A stretch of 64,000 bases of DNA, taken from contig NC_018946.1 of NCBI RefSeq assembly GCF_000304475.1, forward strand, positions 434,001 through 498,000. The letters run 5' to 3'. Position 1 is the stretch's first letter. Every line of letters begins with the position of its first letter. Source of the stretch: Kazachstania africana CBS 2517 (lineage: Eukaryota; Ascomycota; Saccharomycetes; Saccharomycetales; Saccharomycetaceae). The position numbers and the translations under genes were made by a program. This document shows positions 1-64,000 of the stretch, piece by piece. The notes beneath the pieces were generated by a model that was not told where the DNA came from, did not search any database, and was given only the letters and a program-made list of their open reading frames with translations.

Positions 1-786
1 CGTGATGAAGTTTACAGTCAAATTAGAAAGATTAGATCTGATTTCGATAATGAATTTAAAGCTTTCAAATTGAAGTTAGAAAAAGAACGTTTAAAGCGTG
101 AACAAGATCAATTATTATCAAAATTATTAGAACAAAAGGAAAATGATATCACTAAATTAACTGAAAAATTAAACATGGCAAAGACACCAGCATTTACTTA
201 CGAAATTGAAGCCATTGAAAACTCTTTAGTTCATTTAGATCCAACTTACACAAAACCAACAAAGAATGTGTTATCTGGTTTCGAATCTGAACCCTCAAAA
301 ATTGAAAATAAAATCAATATTAAACAAGTCAATAATGATGATTTAGTCTTGGTTCAAAAAGCTGAAGTTGATCCATTCACCAGAAACACTGCTCCATCAA
401 AATCTAAAAAATATAAGAAGAAGCAATCCAAATCAAATGAAAATACCGGTACTTCAGTTTTTAACAAGATTGATGGTAAATTCTCTCTAGAACCAACTTT
501 AATTGCTACTCTTTCAGAATTAGATGTTGTTGTTCCAATCTCAAATGATGATGTCCAAAAGACTATTGATGAATTAAAGGCCAAGCATGAAGAACTCTTA
601 TCTAAGCAAGATGAAGCTACTGAACAAAATGTCAAAGAAGCTCAAAGTAAATTAGATGCTTTAGTCAAAGACTATGAAGCAAAGGAAGAAAAAATCAAAA
701 AGGATTTAGAAGCTAAGAGACAAAAGGAAAAAGAACAACAGGAAAAAGAACAAGATGAAGAACAAAGTGAAAACAAACAACAATAA
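1..786 (+). CDS. BFR1: BFR1 (5'-partial), mRNP/nuclear-segregation coiled-coil protein
   Basis: The reading frame is open from the first base of the window, so this is the C-terminal 261 residues of a longer protein (S. cerevisiae Bfr1 is about 470 aa). It is very rich in Lys, Glu and Gln and predicted to be coiled coil at both ends, with a less charged middle. In yeast Bfr1 binds mRNA with Scp160 at polysomes on the ER and affects chromosome segregation. Identification rests on composition plus gene order: it is followed, convergently, by MCA1 and then LIP5 and SLK19, matching YOR198C-YOR195W. It ends in TAA, and the T-rich stretch just downstream is a probable 3'-end region. Similarity by eye alone would not be decisive for such a low-complexity protein. 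Confidence 0.8.
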   Translation, partial: RDEVYSQIRKIRSDFDNEFKAFKLKLEKERLKREQDQLLSKLLEQKENDITKLTEKLNMAKTPAFTYEIEAIENSLVHLDPTYTKPTKNVLSGFESEPSKIENKINIKQVNNDDLVLVQKAEVDPFTRNTAPSKSKKYKKKQSKSNENTGTSVFNKIDGKFSLEPTLIATLSELDVVVPISNDDVQKTIDELKAKHEELLSKQDEATEQNVKEAQSKLDALVKDYEAKEEKIKKDLEAKRQKEKEQQEKEQDEEQSENKQQ

Positions 787-848
787 TGAAATTGTTTTCT
801 CATTTATGTAAAGCACAGTTTTTTTTTGTATCATTTTATAAATTTGTT

Positions 849-1931
849 CTAGAAAATAAATTGTAAATTAACATCTATAGGGTGTGAAGCTGATAATTGT
901 GGTTTTTGAGAGTACTTTCCTCTCAATTCCTGTCTCATATTCTGTAACAGAGATAAATATGACTGTTGCGGTTGTAAATTCAAAACTTTGATAAATGCGT
1001 ATGACATAGCACCAATATTCTGACCGTCTTCAACAGCATCTGCTGATGTCTGGTCATCCTTCGAACCTGACAACATTATAACGTCGGCGGCTGAGAATTT
1101 GATTTGTTTGACTCTATCTCTTATGCCAGTACTTGAATTTTTATTCCAAAATGATGACGCCATAGACCCCAACGATGTTATCATTCCCATATTATTGCCT
1201 GTAGCGTATGAAAGAGCAACATTCAGACCATCTTGACCTACATTTTTCCAAGCATTTGGCTCTTTGATAACACCTTTCGTTGAGTAACAGTATGGCAAAT
1301 CAAGTGCACTACCTGAATGGCAGGAATCGAATAGCGCAGTCAACCTGACACCTTGCGGTAACGTACGTACCATAATTTCATGCATCTCATCATCGACAAT
1401 ATGACCAGCTGTCTGGAAATCCACCGGGTAAATGACACTATCAAATCCATCAACTTCATCGCCGTCTAAATCCTTGGTTTGTCCACCATGACCAGAATAG
1501 TGGAAAAAAAGTGTATCATTTGCCTGTACATTACTCACCAGCCAATACATTGCTCTGATCATATTCTCTCGTGTCGGGACCCGTACATATTCCCTATTAT
1601 CATCGGTCAATATGACAATATCGTCTGGATTATAACCGTACTGAGTAGTTAAAAAATTGTAAATGTTCTGTGTATCATTGATACAACCTCGTAATTGATT
1701 TTGAGAGCCAATATAATTGATACCAACCAGCAGAGCCTTACGTTTCCCCGTACATTGCGAATATTGATACTTTGTATGTGGGTCTAATTCTGAATTGAAA
1801 GTCTGAGGTCTGATCGGCGGTGCTACCAATTGTTGGGGCTGAATATATCCAGCATACCGTTCATTGGCAGTATTATTATAATTATTAGCACTGTTGTTGT
1901 TATACGTGTATCTACCCTGACCTGGAAACAT
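849..1931 (-). CDS. MCA1: Metacaspase Mca1/Yca1
   Basis: A 360-residue metacaspase (clan CD cysteine peptidase). The catalytic dyad is visible: His148 in FHYSGHGGQ and Cys204 in FDSCHSGSALDLPY. It cleaves after Arg/Lys and in yeast acts in protein quality control and stress-induced death. The N-terminal prodomain is only about 60 residues, with Asn/Tyr- and Gln-rich patches (YNNNSANNYNN), so it is shorter than in S. cerevisiae (432 aa total). The start ATG is the first in frame. It is convergent with BFR1 and divergent from LIP5, sharing about 210 bp of promoter. The p20/p10 core looks intact, so an active enzyme is expected. Confidence 0.97.
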   Translation of the reverse strand: MFPGQGRYTYNNNSANNYNNTANERYAGYIQPQQLVAPPIRPQTFNSELDPHTKYQYSQCTGKRKALLVGINYIGSQNQLRGCINDTQNIYNFLTTQYGYNPDDIVILTDDNREYVRVPTRENMIRAMYWLVSNVQANDTLFFHYSGHGGQTKDLDGDEVDGFDSVIYPVDFQTAGHIVDDEMHEIMVRTLPQGVRLTALFDSCHSGSALDLPYCYSTKGVIKEPNAWKNVGQDGLNVALSYATGNNMGMITSLGSMASSFWNKNSSTGIRDRVKQIKFSAADVIMLSGSKDDQTSADAVEDGQNIGAMSYAFIKVLNLQPQQSYLSLLQNMRQELRGKYSQKPQLSASHPIDVNLQFIF

Positions 1932-2144
1932 CTGTAGTCTTATTTCTTTACTTTATCTTCTCTTGTTATAGCATCTCAGTTCAAGCTAAGTTTTCCCTAA
2001 TATCAAATTAGATTTTCGGACATCAAGTAATTCGAAAGTGATGATACTTGAATCATATTATACAAGGAACTGCGATAGTGACTCCAATATTAGTCTGGTT
2101 TTATAGCAGCAGTGATTCTGGTAACCATATTGGAGGCTAGAGGC

Positions 2145-3245
2145 ATGTTCAGACTTACTTGGCTCTCTCGAAGGACTATTGTAACAGATCTATCTTCTGT
2201 TAAGCCCCGAAGAAGAATCATTCAATTTAAAGATAAACTGAATAAAGGTCCATCATTCCAGGACTTCTTAACTGGTAAGGCTCAGAATATTATATTTGAT
2301 CCATTGGAAGAGATACGTCAAAATATGGATGATGATGAAATGAAGAAATTACCTTCATGGCTAAAAGTGCAGATTCCAAAAGGTAAAAATTTTACGAAAG
2401 TGCATAACGACTTAAAAGATTTGAAATTGACCACTGTATGTCAAGAAGCTAAATGTCCCAATATCGGCGAATGTTGGCGTGGGAAGGATAAGAGCAAGGC
2501 TACTGCTACCATCATGTTATTAGGTGATACCTGTACAAGAGGTTGCAGATTCTGTTCGGTGAAAACTAGTAGGAATCCGGCACCACCAGACCCTAAAGAA
2601 CCAGAAAACACTGCTGAAGCTATTAGAAGGTGGGGACTCGGATATGTCGTGTTAACTACCGTAGATAGAGACGATTTGGCCGATGGAGGGGCCCACCATC
2701 TTGCTCAAACGGTAAGACTCATCAAAGAAAAAACTTCCAATAAAGTCTTGGTAGAGACATTATCTGGAGATTTTAGAGGAGATATGGAGATGGTTGATGT
2801 AATGGCAAGAAGCGGATTGGATGTTTACGCACATAATCTCGAGACTGTTGAAGAACTCACACCGCACGTAAGAGATAGAAGAGCCGGTTACAGACAGTCA
2901 CTCGCTGTCTTGAAAAGAGCTAAGGAGACAGTGCCAACTTTACTTACGAAAAGCTCAATAATGTTAGGATTTGGTGAAACTGATGAACAACTTTTAAGAA
3001 CTCTAAAAGACTTGAGAACTGTTGATTGCGATGTCGTTACATTTGGACAGTATATGAGACCTACAAAGAGACATATGAAAGTAGTAGAATACGTGCATCC
3101 TACAAAATTTGAATATTGGCAAAAAGTTGCAATGGATTTAGGATTTGTATATTGCGCCTCTGGTCCTTTAGTTAGATCATCCTATAAGGCTGGGGAATAC
3201 TTTATTGAAAACGTACTGAAAAAAAGGAAGCTAGATAACTTGTGA
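2145..3245 (+). CDS. LIP5: Lipoyl synthase, mitochondrial
   Basis: Radical-SAM lipoyl synthase inserts two sulfurs into protein-bound octanoate in mitochondria, completing lipoate on pyruvate and 2-oxoglutarate dehydrogenases and the glycine cleavage system. Both Fe-S clusters are visible: the auxiliary cluster cysteines 99, 104 and 110 ([12 protein letters not shown]) and the radical-SAM triad 130, 134 and 137 (CTRGCRFC). The N-terminus is rich in Arg and Ser with few acids, as expected for a matrix targeting sequence. The frame is open 11 codons upstream, but without an ATG, so translation is placed at the ATG at 2145, giving 366 aa. A partner enzyme subunit that uses lipoylated E2 (PDB1) lies at 32.8 kb. 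Confidence 0.96.
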
Positions 3246-3388
3246 ATATATATATATAGCCTTTTTTGTACAATTTATTTATTGACTACCAGAATTCATT
3301 TATTTATTTTATCTATTTGATGAAGGCGAAGAGTGGTTATATAGATATGTTACCTGTATGACGGGAGAGAAATATTTAGCTTTTTTTT

Positions 3389-5587
3389 CTACTCTTTAGT
3401 TTCTAATATTTTTAATAGTTCTTGTTTTTCCCTTCTTTCGTTTTCAATTTGCTTATTCAATTGCTCAATTTCTTGGTTGAAGCCCTTATTTTCTAACGAC
3501 AGCCTTTCAATTTCAGACTGATACTTTGATTCATAACTTTTTTTCAGTAGTTTGACCTTCTGTTCATGTTTTGAAGAGTATTTAACGTAAAGGTCATCTG
3601 CTAGGTTCTTCAACCTTTGAGTTATATCTCGTTCGTTGTGTTCCATCTTTTGTCTCCAGCTTGTTATCTGACTTTCAAGTGCCTTAATTTGTTCTTGACT
3701 GTCTTTATCTTTCAACTCAAAATCTTTCTTTAAAGTCTCAACCGCCGAATGATCTTCATGGGTATTTTGTTCAAAGCTTTCTAATTGTGATTTCAATTGT
3801 TCATTTACTTTTTTCAATTGAGTTATTTCATCGTAACCGCCCTTTAAAGATTTCTCTAGCGAATCGACCGTTTTATGTAAGGATTCTAACTCATCATTTC
3901 TCTCAACTTCAACATTTTTATTCTTGAGTTGAATACTTTCTAACTCTATTGATACCTTTTTATACTCTTCATCTTGCTTCAAACTTTCAGATTTCAAAAT
4001 TTCGATTTCTTCATCTAACTTGCTATTTAGTTCCTGTAATTGGTCATTGGATTCTCTCAGGGATTCAATTTGGGAATTTAGCTCTGTAACCTCTGCCGTC
4101 CGAATGCTGGAGTTATCATTAACTTCTTCAAATTTGCTCTTTAAGGCGGTTAAATCATTTTCTAAGTTGGTTTTTGTACTATTTAAATTTTCTATTTCCT
4201 TTTGACAACTTTGTAATGATGAAATAGTTTCGTTTAATGCTGATATTTTAGATTCTAGAATTGAAACTTCATTTTCTTTATCGAGTTCAATTTTCTCTAA
4301 TTTTTTCTGTAATTCTTTTCGTTCTTCTTGTAAGCTGTTGACTTCATTTAACAAGTCACTATTCTTATTTTCTTCTTTAGCTACACTTAGTAACTCATTC
4401 AATTCAGTTATTTGATTTTCCAATGATTCATTTCTAGAGGTGAGTTCACTGAATTGTTCCTTTATTTGAGCGAATTTCTCATCTGCGGAATCCTTTTCAT
4501 TTTCCAATTCGGAAAACCTTGTTTCCCAGTTTTTCCCTTGATTGATAAGTTTTTCATTTTCGATAGATAAATTGTTAAGCAATTCTTTATTTTTCTTCAA
4601 AGCATCATTTTCACTTATTAAATTGTCGTATTTAGATTTCAGTAATGATTGGTTTGCATTCAATGTGTTAATTTCATTTTTAAATTCGGTCACTTTCACT
4701 TTTAGTTTTTCATTTTTACTGACTAGTTCATTATTCACTACTTGCATTTCATTCAATTTTGTAACTATTTCGTTTTTTTCAGTCATTAAGTTGTCAATTT
4801 CTTTCTTTTGATTAACGTATTCGTTGTTCAACCGATCAAAATTTAGTGAAATTTCATTTATTTTGGAATTTTTATCATAAACTTCCTTGTTTAATTCATT
4901 ATTTCTCTTATTAACTAATTCTATTACTTTATTGAAATCATAATTTTCATCCTCCCCATTATCCGCAGAAGGTTTTACTGGAGTCAACTTATGACTGAAT
5001 AATTCGTCAAGATTATCATTTTTCAAAGGCGATACACCTTCGATCATACTGATTGGAACAGGTGAACTCCTTTCATCATCAAATATATTGACATCTTCTT
5101 GTTTCAAATCTGGAACATCACTCAACTTTATCTTTTTATCAATATGGGTATTACTGTTGTTGTCATTACTATCTTTATTTGGCGAGCTTAAATCGATTTT
5201 CAGCGGCGAATGATTTAGCTGTACGTTACTATTGAACATTTGATTAATATCTAACTGTTCCAGTGTATTCGAAGCAGTGCCTCTTTCTTCATTATTTCTT
5301 CCAAAATCTAAAGATAGATTTGAATTATTTGAATCACACGTAGCGGCATTTCTCTTTTTAGCAGAAAGGCTGTGAGGGTATACTTTCAAATGGGAAATCG
5401 GTGTAACATTGTCTGAGCTGCTAATTTCATCCAAAACGTTCGTTATATTAGAAGGTGTAAGGTTGTGTTGCTCCTTTGAATTCGACAATATCGGAAGCTC
5501 ATTCTCCCCGCTCTTCCTGACATTGGCATCAGTCTTTTGGCCTATAGTTTGTTTCAGTGGCGTCACTGGTACCTGATCGTAATCCAT
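3389..5587 (-). CDS. SLK19: Slk19, kinetochore/spindle-midzone coiled-coil protein
   Basis: A 732-residue protein with an unstructured, Ser/Asn-rich N-terminal third containing several SP/TP sites, followed from about residue 210 to the end by almost uninterrupted predicted coiled coil. In S. cerevisiae Slk19 (821 aa) is a kinetochore and midzone protein of the FEAR network, cleaved by separase at anaphase. No separase site was assigned. The assignment depends on architecture and on gene order next to LIP5 and PEX27 (YOR195W), because coiled-coil sequence is poorly diagnostic. An ACGCG element (MCB core) lies about 90 bp upstream at 5677-5681, consistent with cell-cycle expression but only one short motif. 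Confidence 0.85.
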   Translation of the reverse strand: MDYDQVPVTPLKQTIGQKTDANVRKSGENELPILSNSKEQHNLTPSNITNVLDEISSSDNVTPISHLKVYPHSLSAKKRNAATCDSNNSNLSLDFGRNNEERGTASNTLEQLDINQMFNSNVQLNHSPLKIDLSSPNKDSNDNNSNTHIDKKIKLSDVPDLKQEDVNIFDDERSSPVPISMIEGVSPLKNDNLDELFSHKLTPVKPSADNGEDENYDFNKVIELVNKRNNELNKEVYDKNSKINEISLNFDRLNNEYVNQKKEIDNLMTEKNEIVTKLNEMQVVNNELVSKNEKLKVKVTEFKNEINTLNANQSLLKSKYDNLISENDALKKNKELLNNLSIENEKLINQGKNWETRFSELENEKDSADEKFAQIKEQFSELTSRNESLENQITELNELLSVAKEENKNSDLLNEVNSLQEERKELQKKLEKIELDKENEVSILESKISALNETISSLQSCQKEIENLNSTKTNLENDLTALKSKFEEVNDNSSIRTAEVTELNSQIESLRESNDQLQELNSKLDEEIEILKSESLKQDEEYKKVSIELESIQLKNKNVEVERNDELESLHKTVDSLEKSLKGGYDEITQLKKVNEQLKSQLESFEQNTHEDHSAVETLKKDFELKDKDSQEQIKALESQITSWRQKMEHNERDITQRLKNLADDLYVKYSSKHEQKVKLLKKSYESKYQSEIERLSLENKGFNQEIEQLNKQIENERREKQELLKILETKE

Positions 5588-5873
5588 TGGAATGATAGCG
5601 TTCTTTTCTTATCTTCAACTGAAACTTATTACTGACTCTAACATGTTTTTCATTTGTTTATACATTTTTTAACTTTACGCGCCTTCGAAAATCTTTTTTG
5701 AGTGAAAAATCGATGAGGTTATAAAGCTTTAACTATGTTATTAATATATACAGTAGATAAAGACTAGAAGTGTATAGTGGGGAGTGAATTCGGTCCACTG
5801 CAATGAATGGAAAAGTTTGCCAGGCCTTTTTCTGGGTCTAAAATTGTCAATTGGAATGGATAATGGAGTGCAT

Positions 5874-6953
5874 TTATTCTGATTTTTGCTTGGATGAATA
5901 AATATCATCTTTTGCATTTATCCACAGTTTATAGAATCCAATAAGGCCTGATACGAGTGACAGAACTCCGTAGGTCCCCTTTGGTATTATTTTAGCGTCG
6001 TATACTTTGAAAAAATCAATAGAATTTGCCATGAAATCGAATATTAATTTAGAGATTTCGAGGTGTATGACTTTTTTCTGTCTTTTAAGGTCATTTAGTT
6101 GAGCATAAATATCTATAGTATCATTGTAAAAAAGTTTGTTATTATTTGAAATTTGGAAATTGATTGCTTCTCTTTTAATCTTGATTAGAAGATTCAGTTC
6201 GAATTCCTTTTGTTGGTTTGTGTTTAATTGACTCAGATTATTTATTAAACTTAGAACGATATCATACTGCCAGGAAAGTACTTGATGTCTCGATATCCTT
6301 TCGTAGAAATATGGATTCGACCAAACTTTGAATTTATGTAACAGTACTAATTCATCACATATCGTATAATATAGATTAATCAGATCATTAATCTTGAATG
6401 TTTCATTTATGGACTGCAACGATAAATGCTTACGATTGGTATACAATTTTTTAATGGCTTTAATGAAATCCCACGTCAGAAATGGACTATTTCCGAATCT
6501 AAGGATGTATCGATACGTACTTAATTGACTTGAAATGTATGATAGCGTTTTAACGAATTTTTGCAAAAAGAATATGATTAGAAGCCTTGGTTTATTGACT
6601 AAAAGGTTCATAACGATATTGTTAACATTTGATTTGGAAATATATGATTTGGGTTTTGATTCTTTCTCAATGAATAGTATGATTAAATCCAGAGTGTATT
6701 TGACGATCTTAGCAAATTTATCTTTCCCACTAAGAGAATTAAGAAGATATTGCAATATTTCCAAATTCGTAACGGTAATTTTAGTCATATCCTTTACGTT
6801 TGGAATGGTAACGTTATTGCTATTATTATTATTATTTGATTCATCCTTCCTCGGTGATAAAATCTTTAATTCCTCGACAAAATTGTCACTGTCACCACTT
6901 ATATTATGGTACGTATTATGGTATTGGTAGTTTCCTGTACCGTACGAATCCAT
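5874..6953 (-). CDS. PEX27: Pex11-family peroxisomal membrane protein (Pex27/Pex25)
   Basis: A peroxisome-size and proliferation protein of the Pex11/Pex25/Pex27 group, acting at the peroxisomal membrane. The mid-region LRFGNSPF is a family hallmark, and the C-terminus has a hydrophobic stretch (YGVLSLVSGLIGFYKLW) like other members. An N-terminal Ser/Asn-rich segment precedes the domain. The frame extends 19 codons further up to 7010, but that extension is encoded by a CT microsatellite (Arg/Glu repeat), so I place the start at the ATG at 6953 (359 aa). PEX25 and PEX27 are duplicates; position beside SLK19 favours PEX27 (YOR193W). TOA1, which sits between them in S. cerevisiae, is not here. 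Confidence 0.85.
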   Translation of the reverse strand: MDSYGTGNYQYHNTYHNISGDSDNFVEELKILSPRKDESNNNNNSNNVTIPNVKDMTKITVTNLEILQYLLNSLSGKDKFAKIVKYTLDLIILFIEKESKPKSYISKSNVNNIVMNLLVNKPRLLIIFFLQKFVKTLSYISSQLSTYRYILRFGNSPFLTWDFIKAIKKLYTNRKHLSLQSINETFKINDLINLYYTICDELVLLHKFKVWSNPYFYERISRHQVLSWQYDIVLSLINNLSQLNTNQQKEFELNLLIKIKREAINFQISNNNKLFYNDTIDIYAQLNDLKRQKKVIHLEISKLIFDFMANSIDFFKVYDAKIIPKGTYGVLSLVSGLIGFYKLWINAKDDIYSSKQKSE

Positions 6954-6970
6954 CGCTACAGACACTAAAC

Positions 6971-6990
6971 TCTCTCTCTCTCTCTCTCTC
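6971..6990. repeat. (TC)10 microsatellite in the PEX27 leader
   Basis: Dinucleotide repeat immediately upstream of the preferred PEX27 start codon. It would encode alternating Arg/Glu if the upstream in-frame ATG at 7010 were used. Confidence 0.95.
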
Positions 6991-7084
6991 TTACACTCAA
7001 TAGAATCCACCTTAATCTGTCGATTGTATTGATTTTATTTACTCTGAGAACAGCTGCTTTAACGGCGTAAATAAACAGCGAAAC

Positions 7085-7094
7085 AAAAAAAAAA
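7085..7094 (-). terminator. Pol III terminator of the initiator tRNA-Met gene
   Basis: On the minus strand a run of ten T residues lies 24 bp past the tRNA 3' end, after a shorter five-T run. Long T runs of this kind terminate RNA polymerase III. Confidence 0.8.
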
Positions 7095-7117
7095 GAGTAA
7101 TTTTTTAAAAAGCAAAT

Positions 7118-7189
7118 TAGCGCCGCTCTGTTTCGATCAGAGGACATCAGGGTTATGAGCCCTGCGCGCTTCCACTGCGCCACGGCGCT
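7118..7189 (-). tRNA. Initiator tRNA-Met (CAU)
   Basis: A 72-nt tRNA with anticodon CAT in GGGCTCATAACCC. It has the eukaryotic initiator features: an A1:U72 terminal pair, three GC pairs closing the anticodon stem, and ATCGAAA in the T loop instead of TTCRA. The T stem is CTCTG/CAGAG, where S. cerevisiae has CTCGG/CCGAG as I recall it; the change is compensatory, so the stem is intact. No intron. Besides translation initiation, this tRNA is the reverse-transcription primer of Ty1/Ty2-type elements, and a matching primer-binding site occurs at 13576. Confidence 0.96.
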
Positions 7190-8399
7190 TCTAATTTGTG
7201 ATTTTTTTGTTGGAGTGAGGAAACCCAATGGATCTGCCACAACATGAAGACACCCCAAATTTAAAAGATACGTTACATCTGAGACAGGGAAAGAGACAAT
7301 TTTTACTTTTCATCTATTTTCCTAGTGCTGGAACTATCTGTCGTTTTGCAATTGATTAACAGCTATGATAACAAACTTATAGCAAAAATATAACAAAGAT
7401 TTAAACTACATCAGGATGGATCGAGACGTAAACCAGCAAAACCAAGGTAACGCAGGGCGAAGGATGTGGTATTCTTGTTAAGAATGAGAAAGGGCTACAT
7501 ATTTTAGAGTCAGAATGAAAAACAAATGACTGTACAAGGTGAGAGAGATCTAGAAACGGATAAACATGAAAGAGAGCTTCAAAGTTTATTGGGTCCTTAT
7601 AATATCTTCTTAATTAATTAGTCCATATAAAAACAGCGGTACTTTTGAAGTATACTGAATAAACTCTCATTACTTCTTACTTGAAAAACAAGCCTGAATC
7701 ACCATTTAAAAATCAGCCAGAGATCCTTCCCTACGTCGCTCAGATGAAAAATTGGAGATTATATCAATGCTGTAATATCATAAAAGCTTATTACAATGCT
7801 TCTTCCGGAACCATAACCCTGTTTACTGCGGTACGATCTTGCGGGTCTTTCACTCTGGAATTACCTCTACTGTCAGAAAGTATGAAGAGCTGACGCGAAC
7901 CTGAGCCACTCCTTAGCAAAGTTCAGCCCTTGTCTGTAAGGACTATACAGCGGAGTACCACTGAATACAGTCACTCTTGATAAGTGTACATTCTTCTCGA
8001 CTCCATAATAGGACTCTTTACGCATTCTTGAACAGTAGACATTGACGCCCGTCACAATAAATACACCTTAATCAGACCACCGCATTATCGCCAAAACACA
8101 CAACCACCATCATCATCATCACTAGGAGACAGTTCCATGTACAGAAGGGTGCCCACCACCATCAACTGGCCGCTATTCATTTGAATTCAGTTGGCGCTAG
8201 TGGTATATGCATCGTGTGATACGAACCCTACTTTATCTCTCTTTAGGGTTGGATTATCGGAAAGTTTTTGGTTTTACTGTCAATTGAATTGACCAGAAAG
8301 TTGATATAAATTTTGATTGACATATGGAAGAGACCAGACAGTTTAGTGTAATCTATAGACAGCTTAGAGACAATCTTTGGGTAATAGCGTTGGGAGAAA
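7190..8399. other. 1.2 kb gene-free region between tRNA-iMet and UBS1
   Basis: No protein-coding frame here looks real: the frames are short (60-97 codons), overlap on both strands and match nothing I recognise. The stretch lies directly upstream of a Pol III gene, the usual landing zone for Ty elements, so decayed LTR sequence is possible. A TATA-like CCATATAAAAA at about 7623 followed by a pyrimidine-rich segment would suit an old LTR, but I cannot delimit one. It also marks a break between YOR-type and YBR-type gene order. Confidence 0.5.
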
Positions 8400-9155
8400 A
8401 TGGTGACTTCAATAACTAGAAAACTTTTGAGAGATTGGAAGTTTCTCATGCGTCATAATAATGATATGATGCAAGATAATAAAACCTTTTTCTATCTTTC
8501 GCCACAGGATTCAAATTTGCATATTTGGCATGTGGTATTGATTGACCCAACTACAAAATCTGAAGTTTACATACTGCTCTATTTCACTGATCCTTCGAAT
8601 GAAAATGTTATGCAAAATAGTCCAGGTGATAATATATCTTCAAGTCATAATATCGTCATCCTAATGAGATGTTTAACTCCAAGCAGTGTTTTTCCCATAA
8701 ATAAAAACATCTCTTTGAATCATCTGAGTTCATATCTTCTTTCTAAGGGTTTCAGACCTTTTTTAATGGAACTTTGGCACATCTTTTTCGACAATAGCCA
8801 TAATATTAGCATAGAAAATGCAAGGTTATTGCATGCTTGGAATCGAATCATGTATAAGGACTTTAAATTGCATTTCCCATTTCTAATGGGCAACTTACGA
8901 CAAGGAGATTATCAAATGGTTAAAAATTTGTCGAAGAATCTGTCAAATAATGTGGATCTAAATATCTTTCTCCATCAAAATGCTAATTCTATAGTCACTC
9001 CATGTGAAAATAACATTCAACATCATTCTACAAACATTCATGCTGAGACAAATTCTCATCCCTCTACGAAAAGACAACGATTAGATTTATTTAAGTTCAT
9101 TTCTAATAAGCATGATCCCAATGACAATACTAGTTTACCAAGAAAACTGAGATAA
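8400..9155 (+). CDS. UBS1: Ubs1, ubiquitin-conjugating-enzyme-like suppressor
   Basis: A 251-residue protein whose first 170 residues resemble a divergent E2 (UBC) fold without an obvious active-site Cys context. In S. cerevisiae Ubs1 (277 aa) was found as a suppressor of cdc34 and is thought to act positively on Cdc34 function. The tail is polar, Asn/His-rich, with a basic TKRQRLDLF segment that could be a nuclear localisation signal. Sequence similarity is weak by eye; the call leans on being next to TYR1, POP7 and PEX32 in the YBR165W-YBR168W order. It is convergent with TYR1, with 137 bp between them. Confidence 0.75.
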   Translation: MVTSITRKLLRDWKFLMRHNNDMMQDNKTFFYLSPQDSNLHIWHVVLIDPTTKSEVYILLYFTDPSNENVMQNSPGDNISSSHNIVILMRCLTPSSVFPINKNISLNHLSSYLLSKGFRPFLMELWHIFFDNSHNISIENARLLHAWNRIMYKDFKLHFPFLMGNLRQGDYQMVKNLSKNLSNNVDLNIFLHQNANSIVTPCENNIQHHSTNIHAETNSHPSTKRQRLDLFKFISNKHDPNDNTSLPRKLR

Positions 9156-9292
9156 CTTCAAAAAAAAAAATGCATAATATATATTCATTCAACTTACTTT
9201 ACATAGGACATCGTTTGTTTTTTTATATCTTATATACGTGTCTTTCAATTATATTTATAATTTTATCACATTAATTCGTGCATCATTAAACT

Positions 9293-10627
9293 TCATTTAG
9301 AATGGCTCAAGATAGTCTTTACCATCTCGTTACCTATCTTATTAGCCTCTGAAAACATTGGTTGGAAAAATTCTTGTGTGGTTTCAAATTGTTTCTTATA
9401 TAAATCAAAACTTTGGAATGAAACAATCGAGCTCCATTTTCTCGCTGCAACAATAAATTCTAAATCATCTCTTCTAAAAGATTTGTTATCGTACACTGCA
9501 TCAATCGTTTGGTTCAATAAATCATCATTTAAAAATAGATACTCTGTAACACCTAGAAATATTCTAAAAAGAGGTGTCGAACAAATCATATGATCGTATG
9601 GATTTATTTTCAATTTGTACCAAGAATCAACGATCGATAGTAACGAAAGGTGAGAATTTGGAACTGTCGTCTTACTAGTATTTGTCATACCATTTGATAA
9701 CGAAAATTTCTCCAAGATAGAATCATCTAATAGCAATAGACCCTTATGGTGGCCAAATACAAATTCCTTAGCCTTTTTAATTCTTTCAGTCAACTCAGGT
9801 TTCTTATCCTTGTCTAAGAAGAGAGTAAATAGTTCGGTGGCACTTGTAGCGTATTGTAAAATCTGTTGGTGCGCATGTGGATTCGTGATTGCCAATCCCG
9901 CATAGACGTGCCATTTATTTGAATAAATTCTCAATGAGATGTTAACTTTGACGTTCTCAATGCCACCGTACCATTTATTATCGTCCAACTTCCATGGATA
10001 AACTTTTAATTCAGCCCAAGCAGCCCCCATTGAAAGAAAAGCTGCATGAGTCACAGCTTGTGTGTCGGCTGTAATTCTGTCATGTTCCTGATAAGTGAGA
10101 TAGACATGCTTGCTTTTTAAGCAGGAGACTAAGGACTCAACAAATCTGAAAGAATCTGGTTTAGTCGATTTATGGTTAATTAGAACCAATGGTTGGCCCT
10201 CTGTGCTAATCTTCGGACCATGTAAAGAGTGAATCGTTATAATCTCGATGTCTTCTGGTAAATATTTCTCGAAAGCTTTGATTTCATCATTTTTACAACT
10301 TGTTTGACCCCCAACAATAGATCCAAGTTTCGTTGATGGGCCATAAAGTGAAGCAATTTTCGCAATATTAGACGTTTCAACACTATAAATGACATAATCA
10401 CTGATTCTAGAGACATAGTGACCGTTCGGTAGTACTTTGAATCGAGAATTGGAATATTTAGCCTTCACATCTTCATAAATTTCTTCTCTATCGCATGCCA
10501 CTACATTCCAACCGTTTTCTGAAAAGTTGGTGGCATATAGCAAGCCCATATCACCTAGACCTATAATACCAATGGTCTTTGTTCTCTTCCATTCATCGAT
10601 CTCAGCTTTTGATGCTACACTACTCAT
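9293..10627 (-). CDS. TYR1: Prephenate dehydrogenase (tyrosine biosynthesis)
   Basis: A 444-residue NADP-dependent prephenate dehydrogenase converting prephenate to 4-hydroxyphenylpyruvate in the tyrosine branch of the shikimate pathway, in the cytosol. The Rossmann dinucleotide loop GIIGLGDMG is at about residues 20-28 and is followed by the expected substrate domain with HSLHGPK (His important for substrate binding in the family). Length agrees with S. cerevisiae Tyr1 (452 aa). The next gene, POP7, is on the same strand 150 bp upstream. Context YBR166C. Confidence 0.97.
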   Translation of the reverse strand: MSSVASKAEIDEWKRTKTIGIIGLGDMGLLYATNFSENGWNVVACDREEIYEDVKAKYSNSRFKVLPNGHYVSRISDYVIYSVETSNIAKIASLYGPSTKLGSIVGGQTSCKNDEIKAFEKYLPEDIEIITIHSLHGPKISTEGQPLVLINHKSTKPDSFRFVESLVSCLKSKHVYLTYQEHDRITADTQAVTHAAFLSMGAAWAELKVYPWKLDDNKWYGGIENVKVNISLRIYSNKWHVYAGLAITNPHAHQQILQYATSATELFTLFLDKDKKPELTERIKKAKEFVFGHHKGLLLLDDSILEKFSLSNGMTNTSKTTVPNSHLSLLSIVDSWYKLKINPYDHMICSTPLFRIFLGVTEYLFLNDDLLNQTIDAVYDNKSFRRDDLEFIVAARKWSSIVSFQSFDLYKKQFETTQEFFQPMFSEANKIGNEMVKTILSHSK

Positions 10628-10780
10628 CCTATTGTATCACTCAACTTGGGTTCCGATTAACCATTTTGTGATTCATCATAGTAAAGGAAAAATTAGCTTC
10701 GCTTTTAAAATTGGGTTATGCTTTCTCGATGAGCTTTCATCGATTTATTCTAATAGATATACAGAATATACACATGTCGT

Positions 10781-11239
10781 CTACACATAGATCTTCACTC
10801 GCAGTCCGCTGATGGTACGTTTCTTTAAAGTCGTTTCGAGATCTTCGGTGGACACGGGACTTTCTTCGTTATCCTCTGTGGCAATCTCATCAATTACGTC
10901 GACCGAAGTTGTGATGATCTCCACCTTTCGCTGCTTCTTCGTTTGGAAATAGCAAGCTATGGATAGCGTCTTCTCTACGGCTTTCCCCATTCCCATTATC
11001 GTTATATACTTAATATTTGCCGGTTTAGGATCCTGTAATTTCTTTGAAATGCGCTTAATTGCACTAATGTACGGTGTCTTTGATTTGATATATATAGTAG
11101 ATTTTATCTCGATATGCGATGATTCCTTTACTGTAGGATACTTTCTTACCAGTTTCGTCTTCATTGTGTGGGCCGTACTGTTGCTGCTGTAGTTTCTAAC
11201 TCGGTGCTTCATCCATCGATCAATGAGTGTTCTATACAT
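10781..11239 (-). CDS. POP7: Pop7, RNase P/MRP subunit
   Basis: A 152-residue basic protein (S. cerevisiae Pop7 is 140 aa), an Alba-like subunit that pairs with Pop6 and binds the P3 helix of RNase P, RNase MRP and telomerase RNA. The core (IKSKTPYISAIKRISKKL followed by KYITIMGMGKAVEKTLSIA) shows the Alba pattern of a basic loop and a Gly-rich turn. It is divergent from PEX32, with a 143 bp shared promoter. Order TYR1-POP7-PEX32 equals YBR166C-YBR167C-YBR168W. Confidence 0.9.
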   Translation of the reverse strand: MYRTLIDRWMKHRVRNYSSNSTAHTMKTKLVRKYPTVKESSHIEIKSTIYIKSKTPYISAIKRISKKLQDPKPANIKYITIMGMGKAVEKTLSIACYFQTKKQRKVEIITTSVDVIDEIATEDNEESPVSTEDLETTLKKRTISGLRVKIYV

Positions 11240-11382
11240 CTTTCAATATGAAATTTTCATTGGTGAGGGCCCCTCCGGTCTGCAGAAATAATTAATTTAA
11301 CTAGTAGAAAAAGAGACAGACATCATCTCCAATTGATATTAGCCATCGACACAGCTGGTTATACCCCTTTGAAAGTTTTGCC

Positions 11383-12615
11383 ATGAGTTCCAGAGATGTT
11401 ATAAAAGAGACTGAGTATCATGCCAGATTTTCTATATGTGGGTCTAGAGACAGTTCGCGGATTTTAACTGGCGATGTACCTTTTGAAATAATAAAAGCTC
11501 TTTCCAATGTGTACCCGATTCTGCTCATTTTGGATAGTTGGTTGGATTGTATACTATGGACAACTGGGGATACAGCATTAAATCTCATTAATCTTCTCTT
11601 AGTGTGCATTTCTTTGAAATTTGCTGCAAGCGACACAACGGGCTCAATCTACGAAATTAGGAATCTATATATTGAATCTGCCATTTTTTTTGTCCTGAAA
11701 TTATTAAGTTTCCAATTTCTACTCATTTCATCCATTTATTATGTCAATTCTGTCCAGGTTGATTTGAATAGATTTGAATCACCAACTGTAGACGAAATAG
11801 TCTCAACAGCAGATAGTGTCGTCAACAAATTGCGGCTAATCCATTCTCAGGTAACAAATTTAATCAAAATCGAAAATTTTAAAGAGCTCATCCTTTTTTG
11901 CATTGTATTATCTCCATTGCAATGGATATTATTGCAATTTGTTCAACTTGACACATATCTGATTTTTGTCGTAGCAGCATGTTCCTTATATCATTCTAAC
12001 TGGATTCAAGTTACCATGAGAGTGATTTGGAAATGTATTTACGTCAGGATGGCGTGTTACAAACACTTGAAACGCTACATCAGTCCCAAATTGAAAAATA
12101 TTACAACGAGACAAATTTGGAAGTCAAAAATGACCGGCAGAGATGATCTTCATTCAGTTACTCTCAGAATAAAAAATACAGCTAACATTAACGACGAGTT
12201 AATCAAAACTTTATTATTAAATAGGATTGGTACTGGGGAAAGTGAAGAGTACTTGGAAAACGTTTCTGAAAAGGAATTGCTACAGGTGGAATGTAACGTC
12301 ATTGAATTCGAATTCATTGAGAATCAAAGAAAATGGGGCCCAAACGGATGGATGCCAAAGCTACTGCCATACGAAGGGACAAACTTTACTTTTAGCTCAT
12401 CAGAGAATAAGACGCTGTACAGATATAATGAAACACCTATAATATTTCAGGAATATATTCCTCCAAATTACTATTGGTTGGAAGATGACTGGACTAAGAA
12501 ATTGTGGAAATACTATGATACAAAGTGGTCATTTATTGGACTGAATGATTCTCCTGAATGTTTCACAAGATCCCGAGAGTGGAATAGAAGGGCATATTCC
12601 ATAAGAGACAATTGA
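11383..12615 (+). CDS. PEX32: Pex32, peroxisomal/ER-contact membrane protein
   Basis: A 410-residue protein (S. cerevisiae Pex32 is 413 aa) of the Pex30-Pex31-Pex32 group that controls peroxisome size and number, related to ER-peroxisome contact sites. The N-terminal half has hydrophobic segments (about residues 40-120 and 165-210) that fit the reticulon-like membrane region. The C-terminal half has a dysferlin-type pattern, with aromatic and Trp-rich motifs (ENQRKWGPNGWMP, PPNYYWLEDDW, and the final RSREWNRRA). The start is the first ATG in frame. Confidence 0.93.
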   Translation: MSSRDVIKETEYHARFSICGSRDSSRILTGDVPFEIIKALSNVYPILLILDSWLDCILWTTGDTALNLINLLLVCISLKFAASDTTGSIYEIRNLYIESAIFFVLKLLSFQFLLISSIYYVNSVQVDLNRFESPTVDEIVSTADSVVNKLRLIHSQVTNLIKIENFKELILFCIVLSPLQWILLQFVQLDTYLIFVVAACSLYHSNWIQVTMRVIWKCIYVRMACYKHLKRYISPKLKNITTRQIWKSKMTGRDDLHSVTLRIKNTANINDELIKTLLLNRIGTGESEEYLENVSEKELLQVECNVIEFEFIENQRKWGPNGWMPKLLPYEGTNFTFSSSENKTLYRYNETPIIFQEYIPPNYYWLEDDWTKKLWKYYDTKWSFIGLNDSPECFTRSREWNRRAYSIRDN

Positions 12616-13094
12616 ATGTCACCAAAAGATAAAGGTCTCTCAATTATTCTGAAAATTCTCTTTGCTTTAAACATGCCACTAATATTGCATTATCTTTATT
12701 TCAGTAGTTTCTTATCGCTTTTCATTGTTCTACTAATTAATATATATATATATATATATTCTTTCTCAATTATAAAAAAGATAACCATCTAAGCAAGTAT
12801 TATTGTTTAGGCTCTGGGGCATAGTTACTCTATTTCTATCCCTGTGAGGTGGAAGTTATGTTACGAACTTCTGTGATATCAAATTTTGTCACCAAAAGTT
12901 CTTCAGATTAAATGATATCACTTAAATCGTCCATTGCCATTAGCTCCTGCGGTAGTTAAAAAAATGTTTACACTATATTTGCTTCGTGGATTGTTTGCTC
13001 AAACTTGTGAGTACACAATACTTTTGATTATCCATATATGTTCGCTGACCTAAATATAAATAGTTAAGCATAGTATACACGAAAAAAATAAAAA
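12616..13094. other. AT-rich intergenic region, no gene seen
   Basis: Between PEX32 and tRNA-Ala. It contains a TA dinucleotide run at about 12740-12759 and no credible coding frame. It holds the PEX32 3' end. Confidence 0.6.
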
Positions 13095-13167
13095 TGGACG
13101 AGTCCGGAATCGAACCGAAGACCTCTCCCATGCTAAGGGAGCGCGCTACCAACTACGCCACACGCCC
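13095..13167 (-). tRNA. tRNA-Ala (AGC)
   Basis: A 73-nt tRNA with a complete cloverleaf; anticodon AGC in CCCTTAGCATGGG, acceptor GGGCGTG/ACTCGTCC pattern, T arm GGTTCGATTCC. No intron. A seven-T run on the minus strand at 13082-13088 is the terminator. The start of a Ty-type LTR lies about 40 bp upstream of its 5' end. Confidence 0.96.
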
Positions 13168-13206
13168 GTAATTTCAGGTTAAGGAAATGATTAATAAAAC
13201 ATTAAA

Positions 13207-13575
13207 TGACACAATCTGCACTTGAAAATCACGTGCTTCTATCGTGCAGTCCTGTCGTACAATACTATGAACGCACATCTAAGTCGAGAACGAACGAAAC
13301 CCATTTTTGGATCTCTAATATTATTTTTTATAGATTTAGGTAAAGAGGACGGGACATTAGCCCACCAAAACCCAGGGCCTAAGTACCCACTTGGCTTGTA
13401 CTAGTCATTTCATATTATTTCCGAAAAGGGGAAATATTGATTTTTAACTTTGTAGTTTGATTCTGATTTCACACTTCATTTTTTTGGCATGCTACAACTA
13501 ACTCATATATCTTATTTTTTACTCAATGTCATCGATCAGCGGCTGCATAGGAGAGGAAAAGGCTATTGTCGGTTA
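13207..13575 (+). mobile_element. 5' LTR of a decayed Ty1/copia-type element
   Basis: The 3' part (13424-13575) is clearly homologous, though diverged, to the 152 bp LTR pieces at 16353-16504 and 18950-19101. It ends exactly where a primer-binding site begins. The gag start codon (13526) lies inside the LTR, as in Ty1. The 5' boundary is tentative: TGAC at 13207 would mirror the GGTCA terminus seen in the other copies and give a 369 bp LTR. It would begin 40 bp upstream of tRNA-Ala, a normal Ty target distance. Confidence 0.65.
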
Positions 13576-16330
13576 TGGTAGCACCTGGGTGTTTCTTCCA
13601 TTTTAAATGAAGCGAAGAGCTCTAAACAAGCTCCTTTCGAGAACAATTTTGAAAATGCCCCAAATGGAGTATCGATATGTTCAAACGGACCCAAATATGC
13701 CATTTATGCAACTATTCATGATGCCTACATCAAGACATACGATGTATTGTAATCCTCACCAGGATATGCTATCATATGGCGGCACTTTCGGCTTGGAAAT
13801 CAATTTATACATTGCAAGCCAAGGTGGGCGCAATATCAATATGGTTTTCCAATTCCAGGGAAACAATTGCCGGTGTGAGTTAAATCACGCCCCCCTTCTA
13901 ATCAACTACCAGGCATTGAGTTGGCGCCTGATACAAGGTCTTAGAAAAGTTCCATTCCAATCCTATCCAGTGGCCAAATGCCGGACTGTTACAGATATCT
14001 CATTTACACAGCATAGCAGTTGTAGTGAAAGTATGGCAGACCTTACTATGATCACAACTGTAGATGAGTTTGAGACATAGTTAAGAAAATTTTGCCGTTT
14101 CTTTTAGGAACGCAATTTAGGTCACACTATCCCAGATAAAAAAGGTTGTACTACTGGGGTATTAGACCGTGAAAGGGTGTGCATTACACAGACTTTCAAT
14201 TGTTTCATACCTACTAAATACCACACCAAGTGGTTCAAAGATATGCTATGTGTCCACCACTACGAACCATCCGATGTGATTATGAATGTCCTCAGTAAGA
14301 CAGACAGAAACGAACCGGGACAAGATATTTATGATGAATAAGCGAATGTCTCTTATGATGGAAAAATTGATGTTTTCGTCTTCAAAAAAAAATTCAACTT
14401 TAGTGAGAAAGGCTGTTGAACATGATCTTATGATCCCAGAGAAGATCATCGTCAAACGAATCGTTGACAACTTGAAGAGTCAATTTACTGTCAACGCTTT
14501 CTATCATTCCCGCATGGGGGAACTTTTACTAGATGACATTTTGGCTAGGATTAATTACTTGGCTACGGAAGTCATCATCAAATGTACTCCAGCTACTTCA
14601 GCTGAAGGCGTGAACTGTGGTTATTGTGACAAGATGGGATGTACTACAAATGTATGTCCTGACATCAAACTTTTGGAAGAATCCTCTGAATCTTCGAATA
14701 AGGCTTCTAGTAAAACGGCTGCTAAGACAACAAGTAAGGCTTCCACAACCTCGAAAAAGAAGGTCGCCATCTTCAAACGAAGACTGCAGATGATGCACAG
14801 TTTCTTCGACTTAATTGTGAATTGGAGACATATCTAAACGATTATGTCATTCTCGATTCCGGGGCTGTAGTTTCAGTCGTAAAAGATTCAAAATATATAT
14901 TTTGCAAAATTACGAATCCAATTGATAAATTATTCGGCTCTGGGAGCGAGGAACTACCCGTTGAAGCTTCCCGTACTATGGCTCAACAAGCAATCACACT
15001 CAATCCGAGTGCTTACACCTAAAGCTGCTACTTATAACCTAGTCATTTGGAATGCTTTTAGGAAAAGCGGAAGTAATCACTGATACCAGCGGAAGTCGTC
15101 TTATTTACAAATCAGATGAGGTCTTGGCTCCATTAGAAATGATTGGCCCGTATATGTGCATTCACATACACCAGCTGCTGCTTCATCTCGAAAGCAAGCA
15201 GATAAAACGTAATGACAAAAATTCTACTAGCAGAGTTCACAATTTCGTGTAAAAATTCTACAAGAATTTTTACATCGTATTTTGGTCACTTAAATTTCAA
15301 GGATATTCGCAAGTGGATAGAAAAAGGCATGATTCAGAATATCACTTCCGATAACATTGACTGGAGTGGAATTGGTAAGTTTCAATGCAAGGAATATCTA
15401 GCTGGTAAGAGGCGTCGCCACAAACACAGTTTTGATCACAGTTGAAGGATCAACAGTTTTATGAACCATTTCAGTATATCCATACTGATTCGTTTGGTCC
15501 AATGTCGGGTGTATAAGCCACTACTCCTATGTACTTTATTAGTTTCGTAGATTAAAATATTTGCTTTCGATGGGCAAATTGGCCACGAACTAAAAGTGCG
15601 GAACACATTTTATTAGTGTTCCCCAAGCTGGTGACTTTTATCAGAACACAGTTCTCAACGAGAGTGCAAGCCTTTCAAATGGACCATGATTTCGAGTATA
15701 GAAATGAGTTATTATATGTTTTCTTCATTGATAAAGGTATTAAATCAATTTACAATACCGCTGCTGACTCCGCTTCAAATGGTGTAGCTGAACGTACAAA
15801 CTTGTTGTGCCTGAATTACTGTCGTACATTACTCAAGGCTATAAATTTACCAAATAATATGCCGTATTACGCAGTCGAATCAGCTACTCTTATCAGAAAT
15901 ACGATGATAAATTCAAGTATAAATGACTCGCCACAAGCCAAGGCTGGTTTGGAAGGACCCGATATAAAAACTATTCTTCCACTTGGTCAAGAGGGGGTCG
16001 TTCATAGCCATGTCACAGGTAGCAGCTAGAGCCAAGGGGTGACTTCGGATTTGCCTTGTGTCCATCTAAGGGGTATTTTAGATATCTTCTATATATGCCT
16101 TCAAAGTACAAGGTGGTCGACACTGTGAATTATGCATTTGTCAAGTACTCCCCTGCCCTTGTAAACAATCAGGCTGCTATTGTATTTGCTTCCGTACTCA
16201 GTGACTGCAACAAGTTTATTCTTGAATCAATCAGTTCTGACGAAGTTGACAATCAAACTTGATTGTACCACCCCAGCACAGGAAGGGCTATCCTCATTGG
16301 GTCGTATCACCGAGGATATACCTTCAATTC
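13526..16330 (+). pseudogene. Decayed Ty1/copia gag-protease-integrase relic
   Basis: A broken Pseudoviridae element in several frames. Gag begins in the LTR at 13526 and stops within 30 codons. Later Gag pieces (13607-14080 and 14286-14837) end in a zinc-knuckle-like CX2CX4CX4C at about 14620-14660. A protease fragment has the DSGA active-site motif (about 14847). Integrase pieces follow: a zinc-binding HLNFKDIRKW...C region (15270-15400), then YEPFQYIHTDSFGP (first catalytic Asp, about 15480), QMDHDFEY (second Asp, about 15680) and NGVAERTN (Glu, about 15790), and finally an MPSKYKVVDTVNY segment close to Ty1. Reverse transcriptase and RNase H are missing: the relic stops where the inverted repeat starts. 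It cannot move on its own. Confidence 0.9.
13576..13585 (+). promoter_or_regulatory. Primer-binding site for initiator tRNA-Met
   Basis: TGGTAGCACC directly follows the LTR. The Ty1/Ty2 site is TGGTAGCGCC, complementary to the 3' end of initiator tRNA-Met including CCA; this copy differs at one base. Confidence 0.85.
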
Positions 16331-16352
16331 ATAGATGACAGATGGCGTACAT

Positions 16353-16504
16353 TGACCGATAGAAGTCTTTTCCTCTCTTGGGGTTTTGCTAATCGATGAC
16401 ATTATAGTAATAAATAAGATCTAAGAATTAGTTATAGTATACGAAACAAAAATAAAGTGTGAAATTCGAATTAAACCATACAGTAAAAACCAATATTCGT
16501 CTAA
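16353..16504 (-). mobile_element. LTR 3' portion (R-U5-like), inverted copy
   Basis: 152 bp homologous to 13424-13575 and 18950-19101, in the opposite orientation to the Ty relic it abuts. On the minus strand it runs from the A-run junction to the terminal GGTCA and includes the gag ATG (16402-16400). No primer-binding site follows, so it is joined to foreign sequence. Confidence 0.88.
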
Positions 16505-16662
16505 TTTTTTTTTTCATTCTAAAGTCATTATTTAAACTCCATATGGGTGCTCTGTTATATCATCCGCTTGCTGTCTCCATTCTTCGTATACAGGATTTTC
16601 GGCGACAGGCGACAGCATGCCTTGGCTGATATGGAATACTGCACTGTGGTATGAAAGCCATA

Positions 16663-17370
16663 CTAGCACCCGTAAGGTGATGTGAGTCCCCCACACCCAG
16701 ATGAGTAGCAGCTCCCACTGCCGGATGCTGCTGAGGTGACCAGCCACGTCGCCGCATTGGGCCCCACGACTAAGTTGCCGATCCATGTACCACCGTGCGT
16801 CATCTTGACTGTGTACGTGTCGCACAGGTCCCTATTGCCCATGTACTTATCGAATGCATATTCAAGTGAGCCCGCAATAGTCTTAGTGAGCGCTGTAGAG
16901 CTACAGTCGCCACTGTCTGCCCAGTATTTATAGTAGACACCATTGTAACTACCAGTAACCGGCCCACACTTGTCACCATGAACATAGTCATATATGACAG
17001 TTGCTATGGACCACCACAATGATACATTTTCGTATATAACCCTGCAGACCGTCTCAGTCAAAACTTCTGACAGACATGGCACGACGTCTGTACGCTTATC
17101 AAGGTTCGTGCCACTTGAAATAACGACAGTGTAGTTATCGGTACCCGCTGGATCAGGCAAGTATACGAATAACTCTGACGAGTACGTTTGGTTGCCTGAA
17201 CTCTCTGAGTCTGTAATGGTTGAGTTCGGACTGATGTCAGTCGTGGTAAGATACTTAGCTTGGACTTCTAAGGCCTGGTCAGGTCCCGCTACTATTCCTA
17301 GGGCAGCAGTTCGTTTAGTTACCTGAAATAACGCGATAGTTAACCAGCAAATAAACGACGATAGTTTCAT
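16663..17370 (-). CDS. Killer-preprotoxin-like secreted protein, copy 1
   Basis: A 235-residue protein, identical to copy 2 at 18082-18789. The open frame reaches 17418, but the first in-frame ATG is at 17370. It begins with a hydrophobic signal peptide (about residues 3-17) and has Lys-Arg Kex2-type sites at 19-20 and 92-93. A Ser/Thr-rich, N-glycosylation-rich segment lies between them, and the 142-residue C-terminal part has eight cysteines, enough for four disulfides. This is the architecture of yeast killer preprotoxins. The C-terminal region reminded me of KHS1-type proteins, but I cannot confirm a family. The frame is intact. The gene lies in a retrotransposon-associated inverted repeat, with base composition visibly more GC-rich than its neighbours, suggesting acquired origin. 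Confidence 0.65.
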   Translation of the reverse strand: MKLSSFICWLTIALFQVTKRTAALGIVAGPDQALEVQAKYLTTTDISPNSTITDSESSGNQTYSSELFVYLPDPAGTDNYTVVISSGTNLDKRTDVVPCLSEVLTETVCRVIYENVSLWWSIATVIYDYVHGDKCGPVTGSYNGVYYKYWADSGDCSSTALTKTIAGSLEYAFDKYMGNRDLCDTYTVKMTHGGTWIGNLVVGPNAATWLVTSAASGSGSCYSSGCGGLTSPYGC

Positions 17371-17602
17371 TAATAATAAATCTACTGAAGAGGTTAAAGG
17401 CCAGTAGATTAGGTACAATGACTAAGTAAATGAAAGTAGTTAAAAGTCGTCTACGCAGGGATGTTGGCATGTGTTTACTATCTTTCTATATACAGGGCGT
17501 CCTCAATAAAAGAGGAAAAGATGTTCTCTCGATGCTAGATAATGTCTATTTATACCTTATAAATTCATGACTCTTGTCAACGACATGATGAAAATTTTTC
17601 AC

Positions 17603-17670
17603 TTGTTGCTTGTCAGTTGTAAAATGTCGCGCGATATTGCATGTTGTTGCTTGTCAGTTGTAAAATGTCG
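17603..17670 (+). repeat. Two direct copies of a 27 bp repeat at the palindrome centre
   Basis: TTGTTGCTTGTCAGTTGTAA plus AATGTCG occurs at 17603-17629 and again at 17644-17670; an inverted copy is at 17823-17849. The second direct copy has no partner of its own, so the right-arm copy could pair with either one. Confidence 0.9.
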
Positions 17671-17801
17671 TATAGCCTCTTCGTATCCATACGAGCAACG
17701 AATCTTCTTGTTGTGGTAAATCGTTGTATTTACATCTTCATAGTTATTTACCAATCCATAATATTCTCGTCTATAAATATGTGTCACAGTATTACAGACT
17801 C
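17650..17801. other. Unpaired spacer at the centre of the inverted repeat
   Basis: About 150 bp of AT-rich unique sequence separating the two divergent toxin-like genes, flanked by GCATGTTGTTG and its inverse. It lies about 280 bp upstream of each start codon, so together with the inner arms it forms the shared promoter region. No coding frame is convincing. Confidence 0.8.
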
Positions 17802-18081
17802 AACAACATGCAATATATCGCACGACATTTTACAACTGACAAGCAACAAGTGAAAAATTTTCATCATGTCGTTGACAAGAGTCATGAATTTATAAGGTAT
17901 AAATAGACATTATCTAGCATCGAGAGAACATCTTTTCCTCTTTTATTGAGGACGCCCTGTATATAGAAAGATAGTAAACACATGCCAACATCCCTGCGTA
18001 GACGACTTTTAACTACTTTCATTTACTTAGTCATTGTACCTAATCTACTGGCCTTTAACCTCTTCAGTAGATTTATTATTA

Positions 18082-18789
18082 ATGAAACTATCGTCGTTTA
18101 TTTGCTGGTTAACTATCGCGTTATTTCAGGTAACTAAACGAACTGCTGCCCTAGGAATAGTAGCGGGACCTGACCAGGCCTTAGAAGTCCAAGCTAAGTA
18201 TCTTACCACGACTGACATCAGTCCGAACTCAACCATTACAGACTCAGAGAGTTCAGGCAACCAAACGTACTCGTCAGAGTTATTCGTATACTTGCCTGAT
18301 CCAGCGGGTACCGATAACTACACTGTCGTTATTTCAAGTGGCACGAACCTTGATAAGCGTACAGACGTCGTGCCATGTCTGTCAGAAGTTTTGACTGAGA
18401 CGGTCTGCAGGGTTATATACGAAAATGTATCATTGTGGTGGTCCATAGCAACTGTCATATATGACTATGTTCATGGTGACAAGTGTGGGCCGGTTACTGG
18501 TAGTTACAATGGTGTCTACTATAAATACTGGGCAGACAGTGGCGACTGTAGCTCTACAGCGCTCACTAAGACTATTGCGGGCTCACTTGAATATGCATTC
18601 GATAAGTACATGGGCAATAGGGACCTGTGCGACACGTACACAGTCAAGATGACGCACGGTGGTACATGGATCGGCAACTTAGTCGTGGGGCCCAATGCGG
18701 CGACGTGGCTGGTCACCTCAGCAGCATCCGGCAGTGGGAGCTGCTACTCATCTGGGTGTGGGGGACTCACATCACCTTACGGGTGCTAG
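18082..18789 (+). CDS. Killer-preprotoxin-like secreted protein, copy 2
   Basis: Same 235-residue product as the gene at 16663-17370, transcribed divergently from it. I compared the coding strand line by line across most of the reading frame and saw no synonymous change either. The start is set at the ATG at 18082 because the upstream extension to 18034 has no ATG. Features: signal peptide, dibasic sites at 19-20 and 92-93, several Asn-X-Ser/Thr sites, and eight Cys in the last 142 residues ending with a C-terminal Cys. A toxin or a toxin-immunity role is inferred from architecture only. The 3' flank ends in an A12 run joined to LTR sequence, unlike any resident gene in the window. Confidence 0.65.
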   Translation: MKLSSFICWLTIALFQVTKRTAALGIVAGPDQALEVQAKYLTTTDISPNSTITDSESSGNQTYSSELFVYLPDPAGTDNYTVVISSGTNLDKRTDVVPCLSEVLTETVCRVIYENVSLWWSIATVIYDYVHGDKCGPVTGSYNGVYYKYWADSGDCSSTALTKTIAGSLEYAFDKYMGNRDLCDTYTVKMTHGGTWIGNLVVGPNAATWLVTSAASGSGSCYSSGCGGLTSPYGC

Positions 18790-18937
18790 TATGGCTTTCA
18801 TACCACAGTGCAGTATTCCATATCAGCCAAGGCATGCTGTCGCCTGTCGCCGAAAATCCTGTATACGAAGCATGGAGACAGCAAGCGGATGATATAACAG
18901 AGCACCTATATGGAGTTTAAATAATGACTTTAAAATG

Positions 18938-18949
18938 AAAAAAAAAAAA
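18938..18949 (+). other. A12 run at the junction of toxin-gene 3' region and LTR
   Basis: A dozen A residues (ten in the left arm at 16505-16514) lie exactly between the gene's 3' flank and the LTR segment, as expected for a copied poly(A) tail or A-rich RNA end. Confidence 0.8.
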
Positions 18950-19101
18950 TTAGACGAATATTGGTTTTTACTGTATGGTTTAATTCAAATTTCACACTTT
19001 ATTTTTGTTTCGTATACTATAACTAATTCTTAGATCTTATTTATTACTGCAATGTCATCGATTAGCAACACCCCAAGAGAGGAAAAGACTTCTATCGGTC
19101 A
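18950..19101 (+). mobile_element. LTR 3' portion (R-U5-like), direct copy
   Basis: 152 bp matching 13424-13575, ending at GGTCA with the embedded gag start (ATG at 19052, then about 17 Gag codons). It lacks the U3 part and is not followed by a primer-binding site. Confidence 0.88.
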
Positions 19102-19205
19102 CGAAAGGATCTCTGGACAAGTCTGCAACGCTGTTGCATTATGTTCGGAACTAATTTTATGTATTGCTTAGGGTTATATCGTCCTTATGAAAACATCAAA
19201 TTATT

Positions 19206-19306
19206 GAAGCGGTGGCTCAATGGTAGAGCTTTCGACTCCAGTTAAAATCTGGAACTTCCGGAAAATTGCAATCGAAGGGTTGCAGGTTCAATTCCTGTCC
19301 GTTTCA
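19206..19306 (+). tRNA. tRNA-Trp (CCA) with intron
   Basis: Exons 19206-19241 and 19271-19306 with a 29-nt intron (19242-19270) just 3' of the anticodon, the usual position in fungal tRNA-Trp. The spliced tRNA is 72 nt. Anticodon CCA sits in TTCGACTCCA and the T arm is GGTTCAATTCC. Base 37 is G, where I recall A in S. cerevisiae. A seven-T terminator is at 19310-19316. Confidence 0.95.
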
Positions 19307-19871
19307 AAATTTTTTTACGTATTTTTTTTGCCACTGAAATCAGTATATATGAGTAAATGGACTAATAGAATTTGAAATATACATATATGAGGTCCAATCT
19401 ACTTACTTAGCACGGAGAGTTTCTCAGCTTTGTCCCATTGAGGATCGTAATACCACTGAAACCTTGAAAAGATAGTATTCATTAACGGCGAAGTCCTGTA
19501 ATGTATACAAAGCGAGTTATTTGCAGCAATAGACGATTCTTTCACTATTGCACTCGCTGATTTACACAAACAGTACAGATGATACAACTGTCTTCTAGTC
19601 ATTGCTTGGGAATGCATATACTACTTTCACTATCACTACTTGTCTACTATAAGTATATACATTTTTTCCCTCAATATTAAATGGTTTAAACGTATCAAAT
19701 TTCATTTAATATAAGCGAAACCGAATAATTAATCGATCAACAAACCCTTATTTATTTGTTTGATTTGTTCATTTAATGATAGAACCAAGGGAACATTATA
19801 AGGAATTCTCTATCTCCAGTGTGAACTGATTGCAAAGGAACTGTGAAAACAATCAATAAAGTAATTGTACT
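19307..19871. other. Intergenic region upstream of OM14
   Basis: Contains the tRNA-Trp terminator and the OM14 promoter. A 72-codon frame on the minus strand (19399-19617) matches nothing I know and is not called. Confidence 0.6.
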
Positions 19872-20375
19872 ATGGCTTACCCTTTGTATGTTTAATCCCT
19901 TCTTTCGTCTCTTGCTCATCATTGTTTTACTAACATTCTACTCAGCGACGATCCAATAAAGCAAACCACCAAGATTGACCAACCTTTAGGAACACAATCA
20001 ACTACTCCAAACGTGTCTCCTCCGGCCCCTCCCCCCAGCGACGGTACTTCTAAGGGTTATTGCGCTAGAACTCACGACTTCCTTTCAGCAGGTTTGCATA
20101 AATGCAAAACATATGTCCTATCAACTAAGGAGTATCTATCTACCAAGACATGCAACTTCACCAAAACTTTAGCTAATCCTATCGTCTTCTTGAATTTCCT
20201 ATTTTGGTCAGCCTCTCTATCGTCGTTATTCATCTACTATATCAAGTACGAAAAATCATTCCTTCAAGATAGATCAAATAAATTCATCTGGAGCTCTTTG
20301 GCCGGTTTAGGTACATTGTTGACCTTCGACACCTTGGTTTCCAAGAAATATTACGATAGCACTAAGAAAGATTAG
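19872..20375 (+). CDS. OM14: Om14, outer-mitochondrial-membrane protein (spliced)
   Basis: Exon 1 is 19872-19885 (14 nt, starting ATGGCTTACCC) and exon 2 is 19946-20375; together they encode 147 residues. The 60-nt intron has GTATGT at its 5' end, TACTAAC at 19928-19934 and CAG at 19943-19945. S. cerevisiae OM14 is also spliced near its start. The protein has two to three hydrophobic segments (around VFLNFLFWSASLSSLFIYYI and FIWSSLAGLGTLLTF). It is a receptor for the ribosome-associated NAC complex at mitochondria, supporting co-translational import. ROT2 follows on the same strand, as in the YBR230C-YBR229C order. Confidence 0.92.
19886..19945 (+). other. OM14 intron
   Basis: GTATGT donor, TACTAAC branch site, CAG acceptor; removing it joins ATGGCTTACCCTTT to CGACGATCC in frame. 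Confidence 0.93.
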
Positions 20376-20528
20376 CTTCTTATGGTTATATATATGTACG
20401 TCTATATGTGTTCTATAATTTATATGTACTTGGGTTTTTTATATGTGAACGGATAGCCTAGTATGAAAAATTTTATCTCTATTTATGATGTCTAATCAAG
20501 AAATCAGGTAGGCAAGAGATCTTCCAGA

Positions 20529-23309
20529 ATGCTCATTTGGAAACTCATATGGTTATTACTATCAGTTTGTCATCTCTGTAATGCATTCAGTGATTATCTG
20601 TTGAAAAAATGCGATCAATCTGGCTTTTGTCAAAGAAATAGACATTACGCATCACAAATTGATTCTTCAAAATCATACTATGCCATCGATGAAGGTACTT
20701 TACATTGGAATGATACTGTACTATCTGCCACAATAATAAAGACCGTCAAGGGGAACCCAATTGCTCGATTGCCCTTTACATTGACGTATTTCCAAAATTT
20801 GGATTCCTTACGTTTCACAATCGATGAAATCAGAGAAATCGATGAATCCTCTTTCATTATAGACACCAACAGATACAATGAAACGTGGAAATGGTCCTTT
20901 GAAAAGTTGCCACAGTCTGATACACTGACCGTCAAAAAGATCAAGTCGAACGCTTTCTCATGGTTTAAGACTGTACAGAATATTATCACCATTGAAAACT
21001 CCAATAACGACTTGAAAATTGAGTTATCAATGGATTCTTTCCACTTGGATATATATCATAACAGCGAAAAAGTCATCTCAGTAAATGAAAAATCGTTATT
21101 AAATATCGAACATTATCGTACCCCAGAATTGAATGAAGAGAACGTTAATGTGGAAGAATCCATTTTCAATATGTTTCACGATAATTTCCAATATTCAAGA
21201 GATGATTCCATGCCATTGGGCCCTGAATCGGTCGGTTTGGATTTCAAACTGTATAATTTTAATTCAGTTTACGGAATACCTGAGCATGCCGATTCATTAA
21301 GATTAAAGGATACAAGAAATTCTGATCCATATCGTTTATTCAATGTCGATGTCTTTGAATATAATATCAATAGTACGATGCCAACTTACGGTTCCATCCC
21401 ACTAATGATTTCAACAAATACTAGGAATGAATCCATAGGTTTGTTCTGGAACAATGCCGCGGACACTTGGATCGATATCAAGTACGAAGACAAAGATACA
21501 TTAACACATTGGTACTCTGAGAATGGTATCATCGATGTAGTGCTACTTTTCGGCTCAAAACCTACTGATATTATATCTCAATACGTAGAGTTGACAGGGA
21601 AACCTGCTTTACCTTTAATTTCATCAATTGGTTACCATCAATGTCGTTGGAACTATAATGATGAACTTGATGTTTTGAATGTTGAAAATGGCCTTGATTC
21701 AATGGGAATCCCATTCGATTTTATATGGCTGGATTTGGAATACACAGATGACAAAAAATTCTTCACTTGGAAACTAGACTCATTCGGCAATCCCTTACGT
21801 CTTTTGAAGAAACTAAACCAATTAGGTAGAAATTTGGTGGTCCTCATTGATCCTCATTTGAAAGATAACTATTTTGTTAGCGACTTGCTAAAAACAAAGA
21901 GCGTTGAAGTAAAAAATTATCTTAACCAGACATTTGTAGGTCATTGTTGGCCAGGTGATTCAATCTGGATAGATACGTTATCACAATTTGGCCAATCAGT
22001 TTGGTTTGAATTATTTAAGAATTTTACATCGAGTTTCGTTTCAAACAATTTGTTTAATTTGCATTTTTGGAATGATATGAATGAACCCTCAATATTTAAT
22101 GGCCCAGAGACAACGGCTCCTAAAGATTTAATTCATGATGGAAGAGAAGAACGATCCATTCACAATCTCTACGGACTTACAGTTCATGAAGCTACTTATG
22201 CTTCAATTAAAGAACTATATCATTCTATGAAAAGACCTTTCATTTTGACTAGATCATTCTTTGCAGGCTCTCAAAGAACTGCAGCAACATGGACAGGTGA
22301 TAATGTAGCCTCATGGGACTACCTGAAAGTTTCAATTCCAATGGTATTAACGAACAATATTGCGGGTATGCCATTCATTGGTGCAGATGTAGCTGGTTTC
22401 GTGGGTAATCCAAGTAACGAACTAATTATACGTTGGTATCAAGCAGGTATATGGTACCCATTCTTTAGAGCGCACGCTCATATTGATTCAATGAGAAGAG
22501 AACCATATCTTCTTGATAATTCCACAAGAAACATTGTTCGTGAAACTATCCAATTAAGATATTCATTGCTTCCTACTTTTTATACAGCATTTTACGAATC
22601 GAGTTCGAGTGGTTCACCCATCGCTAAACCAATGGTTTTCCAGTATAATAATTACGAGGAATTTTATGATATCGATGATCAATTTTATATTGGGGACTTT
22701 GGCCTTCTCATCAAACCAATAACCGATGAAGGTGCTACTACAACCACCATATATTTCCCACCAGGAATATTTTATGATTTAAAATCAATGAAATCTTTCC
22801 AAGTGGAAGAACATGCTCAAAGGATCGAAGTACCGGCCCCTGTTGAAAAGGTTCCAGCTTTCATTGAAGGGGGACACATAATTACAAAACGAGAAAGATC
22901 TAGAAGATCAACAAAACCAATGACCAATGATCCATATACCTTAGTTATCGCTCCAGGTTTAGCGAACAATGCACAAGGCAAACTCTATGTCGATGATGGA
23001 GAATCGTTCGATTATCAAAACGGAGAGTCCATTGAAACCATCTTTACTTTGAGTAATGGAGAGGTACTAACCAACAATGTTGTTCACGGTCATTCACTCC
23101 GTTCAGAAACACTGGGCAATTTGAAAATCGAAAAGATTATTATTGGTCTCACTCAACAGAACGGTGATTTATTGAAAGATTTTGTAAATATCAACTCAAA
23201 TGGCGAAGAGTACCAAATACCTGTTCACAAAAATGCAGAAGGAACAATGGCATTTATCAAGGACCCATTAGTGTCAATTGACGAAAACTGGGAAATATCA
23301 TTCAATTAA
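20529..23309 (+). CDS. ROT2: Glucosidase II catalytic alpha subunit
   Basis: A 926-residue glycoside hydrolase family 31 enzyme of the ER lumen that trims the two inner alpha-1,3-linked glucoses from N-glycans during quality control. The N-terminal signal peptide is MLIWKLIWLLLSVCHLCNAF. The GH31 nucleophile motif WNDMNEPSIF is at about residues 514-523 (Asp516), with the upstream FIWLDLEYTDDKKFF and downstream TRSFFAGSQR and GADVAGF motifs conserved. Length is close to S. cerevisiae Rot2 (954 aa). No ER-retention tetrapeptide is seen, as expected, because retention depends on the beta subunit. Confidence 0.98.
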   Translation: MLIWKLIWLLLSVCHLCNAFSDYLLKKCDQSGFCQRNRHYASQIDSSKSYYAIDEGTLHWNDTVLSATIIKTVKGNPIARLPFTLTYFQNLDSLRFTIDEIREIDESSFIIDTNRYNETWKWSFEKLPQSDTLTVKKIKSNAFSWFKTVQNIITIENSNNDLKIELSMDSFHLDIYHNSEKVISVNEKSLLNIEHYRTPELNEENVNVEESIFNMFHDNFQYSRDDSMPLGPESVGLDFKLYNFNSVYGIPEHADSLRLKDTRNSDPYRLFNVDVFEYNINSTMPTYGSIPLMISTNTRNESIGLFWNNAADTWIDIKYEDKDTLTHWYSENGIIDVVLLFGSKPTDIISQYVELTGKPALPLISSIGYHQCRWNYNDELDVLNVENGLDSMGIPFDFIWLDLEYTDDKKFFTWKLDSFGNPLRLLKKLNQLGRNLVVLIDPHLKDNYFVSDLLKTKSVEVKNYLNQTFVGHCWPGDSIWIDTLSQFGQSVWFELFKNFTSSFVSNNLFNLHFWNDMNEPSIFNGPETTAPKDLIHDGREERSIHNLYGLTVHEATYASIKELYHSMKRPFILTRSFFAGSQRTAATWTGDNVASWDYLKVSIPMVLTNNIAGMPFIGADVAGFVGNPSNELIIRWYQAGIWYPFFRAHAHIDSMRREPYLLDNSTRNIVRETIQLRYSLLPTFYTAFYESSSSGSPIAKPMVFQYNNYEEFYDIDDQFYIGDFGLLIKPITDEGATTTTIYFPPGIFYDLKSMKSFQVEEHAQRIEVPAPVEKVPAFIEGGHIITKRERSRRSTKPMTNDPYTLVIAPGLANNAQGKLYVDDGESFDYQNGESIETIFTLSNGEVLTNNVVHGHSLRSETLGNLKIEKIIIGLTQQNGDLLKDFVNINSNGEEYQIPVHKNAEGTMAFIKDPLVSIDENWEISFN

Positions 23310-23354
23310 ATATGTAGTATACGCGTATTTATTGGCAAAAAGTTTAAGGAACAC

Positions 23355-24257
23355 TTAACTATATAATGAATTCAAAAGTGAGGAATATTTAACAACAATT
23401 GTCCATGGCAAAACGGTAGAACAGTTCGGACATTTTCCAGACGTAGGTATTAGATGCAGTCTGCCATCCTTCTCTGTTTCTTGATCAAGAAAAAAATTAT
23501 ATAAACATGATAAGTGACATATGGATTTGCACATTTCATTTGTGCACAATGCTATGAATGGCTTCAGTAACTTATCGTCTGATGTGTAATCAAATTTATC
23601 ATGACATATAAAGCATGACATCTCGCCAAATTTGAGCATCTCTTCATATCGCTCCAAATAATCTTCATCCTGTTGTATGAAACTATTATAATGCTCTTGT
23701 ATTAAACTTTGATGTTTATCAGCGTATTCCAGCATAGCGTCGACACTAAGGTCTTTGAAGTCGTTTTTTGAAAGTATTGGCTGTGAACATGTCAACTTAT
23801 CAGTCTCACAATCTATTGACTCAATATGAAATTTATTGCAGTCCCAAATTTCCTTGACAACATTGCTATAGAAATGTATCTTCAAATTCATAAATTTGAA
23901 AAATGAGTGTTTCAACAGCAATTTGACATTTGCTAGCTTGTGATGCGGTGATCTCCCACCATTTTTATTCTTAACCACCCTATCATCAGTCGAAATAAAC
24001 CGGGTCTTATACCCATGTTGCCATGCATGTTCAAACTGGAGTGCAGCAATGTTATTTGGAAATCCATACACAATAGCAACCATTTCCCAGGGCCTAGCCC
24101 CCAATTTCTTCGTTCTATAAGCTCCACCGTTTGTCAGATCACCATTATGCTGTCTTAATCTTCGAGCGGGATTTGGAGTGGACCCAATATAAAATGACTG
24201 TCTCTTATTAATTGACTGCAACAAATAGCAGCAGTAAAAAGAGCTAAAATCAGTCAT
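23355..24257 (-). CDS. SLX1: Slx1, structure-specific endonuclease subunit
   Basis: Catalytic subunit of the Slx1-Slx4 nuclease that cuts branched DNA at stalled forks, especially in rDNA. The N-terminal GIY-YIG domain is clear (FYCCYLLQ...SFYIGSTPNPARRLRQHNG, residues 6-38, then RPWEMV). The C-terminus carries the RING-like zinc finger (CFICHDKF ... CHLSC ... CPNC). The open frame reaches 24266 but lacks an ATG there; the first ATG is at 24257, giving 300 aa (S. cerevisiae 304). Divergent from MCX1, 133 bp apart. Confidence 0.96.
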   Translation of the reverse strand: MTDFSSFYCCYLLQSINKRQSFYIGSTPNPARRLRQHNGDLTNGGAYRTKKLGARPWEMVAIVYGFPNNIAALQFEHAWQHGYKTRFISTDDRVVKNKNGGRSPHHKLANVKLLLKHSFFKFMNLKIHFYSNVVKEIWDCNKFHIESIDCETDKLTCSQPILSKNDFKDLSVDAMLEYADKHQSLIQEHYNSFIQQDEDYLERYEEMLKFGEMSCFICHDKFDYTSDDKLLKPFIALCTNEMCKSICHLSCLYNFFLDQETEKDGRLHLIPTSGKCPNCSTVLPWTIVVKYSSLLNSLYS

Positions 24258-24390
24258 TATACTCAAATATTATCTGAACGGTATCCTCTTCGAGCTATGA
24301 TGTAAACTTTTTTGAAAATTTTGAATGTCTAAAGTTCAATATCGTCAAATACTCTGGGTAAAATAGGTGACAACGTATAAGCTACTAAAG

Positions 24391-25896
24391 ATGTTTAGCA
24401 TGCTTTCTCGAAGAACTGCGGTTTTCGTAGGAAGAAGTAAGTTAAGTAGTACCATTGCAATAAGAACTCTAATTGGATCAAGTAAAGTTGAGGCCATCCC
24501 ATCTCCGAGAAAGATCAAAAAGCAGTTAGATGAGTATATCATAGGACAAGAGACTAGCAAGAAAGTACTCAGTGTAGCTGTCTATAACCATTACTTGCGA
24601 GTTAATGACAAGTTGAGAAAGAATGAGATCAAGAAGCAAAAGAAACTGCTGGAATTGAACAAATCTTTGAGTGTTGAGTCATCGAATTCTGAAGCTACTG
24701 CTGGATTGAAGAGTATTAAGCGACAACTGGATAATCTAGAAGATGCCGACTTGGAATTAAGTAAAAGTAATGTTCTCGTGGTTGGGCCCTCTGGTTCTGG
24801 TAAAACGCTGTTGGCGACTACTTTGGCAAGAATACTGGATGTTCCTATTGCTGTCACAGATTGTACGCAATTGACCCAGGCTGGTTATATCGGTCAGGAT
24901 GTAGAAGTTTGCATTGAAAGACTGTTGGTTAATGCAAATTTTGATGTTTCTAAGGCAGAAAGGGGAATCATTGTTTTGGATGAAATTGATAAACTTTCTA
25001 AGCCTGCTGCAAGTATAGGTACGAAGGACGTTTCAGGCGAGGGTGTCCAACAGTCATTATTGAAGATAATTGAGGGCCATAAAGTTGAATTAACTGTTAA
25101 AAGACCCGTAAAGTCTCAGAAGGGTAATGAGAATAAGAACCAAGTCACGACGACAAAGGAGGAAAATTTTGTCATTGACACATCTAATATTCTGTTCATG
25201 ATTATGGGAGCATTTGTTGGACTGGATAAGCATGTTGTAAATAGAATTAATGCTTTGAAGGATAGCAATAAAAAGGGAAAAGAAGAAGGAACAAAGAACT
25301 CAGAGGAGAAGAAAAGATCAAAATTTGGTAACTTTATTGAAGACGTAGAGTTACCAAATGGCGAAAAGGTCTCTGCCCTAAGTTTAACTACTCCAACGGA
25401 TTTAGTCGGTTTTGGGCTAATACCTGAACTGGTAGGAAGAGTCCCTATAATCACGGCATTGGATCCTTTACAAACTACCGATTTGTATAATATTCTGAGA
25501 GAGCCTAAGAATGCTCTTCTGGACCAATATGAGTACATCTTCAAACAATTTGGTGTCAGGTTATGCGTAACCAAAAAAGCCATCAAAAGAATTGCACAGC
25601 TGGCATTAAACGAAGGTACAGGCGCAAGAGGGTTAAGAGGTGTCATGGAAAGGCTTTTACTCAACGTTAATTTTGAAAGTCCCGATTCTGGTATCTCATA
25701 TGTTTTGATAGATGAGTCAACAGTGAACTCTTTACAACAGACAAAGTATTCTTTAGCAACACATGTAGACGCCAAATACTACTTAAGCTCTCAACAAGGT
25801 GATCTGATCCGGGACGCCTCGAGGGAAGACATCATATTAGCTGGATTACTGGAGAAAGAATTTTTACGAACATCGGTCATTGAAAGAAAGAATTAA
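24391..25896 (+). CDS. MCX1: Mcx1, mitochondrial ClpX-type unfoldase
   Basis: AAA+ ATPase of the mitochondrial matrix that activates 5-aminolevulinate synthase (Hem1) for heme synthesis. Walker A GPSGSGKT is at residues 132-139, Walker B VLDEID has Asp197/Glu198, and the ClpX signature RGLRGVMERLLL is near residue 420. The bacterial zinc-binding domain is absent, as in yeast. An Arg/Ser-rich N-terminus suits mitochondrial targeting. The frame extends to 24367 without ATG; start set at 24391 (501 aa; S. cerevisiae 520). A charged, Lys/Glu-rich insert between about residues 230 and 320 interrupts the ATPase core. Confidence 0.95.
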   Translation: MFSMLSRRTAVFVGRSKLSSTIAIRTLIGSSKVEAIPSPRKIKKQLDEYIIGQETSKKVLSVAVYNHYLRVNDKLRKNEIKKQKKLLELNKSLSVESSNSEATAGLKSIKRQLDNLEDADLELSKSNVLVVGPSGSGKTLLATTLARILDVPIAVTDCTQLTQAGYIGQDVEVCIERLLVNANFDVSKAERGIIVLDEIDKLSKPAASIGTKDVSGEGVQQSLLKIIEGHKVELTVKRPVKSQKGNENKNQVTTTKEENFVIDTSNILFMIMGAFVGLDKHVVNRINALKDSNKKGKEEGTKNSEEKKRSKFGNFIEDVELPNGEKVSALSLTTPTDLVGFGLIPELVGRVPIITALDPLQTTDLYNILREPKNALLDQYEYIFKQFGVRLCVTKKAIKRIAQLALNEGTGARGLRGVMERLLLNVNFESPDSGISYVLIDESTVNSLQQTKYSLATHVDAKYYLSSQQGDLIRDASREDIILAGLLEKEFLRTSVIERKN

Positions 25897-26012
25897 TGCA
25901 TTTTATTGATAAGTAACTCATGTATATAGATGATAAACTGTTATTTCGGTCATAAAAACACATTTTAACTTATATATAATTATAAGCCAGCTGTTATGAA
26001 TGGGATATCATT

Positions 26013-28922
26013 TTACTTTTGTCTCTTATCCTTGGGCTTTTGAGCTACGATAAATAAAGTCCGGAAGCATCCTGCATCGTCATCGACTTTCCCCCAATGG
26101 TCATCCACGTATCTTTCGAAAAGGGTATCAAGATCAATCTCCTTAGGTATATCATCACAATTTCTTCCTCGAACTTGGTTTCTGAAATTGTAATCCCAAC
26201 TAATCATACAGAGAAATTCATTCAATATCCCCATTTTATTGTTTAGATCACCTAACCTCATGCTTAGAACTGTGGCTTTTATATTTGTAAAACCAACTTC
26301 TTTAAATATTTTTGTGAGAAAAGACGTGGGATGGATGTGAAGGCCTTTATTAATAGCTCCAACACTTACGACATCAAATGCCGTATCTCTTTCTTTCGTT
26401 GTTGGGAAGCCTTGGTCACTAAGTCCATTGGAGTTTGAAGTTGTCAGATCTGTTACCACAGCTAATATATAACCTTCCGGTTGCAAACATCTGTAGATCT
26501 CTCGTGACAATTGAATCCATTTACTACGTGTTAAACCAGCCCACAGCCATGGGCAAAAAATCGATGGCATAGAATTTGTTTGAAAGGGCAAGTCAAGTTG
26601 CAGAAACTCCTTTGTATGCAGTAATGGATCCTCATTATTTTCTTCATTTGTTGCCTTTGCAGTAGATGGGAGAGAATATTGAGTCGGAATATTAATTCTT
26701 TTGTAATTACTTAATACCTCACCATAATGGTTTTCAAGCCATTCACTTTGTAATTCGTCCTCCTGACTCAATTCGCCTTCCTGACTCAATTCGTCCTCTT
26801 GGGTAAATTCGTCCTCCTGAGTTGAGTCGACCTCCAATTTAGAGGAATCTTCTCTTGACTCTTTATGCTTAGTACCAAGTGTGGTGTCTGCTGCTATATT
26901 ACCATTTGGATTTAAAAATGTAGTTAATGGTGACATTTCCTTTGTCTTCGCTGTCGGCGCAGCGAGCGCAGGAGAATGTGATGCTGAAGATGCTGGTGTA
27001 ACTTTATTAGATTGATGAGTTAAGTTTACGTTTAGATGATGTGGATTGGTTGTAGTCCCGCTAGAGAGATTCTGTAACTGGCTATGCTTTCTCTTGAAGA
27101 AGTTTACAATCCCAGACGATTTTTTCGCTTGTTTGAAAGGAGTTTTCTTCGTTTTTGGGCCTACAGAATGGGTTATTGATGCTGAAGAGGTATCCTTTAG
27201 TTTTAATGATGATAATTGTGGAGTTGGAGATGGTGAAGAAGTAATGACCGTCGTTTTTTCGAAGGGTGACTCCTCTCTTCTGGCTATTTTTGAAAAGTCT
27301 TTTTTATCTTTCAATTTTATGTTCCTTTCAATAACTGAATAGTCTTTATTACTTACAGGCTTGTTCATACAATCCGCTATGTATTCGTATGCATTTTCAT
27401 TTGTCAACTTTTTAAGTTTGTCCTGGTCAGAAACGATCATTACAGATGATCCATATTGGTATAAATGACCTGAACTTTTTAATCTCTGTAAGTTTTTCAA
27501 GGTCATAGCTGATGCATCTTCGCCATCCTTAGTAATGTAGTTGTTATTAATCCAGGGAAAGACATTTAGTTGATAGTCTGCAACATTTAAAGCAGGTTCA
27601 TCGTAAGCTATCTGCCAACTTGCCAGAGCTGCAAAAGGTGGTCGAAGGATAAGAATATCGATATCACCAATGGGATCAAACATCCCTATTTTAGGGTCCT
27701 TTTCTTCAATTTCTCCGAAAGTTTCATCGTCAACGTGTTTTATGGGATTTACTGATCTAGTGTCGACACCATTAAAAGATGCTTGAGTGCATAATATGGT
27801 TGAACTAGAAGAATCACTTCTTCTTTGAAGTTTCCTTAAACGTAAGTGCTGGTCAATGGAAGATTTTCTTCTATTTGTTTTTCTTTGTATCAAAGTCTGT
27901 GAAACATCTGAACTGAAAAACAAAGAATTATTCTGTAAAAGAAACTTTGTAGATTGTAAATACCATAGATGGATTAGCCTTTCCGCTTCAGACAAATCAG
28001 AAAATGAATTGGATGTTACTGACTCAGTAGATTGTACTTTGGAGTTTAACTTGATATTATGCTCCCCATCCAACTTTAAATAGTCTGATTGAAAACAAAC
28101 ATAAGATTTCAGCCTTTCTTCGGCGTTCAACAAACACTCAATTGGTTTACTTTCACGATTGAATGACAGAAACAAATCCATTATTGGTAGAACATAATTA
28201 TAACTTGGATCATATTTGATATATTTGATTTCTCCATCAATAGAAATTTTGGTGATGTTGTAGTCTGCCATCTTAAGTAACAAAGAAGAATTTACAGCAG
28301 GTAATATATTCCAGTCCCATTTTTTCCTAGAGCTTTGATTTTCCACCACTTTCGACGTCGTACCATGAATACTTCTAACTCTCGTCAAAGGGAGATGCTC
28401 AACTTTCTCGGTGTCCGTGTCAGCATCTTCAGATTGATGGCCAGCATCTTCTGTCTTCTTGGAAGTTTGGTCTCCTACTGTACTTGCAAAATGGTATGAA
28501 TCAAAATCGTGCGTCATTTCCACCGGTTTATACGCATTCACTGCTGATCGCAAGCTGAGAGTTGAAGCTGAAGGAGAGCTTAAATCTAACGTAGTTGAGT
28601 GGTTTATTGAGACATACGGAGTAGTACCTACCCTTGTAGAGGAACTGTCACTTTTGGTTGGATAAGTAACCTCCAAATGTCTGTCGCCCTGGTTTTCCCC
28701 TGCCACACGACCTACATGAGAATTCCCAGTGCCAGAATCTACATGCAATGTGTTATTAATATCGTTAAAATCGTTGCTATCATAAATTAGTGGAGTCGTT
28801 CTTGGCTTTGTTTCATTTCTTTGATCTGAATCTAGGGGTCCTACCAAATCATCATGCGCCGGTTCATTTGAATCAGCTCTTCTTAGCCTTCTATACGGAT
28901 CAGGTTCAATGTCATGCGACAT
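26013..28922 (-). CDS. YBR225W orthologue, unknown function, methyltransferase-like C-terminus
   Basis: A 969-residue protein matching the position of S. cerevisiae YBR225W (about 900 aa, uncharacterised). Most of it is low-complexity Ser/Thr/Asn-rich sequence. Two conserved-looking blocks stand out: DIDILILRPPFAALASW (about residue 420) and, near residues 785-860, FCPWLWAGLTRSKWIQLSRE with IYRCLQPEGYILAV and GFTNIKATVLSMRLGDL. The latter read like the second half of a class I SAM-dependent methyltransferase fold, but no Gly-rich SAM motif is visible. A repeated acidic segment (QEDE units, residues about 698-724) comes from an 18 bp tandem repeat. Divergent from TDP1, 238 bp apart. Confidence 0.85.
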   Translation of the reverse strand: MSHDIEPDPYRRLRRADSNEPAHDDLVGPLDSDQRNETKPRTTPLIYDSNDFNDINNTLHVDSGTGNSHVGRVAGENQGDRHLEVTYPTKSDSSSTRVGTTPYVSINHSTTLDLSSPSASTLSLRSAVNAYKPVEMTHDFDSYHFASTVGDQTSKKTEDAGHQSEDADTDTEKVEHLPLTRVRSIHGTTSKVVENQSSRKKWDWNILPAVNSSLLLKMADYNITKISIDGEIKYIKYDPSYNYVLPIMDLFLSFNRESKPIECLLNAEERLKSYVCFQSDYLKLDGEHNIKLNSKVQSTESVTSNSFSDLSEAERLIHLWYLQSTKFLLQNNSLFFSSDVSQTLIQRKTNRRKSSIDQHLRLRKLQRRSDSSSSTILCTQASFNGVDTRSVNPIKHVDDETFGEIEEKDPKIGMFDPIGDIDILILRPPFAALASWQIAYDEPALNVADYQLNVFPWINNNYITKDGEDASAMTLKNLQRLKSSGHLYQYGSSVMIVSDQDKLKKLTNENAYEYIADCMNKPVSNKDYSVIERNIKLKDKKDFSKIARREESPFEKTTVITSSPSPTPQLSSLKLKDTSSASITHSVGPKTKKTPFKQAKKSSGIVNFFKRKHSQLQNLSSGTTTNPHHLNVNLTHQSNKVTPASSASHSPALAAPTAKTKEMSPLTTFLNPNGNIAADTTLGTKHKESREDSSKLEVDSTQEDEFTQEDELSQEGELSQEDELQSEWLENHYGEVLSNYKRINIPTQYSLPSTAKATNEENNEDPLLHTKEFLQLDLPFQTNSMPSIFCPWLWAGLTRSKWIQLSREIYRCLQPEGYILAVVTDLTTSNSNGLSDQGFPTTKERDTAFDVVSVGAINKGLHIHPTSFLTKIFKEVGFTNIKATVLSMRLGDLNNKMGILNEFLCMISWDYNFRNQVRGRNCDDIPKEIDLDTLFERYVDDHWGKVDDDAGCFRTLFIVAQKPKDKRQK
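26752..26829 (-). repeat. 18 bp minisatellite inside the YBR225W orthologue
   Basis: Four to five imperfect copies of AATTCGTCCTCCTGACTC, in frame, encoding the TQEDEF/SQEDEL/SQEGEL hexapeptides of an acidic tract. Confidence 0.9.
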
Positions 28923-29160
28923 AGTATATTAACTAAATCTGAAGCGTTCTATTGATACTTGTATCAAATACTGATTTATCAAATTATGCTTCAACTTCTT
29001 TGTCTTTTGATTATTAAGGATGTCTTAAGTCATTAGTCGTCTTTTTCTTTTTTTTAATAGAAGCCTTTCTAAGAAGCGAAGAGTGCATATTACATCAGAT
29101 ACTTATTAAGCCTGGCAATATCATTTGTAGAAAAGTATCAACTATAGTTGCTTAACCATA

Positions 29161-30744
29161 ATGCCTGATAGGAAGAGAATATATAGTGAAGTGGCAGATG
29201 CAGTGGCTAGAAGATGGAGGCAAGTGGAGTACAATGGATGTGCGAAGAGGAAGAAATTTGATGAATCGAGTCCCAATCCGTCAATTGAAAGCAATAATCT
29301 TGATAGTAACCTACAGGTAATTGATCTTACTTCAGATAGTGATGATAAAGAGGAAATGTTGCCAGATGAGACACTTGGTGGGGAAAAATACAGTTTTAAG
29401 CTCATTAAGTCAGAATATTATGATTTGAATCTGCCAGAAAATATAAGAAGCTCATCGGACTTTATTTCGCTGAAAGACATATTTGGTAATTCAAATCTCG
29501 AAAGCACAGTGTTATTCAGCTACCAATTCAACCTAGATTTCTTGCTGGACCAATTCCATCCCTCGATCAAGTCCATTACAATGGTTGCACAGAAAGGCAC
29601 TATCAATCCTGTTTCACCCGAATCATTCCATCTCTTTCCCATACTCGACAAATGCAAAATAATAGATATTTACATGCCCCCTTATACGAGTCATCATTCC
29701 AAGATGATATTGAACTTTTACAGAGACAAATCAGTGAAAATATTTATACCGTCTAATAATTTTACTCATCATGAAACGAATTTACCGCAACAGATCTGCT
29801 GGTGCAGTCCTAGTTTATACCAGGGTAAAACAGGATCAGTGTTATTTCAAGAGAATCTCTTGAGTTATTTGAAATCTTATGAGGACAAAACCCTAAATAC
29901 GACAATATACTACGAGCTACTGCAATTAAATTTTGAGTCCTTAAAAGATGTTGATTTTGTATATTCGTGTCCTTCTAAAGAAAATGCATCGAGTGGATTA
30001 AAACTATTGGTTGAGCTGCTAAGCAAGCACGATAACGATAAATCAGGTCACTATTTATGTCAAACTTCTACAATTGGTGGCCCATTGAATAAATCACAAA
30101 ATAGTAATATTTTTACGCACTTAATGATCCCAGCATTATCTAACATGTTTGGCATGTCTAATTCGTCCAGACTAACTATCCCAACCACGGAGCAAGTCCT
30201 GCAATTCAACAAGAACAATAATATCAAACCTTATATATTGTATCCCACTGTGAAAGAGTTACAGAATTGTCCCATGGGTTGGTTACCTAGTGGATGGTTT
30301 CATTTCAATTACGATCGAATTCCCATGTATTATGAGACGCTGAAAGAGAAATTTGACATTTTCTATAAGCAAGATGCAGAGTCAATCTCAATACAGAGAC
30401 GTGCCACGCCGTCACATTCTAAATTTTATATGAAATCCAGTACCGAGACATTTACTGAACTAGATTGGTGTCTGTACACTAGTGCGAATCTCAGCATGAG
30501 TGCTTGGGGCAAAATAACCACCAAGCCAAGAAATTACGAAGTGGGCGTGCTATTCACCGGGAAAGACCGACTCATAAGATGTACAAGCTTTATTGATCTC
30601 ATATACAAACGTACCGATGGGCAAAGCGATGTCGTAGTTCCATTTACATTGAAATTGCAGAAATACGAAGCTGATGACGAGGCATTCTGTATGTCAAAGG
30701 ATTATGGACTTCTAGACATCAATGGAAGACTCTACGAGCGATAA
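29161..30744 (+). CDS. TDP1: Tyrosyl-DNA phosphodiesterase 1
   Basis: A 527-residue phospholipase-D-superfamily enzyme that removes topoisomerase I peptides from DNA 3' ends in the nucleus. Both HxK catalytic motifs are present: His179/Lys181 (HSKM) and His419/Lys421 (HSKFYM), with the following ANLSMSAWG segment typical of the family. The N-terminus has a short basic KRKKF-type patch and an acidic VIDLTSDSDD motif that resembles a SUMO-interacting motif. S. cerevisiae Tdp1 is 544 aa. Followed by PCS60 on the same strand (order YBR223C-YBR222C). Confidence 0.96.
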   Translation: MPDRKRIYSEVADAVARRWRQVEYNGCAKRKKFDESSPNPSIESNNLDSNLQVIDLTSDSDDKEEMLPDETLGGEKYSFKLIKSEYYDLNLPENIRSSSDFISLKDIFGNSNLESTVLFSYQFNLDFLLDQFHPSIKSITMVAQKGTINPVSPESFHLFPILDKCKIIDIYMPPYTSHHSKMILNFYRDKSVKIFIPSNNFTHHETNLPQQICWCSPSLYQGKTGSVLFQENLLSYLKSYEDKTLNTTIYYELLQLNFESLKDVDFVYSCPSKENASSGLKLLVELLSKHDNDKSGHYLCQTSTIGGPLNKSQNSNIFTHLMIPALSNMFGMSNSSRLTIPTTEQVLQFNKNNNIKPYILYPTVKELQNCPMGWLPSGWFHFNYDRIPMYYETLKEKFDIFYKQDAESISIQRRATPSHSKFYMKSSTETFTELDWCLYTSANLSMSAWGKITTKPRNYEVGVLFTGKDRLIRCTSFIDLIYKRTDGQSDVVVPFTLKLQKYEADDEAFCMSKDYGLLDINGRLYER

Positions 30745-30946
30745 ACTTGATGATGCATTTTGAGTGAAAGTTGCACTATATTATTCGGGCCGAAAAGCAC
30801 TAAGAGACTTCCGAGATGTTGGTAGCAAAACCCAAAAAATGAAAATTGTGTAATGATTTATATGGCGTATATAAGAGAGAGGGAGAGTCTCTGCCTAGGT
30901 TAGAAGGTTTCTTACTTCCACATTTTGCCCAGAGACAAATCAAAAC

Positions 30947-32542
30947 ATGACTAGTACAGCCTCTTTCAACGATACCTTCAAAGTATCCGATAATATCGCC
31001 GTTGTTATTCCAGACGACAATGTGCAGGTCACTTATCGTGAGTTATCTCACATGGTAGGTCACTTCCAGAACATGTTCAAGGATAAGAACTCTCCACTGT
31101 TCGACGTAGTTAATAGACAATCTACTGTGGCAATTTCTATGGTAAACAATTTGGAATTCATTGTAGCATTTTTAGGTTCTACGATGGATTCTAAGATAGG
31201 TGCTCCATTGAATCCAAATTATAAGGAAAAGGAGTTAAATTTCTATTTGAATGATTTAAAATCAAAGGTCATCTGCGTTGCTAAGGGTACCGTAGCCACT
31301 CCAGATGCCGAGGTTGTTAAAGCGGCGAAGACTTTCGATTGCTTTATTGTCGAATTATATTTCGATGCTGCTAGATTTACTGTGGAGTACGATATTTATT
31401 CTCCTAAAGATGACTACAAGCAAATCATCTACAGTTCTAATAGTAATCCAAAGTTTATTAATAAGAGCGAAAGCCACTTCCCAGGTTTTGCTCGTTCATC
31501 AGACGTTGCCTTGATTTTACACACAAGTGGCACAACTTCTTTGCCAAAGACCGTACCATTATTACATCTCAACATTGTTAGAAGCACATTGAACATTTCG
31601 AATACTTACAAACTGACTAGTATGGATCGTTCGTACGTCGTTATGCCATTATTCCATGTTCATGGTTTAATTGGTGTTCTATTATCAACATTCCGTCAAC
31701 AAGGTTCTGTTGTCGTGCCACCAAAATTCCATCCAAAACAATTTTGGAACCAATTCACCGAATGGAAGTGCAATTGGTTTAGTTGCGTTCCAACAATCAG
31801 TATGATTATGTTGAATATGCCAAAACCTGATCCACTGCCACACATTAGATTTATCAGATCCTGCTCAGCGTCATTGGCACCAACAACCTTCTATACCTTG
31901 GAAAAGGAATTCAATGCGCCAGTTCTTGAAGCTTATGCAATGACTGAAGCATCTCATCAAATGACCTCAAATAATTTGCCACCAGGTAAGAGAAAACCAG
32001 GTACCGTGGGTCAACCGCAAGGCGTTGAAGTTGTCATCTTGGATGATAATGACAATGTTCTTGAACAAGGAGCAACAGGAGAAGTGTCTATTAGAGGTGA
32101 AAATGTCACTCTGGGTTATAAGAATAATGATAAAGCTAATAAAGAAAATTTTACTCTCAGAGAAAACTATTTCAGAACGGGTGATCAAGGTTATTTTGAT
32201 CCTGAAGGTTTCTTGGTCTTAACTGGCAGAATAAAAGAATTAATCAATAGAGGAGGTGAGAAAATCTCACCAATTGAATTAGACTCTGTCATGTTGTCGA
32301 ACCCAAAAATAGATGAAGCTGTTTCATTCGGTGTTGATGATGAAATGTACGGACAGGTTGTTCAAGCTGCAATTGTATTGAAGGAAGGAGAGTCTATGAC
32401 ATACGAAGAACTGGTCGAATACATGACTGAAAGAGTTTCCAAGTTCAAGATCCCAATTAAAGCGTATTTTGTCGACAAATTACCAAAGACAGCAACGGGT
32501 AAAATTCAAAGAAGAGTAATTGCAGAAACTTTCGCCAAATGA
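30947..32542 (+). CDS. PCS60: Pcs60/Fat2, oxalyl-CoA synthetase-type acyl-CoA ligase
   Basis: An adenylate-forming CoA ligase; in S. cerevisiae Pcs60 is oxalyl-CoA synthetase and is peroxisomal. The AMP-binding motif LHTSGTTSLPKTVPL (about residue 188) and the later GRIKELINRGGEKISP and PKTATGKIQRR motifs are intact. The protein is 531 aa against 543 in S. cerevisiae, and the shortfall is at the C-terminus: it ends ...ETFAK with no SKL-type PTS1, and neither reading past the TGA nor a shifted frame supplies one. An intact enzyme with possibly changed location. Confidence 0.95.
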   Translation: MTSTASFNDTFKVSDNIAVVIPDDNVQVTYRELSHMVGHFQNMFKDKNSPLFDVVNRQSTVAISMVNNLEFIVAFLGSTMDSKIGAPLNPNYKEKELNFYLNDLKSKVICVAKGTVATPDAEVVKAAKTFDCFIVELYFDAARFTVEYDIYSPKDDYKQIIYSSNSNPKFINKSESHFPGFARSSDVALILHTSGTTSLPKTVPLLHLNIVRSTLNISNTYKLTSMDRSYVVMPLFHVHGLIGVLLSTFRQQGSVVVPPKFHPKQFWNQFTEWKCNWFSCVPTISMIMLNMPKPDPLPHIRFIRSCSASLAPTTFYTLEKEFNAPVLEAYAMTEASHQMTSNNLPPGKRKPGTVGQPQGVEVVILDDNDNVLEQGATGEVSIRGENVTLGYKNNDKANKENFTLRENYFRTGDQGYFDPEGFLVLTGRIKELINRGGEKISPIELDSVMLSNPKIDEAVSFGVDDEMYGQVVQAAIVLKEGESMTYEELVEYMTERVSKFKIPIKAYFVDKLPKTATGKIQRRVIAETFAK

Positions 32543-32788
32543 TCTAATAGCAGTATGAATATGATACGTAGCGGTATATACAGTATATAAACATAAATAA
32601 TATGATCTCAACGTGACTAATTTATCTCTTTCAATTTTGGCCCTGGCTGTAAGCATCCGGGTCATAACGCAATAAATAAAATTTCCATTCGCTGAACAAG
32701 AAAAGACGGGAAATTTGTATAAGGGAGAAGATTTCGAGGTTTTATATAAAGAGAATCCATACAAATATATATATACTAAACATCAGTT

Positions 32789-33856
32789 ATGTTGGCTTCA
32801 ATGTCCAAACTTTTTATTCCAAAGAGGCCATTACTCAATCTCTCGAGGAGACTGGCTTCGACAAAAACTATGACTGTTAGAGATGCTTTAAATAGCGCCA
32901 TAGCTGAAGAATTAGATCGTGATGATGATGTCTTTTTAATCGGTGAAGAAGTCGCACAATATAATGGTGCATACAAGGTTTCTAGAGGTCTCTTAGATAG
33001 ATTTGGTGAGCGTCGTATTGTGGACACTCCAATCACAGAGTACGGGTTTACAGGTTTGGCTGTTGGTGCTGCTTTGAAAGGATTAAAGCCAATTGTGGAA
33101 TTCATGTCATTTAATTTCTCTATGCAAGCCATTGATCATGTAGTAAACTCCGCTGCAAAGACTCATTACATGTCTGGTGGTACACAAACTTGTCAGATTG
33201 TGTTTAGAGGACCAAACGGTTCTGCTGTTGGGGTTGCTGCACAACATTCACAGGATTATTCTGCGTGGTACGGCTCTATTCCTGGTCTGAAGGTTCTTGT
33301 GCCATACTCTGCAGAAGATGCTAGAGGTTTGTTGAAGGCTGCTATCAGAGATCCAAATCCTGTCGTTTTCTTAGAAAATGAGTTGTTATATGGTGAATCA
33401 TTTGAAGTATCTGAAGAGGCATTATCTCCAGATTTCACATTACCATATAAGGCCAAGATTGAAAGAGAAGGTAAAGATATCACTATTGTAACATACACAA
33501 GAAATGTTCAGTTTTCATTAGAAGCTGCAGAAATTTTAGACAAACAGTATGGAGTTTCAGCAGAAGTTATTAATTTACGTTCAATTAGACCACTCGATAT
33601 GGAAGCCATAATCAAATCGACAAAGAAGACCAATCATTTAATCACAGTAGAATCGACGTTTCCTCAATTTGGTGTGGGTGCAGAGATTATTGCACAGATT
33701 ATGGAATCTGAAGCGTTCGACTACTTGGATGCCCCAGTGCAGAGAGTTACAGGCGCAGATGTGCCAACACCTTATGCCAAGGAATTAGAAGACTTCGCTT
33801 TCCCAGACCCAGATGTTATTGTAAGAGCAGTCAAGGGATCATTATCAATCGAATAG
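32789..33856 (+). CDS. PDB1: Pyruvate dehydrogenase E1 beta subunit
   Basis: A 355-residue mitochondrial subunit of the pyruvate dehydrogenase complex, making acetyl-CoA from pyruvate with the alpha subunit and thiamine diphosphate. The first 30 residues are basic and hydroxylated ([20 protein letters not shown]), a typical presequence. The transketolase pyrimidine-binding domain ([35 protein letters not shown]) and C-terminal transketolase domain are complete. S. cerevisiae Pdb1 is 366 aa. Its complex needs lipoate made by LIP5 in this same window. TATA-like ATATATATATA lies 20 bp upstream. Confidence 0.98.
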
Positions 33857-34037
33857 TCCGCCTTGTATATAATTTGAAGCTATATATATATATATATGTA
33901 AGTATTTTTTTTTCCTGTAGTTCATCTTGTATGTACGAATTGAAATTTCGAGCTTTGGAACTTTGAATGAAAAACGAACTGAAAAAAATGGAAGAAGTTT
34001 GATCTAAGTGCCGAAAACACAGTGACGGAATTAAGCA

Positions 34038-35765
34038 ATGCCGGATGGAAAGAACGTTAGCAAGTCACTGTCGAGGCATGATTTACCTCAGTTCTATCTT
34101 CTGGTGATCTTATATTTCCTTCAAGGAATTCCTGTGGGCTTAGCGTTCGGAACAGTCCCATTTTTATTAAAATCATTAGTTAAGGAAACGTCGTTTACAT
34201 CATTAGGTCTCTTTTCAATGGCTACATATCCTTACTCTTTAAAGATCCTATGGTCTCCCATTGTAGATTCCTTCTATAATAAGCGCATAGGTAGAAGAAG
34301 AAGTTGGATAATACCGATACAGTTGATCAGTGGTATAATATTATGGCTTATTGGTTGGGGGATTAGTAATAATCTCATATTCGAGGGTGTCGACAACCCA
34401 TTCCATGGTAGAGATACTGATGTCAAGACTAATATAACACAACTTGTATTTTGGTTCGGGTTATTGGTGATTTTATGCGCGACACAGGACATTGCAGTTG
34501 ATGGGTGGGCATTAACAATATTATCCAAGAGATCACTGTCATATGCTTCAACAGCACAAACAGTAGGTTTAAACATTGGCTATTTTCTATCATTTACGAT
34601 CTTTCTATCGTTAAATTCTAGTGAATTTGTGAATAAATATTTTAGAAATGTGAACAAACCTTATGGTTTGGTTAGTCTTGGCGGATATATGAAATTTGCC
34701 GGCACTATTTACATTTTAATTACAGTGTACATAATATTTTGCACAAAAGAGCATCCTTTAGCCACGGAACAAACCCTGAGTAATGGTCATCTACCGTCTA
34801 ATATTGATCAAATCAAGGAATTTGAATTGAAACAGATTGAAATAATCGAATATAATGATTTCAATGAACTGAACACTGAAAACACACAGGATATTACATA
34901 TATTTATCGTTGTTTTATCAAAGCTTTAAAGTTGAAATCCGTTCAATCTTTGGCGATAATCCATTTGATCTCAAAACTTGCATTTCAATGTAATGAAGGT
35001 GCAACAAATTTAAAATTGTTAGAAAAGGGGTTTAAAAGAGAGGATCTCGCGGTTACAGTATTGATTGATGTACCATTTGAAATCATATTTGGGTATTATG
35101 TTGCCAAATGGAGTTCTGACGGTGGTATCGAAAAAAAGGAGGATGAACAACATGGTTCTATTCTTCGGGCTAAGCAATTGGAGAAAAACATTATGAAACG
35201 TATAACTTCTGTGTTAGTTGGTGATGCAGGTGTTCTTACACCATGGTTGTATGGTTTCTTGGGGAAGCTAGTAGCTGCCATGTTAGGAAGTTACGTATTG
35301 AAGATGTATCCAGAGGATAATAAGATTACAACTAGTTATTTTCTGTTGGTTATCGTCCAACATTTATTGGGATCATTTATGTCTACAGTACAGTTTGTCG
35401 GCATATCAGCGTTTCATACAAGAATAGCGGATCCTATACTTGGTGGTACGTATATGACATTACTGAACACATTGAGTAATCTTGGTGGAACGTGGCCTAA
35501 AATATTCATCATGTCAATGATAAGTAAATTAACCACATATGAATGCCACATAACTGGAAAAGATAAAGACACCATCGAGATAGTTCATGTGGGGATGGAA
35601 ATTTGTACAAAGACACTTGGTGGAGAAGTGCATATTTTAAAGGACGGTTATTATATCACAAACATAATATGTATAATACTTGGTACAATCTTATATTTTG
35701 GTTTTCTAAAAAAGAAAGCACAACAATTGCAAAAATTACCAATCAGCGATTGGAGATGTACGTAA
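34038..35765 (+). CDS. YBR220C orthologue, SLC33/acetyl-CoA-transporter-like membrane protein
   Basis: A 575-residue polytopic protein of the major-facilitator acetyl-CoA transporter group (Pfam acetyl-CoA transporter; human SLC33A1). About 11-12 hydrophobic segments are visible. The family's first segment (FYLLVILYFLQGIPVGLAFGTVPFLL), SPIVDSFY and the ATQDIAVDGWAL motif are all present. Substrate in yeast is not established; the family moves acetyl-CoA into the ER/Golgi. Gene order PDB1-YBR220C-PYC2 supports orthology (S. cerevisiae 560 aa). Confidence 0.94.
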   Translation: MPDGKNVSKSLSRHDLPQFYLLVILYFLQGIPVGLAFGTVPFLLKSLVKETSFTSLGLFSMATYPYSLKILWSPIVDSFYNKRIGRRRSWIIPIQLISGIILWLIGWGISNNLIFEGVDNPFHGRDTDVKTNITQLVFWFGLLVILCATQDIAVDGWALTILSKRSLSYASTAQTVGLNIGYFLSFTIFLSLNSSEFVNKYFRNVNKPYGLVSLGGYMKFAGTIYILITVYIIFCTKEHPLATEQTLSNGHLPSNIDQIKEFELKQIEIIEYNDFNELNTENTQDITYIYRCFIKALKLKSVQSLAIIHLISKLAFQCNEGATNLKLLEKGFKREDLAVTVLIDVPFEIIFGYYVAKWSSDGGIEKKEDEQHGSILRAKQLEKNIMKRITSVLVGDAGVLTPWLYGFLGKLVAAMLGSYVLKMYPEDNKITTSYFLLVIVQHLLGSFMSTVQFVGISAFHTRIADPILGGTYMTLLNTLSNLGGTWPKIFIMSMISKLTTYECHITGKDKDTIEIVHVGMEICTKTLGGEVHILKDGYYITNIICIILGTILYFGFLKKKAQQLQKLPISDWRCT

Positions 35766-36599
35766 AGTATGGTTTATACGTGCATATAAATACATAGATA
35801 GAGATTTAAAAACAGAAATAAGCTTCTTCGACCTGACACAGATGATTTACGCTGGAGTTTCAGCCACACGTGTGAAAATTACGTATGATTTCCTTTGAGT
35901 AACTAATTCGGACCTTTTCCCATAGCGAAACCGCTGTCTCAGTGTGACCTCTGCTTACGGGTAACCCTAACATTCCGGTGGAATTTGTGTGTCTTCAGTG
36001 TGACCACAAAATGTGTCTGGGTGTAAAACGTGCAAATATAACTGTTACCCGCAACTCGTTTACAGCGATGTCGCTGAAAATTTTTCACCTCGGAAGGGTC
36101 CGAGCATGTTACCCGGTACTCTACGTGAGGGTAACCTGCAAATATCATGTCTATTAAGGCAAAAAAAAAAAAATTCGGTTCCTTGTGAAAGGCACTGAGA
36201 AAAGTCCTACGGGCTTATCACTCGGAGAATCAGTGACAAGTGAATGGAATGAGAGTGTGGCCCCCTCATTATCAGCGACAATCGTTCGCCCGAGGAAAGC
36301 TTATCTCATTTCCTCGAGGAATCCATATCGAACGAGTGTGACTCGACGTCAACAGAGGTAATGGAAGGCATCTCTCTTTTATCTATTAATTAGATCATAG
36401 AAAGAGAAAAAAAATTACAACACGTCTTTTTTCATACGCACTTTAATACTTGCATACATATATATATATATATATATTTCAAAGCGTTTTGTTAATCCAT
36501 TTTTTAAGCTTTATCCGTTAATATAGTGTACTCAAAGCAACAGTTTTCTGAAGGCATAGGATCGAAGACCTACTAACAATATAACATATACCCTTTGCC
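35766..36599. promoter_or_regulatory. 0.8 kb PYC upstream region with three Reb1 sites
   Basis: A gene-free, unusually GC-rich promoter. Reb1 general-regulatory-factor sites (TTACCCG) occur at 35958-35964 (reverse), 36045-36051 and 36109-36116; a related GGGTAACC is near 36131. A CACGTG is near 35868. An A12 run is at about 36162 and a TA repeat at about 36456-36476. Small frames on both strands look random. Confidence 0.7.
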
Positions 36600-39500
36600 A
36601 TGTCAAGTAAACAGATAGCAGGGCTAAGAGACAACTTCAGTCTCTTGGGTTCTAAAAACAAAATTTTAGTAGCTAACAGAGGTGAAATCCCTATTAGAAT
36701 TTTCAGATCAGCTCATGAATTGTCAATGAGAACTGTGGCTATCTATTCTCATGAAGATAGGCTATCAACTCATAGATTGAAGGCAGATGAAGCTTACGTC
36801 ATTGGTGAAAAGAATCAATTTACTCCGGTTGGTGCCTATTTAGCCATTGATGAAATTATCAATATTGCCAAGAAACATGACGTTGATTTCATTCATCCTG
36901 GTTATGGTTTCTTATCTGAAAATTCAGAATTTGCTGATAAGGTCAATAAAGCTGGCATCACCTGGATTGGCCCACCAGCAGAAATTATTGAATCCGTGGG
37001 TGATAAAGTTAGCGCAAGGCATTTAGCTGCAAGAGCTAATGTCCCAACCGTGCCTGGTACCCCCGGTCCGATCGAAACCGTTGAAGAAGCTGAGGAATTC
37101 GTTGCCGAGTACGGTTATCCCGTCATCATTAAGGCTGCTTTCGGTGGTGGTGGTAGAGGTATGAGAGTCGTTAGAGAAGGTGACGATTTGGCTGATGCCT
37201 TCCATAGAGCAACTTCTGAAGCTAAGACAGCCTTCGGTAATGGTACTTGTTTCGTCGAAAGATTCTTAGATAAACCAAAACACATTGAAGTCCAATTATT
37301 AGCTGACAATTATGGTAATGTGGTCCATCTTTTCGAAAGAGACTGTTCAGTTCAAAGAAGACATCAAAAAGTTGTAGAAGTCGCTCCAGCAAAGACATTA
37401 CCAATAGAAATAAGAAACTCAATCTTAACTGATGCTGTTAAATTAGCTAAAGAAGCCGGATATAAGAATGCAGGTACTGCAGAATTCTTAGTGGACAATC
37501 AAAATAGACACTACTTCATCGAAATTAATCCAAGAATTCAAGTTGAGCATACCATAACTGAAGAAATTACAGGTATCGATATCGTTTCTGCTCAAATTCA
37601 AATCGCTGCAGGTGCATCTTTGACAGATTTGGGATTGATGCAGGATAGAATCATTACAAGAGGTTTTGCCATACAATGTCGTATCACCACAGAAGATCCA
37701 TCCAAAAATTTCCAACCAGATACTGGTAGAATCGACGTTTACAGATCTGCTGGTGGTAATGGTGTCAGGCTAGATGGTGGTAATGCATATGCAGGTGCGA
37801 TTATATCCCCACATTACGATTCTATGTTGGTGAAATGTTCATGTTCTGGTTCAACATACGAAATTGTTCGTCGTAAAATGATTAGAGCATTGATTGAATT
37901 CAGAATTAGAGGTGTTAAAACGAACATTCCATTCTTGTTAACACTTTTAACGCATCCTACTTTTACTAAAGGTGACTACTGGACCACTTTTATTGATGAT
38001 ACTCCTCAATTGTTCCAAATGGTCGCTTCAAAAAACAGAGCTCAAAAATTATTACACTATTTGGCAGATCTCGCGGTAAATGGCTCCTCTATCAAGGGAC
38101 AAAGTGGTTTACCAAAATTAGCCAAGATTCCTGATGTTCCACGTTTACATGACGATCAGGGCGAAGTTATAGATGTTATCAACACACCAGCCCCAAGCGG
38201 ATGGAGAAAAGTTCTTTTGGATCATGGTCCAGAAGAGTTTGTGAAACAAGTTAGGAACTTCAACGGTACATTATTAATGGATACTACATGGAGAGATGCC
38301 CATCAATCTTTACTAGCCACAAGAGTGAGAACATACGATTTAGCTCAAATTGCTCCAACTACATCTTATGCTCTTTCCAATGCGTTTGCCTTAGAATGTT
38401 GGGGTGGTGCTACTTTTGATGTTGCTATGAGATTCTTACATGAAGATCCATGGGAAAGATTGAGAAAACTAAGGAAATTAGTACCAAATATCCCATTCCA
38501 AATGTTATTACGTGGTGCTAATGGTGTTGCTTATTCGTCACTTCCAGATAATGCGATTGATCATTTTGTAAAAGAAGCTAAAGAAAATGGTGTTGATATT
38601 TTCAGAGTTTTTGATGCTCTAAACGATTTAGAACAATTAAAGGTTGGTGTTGATGCTGTCAAGAAGGCCGGTGGTGTTGTTGAAGCTACTGTCTGTTATT
38701 CGGGTGATATGTTACAACCTGGTAAGAAATATAACCTAGATTATTACCTAGCAGTTGTTGATGAAATCGTTAAAATGGGTACACACATCTTAGGTATCAA
38801 AGACATGGCTGGCACAATGAAACCCGCTGCTGCCAAAATATTGATTGGTTCCTTAAGGGAGAAGTATCCAGATTTACCCATTCACGTCCATACTCATGAC
38901 TCTGCCGGTACTGCAGTTGCTTCCATGGCTGAATGTGCGATAGCGGGTGCGGATGTAGTTGATGTTGCCACTAACTCAATGTCTGGTCTAACCTCTCAGC
39001 CTTCTATCAATGCCCTTTTGGCTTCATTGGACGGACTTGTCGATACTGGTATAAATGAAAGATACGTTCGTGAATTAGACGCATATTGGGCTGAAATGAG
39101 ATTATTATACTCATGTTTTGGCACTGATTTGAAGGGCCCTGATCCAGAAGTTTATCAACATGAAATTCCAGGTGGTCAGTTAACTAACTTACTCTTCCAA
39201 GCTCAACAACTAGGCCTTGGTGAACAATGGATAGAAACCAAGAGAGCTTATACTGAAGCAAATCTTCTCTTAGGAGATATCGTTAAAGTCACACCTACAT
39301 CAAAGGTTGTTGGTGATTTGGCACAGTTCATGGTGACAAACAAGTTAACTTCAGAAGATGTTAAACGTCTTGCCTCTTCATTAGATTTCCCAGATTCCGT
39401 TATGGACTTCTTTGAAGGTTTAATGGGTCAACCATATGGTGGGTTCCCAGAGCCACTAAGATCAGATATACTGAAGAACAAAAGAAGAAAGTTAAATGGT

Positions 39501-40118
39501 CGTCCTGGTTTAGAGTTACAGCCATTTGATTTAGAAGAAATTAGAAACAACTTGACTGAAAGATTCGGCGATGTTGACGAATGTGATGTTGCATCGTATA
39601 ATATGTATCCAAAGGTCTATGAAGATTTTCAAAAGGTCAGAGAAGAATATGGTGACTTATCGGTTTTACCAACAAAAAACTTTTTAGCTCCACCTGTTGT
39701 TGATGAAGAAATTGAAGTTAGTATTGAACAAGGTAAAATTTTGATTATGAAACTACTGGCAATTGGTGATTTACATAAGGAAACAGGCATCAAAGAAGTT
39801 TACTTTGAATTGAATGGTGAATTAAGAAAGATCCGTGTCCACGACAGATCACAGAAGATTGCATCGGTCGCAAAGCCAAAGGCTGATACACATAATCCAT
39901 TACAAATTGGTGCACCTATGGCCGGTGTTGTTGTTGAAGTCAAAGTGCACAAGGGTTCATTAGTCAAGAAGGGAGAACCTATTGCTGTTTTAAGTGCAAT
40001 GAAGATGGAAATGGTTATTTCTTCACCATCAGATGGTCAAGTTAAAGAAGTCTTGACGAAAGAAAGTGAAAATGTGGAGGCCTCTGATTTATTAGTCGTC
40101 CTAGAGGAACCAATCTAA
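36600..40118 (+). CDS. PYC2: Pyruvate carboxylase
   Basis: A 1172-residue cytosolic biotin enzyme converting pyruvate and bicarbonate to oxaloacetate (anaplerosis, gluconeogenesis). Domains in order: biotin carboxylase (ILVANRGEIPIRI at 20-32; FGGGGRGMRVV; EINPRIQVEHT), carboxyltransferase (LLMDTTWRDAHQSLLATR at about 559), and the biotinyl domain with AMKM at the C-terminus, biotin on Lys1135. S. cerevisiae has two nearly identical genes, PYC1 and PYC2. Position between YBR220C and ATG12 (YBR217W) makes this the PYC2 (YBR218C) position. Codon use is strongly biased to preferred codons, consistent with high expression. Confidence 0.97.
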   Translation: MSSKQIAGLRDNFSLLGSKNKILVANRGEIPIRIFRSAHELSMRTVAIYSHEDRLSTHRLKADEAYVIGEKNQFTPVGAYLAIDEIINIAKKHDVDFIHPGYGFLSENSEFADKVNKAGITWIGPPAEIIESVGDKVSARHLAARANVPTVPGTPGPIETVEEAEEFVAEYGYPVIIKAAFGGGGRGMRVVREGDDLADAFHRATSEAKTAFGNGTCFVERFLDKPKHIEVQLLADNYGNVVHLFERDCSVQRRHQKVVEVAPAKTLPIEIRNSILTDAVKLAKEAGYKNAGTAEFLVDNQNRHYFIEINPRIQVEHTITEEITGIDIVSAQIQIAAGASLTDLGLMQDRIITRGFAIQCRITTEDPSKNFQPDTGRIDVYRSAGGNGVRLDGGNAYAGAIISPHYDSMLVKCSCSGSTYEIVRRKMIRALIEFRIRGVKTNIPFLLTLLTHPTFTKGDYWTTFIDDTPQLFQMVASKNRAQKLLHYLADLAVNGSSIKGQSGLPKLAKIPDVPRLHDDQGEVIDVINTPAPSGWRKVLLDHGPEEFVKQVRNFNGTLLMDTTWRDAHQSLLATRVRTYDLAQIAPTTSYALSNAFALECWGGATFDVAMRFLHEDPWERLRKLRKLVPNIPFQMLLRGANGVAYSSLPDNAIDHFVKEAKENGVDIFRVFDALNDLEQLKVGVDAVKKAGGVVEATVCYSGDMLQPGKKYNLDYYLAVVDEIVKMGTHILGIKDMAGTMKPAAAKILIGSLREKYPDLPIHVHTHDSAGTAVASMAECAIAGADVVDVATNSMSGLTSQPSINALLASLDGLVDTGINERYVRELDAYWAEMRLLYSCFGTDLKGPDPEVYQHEIPGGQLTNLLFQAQQLGLGEQWIETKRAYTEANLLLGDIVKVTPTSKVVGDLAQFMVTNKLTSEDVKRLASSLDFPDSVMDFFEGLMGQPYGGFPEPLRSDILKNKRRKLNGRPGLELQPFDLEEIRNNLTERFGDVDECDVASYNMYPKVYEDFQKVREEYGDLSVLPTKNFLAPPVVDEEIEVSIEQGKILIMKLLAIGDLHKETGIKEVYFELNGELRKIRVHDRSQKIASVAKPKADTHNPLQIGAPMAGVVVEVKVHKGSLVKKGEPIAVLSAMKMEMVISSPSDGQVKEVLTKESENVEASDLLVVLEEPI

Positions 40119-40253
40119 ACATTTGAATTAAAGAGCTTATCTTTATTACTATGATTGTATATATCTATATATATGGAAAGTATAATTCGAGAACGAATGT
40201 TAAAAAGAGAAGATGCATGGAAGATGAAATATGTATGTGACGAAAAGATATAA

Positions 40254-40841
40254 TTAACCGAAGGCTACTGACGCACAATAGTTAACGATCAATTCGTTGT
40301 TCACTTTAAATTGAGTCCAGAGGTCGCCAACAATCTGCTGGGGACTTGGAGCAAATGAGCTATTCACATAGCAATAAACATTTTCGACGTTCAACTTCTT
40401 TTTCAAGAACATGATAACCATGGAAAAGGATTGATTGTAAGAAATCTTACATATAGATGGTCTTAATGACGGAATAGAGCCAATAGGCTGAAATTTAATC
40501 TGAATCTTAGACACTTGTTCGACTCTTTTGTATTGAGACTGTGGAACTGCTTCTTTAGGAGTCACCTTCCGTATATATTGTGAACTTCGCATGTAAGGGC
40601 TGTGCTTATTATCGTCACTATCGTCTTCACTCACTAGTCCCAACTGTGACAATCTTCTATTAACGTCATGCAATCTATTTTGAAGTAAGAATGAGTGAGA
40701 TATTTCATTATCTGATAAAACGTTAAGGGTGGGTCTTGCTGGAATACCACCGATATTTCTTAAAGAGGCCTCACTGGATTGTACTGAACTGTCATTTTCC
40801 GTAGTGTCAGAGTCACTTTCACTCTGAATCATTCTACTCAT
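40254..40841 (-). CDS. ATG12: Atg12, ubiquitin-like autophagy conjugate
   Basis: A 195-residue protein (S. cerevisiae 186). The disordered acidic, Ser-rich N-terminal half is followed by a ubiquitin-like fold (KIQIKFQPIGSIPSLRPSICKISYNQSF onward) that ends in the required C-terminal glycine (CASVAFG). Atg7 and Atg10 attach this glycine to Atg5, and the conjugate with Atg16 acts as E3 for Atg8 lipidation. Divergent from YBP1, with 229 bp between. Convergent with PYC. Confidence 0.95.
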   Translation of the reverse strand: MSRMIQSESDSDTTENDSSVQSSEASLRNIGGIPARPTLNVLSDNEISHSFLLQNRLHDVNRRLSQLGLVSEDDSDDNKHSPYMRSSQYIRKVTPKEAVPQSQYKRVEQVSKIQIKFQPIGSIPSLRPSICKISYNQSFSMVIMFLKKKLNVENVYCYVNSSFAPSPQQIVGDLWTQFKVNNELIVNYCASVAFG

Positions 40842-41070
40842 CTCAACATCACTCTCTTGCCCTGACTATTCCGAGTTAATATATATTAAAGTGTGTTTTC
40901 TATCAGATGAAACGCTTATATATATTAATATATATGTCCAAGTATCTTGATATTACAAGTTCGTGCTTTCTAAAGTAATGCGATTTACCAGAAAAAGTGT
41001 TTTTAATGAATGCATTTATAATCTAATAGAAGACTAATAATAACGATTAGTATAAGACGAGTAGGCTAAT

Positions 41071-43008
41071 ATGCAGTTTTGTGAGGATTTGGTGGACGCT
41101 TTCAAGACACAGAAGGAGGATCCAGTCGAGTTATTGACTACGATTGGCATTCTGTCGGAGCAAGTAAATGAGAATTGTAGGAGACTTGAAAAACGTCAAT
41201 TCATCATTACGTTGCTGGAAGAGTTGGAGAGGAACCCTGTTGTGGTGGAAAAGATTGGTTGGGATCTATGTGGTGAGCTTATGACGTTCTTGGACCCCAG
41301 GAATATCAATGTAAGTCAACCGTTGCGTTCGAGTCCCATTATCCCTCATGTTATGAGATGCTTCAATGTTGTGGCATTGCATGGTAATCCAAAGCAAGTT
41401 CTTTTGACAGCATGTGAACTATTGAGTAACCTTACTTTTGAAGAAGAAGATAAAGCTGCAAGGGATGCTGAGAAAACGAAGACTGAGAAAGATCGTGAGG
41501 ATGATGCCATTGCCGATCCTAATGCTGATTTATCAGAACACGTTCTTGAGAGAGAACCAGCTGACTTTTTCATTGGTATCAAGATGCATATCCTCTTTGA
41601 GTTAATTTCAACTTCAATGAAGAGGCTCTCTACTTTGTATCCATCGAAGTATTTGGGTGTTGCAGTTTCGGCAATAGAAAGTTTCATTACCAATAATGGG
41701 TCATCCATTGATGATCCAAACGTGTTATTGCGTCGTGTCTATAACATTTGTAGAAGTTATGAGCCACCTGAACTTCCTGAAGACGCCCTAAAGAATAGTA
41801 AGCTTTCAAAGGAAGAGATAGAAAGACTTTCTGAAGACGAAACAATTTTGCAAAATAAATTACTCCGTAGGTTATGTACTTTTGCTGCAGGTGAATGTAC
41901 CAAGGATGTCAATGTTAGGGCGGAGCCTGAATATTTTGCTGCCATTACTAAGACAAACTCAATCGAAAATTCCAAATTTTACACTGACTTGATTGCTTTG
42001 CAGTCAAGATTATTCAATCTTTCTTTAGCATTTGATATTGATATAGAAAGTGAATTTACCAATTGTATTAAAGAATCTAAGAGAATTTATCACGCGTTAC
42101 CAAAGGAAAGTGAAGTTACAAATAAGGAAGCCAAACAAGTGATAGGACAAGCTGTCTTTAAACTATCATACACTTATCAAGTACAAAAATTAGCACATGA
42201 AATGGACGTTCAATTGGATCCTGCGGGAGTTTTAGCTTTAGCAACGTTCTATTACTCCGAATATAAGGAACCATTAATTAAGGAACTACCGATTGAAGAT
42301 TCGATATTCTTATACTTACGATTTGTCACACCATATTTCTTTGTTCCAAAGAACTTGAAAAATAAAACAGTTGAATCATCAGCTCGTTTTTGGCTGTGGG
42401 TAAGTCTCACCCAGAATTCCATTGATACACTAAGAAAACAGCTTTCTCAACTTCAATCATTCATAGTACACACCCTTTTGAAGACATTATTGTTGAGAAA
42501 CTGTAACGAAGGTAATGACAGACTAAGGATGATGACATTTACCTTGATTACACGTATTCTATGTCTCTTACCAGAGGAAAGTGCTTTCGAGTTTATTGTA
42601 GACACCTTGGAATCATTCCCATTTCCACACGGCAAATCATATATGCTTGTGATATTTAAGGATTTGATTTTGAATAAATGTCCATTTGATCATGCTGTGA
42701 ATGAACTAACCTCAAAATTATCTAATTTGACCATTTCAAACTCAAAGGAGAGTAGAAGCTTCATAAATCTTGATAATGAAAAGGTATTGCAAGTTCAGAA
42801 ATTGGCGATTACAGCTATTGAGAATGCCAATGCAACCACAGCAAAACAAACAGATATCAATTTAGTATCCAATTATCTAGGGTTTTTCTCTTCACTGTTA
42901 GAACATAACAAATTGAAAGTTAAGTCAATTGAAGATTTCAAATCGAAGTTGAAAAGTATAAAGTTAAGTGATGGAGATATGGAAAAATTGCAAAAATTAA
43001 GTAAATAA
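41071..43008 (+). CDS. YBP1: Ybp1-family protein (Yap1-binding)
   Basis: A 645-residue mostly helical protein of the Ybp1/Ybp2 (Kap119-like, glomulin-type) family. In S. cerevisiae Ybp1 helps Gpx3-dependent oxidation of Yap1 in the peroxide response, while its duplicate Ybp2 supports the kinetochore. Position between ATG12 (YBR217W) and HPC2 (YBR215W) assigns it to YBP1 (YBR216C). Length matches (S. cerevisiae 674). No catalytic motif is expected. Confidence 0.92.
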   Translation: MQFCEDLVDAFKTQKEDPVELLTTIGILSEQVNENCRRLEKRQFIITLLEELERNPVVVEKIGWDLCGELMTFLDPRNINVSQPLRSSPIIPHVMRCFNVVALHGNPKQVLLTACELLSNLTFEEEDKAARDAEKTKTEKDREDDAIADPNADLSEHVLEREPADFFIGIKMHILFELISTSMKRLSTLYPSKYLGVAVSAIESFITNNGSSIDDPNVLLRRVYNICRSYEPPELPEDALKNSKLSKEEIERLSEDETILQNKLLRRLCTFAAGECTKDVNVRAEPEYFAAITKTNSIENSKFYTDLIALQSRLFNLSLAFDIDIESEFTNCIKESKRIYHALPKESEVTNKEAKQVIGQAVFKLSYTYQVQKLAHEMDVQLDPAGVLALATFYYSEYKEPLIKELPIEDSIFLYLRFVTPYFFVPKNLKNKTVESSARFWLWVSLTQNSIDTLRKQLSQLQSFIVHTLLKTLLLRNCNEGNDRLRMMTFTLITRILCLLPEESAFEFIVDTLESFPFPHGKSYMLVIFKDLILNKCPFDHAVNELTSKLSNLTISNSKESRSFINLDNEKVLQVQKLAITAIENANATTAKQTDINLVSNYLGFFSSLLEHNKLKVKSIEDFKSKLKSIKLSDGDMEKLQKLSK

Positions 43009-43074
43009 ATAAACTTAATTAGGCTATGAATAAATACAGTACTAATTTCTATATATTTGGAAGGGAATTCTATT

Positions 43075-44798
43075 TTATTTTCTAATACCACCCTTTTTCA
43101 TAGTACCATTGGCACGTTCAAAGCTAGCGTATGTACCCTTCTCGATTAAAGGACCAAAATATACAAAGAATCCATCTTTTGTAGACGCTCTTTGTTCCTC
43201 CCATAACAATTCTGAATCATCAATAAATGGATCTTCAAAATCGTACTTACCAATCAAGCTTTTACCTTTCATTGGGTGTGATTTTTTCTTTGGTATTTTG
43301 TTTTCCTCCGCATCTAGATCAACCTCCTCATCATTGTCTTCATCTAGTTCATCATCTTCATCAGTAGATTCTATATTATCATTGTCATTGTCGTTTGTCG
43401 TTTCATCAATCAATTTCTTACGCTTTTGTTTCTTTGATTTCTCATCATTTTCTTTATTTTCAGTCAATATTTTAAAAAGATTAAATGTAACAGTACCATT
43501 CTCATCAAGATAATCATTTGAAGTTGTTGAATAGAGTGGAATATTAATTACTGATATTTTGGAATTCGAGTCGCTAGATTTTTTAAGTACCGTAGGTTCT
43601 TCTATGCTTGGTGGTGCTATTAAAGCAATTTTTTTCTTTTCTTGCTCTTGTTTTAAAAGATTCTGTTCAGCGTTAGGTTGTTCGGATTTCTTCTTATTTG
43701 AGTTTACATTAGATTTTTTCTTAGGTTCTGTCGAGTTGGATAATGATGATGATGACGTTGTCACTACGCCTGTAGATTTTGATTTTTTGGCTTTTGCCGC
43801 AGGTGTTATAGAAGAGGGTCCCTTTTTATTACTTGATAAGTTACTTTGTGTTTTTTTCAACGTTGGTTCAGTTTTCAATAGAGGAGTCTCTGTCTTAAGC
43901 GTAACGTTTGTATTGGCTGCAGTGGTTGATACGGAGTCTATTGTTTTGGTTGAACTTGTTGAAGGAATGTTATCAGTATTTGGAGAAGTGAGTAAAGATG
44001 CTATCTTCACTTGCTTCATTTTAGCCTCTGGTTCCACCACTGTAGAATTATCCGCTGGAATAGTGTCAACCTTCTTTGACTTCGGAAGCAAAGTCTTTTG
44101 TTTTGTATTAGAAGCTGTTGTATCTTTATCTTTTGGCTTCGCTCTGGCTCTTGGTTTGGGTTTAGTAGTACGTTTAACTGCCGCTGTGGCGGGGGTAGAA
44201 CTCGTAGATGTTTGTGATGTAGTCTTTTTTGAGTTTTCTGTTGTTGTCTTGGAAGTATTTGTAGAGTTGGCAGTTGCTGCAGAAGTTGGAGACGGAGATG
44301 AGCCCTTAACGTGGTTTCTATTCATGGCTAGTTCTTCTGCGATGTTGGGTATACGTTTTGAAGCAGATGATGAGGAAGAACTTGAAGGTGAAGAGCGAGA
44401 CATCGTGTTTTTGTTGGAATTTAAAAGAGGGGATAGCATGCCTGAAATCCCTTTCTTTGGTCTCTTGGCACCATTAGAATCATCTTCTTGTTCTTTTTCC
44501 TCCATAGTTCTTTTCATATCATTGATTGCGCCCTCCCCCACTGTAGATGTATCAGCTGAAACCACTGAAGGAGATAAAGTGGTGTCAACAGTGGGACTCA
44601 TCTTTTGTAATGAGCCAGCTATATTCACTGGCTTTTCCTTTGTTGTATGATTATCGGTACCGTCAATATCATCAATAACAATCACTATAAATGAAAAGAT
44701 GAAAATGCAAAAAAAATGTTAATAAAAAGATGGAGGGTTCGTTTTTGAGACAAATAATGTTAGTACATACCTTCTTGGTCGGTTGGAGTGTCACACAT
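43075..44798 (-). CDS. HPC2: Hpc2, HIR complex subunit (spliced)
   Basis: Exon 1 is 44798-44771 (28 nt, starting ATGTGTGACACTCC), exon 2 is 44684-43075; together 545 residues. The uninterrupted frame has no ATG near its start, but a GTATGT donor, a TATTAAC branch-like site and a TATAG acceptor join the two exons in frame; S. cerevisiae HPC2 is also spliced. Hpc2 belongs to the HIR histone H3-H4 chaperone that represses histone genes. Most of the protein is Ser/Thr/Lys-rich and disordered with an acidic tract; the C-terminus has the ubinuclein/Hpc2 conserved block (DPFIDDSELLWEEQ, GFFVYFGPL). Confidence 0.93.
44685..44770 (-). other. HPC2 intron
   Basis: 86 nt with GTATGT donor, TATTAAC branch candidate and TATAG acceptor. 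Its removal yields the reading ...DQE-VIVIDDIDG. Confidence 0.88.
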
Positions 44799-45084
44799 TG
44801 TAATTTCAGATGCTGTATTTTTTTATCTGATGTTAGTAAACTTCTTCAATCATGCGTTTTGGATCTATGTATCTCTTTTTTTTTTTCAGTGTCCCGTCAA
44901 CTATCTGATAGTTCCAAATATTGATATTGAATAGTGAAACAGCTGGTAAAGTTAAGAAAGAATGTGAAGAGGCGCCTAAACAGGATCGCAAAGTGTGCTG
45001 ATAAACTTTAATTATAATATAAACTGCTGCTGCAGTTGAAAGGAAATAACAAAAGAGGGTTATTTATATATTCCAAAAAAAATC

Positions 45085-45155
45085 TCCGCGACGGGGAATT
45101 GAACCCCGATCTGGCACGCGACAAGCGCCCATTCTCACCATTAAACTATCGCGGA
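45085..45155 (-). tRNA. tRNA-Asp (GUC)
   Basis: A 71-nt tRNA with anticodon GTC in GCGCTTGTCGCGTG, T arm GGGTTCAATTCCCC and discriminator G. An eight-T terminator follows on the minus strand at 45076-45083. It lies 19 bp downstream of tRNA-Arg, probably on the same transcript. Confidence 0.95.
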
Positions 45156-45174
45156 TTTTTAAGAAGAAAGAGAG

Positions 45175-45246
45175 CACTCACGCTGGGGGTCGAACCCAGA
45201 ATCTTCTGATTAGAAGTCAGACGCGTTGCCATTACGCCACGCGAGC
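45175..45246 (-). tRNA. tRNA-Arg (UCU)
   Basis: A 72-nt tRNA with anticodon TCT in CTGACTTCTAATCAG and T arm GGGTTCGACCCCC; no intron. No T run separates it from tRNA-Asp, so the pair should be transcribed as a dimeric precursor, as known for the equivalent yeast Arg-Asp pairs. Confidence 0.95.
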
Positions 45247-46208
45247 TCAATTTCTGATTTTTTTGGTTAGTTTAAGTAGGCTTGATTATGTAAATATTTT
45301 TTAGCCGCATTATCACGTGAGCTTAGCTTGATGATATGGCCAACAGCATCCTGCTAGAACTGAGATGATAGTAAATTTTCAATGTTCTGGTAATTAGAGT
45401 GACAGATTTAGAATGTTTGAAAATAATTTTATCACATAATATTAAAAATGGGAACCTAGAACATGTTAGTTATTACAAGTCAAAAGGTGTTGGAGAGAGT
45501 ATATATAGTCAGATGAAGACTAGAGTTCGATGAAACCCGGTCTCATTGTACATTGTTTATGTTATGATTTATTTTACATATAACCAGTGCATTATTCGGT
45601 ATAACCACTGATTATCAAGAATTAATTTACTGAATTGACTGATCCATAACAACGTAGACAATAACAACGGGATTGATTTACATGAGACAAAGCCTAGTCT
45701 TCCTTTACGTCACTTACTAGTCTTATAAATACAAAGGCGTCATATTGAGTGGAAGATGAGTTCGGATTACCAAATTCTCGATAAACAGCTAAACATTATT
45801 TTTTTATATTTAGTTGTCATATGTAACATCCGGATGACAGGCTACTTAATAATCAAACATGATAGTAAAAATGTAAACTAATAATTTGATGACTAGACAG
45901 AAGGCAGATGTCGAACCATTCACGATAACCTGATACATAAACAGCTCTTGTTGTCATAAGTACTAACAACTAATATCTGCTCTCATACATAAAATGCAAA
46001 GAGATACAATATAGGAAATAAAATATTATTTTACGAGGAAAGTCTTATAATGTTTGTTCAATCAAATGTTGATCATCAAAGTTGTAAAATTGTACCGGGA
46101 CAAAAATTACATATTTATATAGAGGCAATAATGCTGCACGTAAGAAGTGGTGCATCAAATAGTAAAGTCCAAAAAAAAGTATCTGTTTTTCTTCAACTTA
46201 TCCCAATC
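45247..46208. other. About 1 kb AT-rich gene-free region beside the tRNA pair
   Basis: No coding frame is credible. The stretch lies upstream of the tRNA-Arg gene, where old LTRs accumulate, and has scattered TGTTG/CAACA-like motifs that could be LTR debris, but I cannot define an element. A TCACGTGA palindrome (Cbf1-type) is at 45313-45320. Confidence 0.5.
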
Positions 46209-47579
46209 TTAATGGCTCATACTTCCCCTTTGTTTTCTTGCACTTTGTGGATCCGTATCCATACTTTCATTATGATTATCGTGATTATTTTTTCTTGAAA
46301 AAAGGTTGATTATATCAGATAATGAAACGACACCAATTAATTTACCAGTTCTATACTCTTTTTCGAAAAGGTTGGGAGTAGTTGGTATACTTAACTTTTT
46401 ATCATCGATTGCGGTCATTAGTGGTGATGGAGAATGTGAATGAGATGGTGTGTGAATAGAAGAAGAAGTTGAAGTTGCGGTTGGGATAGTATTAGTTGAA
46501 GATGATTCTGGTGGTTGCACAATCCACAATCTATGAGATCTTGTTGCTACTAATTTTGCTATCGTTCTTGCCAGTGAAGATGTTGGATAAACGTGGAAAA
46601 TTGGGAATGAATCTTTACCAGTTTCTAAACCTCTCGAATTTAATACAACTGAGATGAAATGCCTACAATTTTTATGTAATAAAGGATACTGAGAAGTTCT
46701 TGTTACATGTTTGACGTCTGTTACTGAAATATTACCAATCAAATTGTATTGATTATCAACCACAGCAATTGAAGAAATACCTTCAACAAACATTTTATGT
46801 AAAGCCATTATCAATGGTTCATCACCATTAATGGAGATAACACGAGATTGTCTTGAAGTTGGTTTTGAAGAAGAATTTAATACACCAATTTTAAGATCTT
46901 TTAATGACATATTAAAAAGTGGTTCTAGATCACTAAAAATTCTTGCATTATCCCAAATATATTTGATCAGGCGACGTTGAGTCAGTATACCTTCAACTTT
47001 CGTCATTTTTTCATCTGTAACTGCCACTCTATGAACCCCGGAACCTAATATACTCATAACCGTCGATAAGTTATCTGTTTCGGGTAATTTATAAAAGGGA
47101 GTTTTTGGAGTCAATTTAACAATTTCACCAACTGGAACGGGTTTACCGTTTTGACAATCTTTAGTGACTTTTTCATTATTGACCGTTATTTTATTTAATA
47201 CCAGTAATAAATATGCGTTTAAGTCATTAAAATCAAAAGTGACACAATTCATATCATTTGGCTCATTTTCCACAGGAACAGATCTTAAACGATTTTTCAT
47301 TAGAGTATTAAAAGCTTCTTCAACGGAGACTGAGCTATTGACGAATACCAATTTGTTTGATTCGATAATTTGAGACAACTTTATATGTTGCCATTGGGAT
47401 TCGTGCACAATATTAATTCTTTCAGACGGTGTTGTATCCATGGGAACTGAAGACAATTTAGTATCATCACCATGCGTTTCAGAATGCATATTGGGTGATG
47501 ATAACATTTCTACGACGGAAGTATGTCTTGAAGAGGTGCTACTATTGCTTGACGCAAAGTTATTATTATTATGAGCCAT
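46209..47579 (-). CDS. SDS24: Sds23/Sds24-family CBS-domain protein
   Basis: A 456-residue protein with four CBS-type repeats (for example TPFYKLPETDNLSTVMSILGSGVHRVAVTDE and DEPLIMALHKMFVEGISSIAVVD). The N-terminus is Ser/Asn-rich and the C-terminus is disordered. In yeasts Sds23/24 inhibit PP2A-type phosphatases and affect cell separation and nutrient responses. Position next to MET8 (YBR213W) makes it SDS24 (YBR214W); S. cerevisiae Sds24 is 527 aa. A Reb1 site lies about 200 bp upstream. Confidence 0.93.
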   Translation of the reverse strand: MAHNNNNFASSNSSTSSRHTSVVEMLSSPNMHSETHGDDTKLSSVPMDTTPSERINIVHESQWQHIKLSQIIESNKLVFVNSSVSVEEAFNTLMKNRLRSVPVENEPNDMNCVTFDFNDLNAYLLLVLNKITVNNEKVTKDCQNGKPVPVGEIVKLTPKTPFYKLPETDNLSTVMSILGSGVHRVAVTDEKMTKVEGILTQRRLIKYIWDNARIFSDLEPLFNMSLKDLKIGVLNSSSKPTSRQSRVISINGDEPLIMALHKMFVEGISSIAVVDNQYNLIGNISVTDVKHVTRTSQYPLLHKNCRHFISVVLNSRGLETGKDSFPIFHVYPTSSLARTIAKLVATRSHRLWIVQPPESSSTNTIPTATSTSSSIHTPSHSHSPSPLMTAIDDKKLSIPTTPNLFEKEYRTGKLIGVVSLSDIINLFSRKNNHDNHNESMDTDPQSARKQRGSMSH

Positions 47580-48051
47580 GGTATATATTAGGAAGCAGGG
47601 AGGATCAAATCAATTGATCAAGTGCAAATAGATCTGTATGATCAATAGCAATAAGATGTTTTAACACCATAGACTTTAAAGCGTTTTTATAGTAAATTTT
47701 TTTCCATTTAAAGGGGTTGTCGAATATCCAATTTTGAAAATGTGGAGGTATAATGAAAAATTTAAAGCTCGCACATTTCAGGTTACCCGACGATGACTCA
47801 AGATGTTACCCTCACTAGCAGAAGAGATGCTGTCAAGAACCGCATCGCATACGTGACTGATTGATTGATTGATTGATTTATTTATTTATTTATTAATTGA
47901 TTCTATATACGTATCGTCAGTTTCCCGTATGTGCAGAGATTCCTTTCAATGTGCGCAGGTTATGTCCCGGTCAGCGTCACAGTGACACAAAATGGTATAA
48001 GAAGCGAAGAAATGACACCCCTCTACCAGGTCTTATTCTGTGGAGTTTTCC
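47580..48051. promoter_or_regulatory. SDS24 upstream region with a Reb1 site
   Basis: TTACCCGA at 47783-47790 is a Reb1 site; a related GTTACCCTC follows at about 47808. A TGAT/TTTA tetranucleotide repeat occupies about 47856-47894. No gene seen; the far end is the MET8 3' end. Confidence 0.65.
47856..47894. repeat. (TGAT)n(TTTA)n tetranucleotide repeat
   Basis: Compound microsatellite between SDS24 and MET8. Confidence 0.9.
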
Positions 48052-48834
48052 TCAATTGACTGAAAGATACTTAGTGAGCATCTCGTCCTTTGGCGGGAAA
48101 GTTAAACTCCGATTGCTGTACATTTCAGAGAAAAGTTCGAGTAATGACTCGACGTCTAAAAGATGACAGTATCGTAAACCATAAATATCTGTGCATCGTC
48201 TCACCCATTCCATACGAAACTGAATATCCGTTTTCTCACGACTGGCATTGGTCAATCTCCTAATTTCGCTTCTTAGTTCCTTCAATTTTGTCATTGCGAT
48301 ACTTAATTCCAAATCATCATCAAATGTCTTGGCAATTTCATTTCTCACTAATGCGGTAAATCTGGGGCTTGCACCATTCGAACTAACCAATATTTGTAAT
48401 TTATCATCCGCCAGATTCAAATTAGATCCAAAATAAAAATTACAAAATTTTGGTACATCGGCTACATTAATCAATTGCGATTCACCGTATTTTAAGATAC
48501 ACTCGGAATAAATCGACTCAGACCTTCCAATATCAGAAATGCAAACTAATATTATATGCCAATAGTTTTCAAGCTCTAAATATTCTGTCTTGAATTCATC
48601 TCGCACTATTCTGTAAATTTCTTGCTTCGCAGAAGACCATCCTTCATTGGTACCCTCTAACTGACCAGATACAAAACTCTCATAAAATGTCTCATCGATC
48701 TCTCTCGCTACTACGGTAAGTTTACATCCCGTGGGTAGCAATTTGGGAAATCTCGTCGACGCAATTTTACCGGCACCAATAAGCAACACATTGAGATCTT
48801 CCAACCGATGGGCTAATTGCAGTGATTGGACCAT
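48052..48834 (-). CDS. MET8: Met8, siroheme synthase (dehydrogenase/ferrochelatase)
   Basis: A 260-residue bifunctional enzyme oxidising precorrin-2 to sirohydrochlorin and inserting iron to make siroheme for sulfite reductase. The N-terminal NAD-binding loop is VLLIGAGKIASTRFPKLL (residues 15-32). The VSSNGASPRF block holds the substrate-binding region common to CysG-type enzymes. Length agrees with S. cerevisiae Met8 (274 aa). A perfect Cbf1 site TCACGTGA lies about 150 bp upstream, consistent with sulfur-pathway control. Confidence 0.96.
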   Translation of the reverse strand: MVQSLQLAHRLEDLNVLLIGAGKIASTRFPKLLPTGCKLTVVAREIDETFYESFVSGQLEGTNEGWSSAKQEIYRIVRDEFKTEYLELENYWHIILVCISDIGRSESIYSECILKYGESQLINVADVPKFCNFYFGSNLNLADDKLQILVSSNGASPRFTALVRNEIAKTFDDDLELSIAMTKLKELRSEIRRLTNASREKTDIQFRMEWVRRCTDIYGLRYCHLLDVESLLELFSEMYSNRSLTFPPKDEMLTKYLSVN

Positions 48835-48981
48835 TGTTTAACCATACCCTTCTCAACATGCCACTGCCCCAAATAAACATTCTGTCTCTTTCTATATATA
48901 TGGGCTCATCGAAAGCAACAGCAGCGGACTTTCACACTTCTACGCTTTTTTTTCGCTGGGTGTGAAAAGAAAAATAGAAGA

Positions 48982-48989
48982 TCACGTGA
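48982..48989. promoter_or_regulatory. Cbf1 site TCACGTGA upstream of MET8
   Basis: Perfect palindromic E-box with the flanking T and A preferred by Cbf1, 148 bp upstream of the MET8 ATG. Cbf1 with Met4 activates sulfur-assimilation genes. Confidence 0.7.
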
Positions 48990-49039
48990 AATAATAAACC
49001 ATTTAAAACGAATATATATGTATATTATTAGTATAGTCT

Positions 49040-50902
49040 TTATATTTGGTTATGGTAAATGTCTGTATTTTGATTAGTTGAGGTCTTGAAGAAGGATAAA
49101 TCTCCCGAGGTAAACGGGTTTACTTCGAATAACTGCCTAGATTGTCTGGGGATGGCGTTACTGTCACGATGCGCACCTGTTGTCATTGCGTCGTTGAAAC
49201 TATGTGGATGAACTAACGTTGCTCGTCTTGACTCTAGATTTTGTTGCTGATTATTGAAAGGGGGAAGTTGTCTCTCCGACACTATTGGCATATTCGATTC
49301 CTCTGCCCGCTGATGAGTGAGTAAGAACCCTCGATCTTGATTTGACATTAACTGTCCCTGGTACCCTGTCGTTGGCATTGAATTGTGACGCTGATATTGT
49401 TGTTGGTATAAAGCTGTAATATTCGGCTCTGGATGCTGTCTAGGAACTTGTTGGTACATCTTTTGTTGAGTGGAATAATAATTTGGTTCATGAGTCGTCG
49501 CTTGTACGGTTTGTTTCTGACTCATCAAGAATTGAGGATTTCTAATTTGCTCATAATTTGGCACTGCTGGCACTTCCTCTGTCCATACTTTGTTTTCCCA
49601 TATTACAGGGTTGTATTTCAAATTATAAGTACTGCTATCACTTTGACTGTTTTCATTCATAAAAGAGCTTTCACTGGGGCGATTAATAGCATTAGCACTG
49701 CCACTGCTGTTACTATTGCGAGAGCGACCCCAAGAAATTCTAATTGGCGACCCTGCAACAAAATAACCTTGTAATCCATACATTGAAGCTTCTGCATCTA
49801 TCTTATTACAAAACTTAACAAACCCACATTTCTTACCTGGCGGAATCTTCACTTTTTCAATTGCACCAAAGGGCTCAAAGACTTTTTGTAATTCATCTTC
49901 AGTGATCTTACAATTCAAATTGCCGACAAATACAGTGGTATTAGTTGGATCATTGTCACTATGATCTTCGTTCGATTTCACATCATTAACATTTGACGAG
50001 CTATTTTTTAGTAATTCTTTGCTGAATAATTTCTTAGCTGTTTCCAATAGTAATGGCTCATTATGTTTCTTTTTGTCTTCCACAACTTGTGAGGGTGCCT
50101 GTTCTTGCAAATTGGCATTCCTTGGATTAGCTAATGCAACCCTTAGCTGTCTCCCATGTAGGAGGGTACCATTCATCTTATCCAAGGCTTCTTCTCTTTC
50201 AAATTCATCACTAAGCCTGATAAATCCAAAACATCTGGACTCACCAGTGATGGGATCAGTCATCACTCTAACGGTTTTGACTGACTTGAAAGTCTTTTGA
50301 AACAATTTTAATAAGTCAGCTTCTGTTGTCATTGGTGACAAATCCCCAACAAACAGTGAATATTCTGGAGTTGTTGGAATTGAACTTTGTAACGTTGCGC
50401 CTGAGGCCCAATTCAATCTAAACGTTCTCTGTCCCGATGGATTTGTTTCCAACTCTGTAGAAATTGATTTGAAATTTGGTATTGGTTTTGAATTCAACGA
50501 AAGTCCAAACTGTGCATCTTTCAATGAATCAAATTCAATGAAACAATAACCAGCATGGTGTAATTGTGTAGTCATTGGGTCTATAAAGGAAATACCATTG
50601 ATAGTAATAGAACTTTCTTCAGTTTCATTTTTTGAATTTCCACCACTATTGTTGGTAAATGAACTACAGGGAATTAGTAGGTTCTTCTTGGCTCTAACAA
50701 GCTTAATAGATACGTTTTTACCTAGTCTTTTCCAAATTTCTTTTATCGTAAGTTCATCGAATGTAGGGTCCAAGTCCCCCATCCAAAGAGTCCGTGGTGG
50801 CTCATCCGACGTACTTACTGTAGCAAAAGGTGGCAATGGAACCTCTGGCTCACACTTGTCACCGTACCTATTGTCAAAGGGAACCGTTGAACTTTCAGAC
50901 AT
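49040..50902 (-). CDS. NGR1: Ngr1-type RNA-binding protein, three RRMs
   Basis: A 620-residue protein with three RNA-recognition motifs: about residues 37-165 (RNP2-like LWMGDL; this one contains a long Ser/Asn insert), 181-262 (LFVGDL, RCFGFIRL) and 320-395 (VFVGNL, KCGFVKF). The rest is Gln/Asn-rich. Ngr1 in S. cerevisiae (672 aa) is a cytoplasmic negative growth regulator that promotes decay of POR1 mRNA and belongs to the Nam8/TIA-1 type. Order MET8-NGR1-AME1 equals YBR213W-YBR212W-YBR211C. Confidence 0.95.
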   Translation of the reverse strand: MSESSTVPFDNRYGDKCEPEVPLPPFATVSTSDEPPRTLWMGDLDPTFDELTIKEIWKRLGKNVSIKLVRAKKNLLIPCSSFTNNSGGNSKNETEESSITINGISFIDPMTTQLHHAGYCFIEFDSLKDAQFGLSLNSKPIPNFKSISTELETNPSGQRTFRLNWASGATLQSSIPTTPEYSLFVGDLSPMTTEADLLKLFQKTFKSVKTVRVMTDPITGESRCFGFIRLSDEFEREEALDKMNGTLLHGRQLRVALANPRNANLQEQAPSQVVEDKKKHNEPLLLETAKKLFSKELLKNSSSNVNDVKSNEDHSDNDPTNTTVFVGNLNCKITEDELQKVFEPFGAIEKVKIPPGKKCGFVKFCNKIDAEASMYGLQGYFVAGSPIRISWGRSRNSNSSGSANAINRPSESSFMNENSQSDSSTYNLKYNPVIWENKVWTEEVPAVPNYEQIRNPQFLMSQKQTVQATTHEPNYYSTQQKMYQQVPRQHPEPNITALYQQQYQRHNSMPTTGYQGQLMSNQDRGFLLTHQRAEESNMPIVSERQLPPFNNQQQNLESRRATLVHPHSFNDAMTTGAHRDSNAIPRQSRQLFEVNPFTSGDLSFFKTSTNQNTDIYHNQI

Positions 50903-51591
50903 ACCGAACTGCTATACCTTTTGTAACTGTGATCTATACTTTCTCGTGTACACAAGTGTACTAATTTAATGACAGACACACTGACGACAAACAAACTGTG
51001 ATATAATTGCAATCGTTGTGAATTTAAAAAAATTGGCTTTGACACTCAAGTCCTCGTTAAAATGTTTTTTTGACATGCAAGTAGTCTCTTCCAACCAAAG
51101 CCCTCTCACACTCCCGTTTATTTCAGAATATTCAGACCTTTCACTAGCTTACCTTAACTGTGACACTCAATTAAGGATGAATTCGTCGTCGTCGTTCTTC
51201 TAATAAAAAGAAACTGTGACGCTTCACGCATCGAAAAAGTTCACGCTGTCACATGCCTGAATAACCTGGTCTTTCTTCGATTGGACCATCAATTTGATCC
51301 CAGTCGGATCCATTCTGGTGAATGTCCATTGCAGTGGGAAGCAGCAGCATGAGATGCTTTCATATTGGATGGTTTCTTTCAATTTATTGACATGTCTTAT
51401 GTGAGCTGTATGTGGTGTGGTGATGTTTCTATGATTTTCGGATTCCAGAAATTTGTGAGTACTCATTTATTCTACTCGAGAAAAAAATATAAATAAACAT
51501 ATCGATGCATCAAAACTTTGGTGTTGACTGTCGATTAACAGTAAACGTCTACAGGACATTGTGATCACGATACACACTAGATAGATAGGCC
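50903..51591. other. NGR1-AME1 divergent intergenic region
   Basis: Shared upstream region of two divergent genes. It contains an 80-codon ATG-started frame on the minus strand (51224-51466) with no similarity that I recognise. Confidence 0.6.
51224..51466 (-). other. Possible small gene, 80 codons, unrecognised
   Basis: ATG-started and stop-terminated frame in an otherwise non-coding gap. The product is mixed-charge with a Cys triplet near the middle (SCCCFPLQW). No signal peptide or known motif is seen. It could be a chance frame: random frames of 60-80 codons are common in this window. Confidence 0.25.
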
Positions 51592-52620
51592 ATGGATAGA
51601 GACACGAAACTACTCTATAGACAGAGGGGGTCCAACTTGAGAAAGACTGTCGATGAGGATAATATTTTGGTTATTAGAACCCCTTTGAGAATTGATCTGT
51701 CCGATACTGAGGACAATTCTAGGACCTCTAGACACTCTTACGATGGAGAAAATGCGCCAGTGGATAATGAATTCCATGATGACTTCGGAAATCCGGATGA
51801 GTTCCATAATGAGGAGCCAGAAAGTAGGAAACGAAGCGTAGCAGACAGTTTTGATGGTCCATACACACAGCAGAAAAGAGTCAAGAGGTCCTCAGAATTC
51901 GAAGACATGTATAACGTCGAACTCACAAGAAACTATGATATTGACGAGGAGGATTACGACACGCAGAGTGACATACACCATGAGAAACAACACGAGGCCC
52001 TCGTACTACCGCAATTTGATTTTACTGGTCTCAAAGACAAACAATTAAGAGTTACAAACAATTTTATACGATCGATAGAATCCGTCGATAGAGTATTCCA
52101 AAACGTTATAGATAAAAAATTAGTTCACAAAGCTATAAGTGATTTCAAACACATAGCGGATAATAATCAAATTAAGAAAATGATGTATAAATTGGATCTC
52201 AAAATATTTGAAACTTTTAAGAAAAATCTTTCTGATGACTTGAATGATATAAAGGATATCAATATCGCAAACAATAAATTGCTTGCACAACTGGCAAAAT
52301 TACGTAAAAGAAGGAAAACTTTAACTTTAGATCTTATTGAACTAAAATCACTAATTAACGAGGTCACATCAAGCGATAATTGGTTCAACTCAAAATTGGA
52401 GCAATCAAAATTAATGGAAAGATTAACATTAAATGAAAATTTGAACAAATTAAATAACGCATTGGAAAATGATGAGATAGACCAAGAAAATGAGAATAAA
52501 ATAAATTTACAAAACACTACCAATGCGAAACTTGACACTTTTATTCAACTTACCAACCCATACAATGGTATATTGAATAAACTTACCGATGCGAACCAGA
52601 AATTGAACTCTATCAAATAA
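51592..52620 (+). CDS. AME1: Ame1, inner-kinetochore COMA subunit
   Basis: A 342-residue protein (S. cerevisiae 324), orthologue of CENP-U. Disordered acidic N-terminus, then predicted coiled coil from about residue 160 to 330 that pairs with Okp1. The extreme N-terminus (MDRDTKLLYRQRGSN) is the conserved Mis12-binding motif of Ame1. It links centromeric nucleosomes to the outer kinetochore. Last gene of the YBR block: beyond it the order changes to YOR191W. Confidence 0.92.
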   Translation: MDRDTKLLYRQRGSNLRKTVDEDNILVIRTPLRIDLSDTEDNSRTSRHSYDGENAPVDNEFHDDFGNPDEFHNEEPESRKRSVADSFDGPYTQQKRVKRSSEFEDMYNVELTRNYDIDEEDYDTQSDIHHEKQHEALVLPQFDFTGLKDKQLRVTNNFIRSIESVDRVFQNVIDKKLVHKAISDFKHIADNNQIKKMMYKLDLKIFETFKKNLSDDLNDIKDINIANNKLLAQLAKLRKRRKTLTLDLIELKSLINEVTSSDNWFNSKLEQSKLMERLTLNENLNKLNNALENDEIDQENENKINLQNTTNAKLDTFIQLTNPYNGILNKLTDANQKLNSIK

Positions 52621-53033
52621 TCTTACTCAATTTATTCCATTTTAATGACCGTTACGTTAAATACTTTTTATAGATAAAAATTATATTCTACTTTCTTTTT
52701 CTTATACTGTTCATGTGTCTAGTAAGCTCACAAATTAACAACCTGATAAATCATATATTTTGTTTCATTTCATACTATACATCGAAAAATTATTAGGCTT
52801 AACTCTTCCCCGTTTGTTAAAATCAATTTCATACGGAGCCTAAAACAATGTCTCCTCTTCAAGATAACTCAGGACCAAGTTCTTTACTGAGTTTACTTGG
52901 AGGTGGCTTGAAAATCTATAATATATAATACATTAAAATAAAAAATATGAATAATTAGTACAAGTTTTCTAAGAATAATAACAATAATATTTGAGATAAC
53001 AACATTGAACTCGCTTACGTCCATTTTCAATAG
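52621..53033. other. AME1-ULS1 convergent intergenic region, synteny breakpoint
   Basis: AT-rich; two 3' ends face each other here. A 26-codon frame starts at 52848 but nothing supports it. The gene order switches between YBR-type and YOR-type in this gap. Confidence 0.6.
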
Positions 53034-56000
53034 CTACAGCGAATTCAAACCGAATAAGAAGCCCAATTCACGGGCACCTAACCTATTAATCTCTTTAATC
53101 TTACTTGGATCCATCGCAGCATCTACCATAGCTCTTTTCCTGTTTTGTAACTCTTCAATTCTATCCTCAACAGAATTTTTGATGAAAAGTTTGTGCACAT
53201 GGACCTCTCTAGTTTGACTGATTCTGTAAACACGGTCCTGCGCTTGCTCTTCCACATATGGATTCCAAAATGGATCAACTATAACAACGTGGTTGGCACA
53301 TGTCAAAGTTAGACCTGAATTACCAGCTTTCATTGAAATCAACAGGATTCTGGTATTTTTATTTCTGTAAAATTCATTTATGACTTCTGATCTCTGGTGC
53401 GCATTCATACTACCAACATATTTCAAATATGGAACATCCATTTCTCTTTTTAAAAAATGTTCAAATAACTCAAAAAATGTAGTAAATTGAGAGAAGATAA
53501 TAATTTTTTCGCTTTCTGAATTATCAAACACTTTCTTTATCACGTCGAAACATTGGACCATTTTTGTTGATGGTTCCAATTTCGTGAAATCTGGAACGTA
53601 CCCATTTCTCCTATTCAATTTCTGACGCTCCATTTCTTTTTCATATTCTTCATATAGCTGAGCTGTTGTGAAATTTTGATTTATAACTTGATCATATAAT
53701 CTATAAGAAACAATCTCTTTGTCGTTGGTTAACTTATTACACTCATTACAAGGAACATATGTGGAACCATTGCCACCACTTCTAGCGTGGTTTGATGCTG
53801 ATGCTGATGCTTGATCCAAAAATGGTTCAACACATGCATCACAAAGCAAGTGCCCACAACCACTGAGAACAACAGTGCTCTCAAGTTCAAGTTGTTCAAG
53901 ACACCAAACGCATGTCATTGAATCTAAATTATTCAATACTGAATCTTGTGCATTTTGAGTAACTCTTTTTATAACATTGTAAAGTCTTAGCCAGTCATTG
54001 TGAAAATTTTTACCATTAGCTACCTTTGTATTATTGATGTTATTTTCACCGATAACCACCAGTTCAGAATGGCAACATGCTTGTCTTAAACGTAAGAGCA
54101 ATGTCAAAACACTGGAATAAGCACCCTTGACTTTTCTATCTAACAATTTTTTAGCTAACTTTTTATTTTTACTTTCCAGCTCCTCATAAAATTCAAGCTC
54201 ATCACCAGTCAACATGGCTTGTTCGACGTTGACGTTTTTAGGTGGCAATTCAAGAAGTGGTCTACCGTCAATTTTATCTGTTTTATTACGACGCAACATA
54301 ATTGCCCTTAATAAAACTTGAACTTTTTTAATCGCCCTTTTCCTATCTTCAAGATCGTATTCAACTCTTTTATTATTACCGAAAGGTCTACCGATATCAG
54401 CGTTGAATCTTTCTTCTCTATGATAAGGTGGTATTCTTAAAAATCTAATTAAGGAATATAATTCATTCATATTGTTTTGGATCGGCGTACCAGATAAAAT
54501 CCAGCGGTAATCTGCATCCACAGTACAACACGCTTTAGCTGCTTTAGTGTTTTTATTCTTAATATTTTGGCCTTCATCTAGAATAACTCTATAAAAAGTA
54601 GATTCATTATAATAAAAGGGGGACCAGTATTCATTTGATTCTTTCAATGAATTCATTGCTGATATCTGAGGGACCACTGCCAACTGTTTCTGATCATCAC
54701 TCAATTTTGCTGGCCAGTGCTTTTTAAGCTCATTCGCCAACGTTTGATAAGATACGAGGACAACGTCGTACTTTGCAATCTCCTTCCATGTTTTGGCATT
54801 ACCAGATCCATAGATGAAACTTGTGAATTTTGCCTCCTTCTTGATCTTTGTTTCTATTTCACCTTGCCACACTCTCAAAACAGCAACGGGTGCCACAATC
54901 AGGTTAGTTTTCTTCTTTTTATCCTTAGAGCGATTAGCTAACATAAGAGCAATTGCTTGCACCGTTTTCCCGAGCCCCATATCATCAGCTAACAAACCAC
55001 CTTTTTTCTTAGAGCTCTCAACATTCAAAAGCCATTTCAGACCTATCCTTTGATGCTTCAACAAATTGACTGTCATTTGTTCCGGCGTTAAAACTTCACC
55101 CTCAGTTTCCGATTCAGTTTGCTTAACATTCATTAACAATTCACGTATATGCTCCTGATCACTTATATTATGGATATTTGCAAGTCCAGTCTCATCAAAA
55201 ATGGAAGACGAATTTGGTGAAGGAGATGGAACATGATGCATTGAATTGTGGACATTCTTATTTAATTGCCATTTCATCTTATGTTGATCCCTATAGGAAT
55301 CGAAGGTATTAAAATTGGTATTCGGTACGAGTGATTGTTTTAAAACAGCAAATTCTTCTGGGGTTGTTGCAATTTTGTAGCGTTTCAAATTTTCATATAG
55401 CTTTTCCATCTTTAATCCATGTTTTTTCAATAATAGAACTGCCTGACTTGCTTTAATCTTTTCTTCATAACTCGGTGGAATCCCGACATCAATATCTTTT
55501 CTAAGAATGGCAAAGTAGTCTAAGATCTTAACTACAGCTGATTTTACATCACTGCTTCTGCTTGATTTTGAAAACAAATCCTTAGCCACTTCTAACGTCT
55601 TGAAAAATTGATCCCTTTTATGAATTTTTAAGATAGATCTATCTCTAAAAGTAATTCCGTAATCTTCCAGTGTTTCAAAGACAACTGGCATCTTTACACC
55701 ATTGGAGAAAAGTAATTCTGCTGAATCTCTACATTCGTTCATCATAAACTGCGGACAATTCCTACCGTGTTCAAAATTTTGCTTATATTTTAGCAACCTA
55801 TCAAGATGACCATACAACATACGCTTTGTCATTTCTGTACGAGTGGTATTTTTTGCTAACAGATCCTTTGCAGTTTTAATGGAGTTCTCAAACAAATCAG
55901 GCTCTTTTTCTGTGAAGGGTGGTGATCGATTTTGAAGCGCAGGATCTTGCACTCCAGGCTTTGGCAAATTTTGAGCGCTCAACATGTCTAATTGTCTTTT

Positions 56001-58016
56001 GATATCTTGCACCAATTTATGATGCGTTTCGAGCGTCAAGTCACCTTCCTTCAACATTGCATGCAACCTATCCTGCTCTTGAATTAGCTTGTTTCTTTTT
56101 TCCACAACTTCTTTTGCTTGCGTATCCCGTTCGATTAAAATCAACTCATTTTTAGCTTGGTTTATCTTAGTATCCCTATCTCTCATAAAATTCTCATAGT
56201 GTGATTGATGATCGTTTAGTTTAATCAACAAAGCGGTTAGTTTTTTCTCAGTAATTATTTTCTTTTGTTTTGCCTTTGTTAAATTCCTTTGTGCCTCTTC
56301 AGCTAATATTTTTTGTGTACTAGTTGGTTGTCTATTTTGCATTGAAGTTTGAAACAACAACAACTTAGAATGTGCTCTGGAGACATCTTCTTCTCGTTTT
56401 ATTAATTTTTTATGTAATATTGCATTTGTAGCTTGCAGGGACTCCGATGTAAGTCTGAGCTCCCTCTCTTCAGTTTCTAAGTTTTTCGTTAATTGTACGT
56501 AATGCTGTTGTGCATCTAATAAAGTAGGTTTATGATCTTCCATTTTTGAGCTAGTTTTTGCTTCAGCAGGTTCGGCCTTAACCGACTGCGGATTAAATGC
56601 AGCTTGCTCAGTTTTAGTTTCTATGAGAGAACTGTCATTTTCATCTTCCTCATCTGTCAAGACAATGATATTGCTATCAGACGATGTAATTGGCACTCGT
56701 GGCGATACTACTTGCTTCTTAGCCATTCTAATATCCTTTGTATCCTCATTATTTGATTTTCTTTTCAAATTCTTCTTATCTTCATCCTCATCATCACTTT
56801 CAATGATGAATGTTTCTCTTCTTTGTAAAGGAGGCGACAATTGGTGAGTAACAGATGAAAAAGATGATGATTGATGATTTGGTGATGCTAATGTTGGTAA
56901 CCTGAGTGTTCGCCTCAATGGAACCACTGAACTACTCCGGTTCGAGTCTATTGGAAAAGATGGTGTAGAGAGACCTTCTGCTTTTTCAGTCGGAACGCTA
57001 TTTTCCTTTGAATCTACAGGATTGATATGATGGCTATCATTTTCAGGGTTTGAAGGTTTCATGCCTCTATCACTAGTATTAGTGTTAGCAAATGAATCCA
57101 GATGCTCAGTATGAGGCGATACAGGATGAGGATGATGTATCGGCTTTTCTTGGACTACATCTATTGGTTTGTTTTCTAATTCATTATGGCTTTCTACCAA
57201 TCGAAGGCTTTCCGCTTCTGTTGGCAATTTAGATTCAGTTTCGTTAGTAAATTTCGAGTCTTTGGGGGAATTATCTGAATTATTCATTTCATCAAATTCA
57301 TCAAAGTCACTACCCTCATCTTCATTACGTATTGGAGACAATGTATGCGCTGGTATAGGGTCAGCAACAGGAGAATACTCAAGTGAGAGTTCATCATCAG
57401 TCAATATCCCATTGTTTGTATTATTGCTCTCTTGATCTAAGACAGGACTTTGCTTAGTACATTCCTTAAAGAAACTTTCATCTAAAGGTGACTCTATTGT
57501 AGTGTCCACTTTTTCAAAACTGTCTGGGTCACTGTGTGCGGGCTTTTGAACCCCATAAGTGCCATGGCTGTCTGGAGTAGGAATTATATTCTGTTCTTCT
57601 TTATCATTCTCTTCATCACTGTCAATTTGAGAACCGGGATCGCTATCACTAGAAGCAGAACTATAAAAGAAAAATGGATTTTCGTCAAGTTCATGCTCAT
57701 CCTGGCTATCAGTATCGTCGTTTACTATTCGACCACCTCGACGGCTGTAGTCTAATCCTTTAGAGTTACCTCTTTGATGAGCCCTTTGAAGCCGCAATTT
57801 CTTTAACTCATCAATCTTCTCTCTATTGCTAAAGGAAGTGGGTAGATGAGTTTTCTCGGTTGATGGTGTTTCTACAACATGATTGCCATCTACATAACCT
57901 GAATTATTAGACTTGAAACTGCTTTCATTCTTCATTGAATGAAAAGAGCTAGCGAACTGGTCCTCACCTTCATCGGAGTCATTCAAAGTTAAATCTATGG
58001 TTGGATCGTTACCCAT
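53034..58016 (-). CDS. ULS1: Uls1, SWI/SNF-family SUMO-targeted translocase with RING finger
   Basis: A 1660-residue protein (S. cerevisiae Uls1 is 1619). The disordered N-terminal half has several acidic hydrophobic motifs fitting SUMO-interacting motifs (IDLTLNDSD at 7-15; IIVLTDEEDE near 450). A coiled-coil stretch follows. The SNF2 ATPase starts near 960 with motif I DDMGLGKT (about 1013) and motif II DEGQ (about 1147). A RING finger (CVWCLEQ...CGHLLCDAC...CNEC) at about 1365-1425 is inserted before the helicase C-domain (about 1490-1610). It clears poly-SUMOylated proteins from chromatin and resembles Rad16 and Rad5. Confidence 0.97.
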   Translation of the reverse strand: MGNDPTIDLTLNDSDEGEDQFASSFHSMKNESSFKSNNSGYVDGNHVVETPSTEKTHLPTSFSNREKIDELKKLRLQRAHQRGNSKGLDYSRRGGRIVNDDTDSQDEHELDENPFFFYSSASSDSDPGSQIDSDEENDKEEQNIIPTPDSHGTYGVQKPAHSDPDSFEKVDTTIESPLDESFFKECTKQSPVLDQESNNTNNGILTDDELSLEYSPVADPIPAHTLSPIRNEDEGSDFDEFDEMNNSDNSPKDSKFTNETESKLPTEAESLRLVESHNELENKPIDVVQEKPIHHPHPVSPHTEHLDSFANTNTSDRGMKPSNPENDSHHINPVDSKENSVPTEKAEGLSTPSFPIDSNRSSSVVPLRRTLRLPTLASPNHQSSSFSSVTHQLSPPLQRRETFIIESDDEDEDKKNLKRKSNNEDTKDIRMAKKQVVSPRVPITSSDSNIIVLTDEEDENDSSLIETKTEQAAFNPQSVKAEPAEAKTSSKMEDHKPTLLDAQQHYVQLTKNLETEERELRLTSESLQATNAILHKKLIKREEDVSRAHSKLLLFQTSMQNRQPTSTQKILAEEAQRNLTKAKQKKIITEKKLTALLIKLNDHQSHYENFMRDRDTKINQAKNELILIERDTQAKEVVEKRNKLIQEQDRLHAMLKEGDLTLETHHKLVQDIKRQLDMLSAQNLPKPGVQDPALQNRSPPFTEKEPDLFENSIKTAKDLLAKNTTRTEMTKRMLYGHLDRLLKYKQNFEHGRNCPQFMMNECRDSAELLFSNGVKMPVVFETLEDYGITFRDRSILKIHKRDQFFKTLEVAKDLFSKSSRSSDVKSAVVKILDYFAILRKDIDVGIPPSYEEKIKASQAVLLLKKHGLKMEKLYENLKRYKIATTPEEFAVLKQSLVPNTNFNTFDSYRDQHKMKWQLNKNVHNSMHHVPSPSPNSSSIFDETGLANIHNISDQEHIRELLMNVKQTESETEGEVLTPEQMTVNLLKHQRIGLKWLLNVESSKKKGGLLADDMGLGKTVQAIALMLANRSKDKKKKTNLIVAPVAVLRVWQGEIETKIKKEAKFTSFIYGSGNAKTWKEIAKYDVVLVSYQTLANELKKHWPAKLSDDQKQLAVVPQISAMNSLKESNEYWSPFYYNESTFYRVILDEGQNIKNKNTKAAKACCTVDADYRWILSGTPIQNNMNELYSLIRFLRIPPYHREERFNADIGRPFGNNKRVEYDLEDRKRAIKKVQVLLRAIMLRRNKTDKIDGRPLLELPPKNVNVEQAMLTGDELEFYEELESKNKKLAKKLLDRKVKGAYSSVLTLLLRLRQACCHSELVVIGENNINNTKVANGKNFHNDWLRLYNVIKRVTQNAQDSVLNNLDSMTCVWCLEQLELESTVVLSGCGHLLCDACVEPFLDQASASASNHARSGGNGSTYVPCNECNKLTNDKEIVSYRLYDQVINQNFTTAQLYEEYEKEMERQKLNRRNGYVPDFTKLEPSTKMVQCFDVIKKVFDNSESEKIIIFSQFTTFFELFEHFLKREMDVPYLKYVGSMNAHQRSEVINEFYRNKNTRILLISMKAGNSGLTLTCANHVVIVDPFWNPYVEEQAQDRVYRISQTREVHVHKLFIKNSVEDRIEELQNRKRAMVDAAMDPSKIKEINRLGARELGFLFGLNSL

Positions 58017-58385
58017 ACTTTGACTAACCCTCAGCTATCGATCTGGAAAACACAAATAAGTATCTTACAGCCTTCAATAATAAACCACTTTAAAGATGAT
58101 TTATTGCGCTTTGGAAGATTTCCCATTTACGTATTCTTCCGAAGAAATGCGAGATCAATGTTGTCAAAATATAGAACTTCTTGCGTCATATTAATAAATA
58201 TTAACTCAGTAAAGACTTACCGACAGCGTCACAAATAACATCTGATGTGACTGTCGCTTACGTGGATCATTGCTATGAGTTAATTATGTATATAATCAGT
58301 AGGAAAAACAGGAATAGAAAAGAAGGTCGATTAAGAAAGACTTTTGATTTTATTATAAATATCACTTACATAAAGTTAAGTTATC
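58017..58385. other. ULS1 upstream region
   Basis: Between the ULS1 start and the SPR1 3' end. No gene or clear regulatory element seen. Confidence 0.6.
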
Positions 58386-59723
58386 TCAATTTAGTTTGCA
58401 TTGATTTGGATACTTCCTGTGCTGGATAGGTTGCGGGAACATTCCGTGCTCAATCAGTTTCTGAACGCTCCATTCGATAGCGCTCTCAGTTTTATAGCAC
58501 CACATTATCCATCCTTCTCTCATTTCGAAAGCATCTAGTTGTGCCTCAACAAATTTTCTCGTATTTTCCCTCTTTTCATTCGACCATGTGTCAATATTGT
58601 CGTTACCATTACAAGATCCTAACCTGAAATCGCTTGGAATGTTCTTATCTCTAAAGAAAGTTCCATCGTAGCGTGCACCAACGCCTACACCGTTTAACCA
58701 CTTGGCACAGTCGTCTAATGCTGCAGAAAATTCTCCTCCTATGCTCCAGTGATATTCATTTACGACATCATATCCCCATTGACAAGCAGTACGAATTTTC
58801 TGATCGACTGGACGGTCCAATTCACCGGGGGAAAAGACTGTATAATGATGATGATCAACGGCAACACCCCAAAAGCCTTGGTCCAACGTCAAAAAATTAT
58901 CCCAATAGTTAGGAGGTTGGAAAGCGTCCTGTAGGACAATAATTTGATTTCTTTGTAGAGTATCTCTCAAATAACGGTATGCTGGCATGACATAATCGTT
59001 TTTGTATTTACCCATATCTATAGCTGGACCTAATGGCTCATTTAATAGTTCAATACCAACTACAGTGTTTAGATATTCATTTCGGGAATATTTTTCCAGG
59101 ATATAATATAATGAGTCTAATGTGAGTTTCAGATTCCTATCCTCCAAGAATGCTAACCAGTCTCTCAATCCTGAATTATCGAACCCATTCTGTGATCCCG
59201 CAGCACCATGTAAATCAATCCATACTTTCAAGTTGTATTTTGATGCCCATCCAATTGCTCTATCAAGGTACGACTCTTGTAATCCTGTTACATAAGGATC
59301 ATTATCCAAAAGTTTGAAGGCCCAATAACCTACTGGAATCCTAACAAGATTAAAGCCTTGACGTGCAATAGCTGCAAAATCTTGTTCTGTGTAAAAGGAA
59401 TCCCAATGAGCAATCAATCTTCTTCTGGCCTCGTCATAACCTAACATTTGGCAGTAGTGGTATTCATCAACTGGAATACCGTTATCATTTTCAGTATTAG
59501 TGCGAAACACTTCAAATAAGGATGGGGTGATATACGGCTCGAGAACCAACCACCCTCCAATATTTACTCCGCGTATAGGCTCCGCTAGCCTATCATAATC
59601 TAAGTACCTTTTCTTCATTTGAAACTGCACAGAGTTGGAAGTTTTCATAGGAATTACATTAGCCCTTACACTATAAAGGCATAATGACAAAGCAAAAAAT
59701 AGCAGCTGAATATTACGTAGCAT
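58386..59723 (-). CDS. SPR1: Exo-1,3-beta-glucanase (Spr1/Exg1 family)
   Basis: A 445-residue secreted GH5 glucanase, the same length as S. cerevisiae Spr1. The frame is open to 59801 but without ATG; the ATG at 59723 starts a clear signal peptide ([18 protein letters not shown]). A Lys-Arg site at residues 38-39 suits Kex2 processing as in Exg1. Catalytic residues are Glu229 (ELLNEPLG, acid/base) and Glu331 ([10 protein letters not shown], nucleophile). It hydrolyses cell-wall beta-1,3-glucan; Spr1 is sporulation-specific, Exg1 vegetative. Position beside ULS1 and IES4 favours SPR1 (YOR190W). Confidence 0.94.
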
Positions 59724-60087
59724 TTGGTCTTGATAGCTCTCTGCTTTGTGTGGTTCAAATACTTGACATTTTTTCTTGTTAAAATTACTTACTGTCACCA
59801 AAATGTGCTATATATATAAAGTGCAAAGCAGCATGATTGACACAAACAAAATATCTACTCTATAGTAAAATTGAAGCTCCCTAACGAAAATGAGGCTCTT
59901 CCATTTGCATTATCTAACGATATAGATCGAGATGTTTGATCAATTTGTAAGAAAATGGTACTAAACAAATTTGTTTGACATCATAATATGAATGTTGAAT
60001 ATTAGAGCATGATAGCCTTTAGTGCAAATCTGACACCTTTTAAGTCTATGCCTCTTCCTTACAATTTGTTCTAATAAATATACTAGC
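59724..60087. other. SPR1 upstream region
   Basis: Contains a TATA-like ATATATATAAA about 90 bp upstream of SPR1. No gene seen. Confidence 0.6.
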
Positions 60088-60354
60088 TTATTCCTTCAAA
60101 TCCGCTGGCTCTTCATTTGCACTTTCTTCTTTTTCATCGATCTCTGTCTTTCTTTGACCTCTAATGTCATGTCTAATCCACCCATTTAATTTGACAGTAT
60201 ATCCAGTAAAACTTTTCACATCAATTTCCTGATCAACTTTGTCCCAAGGAATCACGAGTTTATCAGTGTCTGGATCTTCAACCACTTGTTGATTATGTTC
60301 ACTTTCATGCTTTTTCACACTAACAGGTGCCGGTGTAACACTAGCTTCACTCAT
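60088..60354 (-). CDS. IES4: Ies4, INO80 complex subunit
   Basis: An 88-residue acidic protein; S. cerevisiae Ies4 is 116 aa. The conserved core (KLVIPWDKV then IDVKSFTGYTVKLNGWIRHDIR) is the recognisable part, followed by a Glu/Asp-rich tail. The frame extends to 60369 without ATG, so the start is the ATG at 60354. Ies4 is a small subunit of the INO80 remodeller and a Mec1/Tel1 phosphorylation target. Lies between SPR1 and MSB1 as in YOR189W. Confidence 0.9.
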   Translation of the reverse strand: MSEASVTPAPVSVKKHESEHNQQVVEDPDTDKLVIPWDKVDQEIDVKSFTGYTVKLNGWIRHDIRGQRKTEIDEKEESANEEPADLKE

Positions 60355-60477
60355 ATTGGCGACTCTCACAATTATCTATTGGTTCAATTGCGCTCCTGTT
60401 ATAAGTTAATTTTACGTTTCTAAGATTTTTATTTTTTTATCTATTAATGCTAGTAACCGAAAAAGTATATATTTTTA

Positions 60478-63400
60478 CTATATACCAAAATTACCACTAC
60501 GTATATTATCGTATAATTTTTTCCTATCTTGTCTCTTGTTTGTATTACCATGCAATCTGTTTGCACTAAACGATGCAACTGGAATATTTACTGGTGGTGG
60601 GGTTGAATGCACATAACCTGCGTAGTTTTGAGCTTGCTGGATTGGCTGTGACGGTGGAAGGGGCTGAACCAGTTGTGCCGGTTGCATTGGTTGTCCTTGA
60701 GGATAGTTATTGTAGTAACCTTGGTTGTAACTCTGTGGATTCATCATGTAGGGCTGCTGATGACGTCCTTGGTTGTATGCCTGTGGAGATGCATGCTGTT
60801 GGCGTTTAGTAAGATAAGAAGGTTGAACTTGCGCATATTGATTTTGTGACGCAACGTTCGTACCTTGCTTTTGCTGCCTAACTATGGGCGTTAAATTATT
60901 ATAAGGATAAGCCTGAGCCTGCATCACAGGTAAGAATTTTTCCTGTCTTGCTTGAGGTGAAATATTCGTAACCGGCAAGACAGATTGTAGATTAGATGGT
61001 GAAAAGTACATATCTTGTGATGACGCTACTGGTGATTGTGCATAGCCATTTGTGAGTTGCGCTGGTGGAAGTTGGTTCAAAGGCGGAGAGGGTGATTTAA
61101 GAATTGGTTGGCTTGAAGGTGATTGCATAATTGGCTGTTGGTGCCTTGGACTCACATCTTGTCTTTCTAGGACTGGTGAGGGTGACAACCCGTTTTTCTG
61201 AATATTCCTCATAGGGGAATGTTGTGGATTAGTTCGTCTATTTGGATTGAAAGAATCACTAGAGAATTCTTCTTTTATTGAAAGGTCTGAAGTTGTAGAT
61301 GCTTTCTGTTCTGACAAGCACTGAGGTTGTATGTACTGAATTTCACTATTTGTGCCCTCATATTGTTGAAATTGGATTGAAGAAGCTTGAGGCTGTGCTT
61401 GCGGTATAGTCGTGGTTTTAGAAGAACCTTGCTGTTGGAATTGGATCTGCGAACGAGGTTGGGCTTGTGGGGGAATCTGGACTTGTGGCTGAAGCTGAGT
61501 TTGAGTTTGAATCTGTGGTTGTGGTTGTAATTGTGGTTGTAGTTGTGGTTGAGGTTGGGGTTGAGGTTGAGTTTGTAGCTGTGGTTGTAGCTGTGGTTGT
61601 GATTGTGGTTGTGGTTGTGGCTGAATTTGTAGCTGTGGTTGAGGTTGCAACTGTGGTTGGACTCTGGGTCTCTGTGGTGAAGGCGTCCGGGAAGAAGAGG
61701 ATATAGCATATTGTAAAGAGCTTGGCTGTGTAGGAGAGTTTTTTCGTTTCGTATCAACAAGAGGCAAAGGCTTTGCATAAGCTTTAGGCTCAGATATACT
61801 CTCCTCTGTACGATTATTTATCTTCAGAGATTCAATAGGACTTGATATGGAACTAGCTGCATCAAACTCCATATGACTCAAATTTGAAGATTTGTAGTGA
61901 TCAAACCTTGTAACACTCTCGAAAGTTTCTTGTTCAATCACAGGCGTCCGTTCATTTTCATAATCCTTTATCATCATTTGTTCAACCATACCATTTATCT
62001 CAGCTATTGTATTATTATTATTGTTATTATTATCTTTAGTTGATTTATCTCTTTTGCTGAATTGAGAAGGTAGCTCCTTCACGTTCGCTATATCAACCTG
62101 GAAGTTCTTTCCTGTATCTACAGGAGGCAGTTCGTAATTATAATCCACTTCAGCCGTTGTTTGGACCTCATTTGGTAACGCAGTTTCATGTATCGATGAG
62201 CTATTGCTACTACTACTTTTTTTTCTCAAATTATTGAGCGGATTCCATTTATAGAGTTTTTGCTCAAATACATGAAGGTTTTTGTTATGTTTCGCTGAAT
62301 TTTTGTTGAGCACATCTTTGCTTATAACAGTGTGATAAGCTCCGGGATTAGACTGTTGTTCAATTTGAATCGGTGAAACAGCTGTTGGAGATTTCCCGAT
62401 CAAATAAGAGGGTGATCCTTCTTGCGCACCGTGTTGCTCTTCTGGTTCGGTTGTCGACACTTCTTCCCGCTTATTACTTTCAATCTGCTTCTTTAACTGG
62501 CTCTGACTATTGTAGGCAAGAGTAATATCACATTCTTGGAAAACTACCCATTTTTTGAAACCATCAAATTCAAATTCTAATATTAACGATCTGCCAAATA
62601 TTTTTTTCTTTTGCGAAGTTTGTTCATAGGATAATGAAGATAACCAAGTCCAGATAAAATAGTCATCAATATCAACCCTTTTCACCTGAATAAATTCATC
62701 CAATTCATGAATATTTTCTAGCGGTCTTCTGCGAGCCCAACCTGCTTGAAGGGTAGAATGTTTTGTTGACATTAATTTCATTATTCTTCTAGATTCTTGT
62801 GACATTTTCCTACTTATCCCCTCAACGTTATTTTTCTTCTTGAATAGAGATTTTAGTAGGGCATAATCTTCACGAGCTTCAAAAGCATCATGATTTGAGA
62901 AATCTAAAAGGTCATTGCATCTTTCCAACAGCTGCCATGGCTTCCTTGAGAAGTCATCAGTATATAATGTAACCAGTGGAATAGTAAGAATAGTTTCCGA
63001 GGAATATGCAGTAGAACCCTCTGGAGGATAATCATTATTAAAAAGTACGCTCTTCAGTGATCTTGGTAACTTTGAAGTTTCTAAATCATTTGTAATAAAA
63101 CTTTTCAAGAACGCTAGCAATAAGTGGAACATTGCATCAGAGCCCGGAATCCATTGATCAAGACCGTCCTGTAATGAATTGTTGGACTTCTTTTCTGGAT
63201 TTATTGGCGTTTTAGAATCAAAATCTAAATCATTTCCTTTGTTAACATGAACTGGTTTATCAAAGGCCCATATTGCGCACATTTTTGAGATTTTTCTGGC
63301 ACTTAACTTATTAACTTTGGCATTTGACGCTATCGTTACAATGAGATCGAAAAAATCATAAACAATCGATGCATGATGAGGAGAATCAAGACATTGGGGC

Positions 63401-63873
63401 ATAATTTCTAAAAAGGCTTTTTGTGGAAAGTTTTTCTCAGCCTCTCTCAGCTTGAACTCCAAATATGCTTGCCACCCAATAACTTCAGAATTTGGCAATC
63501 TTGCCCAGATGTATTTCAACGATTGGAATAGAGTCCATTCGTTTGTCTTTGAGATAATTTTTGCTTGGAGGGAATCATTTACTGGCACTCCATTTCCCTG
63601 CGGGAATATTTCATTTAGGAACCGCAATAGTTTTTCATTTGTCTGCTCTGGTCTAAATGGGATCATCAAATATTCTACGTCTATTGCCTTTTCTTTCAAT
63701 GAGGCCGTAATTAAATGAATAACTCCTTTAACTTTATCACGCTCAAAGTCATTGAAAAATTCGAACTCTTCATCATCACCATCTTGTTGCGCTTTGTCTG
63801 CCTTTCGTACAGGACTAGTAGGCCTAGATTTATTGACTGGGGGATTAGGTAATGGCTTAATGGTTTCGTTCAT
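60478..63873 (-). CDS. MSB1: Msb1, Cdc42/Rho1-pathway bud-site protein
   Basis: A 1131-residue protein (S. cerevisiae 1137) acting in polarity establishment as a scaffold of Cdc42 and Rho1 signalling at the bud neck. The N-terminal 480 residues form the conserved RhoGAP-like region (FNDFERDKVKGVIHLITASLKEK..., KMCAIWAFDKPV), apparently without a catalytic Arg finger motif that I can identify. The C-terminal half is disordered and Gln/Pro-rich, including a long alternating QP tract at about residues 735-810 encoded by a repeated TTGTGG-type sequence. Confidence 0.94.
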   Translation of the reverse strand: MNETIKPLPNPPVNKSRPTSPVRKADKAQQDGDDEEFEFFNDFERDKVKGVIHLITASLKEKAIDVEYLMIPFRPEQTNEKLLRFLNEIFPQGNGVPVNDSLQAKIISKTNEWTLFQSLKYIWARLPNSEVIGWQAYLEFKLREAEKNFPQKAFLEIMPQCLDSPHHASIVYDFFDLIVTIASNAKVNKLSARKISKMCAIWAFDKPVHVNKGNDLDFDSKTPINPEKKSNNSLQDGLDQWIPGSDAMFHLLLAFLKSFITNDLETSKLPRSLKSVLFNNDYPPEGSTAYSSETILTIPLVTLYTDDFSRKPWQLLERCNDLLDFSNHDAFEAREDYALLKSLFKKKNNVEGISRKMSQESRRIMKLMSTKHSTLQAGWARRRPLENIHELDEFIQVKRVDIDDYFIWTWLSSLSYEQTSQKKKIFGRSLILEFEFDGFKKWVVFQECDITLAYNSQSQLKKQIESNKREEVSTTEPEEQHGAQEGSPSYLIGKSPTAVSPIQIEQQSNPGAYHTVISKDVLNKNSAKHNKNLHVFEQKLYKWNPLNNLRKKSSSSNSSSIHETALPNEVQTTAEVDYNYELPPVDTGKNFQVDIANVKELPSQFSKRDKSTKDNNNNNNNTIAEINGMVEQMMIKDYENERTPVIEQETFESVTRFDHYKSSNLSHMEFDAASSISSPIESLKINNRTEESISEPKAYAKPLPLVDTKRKNSPTQPSSLQYAISSSSRTPSPQRPRVQPQLQPQPQLQIQPQPQPQSQPQLQPQLQTQPQPQPQPQLQPQLQPQPQIQTQTQLQPQVQIPPQAQPRSQIQFQQQGSSKTTTIPQAQPQASSIQFQQYEGTNSEIQYIQPQCLSEQKASTTSDLSIKEEFSSDSFNPNRRTNPQHSPMRNIQKNGLSPSPVLERQDVSPRHQQPIMQSPSSQPILKSPSPPLNQLPPAQLTNGYAQSPVASSQDMYFSPSNLQSVLPVTNISPQARQEKFLPVMQAQAYPYNNLTPIVRQQKQGTNVASQNQYAQVQPSYLTKRQQHASPQAYNQGRHQQPYMMNPQSYNQGYYNNYPQGQPMQPAQLVQPLPPSQPIQQAQNYAGYVHSTPPPVNIPVASFSANRLHGNTNKRQDRKKLYDNIRSGNFGI
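61440..61670 (-). repeat. Gln-Pro coding repeat in MSB1
   Basis: Imperfect hexanucleotide repeat (CAACCA/CAACTA type on the coding strand) giving alternating Gln-Pro and Gln-Leu. Such tracts expand and shrink readily. Confidence 0.9.
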
Positions 63874-64000
63874 GGTTCAAATGATGATGTATGATATAAT
63901 TGGACTCAGAGTACAGTACTACTACACCAAACTGAAAAAAAAAAAATATTAAAAAACCAAACTCTCAAAGGAAGAAATTAGGAAAAATTAAATAAATAAA

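Follow-up and report, generated by a model that had tools for sequence, protein, structure and literature searches.

Toxin-like genes inside Ty LTRs of Kazachstania africana, often at the presumed RNA start, suggest that Ty reverse transcriptase repeatedly copied toxin RNAs behind its own promoter

The window, a stretch of 64,000 nucleotides from Kazachstania africana CBS 2517 (NC_018946.1, positions 434,001 to 498,000), holds two copies of one unit in inverted orientation, at about 16353-17807 on the minus strand and 17815-19101 on the plus strand, in each of which a toxin-like gene sits within an LTR. Loci in the source genome, which comprises 11.13 Mb in 12 contigs, are named here by contig and kilobase, C7 being the contig with the window. 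The right copy begins on the plus strand with the U3 of a 5'-truncated LTR (17815-17969). This U3, which has come to lie upstream of the toxin gene, carries TATAAATA at 17898 and is 89% identical to the corresponding stretch at C7:621k and 71-93% identical to other partial matches outside the window. The 5' junction, TATATAGAAAGATAG (17960-17974, plus), consists of the end of U3 and the first bases of R, after which the cargo begins, and by eye it can be likened to empty LTRs such as TATATAGAAAAAGATTAGGACG. The cargo comprises a toxin-like precursor of 235 aa (18082-18789, plus), a small upstream ORF of 51 aa that overlaps its start in another frame (17982-18137, plus), and an untranslated part between the stop codon and the A-run (18790-18937, plus). 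A run of 12 A (18938-18949, plus), made up of native LTR A's and probably poly(A) of the cargo, forms the 3' junction; the longest match of another LTR begins at 18927, within A-rich sequence. The remainder of R and U5 follows (18950-19101, plus), with a gag-type ATG at 19052 and the terminal GGTCA. On the minus strand the left copy has a U3 that reaches the LTR start TGTTG (17486-17807), a toxin-like gene whose ORF is identical to that of the right copy (16663-17370), a run of 10 A that reads as T (16505-16514), and an R-U5 (16353-16504). An intron-containing tRNA gene lies about 100 bp past the right LTR end (19205-19307, plus); ARAGORN calls it Gly (ccc), and by its sequence we take it to be probably a Trp gene.

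In both arms, then, the gene region ends in an A-run followed by 152 bp of R-U5 with the terminal GGTCA, as the original prediction had said. It had also matched these 152 bp, down to the terminal GGTCA, to the LTR at 13424-13575, and here the agreement is looser: that copy ends in GGTTA and is 78% identical to the R-U5 of the arms over 143 bp. The prediction had missed the U3 half, at about 17815-17969 in the right arm and longer in the left. Because the upstream region is U3 of the same LTR type, the gene interrupts a single LTR at U3/R. A plain product of the form mRNA-A(n)-R-U5, which had been proposed, is thus discarded, since U3 stands directly before the gene and its presence calls for another switch, back into Ty sequence.

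The matching parts of the arms (16353-17637, minus, and 17815-19101, plus) enclose a loop of 177 bp. The inner 1048 bp (17823-18870) are identical between them, and the differences outside this block amount to eight substitutions, one at 17822 and seven distal, plus the 2-bp difference in the A-run. If substitutions were evenly spread, the chance that all eight would fall outside the block is about 1e-6, for a block chosen post hoc. Gene conversion and a collapsed assembly explain the identical inner arms equally well, and we therefore do not take them as proof of a very recent duplication. The inverted repeat as a whole (16353-19101) is a possible palindrome hotspot or assembly collapse, and by eye the left-copy U3 contains a direct repeat of about 25 bp, TTGTTGCTTGTCAGTTGTAAAATGTCG, near the palindrome centre (17605-17670).

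Upstream of the unit lies a degenerate Ty (13423-16352, plus) with an R-U5 that runs to 13575, a PBS-like TGGTAGCACC at 13576, and internal remnants. It is 79% identical to a Ty at C2:1376798-1379666, whose open frame matches the Pfam families TYA (E 9e-20), SH3_retrovirus (4e-8) and rve (1.2e-7; 32.4 bits against a cut-off of 32.6); three ORFs of the window copy scanned with Pfam show no Ty domain. In the C2 element the gag ATG lies inside the LTR, which ends in GGTCA and is directly followed by TGGTAGCGCC, presumably a match to the primer binding site for initiator-Met tRNA. With TYA and integrase domains, a gag ATG in the LTR and a primer binding site after it, the element that holds the cargo appears to be of the Ty1/copia type. 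Its empty LTRs have sequences such as TATATAG-A(n)-GA(T/C)AG-GACGAATATTGG. The R-U5 stretch has at least 20 matches in the genome, both window arms included, and among eight loci read around the best A-run/R-U5 matches, four empty LTRs (C3:565k, C2:1375k, C2:1082k and C3:1180k) have their R-U5 preceded by a U3 that resembles the stretch upstream of the toxin gene. We refer to this LTR type as alpha. A remnant of a second, beta type (13280-13403, plus) is 75% identical over 127 bp to an empty beta copy at C5:615347-616942 and stands about 20 bp upstream of the alpha R-U5 of the window Ty (13423-13575); since the two adjoin, beta may be a U3 variant rather than a separate element.

We used the right-copy U3 (17815-17972) as a query against the genome and obtained 24 matches at 23 places; our searches score the best candidates only, so that all place counts given here are lower bounds. 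Ten of the 23 places lead, from U3 or from U3 with a 5' leader, into a killer-toxin-like gene. They represent nine loci, the window having two copies: besides the window these are C7:621k, C3:1213k, C11:206k, C12:89k, C12:91k, C8:676k, C8:678k and C4:175k. Eleven places continue into native R, one of them (C4:807k) with a 475-bp insertion of unassigned sequence higher up in U3; one is truncated (C2:1376k), and one with partly masked sequence was set aside. Among the 22 places read, the cargo was toxin-like in all ten filled LTRs, and we saw no gene of another kind immediately after an alpha U3. Looking upstream from R-U5 instead (20 places), we found toxin cargo at five (both window copies, C7:621k, C3:1213k and C2:1302k), native U3 at nine, an inverted U3 tip at three (two of these next to the toxin genes of C2:625k), a truncated R-U5 at two, and the beta remnant of the window Ty at one.

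The beta U3 occurs at five or more places: three carry a toxin gene, a fourth is empty, and the last is a short match (C2:246707, 67 bp, truncated, with no toxin within the 1.4 kb read). Thus three more toxin genes, at C5:615k, C4:968k and C2:1302k, stand behind a U3 of this type. At C5:615300-617300 there are two beta U3s, identical over 142 bp, of which the first leads into a toxin-like ORF of 314 aa and the second into native sequence, so that C5:615347-616942 presents a natural pair of filled and empty beta U3s side by side. At C4:968k a beta LTR is split by a toxin gene close to where the filled C5 copy is cut, homology to the empty LTR reaching position 163 and resuming at 145. At C2:1302k a beta U3 is followed by an ORF of 331 aa, seven A's and an alpha R-U5, and the halves therefore come from two LTR types. 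A different repeat of about 200 bp (C4:967449-967660) lies directly upstream of the C4:968k beta U3; it recurs at about 20 places with 67-89% identity, and these places, which match just the first 211 bases of the query used in the beta search, are kept outside the beta count.

BLAST places LTR sequence on both sides of the toxin gene at five loci (window, C7:621k, C3:1213k, C4:968k and C4:175k), with the last 38 bp of the LTR reappearing after the C4:175k toxin at 89% identity. After the C8:678k toxin, the stretch A9-GACTA...GTCA resembles an LTR end by eye only, and in the stretches read at C11, C12:89k, C12:91k, C8:676k and C5 there is an upstream LTR half alone. The toxin is in the sense of U3 in all 13 U3-toxin fusions read. 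A tRNA gene lies in the stretch read at four of 11 toxin loci (C7:621k, C3:1213k, C4:968k and C11:206k) and at all six empty-LTR loci scanned; in stretches of 2-3 kb at C12:89k, C5, C4:175k, C8:676k, C8:678k, C2:625k and C2:1302k none was found.

To locate the breaks we took as a ruler the empty alpha LTR at C8:610k, which is 459 bp long and has the R-start G at position 304. We place the R start there, with some caution, by the position of the A-run and its distance from the TATA; in the window the corresponding distance, from TATAAATA at 17898 to the junction G at 17966, is a usual TATA-to-start spacing for yeast. U3 homology stops at ruler position 307 in both window copies, 309 at C7:621k, 310 at C3:1213k (where U3 is internally rearranged, with an inverted piece), 309 at C11:206k and 315 at C12:89k. 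LTR homology resumes at 305 in both window copies and at C7:621k, and at 312 at C3:1213k and C2:1302k. Four filled LTRs break later, at 343 (C12:91k), 328 (C8:676k), 398 (C8:678k) and 423 (C4:175k), and in the last three of these the toxin ATG stands, by eye, at about the position of the gag ATG of the empty LTR. Also by eye, the first bases of R, GAAAnAT(T)AG, precede the cargo, and TTAG, GACAG or GAGTAG follows the A-run. Possible target-site repeats flank the C3 locus (ACAAC/ACAAC, five of five bases, if a loss of 2 bp from the LTR tip is allowed) and C7:621k (CCTTT/CCTTC, four of five); those of the window are ambiguous.

The original prediction had named an A-run native to the LTR as an objection to its reading, and this applies in part. 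In the 12 empty LTR copies scored, which include C2:1375k with two and C11:24k with eight, the R start holds 2-8 A's, while runs of 12 (right arm; 10 in the left), 16, 9 and 7 stand at the four distinct filled junctions. Three of the four are longer than every native copy scored (p about 0.006, with small numbers), and the fourth is within the native range. Since empty LTRs hold A's at this point too, part of the run is native R, and another part is probably poly(A). The proposed switch of strong-stop DNA onto an A-rich RNA agrees with a 3' junction that falls at the presumed R start and recurs, joined to other toxin-like genes, at C7:621k, C3:1213k and C2:1302k.

The cargo belongs to two protein families. 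The 235-aa window protein begins with a hydrophobic stretch, carries KR at residues 19 and 92 together with nine Cys, and has, at residues 88-205, a DUF6736 domain, a Pfam family without assigned function for which our literature search found no paper. Family A comprises the proteins of the window (E 1.9e-20), C7:621k (4e-25) and C4:968k (2.4e-24) and, weakly, of C5 (4e-4) and C2:1302k (1.7e-5), the last two being below the curated cut-off. In the four proteins aligned the Cys pattern of the Cys-rich part is conserved, and this part is preceded by KR in three and by ER in the fourth. Family B (C11, the two C12 loci, the two C8 loci, C3, C4:175k and C2:625k) is held together by mutual tblastn matches, and five of its ORFs or ORF pieces scanned gave no Pfam match. 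The longer open frames are those of the window and C7:621k (235 and 251 aa), C12:89k (285), C8:678k (279), C4:175k (298), C4:968k (245), C5 (314) and C2:1302k (331), and the genes at C3, C11, C12:91k and C8:676k appear broken, with short frames. With a putative secretion signal (by eye), a dibasic Kex2-type site and a Cys-rich mature part, the precursors have the features of killer-toxin precursors, and from this architecture we infer that the cargo encodes killer toxins and predict toxin activity.

A search of protein databases with the window toxin returned the query itself alone, a PDB sequence search gave no credible match, and the viral contigs scanned, a collection from which fungal dsRNA satellites may be missing, contained no relative. 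Arms aside, the best of eight matches in the genome is 42-43% identical, so that no resident gene found here is a recent source; a satellite, a lost gene and another strain are all candidate sources of the toxin RNA. At four places close to contig ends (C10:9k, C6:17k, C12:7.6k and C3:13k) a family-A relative stands with neither LTR type beside it, and toxin genes thus exist outside LTRs as well. An ORF of 50-67 aa overlaps the toxin ORF start in another frame in the window and at C7:621k, C10 and C6. Those of C10 and C6 are 79% identical and those of C10 and C7:621k resemble each other (36% over 33 aa, E 5e-4), and that of the window (17982-18137) has no detectable similarity to the other three. 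By eye the product could be membrane-spanning, and it might be an immunity factor.

As far as can be read from the assembly itself, toxin-like genes split LTRs, the breaks have definite positions, the arrangement recurs and the cargo has been exchanged. We consider it probable that the structures, U3-toxin-A(n)-R-U5, arose by two template switches during Ty reverse transcription and involved several toxin RNAs. Ty reverse transcriptase primed at the PBS would copy U5 and R to the 5' end of the Ty RNA, leaving an oligo-T opposite GAAAAAA. This strong-stop DNA would then pair not with the R at the Ty 3' end but with poly(A) in a toxin RNA, and the A-run would lengthen. After the toxin RNA had been copied to its own 5' end, we postulate a second switch, back into R/U3 at the 3' end of Ty RNA, the usual landing site. 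Had R anchored both switches, its bases would lie on both sides of the cargo. Synthesis of the plus strand, starting at the polypurine tract, would give U3-toxin-A(n)-R-U5 whose ends are those of a proper LTR, so that integrase could insert it as a filled LTR, and the toxin would end up behind the Ty promoter in U3, from which it would presumably be transcribed. Such events would have been repeated with different toxin RNAs. A variant, perhaps with a switch at the AAAA of U5, could account for the toxins that lie within the LTR near the start codon of gag.

A less likely explanation, although the strongest of the alternatives, is that toxin cDNA made by Ty or another reverse transcriptase was inserted into chromosomal LTRs by break repair or by integrase, the A-rich R start being preferred because the T-run of the cDNA can pair there. 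The first bases of R on both sides of the cargo (by eye) would then look like a target duplication, and empty LTRs with the same U3 do occur. However, integrase insertion gives 5-bp target duplications, and the repeated stretch measures about 11 bp. The breaks at five loci fall within 12 bp (304-315) of an LTR 459 bp long although their cargoes are mostly unlike, the cuts in the beta LTR likewise lie near one point, and insertion of this kind does not readily account for the common sense of toxin and U3 in every one of the fusions read.

We regard it as improbable that one ancient toxin-in-LTR element transposed, its toxin diverging fast while the LTR halves were homogenised by gene conversion. 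The window and C7:621k do share the 5' junction GAAANATAGTAAA, and the ORFs of two pairs of loci are clearly related. However, when the last 120 nt of U3 and the ORFs are compared at the nucleotide level, the two parts disagree. The window and C7:621k are 89.8% identical in U3 and 49.2% in the ORF, and C12:89k and C12:91k 90.8% and 47.2%; the pattern is reversed for C11 and C12:89k (73.3% and 77.4%) and for C8:676k and C8:678k (77.1% and 90.0%). The remaining ORF pairs are at 39.8-48.2%, a range where alignment says little. Two pairs in which U3 is about 90% and the cargo less than 50% identical imply that toxins were captured several times, and one unit diverging as a whole would not easily yield both patterns, whereas unlike cargoes behind similar U3s, and similar cargoes behind unlike U3s, would. 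Moreover, the cargo falls into two protein families and the U3s into two types. On these pairwise identities we reject a single ancestral capture as the main explanation. Least probable of all is that resident toxin genes gained Ty promoters from adjacent or recombined solo LTRs, with no toxin RNA intermediate: LTR-free relatives near contig ends and the five loci with an upstream LTR half alone would suit it, but the halves at the window, C7:621k and C3:1213k are co-oriented, the second picking up within a few bp of the point at which the first stops, and there are A-runs at the junction.

Derr et al. in 1991 and Maxwell and Curcio in 2007 are said to have described retrosequences and processed pseudogenes made by Ty1. 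In the part available to us, PMC7175516 states that retrosequences arise now and then when Ty1 copies cellular RNAs, and that coding sequences may thereby gain other promoters. The copying of a cellular RNA by Ty reverse transcriptase is common to those cases and, on the two-switch reading, to ours; the present ones are natural, repeated, toxin-like at every filled site read, and inside the LTR, often at U3/R. According to the accessible portion of PMC12691639, KTA2, a K62-like killer gene of S. cerevisiae Y55, lies near a tRNA gene and is flanked by LTRs, and retrotransposition was proposed. That is one LTR-flanked gene, whereas here single LTRs are split by a gene at several loci with located breakpoints. 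Retrogenes made by Ty and a single killer gene between LTRs are therefore already in the literature.

The KKT killer genes of K. africana have GAAAAA close to their start codons, and on the strength of this motif PMC7888664, as far as excerpts go, suggests that a retrotransposon captured them by reverse transcription. That paper takes GAAAAA as the mark of a dsRNA satellite, and its main text mentions neither LTR nor long terminal repeat, whereas the GAAAAA-like starts seen here match the R start of empty LTRs. GAAAAA beside the start codon of a killer gene may thus come from an LTR instead of marking a satellite, and should be read with caution. Many satellite dsRNAs are reported to start with GAAAAA and to have a central poly(A) (PMC7888664, in part), and as the R start is alike, both switches, of oligo-T onto poly(A) and of the satellite 5' end onto the 3' R of Ty, would be favoured if the toxin RNA were such a satellite. 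PMC12875307 describes Ksino-like genes from K. africana, and by the descriptions in the excerpted text the Ksino and Klus toxins resemble the present proteins in size, signal sequence and KR site. The available part of PMC2805616 deals with totivirus-derived genes, does not mention Ty1 or LTRs, and cites Geuking et al. (2009) on recombination between retrotransposons and RNA viruses; LTR appears once in PMC10542562, on another matter, and not in PMC13404059. Among the matches listed by our literature search, which covered papers free of subscription and without their supplements, none described toxin genes that sit within an LTR at U3/R.

By what route killer genes move from dsRNA satellites to chromosomes or back is a standing question, for which reverse transcription by retrotransposons has already been proposed; in those portions of the prior work that we could consult, we found no base-level junctions for such a capture. 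The present genome offers junctions at several loci near the predicted base, together with empty LTRs of the same type, and would be a natural case of retroelements arming their host. More tentatively, and with considerable doubt, one may ask whether the Ty LTRs of this yeast are a standing device for the capture and expression of killer toxins. If so, a toxin would join an LTR, be transcribed from the Ty promoter and be able to move with the Ty, and killer genes would have in Ty another vehicle alongside dsRNA satellites.

Two further arrangements were seen. At C2:625019-626018 two tandem R-U5 copies, 837 bp apart, are each joined to an inverted U3 tip, slightly upstream of the R start, and a family-B toxin gene follows; these are head-to-head LTR junctions, and a similar inverted tip without a toxin match occurs at C11:22884. 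The stretch at C12:89043-92000 seems to be a single deleted Ty in which the U3 of each LTR precedes a different family-B toxin, the first an open frame of 285 aa and the second broken; by eye only, its middle resembles the terminal part of Ty pol, and Pfam found nothing in two frames there.
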